Shown here piece by piece: positions 1 through 7,576 of a stretch of 7,576 nt of DNA (position 1 is the first letter of the stretch; each line of letters begins with the position of its first letter). The DNA is taken from contig CP070688.1 of NCBI GenBank assembly GCA_020353135.1, forward strand, positions 1,351,430 to 1,359,005, written 5' to 3'. Under the pieces are notes generated by a model that saw nothing but the letters and a program-made list of their open reading frames with translations, ran no database searches and was not told the origin of the DNA. Source of the stretch: Chloroflexota bacterium. GTDB taxonomy: Bacteria > Chloroflexota > Anaerolineae > Promineifilales > Promineifilaceae. The translations under genes and the position numbers were made by a program.

Positions 1-58
1 GCTAATATTGAGTGGCGATGATGGGGTCTATGAAGTCGAAATAGTAGATTATCATTGA
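1..58 (+). CDS. higB: HigB-like toxin (RelE superfamily), 3' end only
   Basis: This is the 3' end of a gene that begins before the window. The last codons, from position 17 to the TGA at 56-58, read DDGVYEVEIVDYH, which resembles the C-terminus of HigB/RelE-type mRNA-cleaving toxins (usually ending in DVEI-DYH). The HigA-like start ten bases downstream supports this, because HigB precedes HigA in such operons. In the same frame the preceding residues are LILSG, whereas frame 1 reads ANIEW, closer to the family's usual 'FRW' stretch. A one-base frameshift near position 16 is therefore possible, which would mean the toxin is already dead. Too little is visible to decide. Confidence 0.6.
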   Translation, partial: LILSGDDGVYEVEIVDYH

Positions 59-67
59 GGTGAAAAA

Positions 68-151
68 ATGAGAGACTATCCTCCGATTCATCCGGGCGAA
101 ATCCTACTTGAAGAGTTTCTGAAACCAATGGGCATGAGGATAGCGCCATAA
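68..151 (+). pseudogene. higA: Truncated HigA-type antitoxin (XRE family) remnant
   Basis: The ATG at 68 follows a good ribosome site (TGAGG at 56-60, overlapping the HigB stop). It encodes 27 residues beginning MRDYPPIHPGEILLEEFLKP, the characteristic N-terminus of HigA antitoxins. Intact family members are about 95-110 residues, with a helix-turn-helix after this segment. Here the similarity ends after 'MGM' and the frame stops at TAA 149-151, so the DNA-binding domain is absent. The stop shares its last A with the ATG of the cupin gene (TAATG), so the break lies around 133-140. I infer a broken antitoxin whose start and ribosome site may now drive translation towards the cupin gene. Confidence 0.75.
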
Positions 152-465
152 TGACAAAAGTGAAGGTCACCTCATGGCCGCACGGCCGCGCCCCAACTGA
201 AGCTGGCTTACGTGACTTGTATGCGGCCGAAGGCATGACGCCTTATCGTTGGTCCAACGGCCCCCACGATCGCTACCAGGCCCACAGCCATGGTTTCCAT
301 AAGGTCATCTATGTCGTCTCGGGCTCTATCACCTTTGGCTTGCCGGAGCGAGGCGAATCGGTCACCCTTGTTGCCGGAGATCGGTTGGATTTGCCGGCCG
401 GCGTGCTCCATGATGCAGTGGTTGGACCTGATGGGGTCGTTTGCCTGGAAGGCCATCAGCGCTGA
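151..465 (+). CDS. Small single-domain cupin protein
   Basis: This 104-residue protein is a single cupin barrel. Cupin motif 1 is at about residues 41-61, with histidines H45 and H47 and the turn 'VVSGSITF'. The usual motif-1 glutamate position (four after the second histidine) is occupied by K51, with H50 beside it. Motif 2 is at about 77-90 ('AGDRLDLPAGVLH'), with the last predicted metal ligand H87. It probably binds a metal through three histidines, but the substrate cannot be told; small cupins include isomerases, dioxygenases and sensors. The start ATG overlaps the stop of the HigA remnant, and GAGG at 135-138 may be its own ribosome site at a long spacing. The following 61 bases hold no recognised gene. 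Confidence 0.75.
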   Translation: MTKVKVTSWPHGRAPTEAGLRDLYAAEGMTPYRWSNGPHDRYQAHSHGFHKVIYVVSGSITFGLPERGESVTLVAGDRLDLPAGVLHDAVVGPDGVVCLEGHQR

Positions 466-526
466 GCCACTGTCGTTCATAACTCCTTGCTTGACGGCCA
501 GTAGCGCTCCTTTCATAATAAAGCGG

Positions 527-973
527 ATGACGAATCAGCTTGAAACGCACGACATGATGGAAACTATCGCTGAACTATGTGGGCAGTACGGCGTTGTCTC
601 TCTGTACTTATTCGGTAGCCAGGCGAAATCCGTCTGGGATCAGGTAAGAACTGGCAAACCCGTTTCTTTGTTGGCAGGGCATGATCTGGATGTTGGGGTA
701 AAGTCGCGGCCGAACCACAAGCTGGGCACCAAGGGAAAAGTGAATTTGGCCCAGGACCTCGAAGAGGTATTCGGTGCGCCGCGTGTGGATCTGGTTTGTT
801 TAGAAGATGCGGATCCGTTTCTGGCGGCCAATATCATTCGCGGCGAGCGCTTGTATGCGGCCGATGCATATGCTGCCGATGAGTATGAGCTGTATATACT
901 ACGCCGCGCCGGCGACCTGGCGCCGTTTGAGCGGGCACGGCTGGACATGATCCTTGAGGGCCAGCAGACATGA
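527..973 (+). CDS. mntA: MntA-like minimal nucleotidyltransferase antitoxin
   Basis: This 148-residue protein belongs to the MNT family of DNA polymerase beta-like nucleotidyltransferases. The GS motif is at residues 30-31 ('YLFGSQAK'), the catalytic pair at D53-x-D55 ('GHDLDV'), and the third acidic residue is probably D88 in 'RVDLV'. Characterised MntA antitoxins neutralise HepT by attaching AMP units to a tyrosine next to its active site, which fits the HepT gene overlapping downstream by ATGA. The family usually has about ten residues between GS and DxD. Here there are 21, so the loop 'SVWDQVRTGKPVSLLAG' looks like an insertion. The frame is open upstream to 290, but homology begins only near ATG 527; ATGs at 554 and 557 are alternatives. 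The ribosome site is weak. Confidence 0.85.
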   Translation: MTNQLETHDMMETIAELCGQYGVVSLYLFGSQAKSVWDQVRTGKPVSLLAGHDLDVGVKSRPNHKLGTKGKVNLAQDLEEVFGAPRVDLVCLEDADPFLAANIIRGERLYAADAYAADEYELYILRRAGDLAPFERARLDMILEGQQT

Positions 974-1428
974 CACCTACGATGGTATCCGGCCGGATCA
1001 TGGCCGATCGGCTCCACTGGGCCGACAGAATGCTTAAGACAATTCGCGATCTGCCGTTAGAAGATCACGAAGCGTTTTTTGCCGACAGCCGCAACATTTG
1101 GACGGCCGATGCCTGTTTACGCCGGGCCTTGGAAGCTCTGTTTGATCTTGGTCGGCATATTGTGGCGAGAGGATTCGGCGAAGCGCCCAGTGAGTACAAA
1201 GAGGTCGCCATCGCACTGAGCAAGCACAATGTATTGACGGCCGAAGAGGCCGACTTGCTCCAAACGCTTGCTGGCTACCGCAACCGTCTGGTTCACTTCT
1301 ATCATGAAGTTAGCGCTGAAGAACTGTACGATGTGTGCGCTCATCATTTACAAGATGTAGATCGTATGATTGCTGCATACCGCCGGTGGGCACAAGATCA
1401 CCCTGAGAGAATAGACAATTCGCTATAA
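970..1428 (+). CDS. hepT: HepT-like HEPN ribonuclease toxin (DUF86)
   Basis: This 152-residue helical protein has the HEPN RNase signature R-x4-H-x-Y at R104 to Y111 ('RNRLVHFY'), the catalytic site of HepT toxins. Surrounding features fit DUF86: 'ADACLRRALEALFDLGRHIV' at about 46-65, a 'PSEYKEVAIALSKHNVLT' segment at about 73-90, and a C-terminal helix starting 'SAEELYDVC'. Y111 is the position that MntA partners AMPylate. The start overlaps the mntA stop as ATGA, so translation is probably coupled. ATGs at 982 and 1000 are possible alternatives; the latter (MADRLHWADR) would remove ten poorly conserved residues. Catalytic residues are intact, so the pair may be functional, unlike the HigBA remnant nearby. 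Confidence 0.88.
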   Translation: MTPTMVSGRIMADRLHWADRMLKTIRDLPLEDHEAFFADSRNIWTADACLRRALEALFDLGRHIVARGFGEAPSEYKEVAIALSKHNVLTAEEADLLQTLAGYRNRLVHFYHEVSAEELYDVCAHHLQDVDRMIAAYRRWAQDHPERIDNSL

Positions 1429-1473
1429 CGCATATACTAGATGCTTTGGTGGTCAACTCTGCCCTGGTTATTG

Positions 1474-1506
1474 GGACGTTCGCCGTCCTTGAGCAGGGGC
1501 ATGCTC
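1474..1506. repeat. Two tandem small hairpins in the hepT-SDR spacer
   Basis: The spacer 1429-1596 has no gene I can support. Within it are two perfect 5-bp hairpins two bases apart: GGACG/CGTCC (1474-1478 with 1484-1488, loop TTCGC) and GAGCA/TGCTC (1491-1495 with 1502-1506, loop GGGGCA). There is no U-run, so this is not a classic intrinsic terminator. It could be part of a transcript end for hepT or a protein site, or chance. Confidence 0.3.
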
Positions 1507-1596
1507 GGTGTGTGTGAGCAGCCGATCTATTTCTGGCAATTGTTGGCTGATGTGCCATGAAGTGGGTTTGAGCAAAAGTCGCTTAATGGAGAAGCA

Positions 1597-1909
1597 ATGA
1601 GTTAAAAGACATGCATTATCACCGGCGCTGATTCGGGCATTGGCAAGGCGGCCGCCATCCAAATCGTCCAAAAAGGCTACCGGGTCGTCATGGCCTGCCG
1701 CAATAAGGAACGGGGGGAAGCGGCCCTGGCCGACGTACACTTACCTGGCGACCTCGGACGAGGTGCGGGAGACAACCGGCAAGTATTACGACGACCCCAC
1801 GCGCATCGTGAACTCCTCAGGCTATAGTCGCGACCCGGTGAACATCGAAAAGCTGATGGCCATAACCTGGTCGTACTTGAGGATACCCGAGAGCGAGCCC
1901 AATAGTTAA
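1597..1909 (+). pseudogene. Short-chain dehydrogenase/reductase, broken
   Basis: A ribosome site (GGAG, 1588-1591) precedes ATG 1597, but codon 3 is TAA, probably a C-to-T change from CAA. In that frame the sequence continues as an SDR N-terminus: 'KTCIITGADSGIGKAA' has the TGxxxGIG dinucleotide-binding motif, followed by 'GYRVVMACRNKERGEAAL'. Around 1730-1742 it jumps to another frame reading 'YLATSDEVRETTGKYY', a typical SDR C-terminal tail, ending at TAA 1907-1909. About 200 central residues, including the catalytic Ser and YxxxK, are missing. An internal deletion with frameshift plus a nonsense codon makes this a clear pseudogene. The 89-codon open frame from 1640 spans only the tail and is unlikely to be a real protein. 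Confidence 0.85.
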
Positions 1910-1963
1910 GCCGTGGGGGAGAAAAAACCGCCTCGAAAATGGTAGATAGAAGCTCGTGAATAT

Positions 1964-1999
1964 GAGAGAAAGGGGGGAGCGACAATAGGCTTTTCTCTT
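1964..1999. repeat. Inverted repeat upstream of the gdmH -10 box
   Basis: AGAGAAA at 1965-1971 is repeated in inverse as TTTCTCT at 1992-1998, separated by 20 bases including a G6 run. A G-T pair extends it to eight. The right arm covers the expected -35 position of the promoter below. It could be an operator or a weak RNA structure of upstream transcripts; the low GC of the arms makes a terminator unlikely. Confidence 0.3.
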
Positions 2000-2018
2000 C
2001 AAGCAAGCCCTATATAAT
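1990..2018 (+). promoter_or_regulatory. Probable sigma-70 type promoter of the gdmH operon
   Basis: A perfect TATAAT lies at 2013-2018 (within TATATAAT) in an otherwise AT-rich, gene-free stretch (1910-2092). No good TTGACA is present; the best-spaced -35 window (1990-1995) is CTTTTC, so an activator may be needed. Start of transcription would be near 2025, leaving a leader of about 65-70 bases. I see no known guanidine riboswitch in that leader. Confidence 0.5.
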
Positions 2019-2077
2019 AAGCTGACAGTTGCCCCGATTAGTATCTCTGTTCAACAAAAACCTCTGGCATAGATCTC

Positions 2078-2084
2078 AAAGGAG
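2078..2084 (+). promoter_or_regulatory. Ribosome binding site of gdmH
   Basis: AAAGGAG ends eight bases before ATG 2093 and is the strongest Shine-Dalgarno site in the window, fixing the start of the first gene of the operon. Confidence 0.8.
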
Positions 2085-2092
2085 AAAGCACA

Positions 2093-3226
2093 ATGGCTGG
2101 TATTGAAGGTGATGTTTGGCGACAAGAACACGATCATTCCAAAGGACCAAAACGAGAACCCGGACCGATCGAGATCAATCGCTACGTAGTCAATAGCGGC
2201 GCACACGCAGGTATACCCACGTTCATGAATTGGCCGGTGTGTTTGACGCCGGAAGATTTGAAGGCGGGCGAGATTAATGTAGCCGTCATTGGTGCGCCGA
2301 TCGACATGTCTGTTGGCCAACGTGGTACGGCCTGGGGACCACGGGCATTGCGCACGGCCGATCGCTACTTGCCCGGTGGTCCGATTGCCCGAAACATACT
2401 CACCCACACCCATGTGATGTTCAAGCCATATGAGGTGCTCAACTGCGTTGATTATGGCGATGCCGGCATCGACCCGTTGAGCATCGAGAATTCCCATGAG
2501 GAAGTTCGCAAACGGGTACGCGAGATCGCTGAGACCGGCGCTTTTCCCATTGTGCTGGGCGGCGATCATTCACTTATGCGGCCGGATGGCATGGCCCTGG
2601 CCGATGTCTATGGCAAAGGCAAGGTCGGCATCATTCATTTTGACGCCCATTACGACGCTTCTGACAATCACTTCGGTCATCAGATTTCGCACGGAACGCC
2701 CGTCCGGCGGTTGATCGAAGACGGCTATGTGGACGGCAAGAACTTCATCCAAGTGGGTTTACGAGGCTACGCACCCTGGGAAGATGATGTGAAATGGATG
2801 CGCGAACAGGGCATTCGCTCTCACTACATGGCTGAGGTGGAAAGGGATGGCTTCCACAAGGTGATGGAGCGGGCCATTGCCGAGGCGCTGGACGGACCAG
2901 AAGTCATTCACATATCTTATGATATTGACTCGCTAGATCCGGCATACGCTCCAGGCACGGGTACGCCAGAACCGGGCGGCTTCACGACCCGGGAAATTTT
3001 CCCGATGATACGTCGCTTATGCGCCGAGACGCCAGTCGTTGGCATGGAACTGGTGGAAGTGGCTCCCGGCTGGGACCCCGGTTATACGACCGCGCTCAAC
3101 GGCTTGCGTATCATCCAAGAAGCTATAACCGGGATGGCCATGCGCAAACAGGGCATCACCGAGCCGCATTACCTGGACCCGCGCACCTCTGGGCAAGATC
3201 CGGTGCCCGGACAGCGGACGGATTAG
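2093..3226 (+). CDS. gdmH: Ureohydrolase family enzyme, probable Ni-dependent guanidine hydrolase
   Basis: This 377-residue protein is a complete ureohydrolase (arginase/agmatinase fold). The dinuclear metal motifs are present: 'LGGDHS' with H159, 'DAHYD' with D184, H186 and D188, and 'SYDIDSLDPA' with D277 and D279. 'SHGTP' (199-203) and 'GTGTPEPGG' (288-296) are the usual active-site loops. An N-terminal extension of about 60 residues precedes the core ('INVAVIGAPID'), making it longer than typical agmatinases of about 300-320 residues and close to Synechocystis GdmH (about 390). The decisive clue is context: dedicated HypB and HypA homologues follow, as in the gdmH-ghaA-ghaB system, where the chaperones deliver nickel. 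The inferred reaction is guanidine plus water to urea plus ammonia, in the cytoplasm. Agmatinase or guanidinobutyrase are alternatives, but those use manganese and would not explain the chaperones. Confidence 0.85.
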   Translation: MAGIEGDVWRQEHDHSKGPKREPGPIEINRYVVNSGAHAGIPTFMNWPVCLTPEDLKAGEINVAVIGAPIDMSVGQRGTAWGPRALRTADRYLPGGPIARNILTHTHVMFKPYEVLNCVDYGDAGIDPLSIENSHEEVRKRVREIAETGAFPIVLGGDHSLMRPDGMALADVYGKGKVGIIHFDAHYDASDNHFGHQISHGTPVRRLIEDGYVDGKNFIQVGLRGYAPWEDDVKWMREQGIRSHYMAEVERDGFHKVMERAIAEALDGPEVIHISYDIDSLDPAYAPGTGTPEPGGFTTREIFPMIRRLCAETPVVGMELVEVAPGWDPGYTTALNGLRIIQEAITGMAMRKQGITEPHYLDPRTSGQDPVPGQRTD

Positions 3227-3233
3227 CTGGCAA

Positions 3234-3902
3234 ATGACCGAGACGCGAATCATCGACGTTAAGAAGAAGATCCTGGGCAAGAATGACCAGATGGCCCAGG
3301 ATCTGCGGGCCGACTTCGCCCGTCATGGCGTCTTCGTGGTCAACCTGGTCAGCAGTCCGGGCGCCGGTAAGACCGAATTGCTGCGGGTTACCATGACGAA
3401 ACTGCGGAAGACGCACAAGCCCGCGGCCGTAACCGGCGACCTGGCCACCGAAAACGACGCCGCCCGCCTACTGGAAAGCGGCGCCCTGGCCAAACAGATC
3501 CTGACCGGCACCATGTGCCACCTGGAAGTGAATATGGTCAAGAGCGCCATCCAGGAGTGGGATCTGGCCGAGATCGATTTCCTGTTTATCGAGAACGTGG
3601 GTAATTTAGTTTGTCCCGGCGACTTCGACCTGGGTGAGGATCTGCGAGTGATGCTGATTGCCACCACCGAAGGCGAAGACAAGCCGCTCAAATACCCGAC
3701 GTTGATCAGCACCTGTGACGTGGTGGTGATCAACAAGATGGATATCGCCGAGGCTGTCGAGTGTGACGTCGAACTACTGGAACGCAATATTCACGAGGTC
3801 CGGCCGGGCGCGCCCATTTTCAAGACGTCAGCCAAAAAGGGAACGGGGCTGGATGAGTGGCTGGCTTTCTTGCGCGGGCGATTTGAAGAGAAGAAGTCTT
3901 AG
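3234..3902 (+). CDS. ghaB: HypB-like GTPase, nickel insertion chaperone (GhaB)
   Basis: This 222-residue SIMIBI-class GTPase resembles the hydrogenase maturation factor HypB. Visible motifs are the P-loop 'SSPGAGKT' (40-47), 'GDLATEND' (68-75), the metal-site pair C95-H96 in 'TGTMCHLE', 'ENVGNLVCP' (120-128) with C127, 'NKMD' (167-170) and 'SAKKGTG' (199-205). It lacks the N-terminal CxxCGC nickel site of E. coli HypB and the histidine-rich stretch found in others, so only the GTPase-domain metal site remains. The gene starts seven bases after gdmH with no clear ribosome site of its own, suggesting coupled translation. With no hydrogenase or urease genes in view, its likely client is the ureohydrolase upstream. 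A true hydrogenase HypB in an unusual place is the less likely alternative. Confidence 0.88.
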   Translation: MTETRIIDVKKKILGKNDQMAQDLRADFARHGVFVVNLVSSPGAGKTELLRVTMTKLRKTHKPAAVTGDLATENDAARLLESGALAKQILTGTMCHLEVNMVKSAIQEWDLAEIDFLFIENVGNLVCPGDFDLGEDLRVMLIATTEGEDKPLKYPTLISTCDVVVINKMDIAEAVECDVELLERNIHEVRPGAPIFKTSAKKGTGLDEWLAFLRGRFEEKKS

Positions 3903-4264
3903 TGCACGAATTATCTGTCGCCATGCGCATCGTCGAGGCCCTGGACCAGGAGTTGGCCGGGGAGGGGGCTGATCTGATCGTATCGACGGTGGCCATCCAG
4001 GTTGGCGCACTCACCGGGCTAGTGCCCGAGGCTCTGCAATTTTCCTGGGATTTCGCCACCGAGGGTAGCGTTCTGCAAGGCTCGAAGCTGGATATTCAGG
4101 TAGTGGACGCGGCCGGTTACTGCCCACAATGCCAGGAAGAGCGAACGATCACCAATCTACAATCCATGCGCTGCCCGGTTTGTCGCGCGCCCATAGGTCA
4201 GATAAGCGGCGGCAACGAACTGGAGATCCTGACCGTGGAAATTCAATCAGAGATCCATGCCTGA
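3902..4264 (+). CDS. ghaA: HypA-like nickel metallochaperone (GhaA)
   Basis: This 120-residue protein is a full-length HypA homologue. It starts at GTG 3902, the only start that gives the family's N-terminus 'MHELSVAMRIVEAL', whose H2 and E3 belong to the nickel-binding site. A structural zinc site is formed by C74-x2-C77 and C91-x2-C94, separated by 13 residues. The start overlaps the ghaB stop (TAGTG), so the two chaperones are translationally linked and probably made together. By analogy with HypA/HypB, it would hold nickel and pass it to the enzyme with the GTPase's help. The gene order hydrolase-HypB-HypA differs from the hydrolase-HypA-HypB order recalled for Synechocystis. Confidence 0.88.
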   Translation: MHELSVAMRIVEALDQELAGEGADLIVSTVAIQVGALTGLVPEALQFSWDFATEGSVLQGSKLDIQVVDAAGYCPQCQEERTITNLQSMRCPVCRAPIGQISGGNELEILTVEIQSEIHA

Positions 4265-5702
4265 TCCTGAATCTCCGGAACAGCGACCCGGTTCGACAAG
4301 GCTCCGGCCGCCTTCCTTCGAGCGTCGTTTCATTGCCTCTGAAACGGATGACGCAGATACGCTGGTGGCCCTGGCCAGCGACGAAAGTTACTTCGTCCGG
4401 CGGCAAGCCGTCCAGAATCCCAATACGCCAGGGTGGATCCTCGATCTGCTAGTGAAAGCGGGCGCCACAGCTGACCTTCGCGGCAGGGGCGCCATTGACC
4501 CCGATCTCGACGGCGATTCCTTGCGCCGCCTGGTCGAAACTGGTCCCTGGGCAAGACAGTTAGTGGCCGAGCATCCCAACACGCCGGCCGCGGTGCTGGC
4601 GGCGCTCAAGGATCAGCCGTCGATCCCCTTGCGGTTAGCTATAGCCGGGCATCCCAACGCAGACGGAGACACCCTGGCGGCTTCATGCTGTAACATTGAA
4701 GCTGGCATTCGGGCGGCGGCCGCAGCCAATCCCAATTGCCCGTCAGAAGTGATAGAGATATTGCGCGCCGCCGGCGCCAGGCCCGATTTGGCGGGCGTTA
4801 CGCGCAGCTTTGCACCTCTAACCGGGGAGCAATTAACCCGGCTGGCCGATTTGGGCGCCTGGGCACGATTCCTGGCCGCGCGGCATCCTGACAGCCCGCC
4901 CGACCTGTTGGTGAACATCTCGAGCGATCCTGAATGGCGGGTTCGTTCCGGGTTAATTGACAACCCCAATACGCCGGATAGCCTCATAGAGGGAGCGCTA
5001 AACGCGCCGGTGGCGGACGATGTGTCGACTATCCGCTGCCTGAGCCGGACGTCGATTCCGGCCGAGATCCAGGTTAAACTGGCTCGCTACCCAGACCCAG
5101 AAGTGCGGTTGGCCCTGGCCCGCCATCCGGCCGCGACGCCAGAGATGCTGGGCCGGCTGGTTAGTGACGGTAGCAAAGAAATCCGGCGATTGGCGGCCGG
5201 CCACCCCAAAACCAGGGCGGCCGATGCGCAGCTGTTGGTCCGGGCTGGGTCAACGCCGGATCTGATGGGCTTGAGCGAGCCTGATCCCAAGATGCCGGCT
5301 GAAGAAATCGAGACCTTGCTGGAGGGCGGCGTCTGGGCCCGGCAACTGGCCGTGCGCCATCCCAATACGGACGGCGACACAATGGCCCGTTTGCTCTGCG
5401 ATCGGGAACCAAAGATCCGGGAATGGGCGGCCGTGCATCCCAATTTGCCGGCCGAGACCAAGCGCGATCTGATCCGCGCCGGTAGCGGCACTGACCTTCA
5501 AGGCTTCATGCCGCCCGACCCTGATTTGCCGCCGGCTAGGCTGCGGCAGATCTGCGCCTTGGGTTCCTGGGGCGAGTGGGTCGTGGCCAACAACCCATAT
5601 GCTCCGGCCGATCTGTTGGAAACTCTGGCCCAATCAGCGGATCCCCAGATTCGGCGATTCGTGACCCTTAATCCGGGGACAGAAGATTCTTCTGATCCGT
5701 GA
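4257..5702 (+). CDS. Variant leucine-rich repeat (LRV) solenoid protein
   Basis: This 481-residue protein consists almost entirely of helical repeats of the LRV type. Twelve copies of a motif like 'xxxRxLVAxHPNTP' have their N/H-P positions at residues 54, 106, 132, 158, 210, 236, 290, 316, 368, 394, 446 and 472. The steps are 26 or 52 (once 54), so the period is 26. Four of the 52-residue gaps carry a second unit, 'RAGxxxDLxG' (from residues 67, 171, 329 and 407), always 31 residues before a tryptophan in 'WAR' or 'WGE' (98, 202, 360, 438). There is no signal peptide, membrane segment or cysteine cluster like the Fe-S domain of Azotobacter LrvA. It overlaps the ghaA stop by eight bases, so it belongs to the operon. 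Function is unknown; a binding scaffold for the hydrolase or chaperones is conceivable. Confidence 0.85.
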   Translation: MPDPESPEQRPGSTRLRPPSFERRFIASETDDADTLVALASDESYFVRRQAVQNPNTPGWILDLLVKAGATADLRGRGAIDPDLDGDSLRRLVETGPWARQLVAEHPNTPAAVLAALKDQPSIPLRLAIAGHPNADGDTLAASCCNIEAGIRAAAAANPNCPSEVIEILRAAGARPDLAGVTRSFAPLTGEQLTRLADLGAWARFLAARHPDSPPDLLVNISSDPEWRVRSGLIDNPNTPDSLIEGALNAPVADDVSTIRCLSRTSIPAEIQVKLARYPDPEVRLALARHPAATPEMLGRLVSDGSKEIRRLAAGHPKTRAADAQLLVRAGSTPDLMGLSEPDPKMPAEEIETLLEGGVWARQLAVRHPNTDGDTMARLLCDREPKIREWAAVHPNLPAETKRDLIRAGSGTDLQGFMPPDPDLPPARLRQICALGSWGEWVVANNPYAPADLLETLAQSADPQIRRFVTLNPGTEDSSDP

Positions 5703-5734
5703 GAATCCGCGCTCTGTTCTTGAAGGAATGACAA

Positions 5735-6367
5735 ATGGACTTTTTCCCGCTTGATATCTTCATGGCGATTCTGATCACCATGGGGCCGCTGAAAGTGGTC
5801 CTGGTTTATGGCGAAGCGACCCGCCATCTCAGTCCCGAACAACGGCGAAGGATCGCGATCAAGGCCGTTGGAGTAGCGGCCGTCGTCGGCTTGTTGTTCA
5901 TCGTTCTGGGAAAGTTTCTGCTTGACCTGTTCCACTTCTCAATCGGCGCATTGACAGTTGCCGGCGGGGCCATCCTATTCATTTTCGCCGTCACCATGGT
6001 CTTATCAGGCGGCAACGACGACGATCATGGCGCCGGGGAAAAGGACCCGACGAATATCGCCGTCTTCCCACTGGCCATGCCCCTGATGGCGACGCCTATT
6101 GGCATCGTGTATCTGACTATTCTATCAGTCACCTTCGACGAGGCAGAAGTCACGCTGCTCATCATCGCGCTGATGTTGCTGATCGTCATGCTGATCAACC
6201 TTGGCGTTCTCCTGTTTGAGAGCCGGATCCTGAAGTATATTGACCCCCAGGCATTTGGCGTGGCCGAACGGATTCTAGGCATCTTGCTGGCAGCGTTGGC
6301 CGTTCAGACGATCCTCATCGGTCTTCGGGAACTGGGCATCGTAGCAGCACAGGCCGGACATGGATGA
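5735..6367 (+). CDS. MarC-like integral membrane protein
   Basis: This 210-residue protein has six predicted membrane helices (about 5-27, 42-64, 68-92, 109-131, 139-163, 174-197), the layout of the MarC/UPF0056 family. The 'FPLAMPLMATPIGIVYLTI' segment at 111-129 corresponds to the family's 'iPLlaGPGai' re-entrant motif, with G-P-G changed to T-P-I. The first-helix motif 'DPxGxxP' appears as 'MGPLKVV', so this is a divergent member. An acidic loop with DDD lies at 95-97. A good ribosome site (GAAGGA, 5722-5727) stands seven bases before ATG 5735. It follows the repeat gene by 32 bases on the same strand with no terminator visible between. MarC proteins have no settled function; uptake or export of a small molecule linked to the operon is an inference only. 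Confidence 0.75.
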   Translation: MDFFPLDIFMAILITMGPLKVVLVYGEATRHLSPEQRRRIAIKAVGVAAVVGLLFIVLGKFLLDLFHFSIGALTVAGGAILFIFAVTMVLSGGNDDDHGAGEKDPTNIAVFPLAMPLMATPIGIVYLTILSVTFDEAEVTLLIIALMLLIVMLINLGVLLFESRILKYIDPQAFGVAERILGILLAALAVQTILIGLRELGIVAAQAGHG

Positions 6368-6563
6368 AGCGGGCGTGAATCGCTACGGTAAACAAGAACT
6401 GGCGGCCGGCATCGTTTTCTTTGTTGCCTGTGGCTGGCTCATTGTCGATGCGATACTGTCAGTGCCCGAGGAAGCGCCATCTCTATGGCCGCTTGTCCCA
6501 ATGTTCGCGGCGACGGTATGGTACGTCATCAATGAGCACCGACGTTCGAAGAGCCAGGAGTAG
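6360..6563 (+). CDS. Small two-helix membrane protein, unknown function
   Basis: This 67-residue protein has two likely membrane helices, about 13-34 ('LAAGIVFFVACGWLIVDAIL') and 42-57, followed by a basic tail 'NEHRRSKSQE' that suggests cytoplasmic ends. I recognise no family. The ATG overlaps the stop of the MarC-like gene by eight bases, the same ATGNNTGA arrangement as at the ghaA/LRV junction, so coupled translation is likely. Codon style, rich in GGCCG words, matches the neighbours. It may be a partner subunit of the MarC-like protein. It appears to be the last gene of the operon, since a new promoter follows. Confidence 0.65.
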   Translation: MDEAGVNRYGKQELAAGIVFFVACGWLIVDAILSVPEEAPSLWPLVPMFAATVWYVINEHRRSKSQE

Positions 6564-6594
6564 TCGCGAACCCCAGATCATCTTGAAGTCGCTG

Positions 6595-6623
6595 TTGGCC
6601 CGCTTTGAAGGGGCCTGTATACT
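6595..6623 (+). promoter_or_regulatory. Probable sigma-70 type promoter for the YqaA-like gene
   Basis: TTGGCC (6595-6600) and TATACT (6618-6623) are separated by exactly 17 bases, in the 103-base gap before the next gene. This gives 4 of 6 and 5 of 6 matches to consensus. Transcription would start near 6630, about 37 bases before ATG 6667. Confidence 0.5.
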
Positions 6624-6632
6624 CAACAGGCC
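6612..6632. repeat. Perfect 7-bp inverted repeat around the -10 box
   Basis: GGCCTGT (6612-6618) and ACAGGCC (6626-6632) flank a 7-base centre that contains most of the putative -10 hexamer. As DNA it is a plausible operator; as RNA it would be a 7-bp hairpin at the end of the upstream operon, but no U-run follows, so a Rho-independent terminator is less likely. Confidence 0.5.
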
Positions 6633-6666
6633 GTTATGCGAGTGACATCGACAAGTACGTATTGCC

Positions 6667-7038
6667 ATGGATCTGTTCACTAGCCCGCTGGCCTGGGCGG
6701 TCGTGCTGACGTTTACCATCATCGGCGTTGCCGGCAGCGTGCCCACTTACTACCTCGGCCAGAAGGGCATGCCGGCTATCCGCGAGAAGTATCCACAAGT
6801 TCCTGAAGAGCGCTGGGCGCAAGTGCAGGGCTGGTTTGATCGTTGGGGGGCTTTGATATTGTTGCTGACGGTATTGCCTGGATTTGGCACCATCATCCCG
6901 CCGCTGGCCGGGGCCAATGGGATCCGTTTCATCTTCTTCATCTTAATGGTGGGCCTGGCCAAGCTCATCAGGTTCTGGGTGCTTGCCCTACTCGTATTTG
7001 GCAGCACAAGGGCGCTGCGCAACTGGTTGCAGTCATAA
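6667..7038 (+). CDS. YqaA/DedA-like (VTT domain) small membrane protein
   Basis: This 123-residue protein resembles the SNARE-associated/VTT family, nearest in style to YqaA. A first helix (about 8-30) ends in 'VPTYYLGQKG', a polar segment with 'WAQVQGWFDRWGAL' (50-63) follows, then 'VLPGFGTIIPPLAGANGIRF' (69-88), which matches the family's re-entrant loop where 'R-x-P-G' is usual. A final helix 'KLIRFWVLALLVFG' lies at 99-112. It is shorter than most DedA proteins (about 200 residues). An in-frame stop at 6643-6645 rules out a longer N-terminus, so it is a compact member or has lost its end. The ribosome site is weak. DedA proteins act in membrane lipid or proton-linked transport; the exact role here is unknown. 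Confidence 0.65.
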   Translation: MDLFTSPLAWAVVLTFTIIGVAGSVPTYYLGQKGMPAIREKYPQVPEERWAQVQGWFDRWGALILLLTVLPGFGTIIPPLAGANGIRFIFFILMVGLAKLIRFWVLALLVFGSTRALRNWLQS

Positions 7039-7102
7039 ATGCGCGGCCTGGCCGGACCCTGGCATGTTCAGCCCTCGGGGGAGGCCAAAAGGTGAGGCCG
7101 AG
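7039..7102. other. Convergent intergenic gap
   Basis: Both flanking genes end into this 64-base gap, so transcription should terminate here from both sides. The only structure I see is CCTC-GGGG-GAGG at 7073-7084, a 4-bp stem followed by AAAA (7087-7090). It is too weak to call a terminator. Confidence 0.4.
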
Positions 7103-7576
7103 CTACTGGTCAGCTGGGGGCGGGGCTGATCCTCTGGCGACGGACGAGGATGGCCTGGTATTCACCGTGAGTTGGAAGACGTCCGGCCGGGCGTAATGGC
7201 CGGTGACGTCGAAATCAAACTTGCCTTCGGCCACCTTGGCCAGGTCCAGTTCGGCCGTCAGGATCCCTTCTTCGCCGAACAACGGGCCGGCGAGCACGTG
7301 GCCAAGGGGCGAGATGATAGCGCTGCCGCCCCGCGAGAGCAGGTGGGGTTGATCGGCCAGTTCGTCCTGGCCTTCGAATTCGTCCGGGTACATGTCCTTG
7401 GTGAAGTATTGATTGCAGCCGACGACGTAACAGCGGCCTTCGCAGGCGATGTGGCGCAGGGTGGCTTGCCACGAATCGCGGCTATCGGCCGTCGGCGCCA
7501 GGTAGATCTCCACCCCTTGATCGTACATGGCCATGCGGGCCAGGGGCATATAGTTTTCCCAGCAAATCAAGCCGCC
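7103..7576 (-). CDS. Nitrilase (carbon-nitrogen hydrolase family), C-terminal half
   Basis: Read on the minus strand, the frame is open from the window edge (7576) to the TAG at 7105-7103, so the 5' half lies outside; the TTG at 7570 is not a real start. The first visible residues '[11 protein letters not shown]' hold the catalytic cysteine (codon 7564-7562) in the context typical of branch-1 true nitrilases, which convert nitriles to acids plus ammonia, rather than amidases. '[16 protein letters not shown]' and '[16 protein letters not shown]' are further family blocks. The catalytic Glu and Lys would lie upstream. The C-terminal tail ('[17 protein letters not shown]') is low in complexity. 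Substrate cannot be told; related enzymes act on aliphatic, aryl or cyano compounds. Confidence 0.85.

Follow-up and report, generated by a model that had tools for sequence, protein, structure and literature searches.

The closest described systems are the nickel guanidine hydrolase GdmH of Synechocystis, beside whose gene the genes for HypA/HypB-type chaperones presumably lie, and the metformin/dimethylguanidine hydrolases MefH/DmgH. Guanidine riboswitch control of GdmH-type guanidinases is frequent but not universal. As stated in the accessible text of PMC11271267, GdmH requires chaperones of the HypA/HypB type, and arginase-family genes occur as pairs in four phyla, the majority belonging to two MetCaCb clades and lying close to genes for nickel chaperones. 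For the guanidinase of N. inopinata, the accessible text of PMC11410670 reports that chaperones were not found, and the guanidinase inference is drawn there from two residues, T97 and W305 in Synechocystis (T105 and W313 in N. inopinata). MefH/DmgH enzymes, according to the accessible text of PMC11399263, need a second, degenerate ureohydrolase subunit, and why some ureohydrolases take nickel and others manganese is presented as an open question in the same source.

We analysed a 7,576-base stretch of DNA (the window) carrying a run of genes that starts with a complete ureohydrolase gene followed by hypB and hypA (Table 1), as the initial annotation had described. A Shine-Dalgarno-like AAAGGAGA lies 5' of the ureohydrolase gene, and an extension of about 35 residues, the long N-terminus of that annotation, precedes the ureohydrolase core. 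A gap of seven bases lies between the ureohydrolase stop and hypB, whose own stop overlaps the hypA GTG start by one base (TAGTG). The co-directional run is longer than previously described and extends past hypA into a gene for an LRV (leucine-rich repeat variant) protein, which overlaps hypA by 8 bases and is likely the fourth member of the operon; a MarC-family gene follows 32 bases 3' of it. A promoter and terminator scan returned no more sites than shuffled sequences did. HypB contains the P-loop (GAGKT), CHLE, CPGDFDLG and NKMD motifs and HypA an N-terminal MHE and two CxxC motifs, which we take to be the functional marks of these chaperones, and by these motifs both look functional. HypA scores just below the cut-off of a second model (TIGR00100, 86.1 bits against 88.1), and the first 30 residues of HypB are devoid of His. 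The LRV protein has six Cys, all scattered, and lacks an N-terminal Cys cluster. No hydrogenase or urease domain turned up among the 13 ORFs and ORF pieces of the window that were scanned (52 mechanical ORFs were listed), in agreement with the earlier remark that no such genes were in view.

Table 1. Position of genes and specificity codons in the window.
Feature	Position	Strand	Details
Nucleotidyltransferase and HepT, probable type VII toxin-antitoxin pair	524..1428		upstream of the operon
Apparent short-chain dehydrogenase remnant	1609..1909		
Ureohydrolase (arginase-family) gene	2093..3226	+	377 aa; PF00491 E 6.3e-76
Gly75 codon, aligned with guanidinase T97	2315..2317	+	column: G 114/117, A 3/117
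Thr291 codon, aligned with guanidinase W305	2963..2965	+	column: T 114/117, S 3/117
hypB, nickel-insertion GTPase	3234..3902	+	222 aa; TIGR00073 260.6 bits, cut-off 121.2
hypA, nickel metallochaperone	3902..4264	+	120 aa, GTG start; PF01155 93.2 bits, cut-off 28.9
LRV gene	4257..5702	+	481 aa, start inside hypA; PF01816 E 7.3e-26
Nitrilase-family (CN_hydrolase) gene	7103..7576	-	cut by window end

Three further features flank the run. The nucleotidyltransferase scores above the cut-off of PF18765 and under that of the MntA-like model NF047752 (50.4 bits, cut-off 60), and the HepT RNase exceeds the NF047751 cut-off. In the stretch that looks like a decayed short-chain dehydrogenase gene, adh_short matches the first 50 residues, and the next frame holds an SDR-like tail recognised by eye and matched by no Pfam or NCBIfam model. 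The best NCBIfam model for the nitrilase-family gene is Nit6803, far below its cut-off.

The ureohydrolase has the hallmarks of its superfamily: the PF00491 domain, six His/Asp ligands, and the catalytic His and Glu. When the window protein was aligned with those 116 of the best 120 listed relatives that reach 340 residues, the metal ligands H159, D184, H186, D188, D277 and D279 were conserved in 117/117 family members, and the catalytic H200 and E322 in 113/116 and 116/116 relatives, respectively. H196 is a feature of the family as well, being near-invariant (107/116 relatives). The protein does not reach the cut-offs of the agmatinase models (TIGR01230, 153.7 bits against 174.3; NF002564, 194.2 against 302), and it also stays under the arginase and formimidoylglutamase cut-offs in a Pfam/NCBIfam scan. 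Homologues in databases bear the names agmatinase and HypB, which conceal such a locus, in keeping with the earlier warning about automatic labels. Among the matches listed, named relatives of the ureohydrolase come from Anaerolineales, Chloroflexi bacterium TSY, Acidimicrobiales, Acidimicrobiia, Ilumatobacteraceae and Dormibacteraeota, and those of HypB from Chloroflexota, Caldilineaceae, Anaerolineae and Ilumatobacteraceae. The window itself most likely stems from a member of the Chloroflexota. Searches with the ureohydrolase returned one locus in a genome scan, two distant loci on viral contigs and 7 phage records (best identity 32%), two of which served only as tree references; across 398 genomes of the phylum of G001, a match at E 1e-60 was found in two, one of them G001 itself.

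Where does this family stand among known ureohydrolases? In the tree it forms a clade of its own (branch support 99/100) outside the GdmH branch, and the window protein also falls outside the MefH branch. This separation speaks against the initial assignment to the GdmH type, although an AU test does not reject joining the family and GdmH in one clade (p 0.104); with MefH added to that clade, p is 0.127, and a common clade with GbuA/GpuA is rejected (p 0.0024). By structure, the protein matches 9fek and 7esr best, and GdmH ranked second in a profile search; the best single-sequence PDB scores are those of GbuA (3nio, 177.8 bits) and GpuA (3nip, 170.7 bits). Over the 19 residues from D188 to R206, the window protein shares 10 residues each with GbuA and GpuA, 9 with two proteins annotated speB, 7 with PAH, 5 with the N. 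inopinata guanidinase and 3 with GdmH. Literature searches on nickel ureohydrolases, on HypB with the agmatinase or arginase family and on LRV with nickel returned nothing on this clade in titles and abstract openings.

What is the substrate? The published T97 and W305 rule would class the window protein as a non-guanidinase: it has Gly and Thr at the two positions, and the pair occurs in 0/117 aligned family members, which rules out a guanidinase assignment by residues. T97 was taken as the second Thr of GTTYR, since the 9fek chain index runs two ahead of the published numbering (W313, D299, D301) and the same offset was assumed for 7esr. The Gly75 loop lacks one residue relative to GdmH, GbuA, GpuA, PAH and SpeB, so the alignment at the T97 column might slip by one; the column beside it holds Thr in 20/117 members, the window protein has Thr at neither column, and Trp is found at the W305 column in 0/117. 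No Rfam RNA of any kind, and hence no guanidine riboswitch, was matched up to E 1 in the window, which includes 2,092 bases upstream of the ureohydrolase gene; in three stretches with sequence labels L001, L003 and L021, the sole Rfam match is a ureB sRNA. On these sequence grounds, guanidine as the substrate is not supported. Of the nickel guanidine hydrolase locus originally proposed, the dedicated HypBA pair and a probable nickel link are supported, and the guanidine substrate is not, given the missing residue pair, the lack of a riboswitch match and the position outside the GdmH branch, even with the AU p value of 0.104.

We inferred linkage to the chaperones on other contigs by pairing equal-size contigs of the same source among the 119 ureohydrolase and 120 HypB matches listed; a weak point of the approach is that these are the best 120 clusters, each represented by its longest contig. 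Eight ureohydrolase/HypB contig matches were obtained, 7 of them at 1,900 bases or more; 120 shifted controls averaged 0.72 matches overall, never more than 3, and 0.32 in that length range. The P0027/P0147 match (1,349 bases) was discarded as chance, being too short for both genes. Two ureohydrolases, P0036 and P0053, have one HypB partner in common, and the P0073/P0226 match (2,765 bases) is doubtful because its ureohydrolase is 89% like that of a 9,611-base contig, whereas the two HypB are only 67% alike. After removal of chance and shared cases, about six contigs link HypB and the ureohydrolase, one of them doubtful. A matched contig of 2,074 bases has little room beyond these two genes, and in a 7,950-base pair both proteins are named Ilumatobacteraceae, so the link occurs outside Chloroflexota.

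The LRV gene gave a similar picture: among the first 69 LRV matches after the window's own, 3 contigs matched ureohydrolase contigs (mean 0.24) and 4 matched HypB contigs (mean 0.34). Because of these equal-size matches to both, and of the 9,611-base contig that is present in all three lists, the LRV gene is probably part of the unit.

Linkage is patchy, though supported. At 65% identity or more, and on contigs no shorter than 5 kb, 31 relatives are listed, of which at least 3 were matched to HypB and at least 5 to HypB or LRV; P0021, on a 6.09-Mb contig, was matched to neither among the matches listed. This suggests that the pairing is not universal in the family. Genome G304, which carries a ureohydrolase relative, has no HypB at E 1e-20, and the only urease-domain match there is weak (25.9 bits against a cut-off of 23), partial and interrupted by one stop. 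In 7 putative pairs, ureohydrolase and HypB identities agree only weakly (r 0.54, 343/5040 permutations). Given the patchy linkage, the lack of HypB in G304 and this weak agreement, the family as a whole does not depend on HypB, and nickel may be used by only some of its members.

The same clade includes relatives in Novosphingobium sp. RL4 (L003), in a Labrenzia MAG (L001, L013) and in G304 (L011). Unlike the window protein, all four have an N-terminal extension that resembles a signal peptide by eye, and no hypBA was found beside them in the stretches examined; L003, L001 and L011 share the shortened loop of the window protein, whereas L013 does not. On the RL4 megaplasmid (L003 7662-14387), the ureohydrolase gene lies directly upstream of urease genes, as read from ORFs and a ureB sRNA match, which is consistent with urea as the product. 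The two exported-looking Labrenzia members (L013 414-1688 and L001 9788-11059) are divergent within one MAG, and both lie near a gene resembling, by eye, an AraC-type regulator.

We somewhat favour the reading that the window holds an operon coding for a ureohydrolase from a clade not yet characterised, and that the co-encoded HypB and HypA most likely load the enzyme's dinuclear site with nickel; the family would make up a third group of ureohydrolases tied to such chaperones. Its basis in sequence is the full catalytic machinery, the complete chaperone motifs, the tight gene coupling and the fact that the two genes recur together elsewhere. HypA and HypB would deliver Ni(II) to the ureohydrolase, for which nickel is a plausible metal, and the enzyme would split a guanidino compound into urea and an amine. 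The absence of the pocket-closing Trp and the guanidinase Thr, together with a loop before the catalytic His like that of guanidinobutyrase and guanidinopropionase, makes a tailed guanidine, perhaps a guanidino acid, a likelier substrate than guanidine itself. As an added partner, the LRV protein may serve as a scaffold or in assembly, to judge from other repeat proteins. More tentatively, and with odds that we place a little short of even, the family could represent a third class of nickel ureohydrolase besides guanidinase and metformin/dimethylguanidine hydrolase, with its own HypBA and LRV partner and a guanidino substrate new for nickel enzymes, present in Chloroflexota and Acidimicrobiia and masked as agmatinase.

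Could the enzyme instead be an ordinary manganese ureohydrolase acting on a guanidino acid or amine, with the hypBA pair serving a hydrogenase or urease encoded at another site of the genome? Such arrangements have precedents, in that hypAB lies within the urease operon of Deinococcus radiodurans and plasmid-borne HypB relatives adjoin hydrogenase genes, and the patchy linkage, together with the HypB-less G304 relative, points the same way. We nevertheless judge it unlikely, if worth keeping in mind, since the linkage recurs above chance, once on the named Ilumatobacteraceae contig, the 7/-1 base spacing is tight, and the scanned window ORFs contain no hydrogenase or urease domain. That the protein is a GdmH-type nickel enzyme, able to form urea and ammonia from free guanidine even with T97 and W305 missing, would accord with the adjoining HypBA, the 9fek and 7esr matches, the profile rank of GdmH and the AU test that leaves a joint clade standing. 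It is nonetheless improbable, as the residue pair is missing throughout the aligned members, no riboswitch was matched, the tree separates the two groups and the loop before the catalytic His differs. A dimethylguanidine or biguanide hydrolase of the MefH/DmgH kind would have the identical gene set of hypB, hypA and ureohydrolase, but it would need the degenerate second subunit (PMC11399263, accessible text), and with a single arginase-family protein in the window that lies outside the MefH branch (AU p 0.127 for the clade with GdmH and MefH), this is very improbable indeed. The clade of the favoured reading, in which only some members seem to carry the chaperones and the guanidinase residues are missing from all members compared, makes a natural test set for metal choice versus substrate choice. 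It is also a warning that a ureohydrolase beside hypAB is insufficient to call guanidine use.

How does the locus compare with known systems? GbuA (3nio) and GpuA (3nip), for which we know of no chaperone linkage, have a loop before the catalytic His similar to that of the window protein. The MetCaCb-clade genes are pairs, whereas one arginase-family protein was recognised in the 7,576 bases, a single ureohydrolase rather than a tandem pair. The metformin/dimethylguanidine operon hypB-hypA-mefHa-mefHb-hupE (pMET-2, L015) likewise has hypB followed by hypA adjoining the ureohydrolase, but there the enzyme is paired with a degenerate subunit whose metal ligands are lost, the chaperones lie upstream and a HupE-type gene is present, whereas the window locus has its chaperones downstream of a lone ureohydrolase and an LRV gene. 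Synechocystis GdmH (7esr, 7oi1; GhaAB) and the N. inopinata guanidinase (9fek) likewise have the ureohydrolase fold, an N-terminal extension and six metal ligands, and the window locus has the HypA/HypB-type chaperone adjacency of the GdmH type. In contrast to these guanidinases, the window protein (30–32% identity) has G for T97, T for W305 and a loop one residue shorter, and its locus differs from that of GdmH in the missing riboswitch match, the separate clade and the LRV partner.
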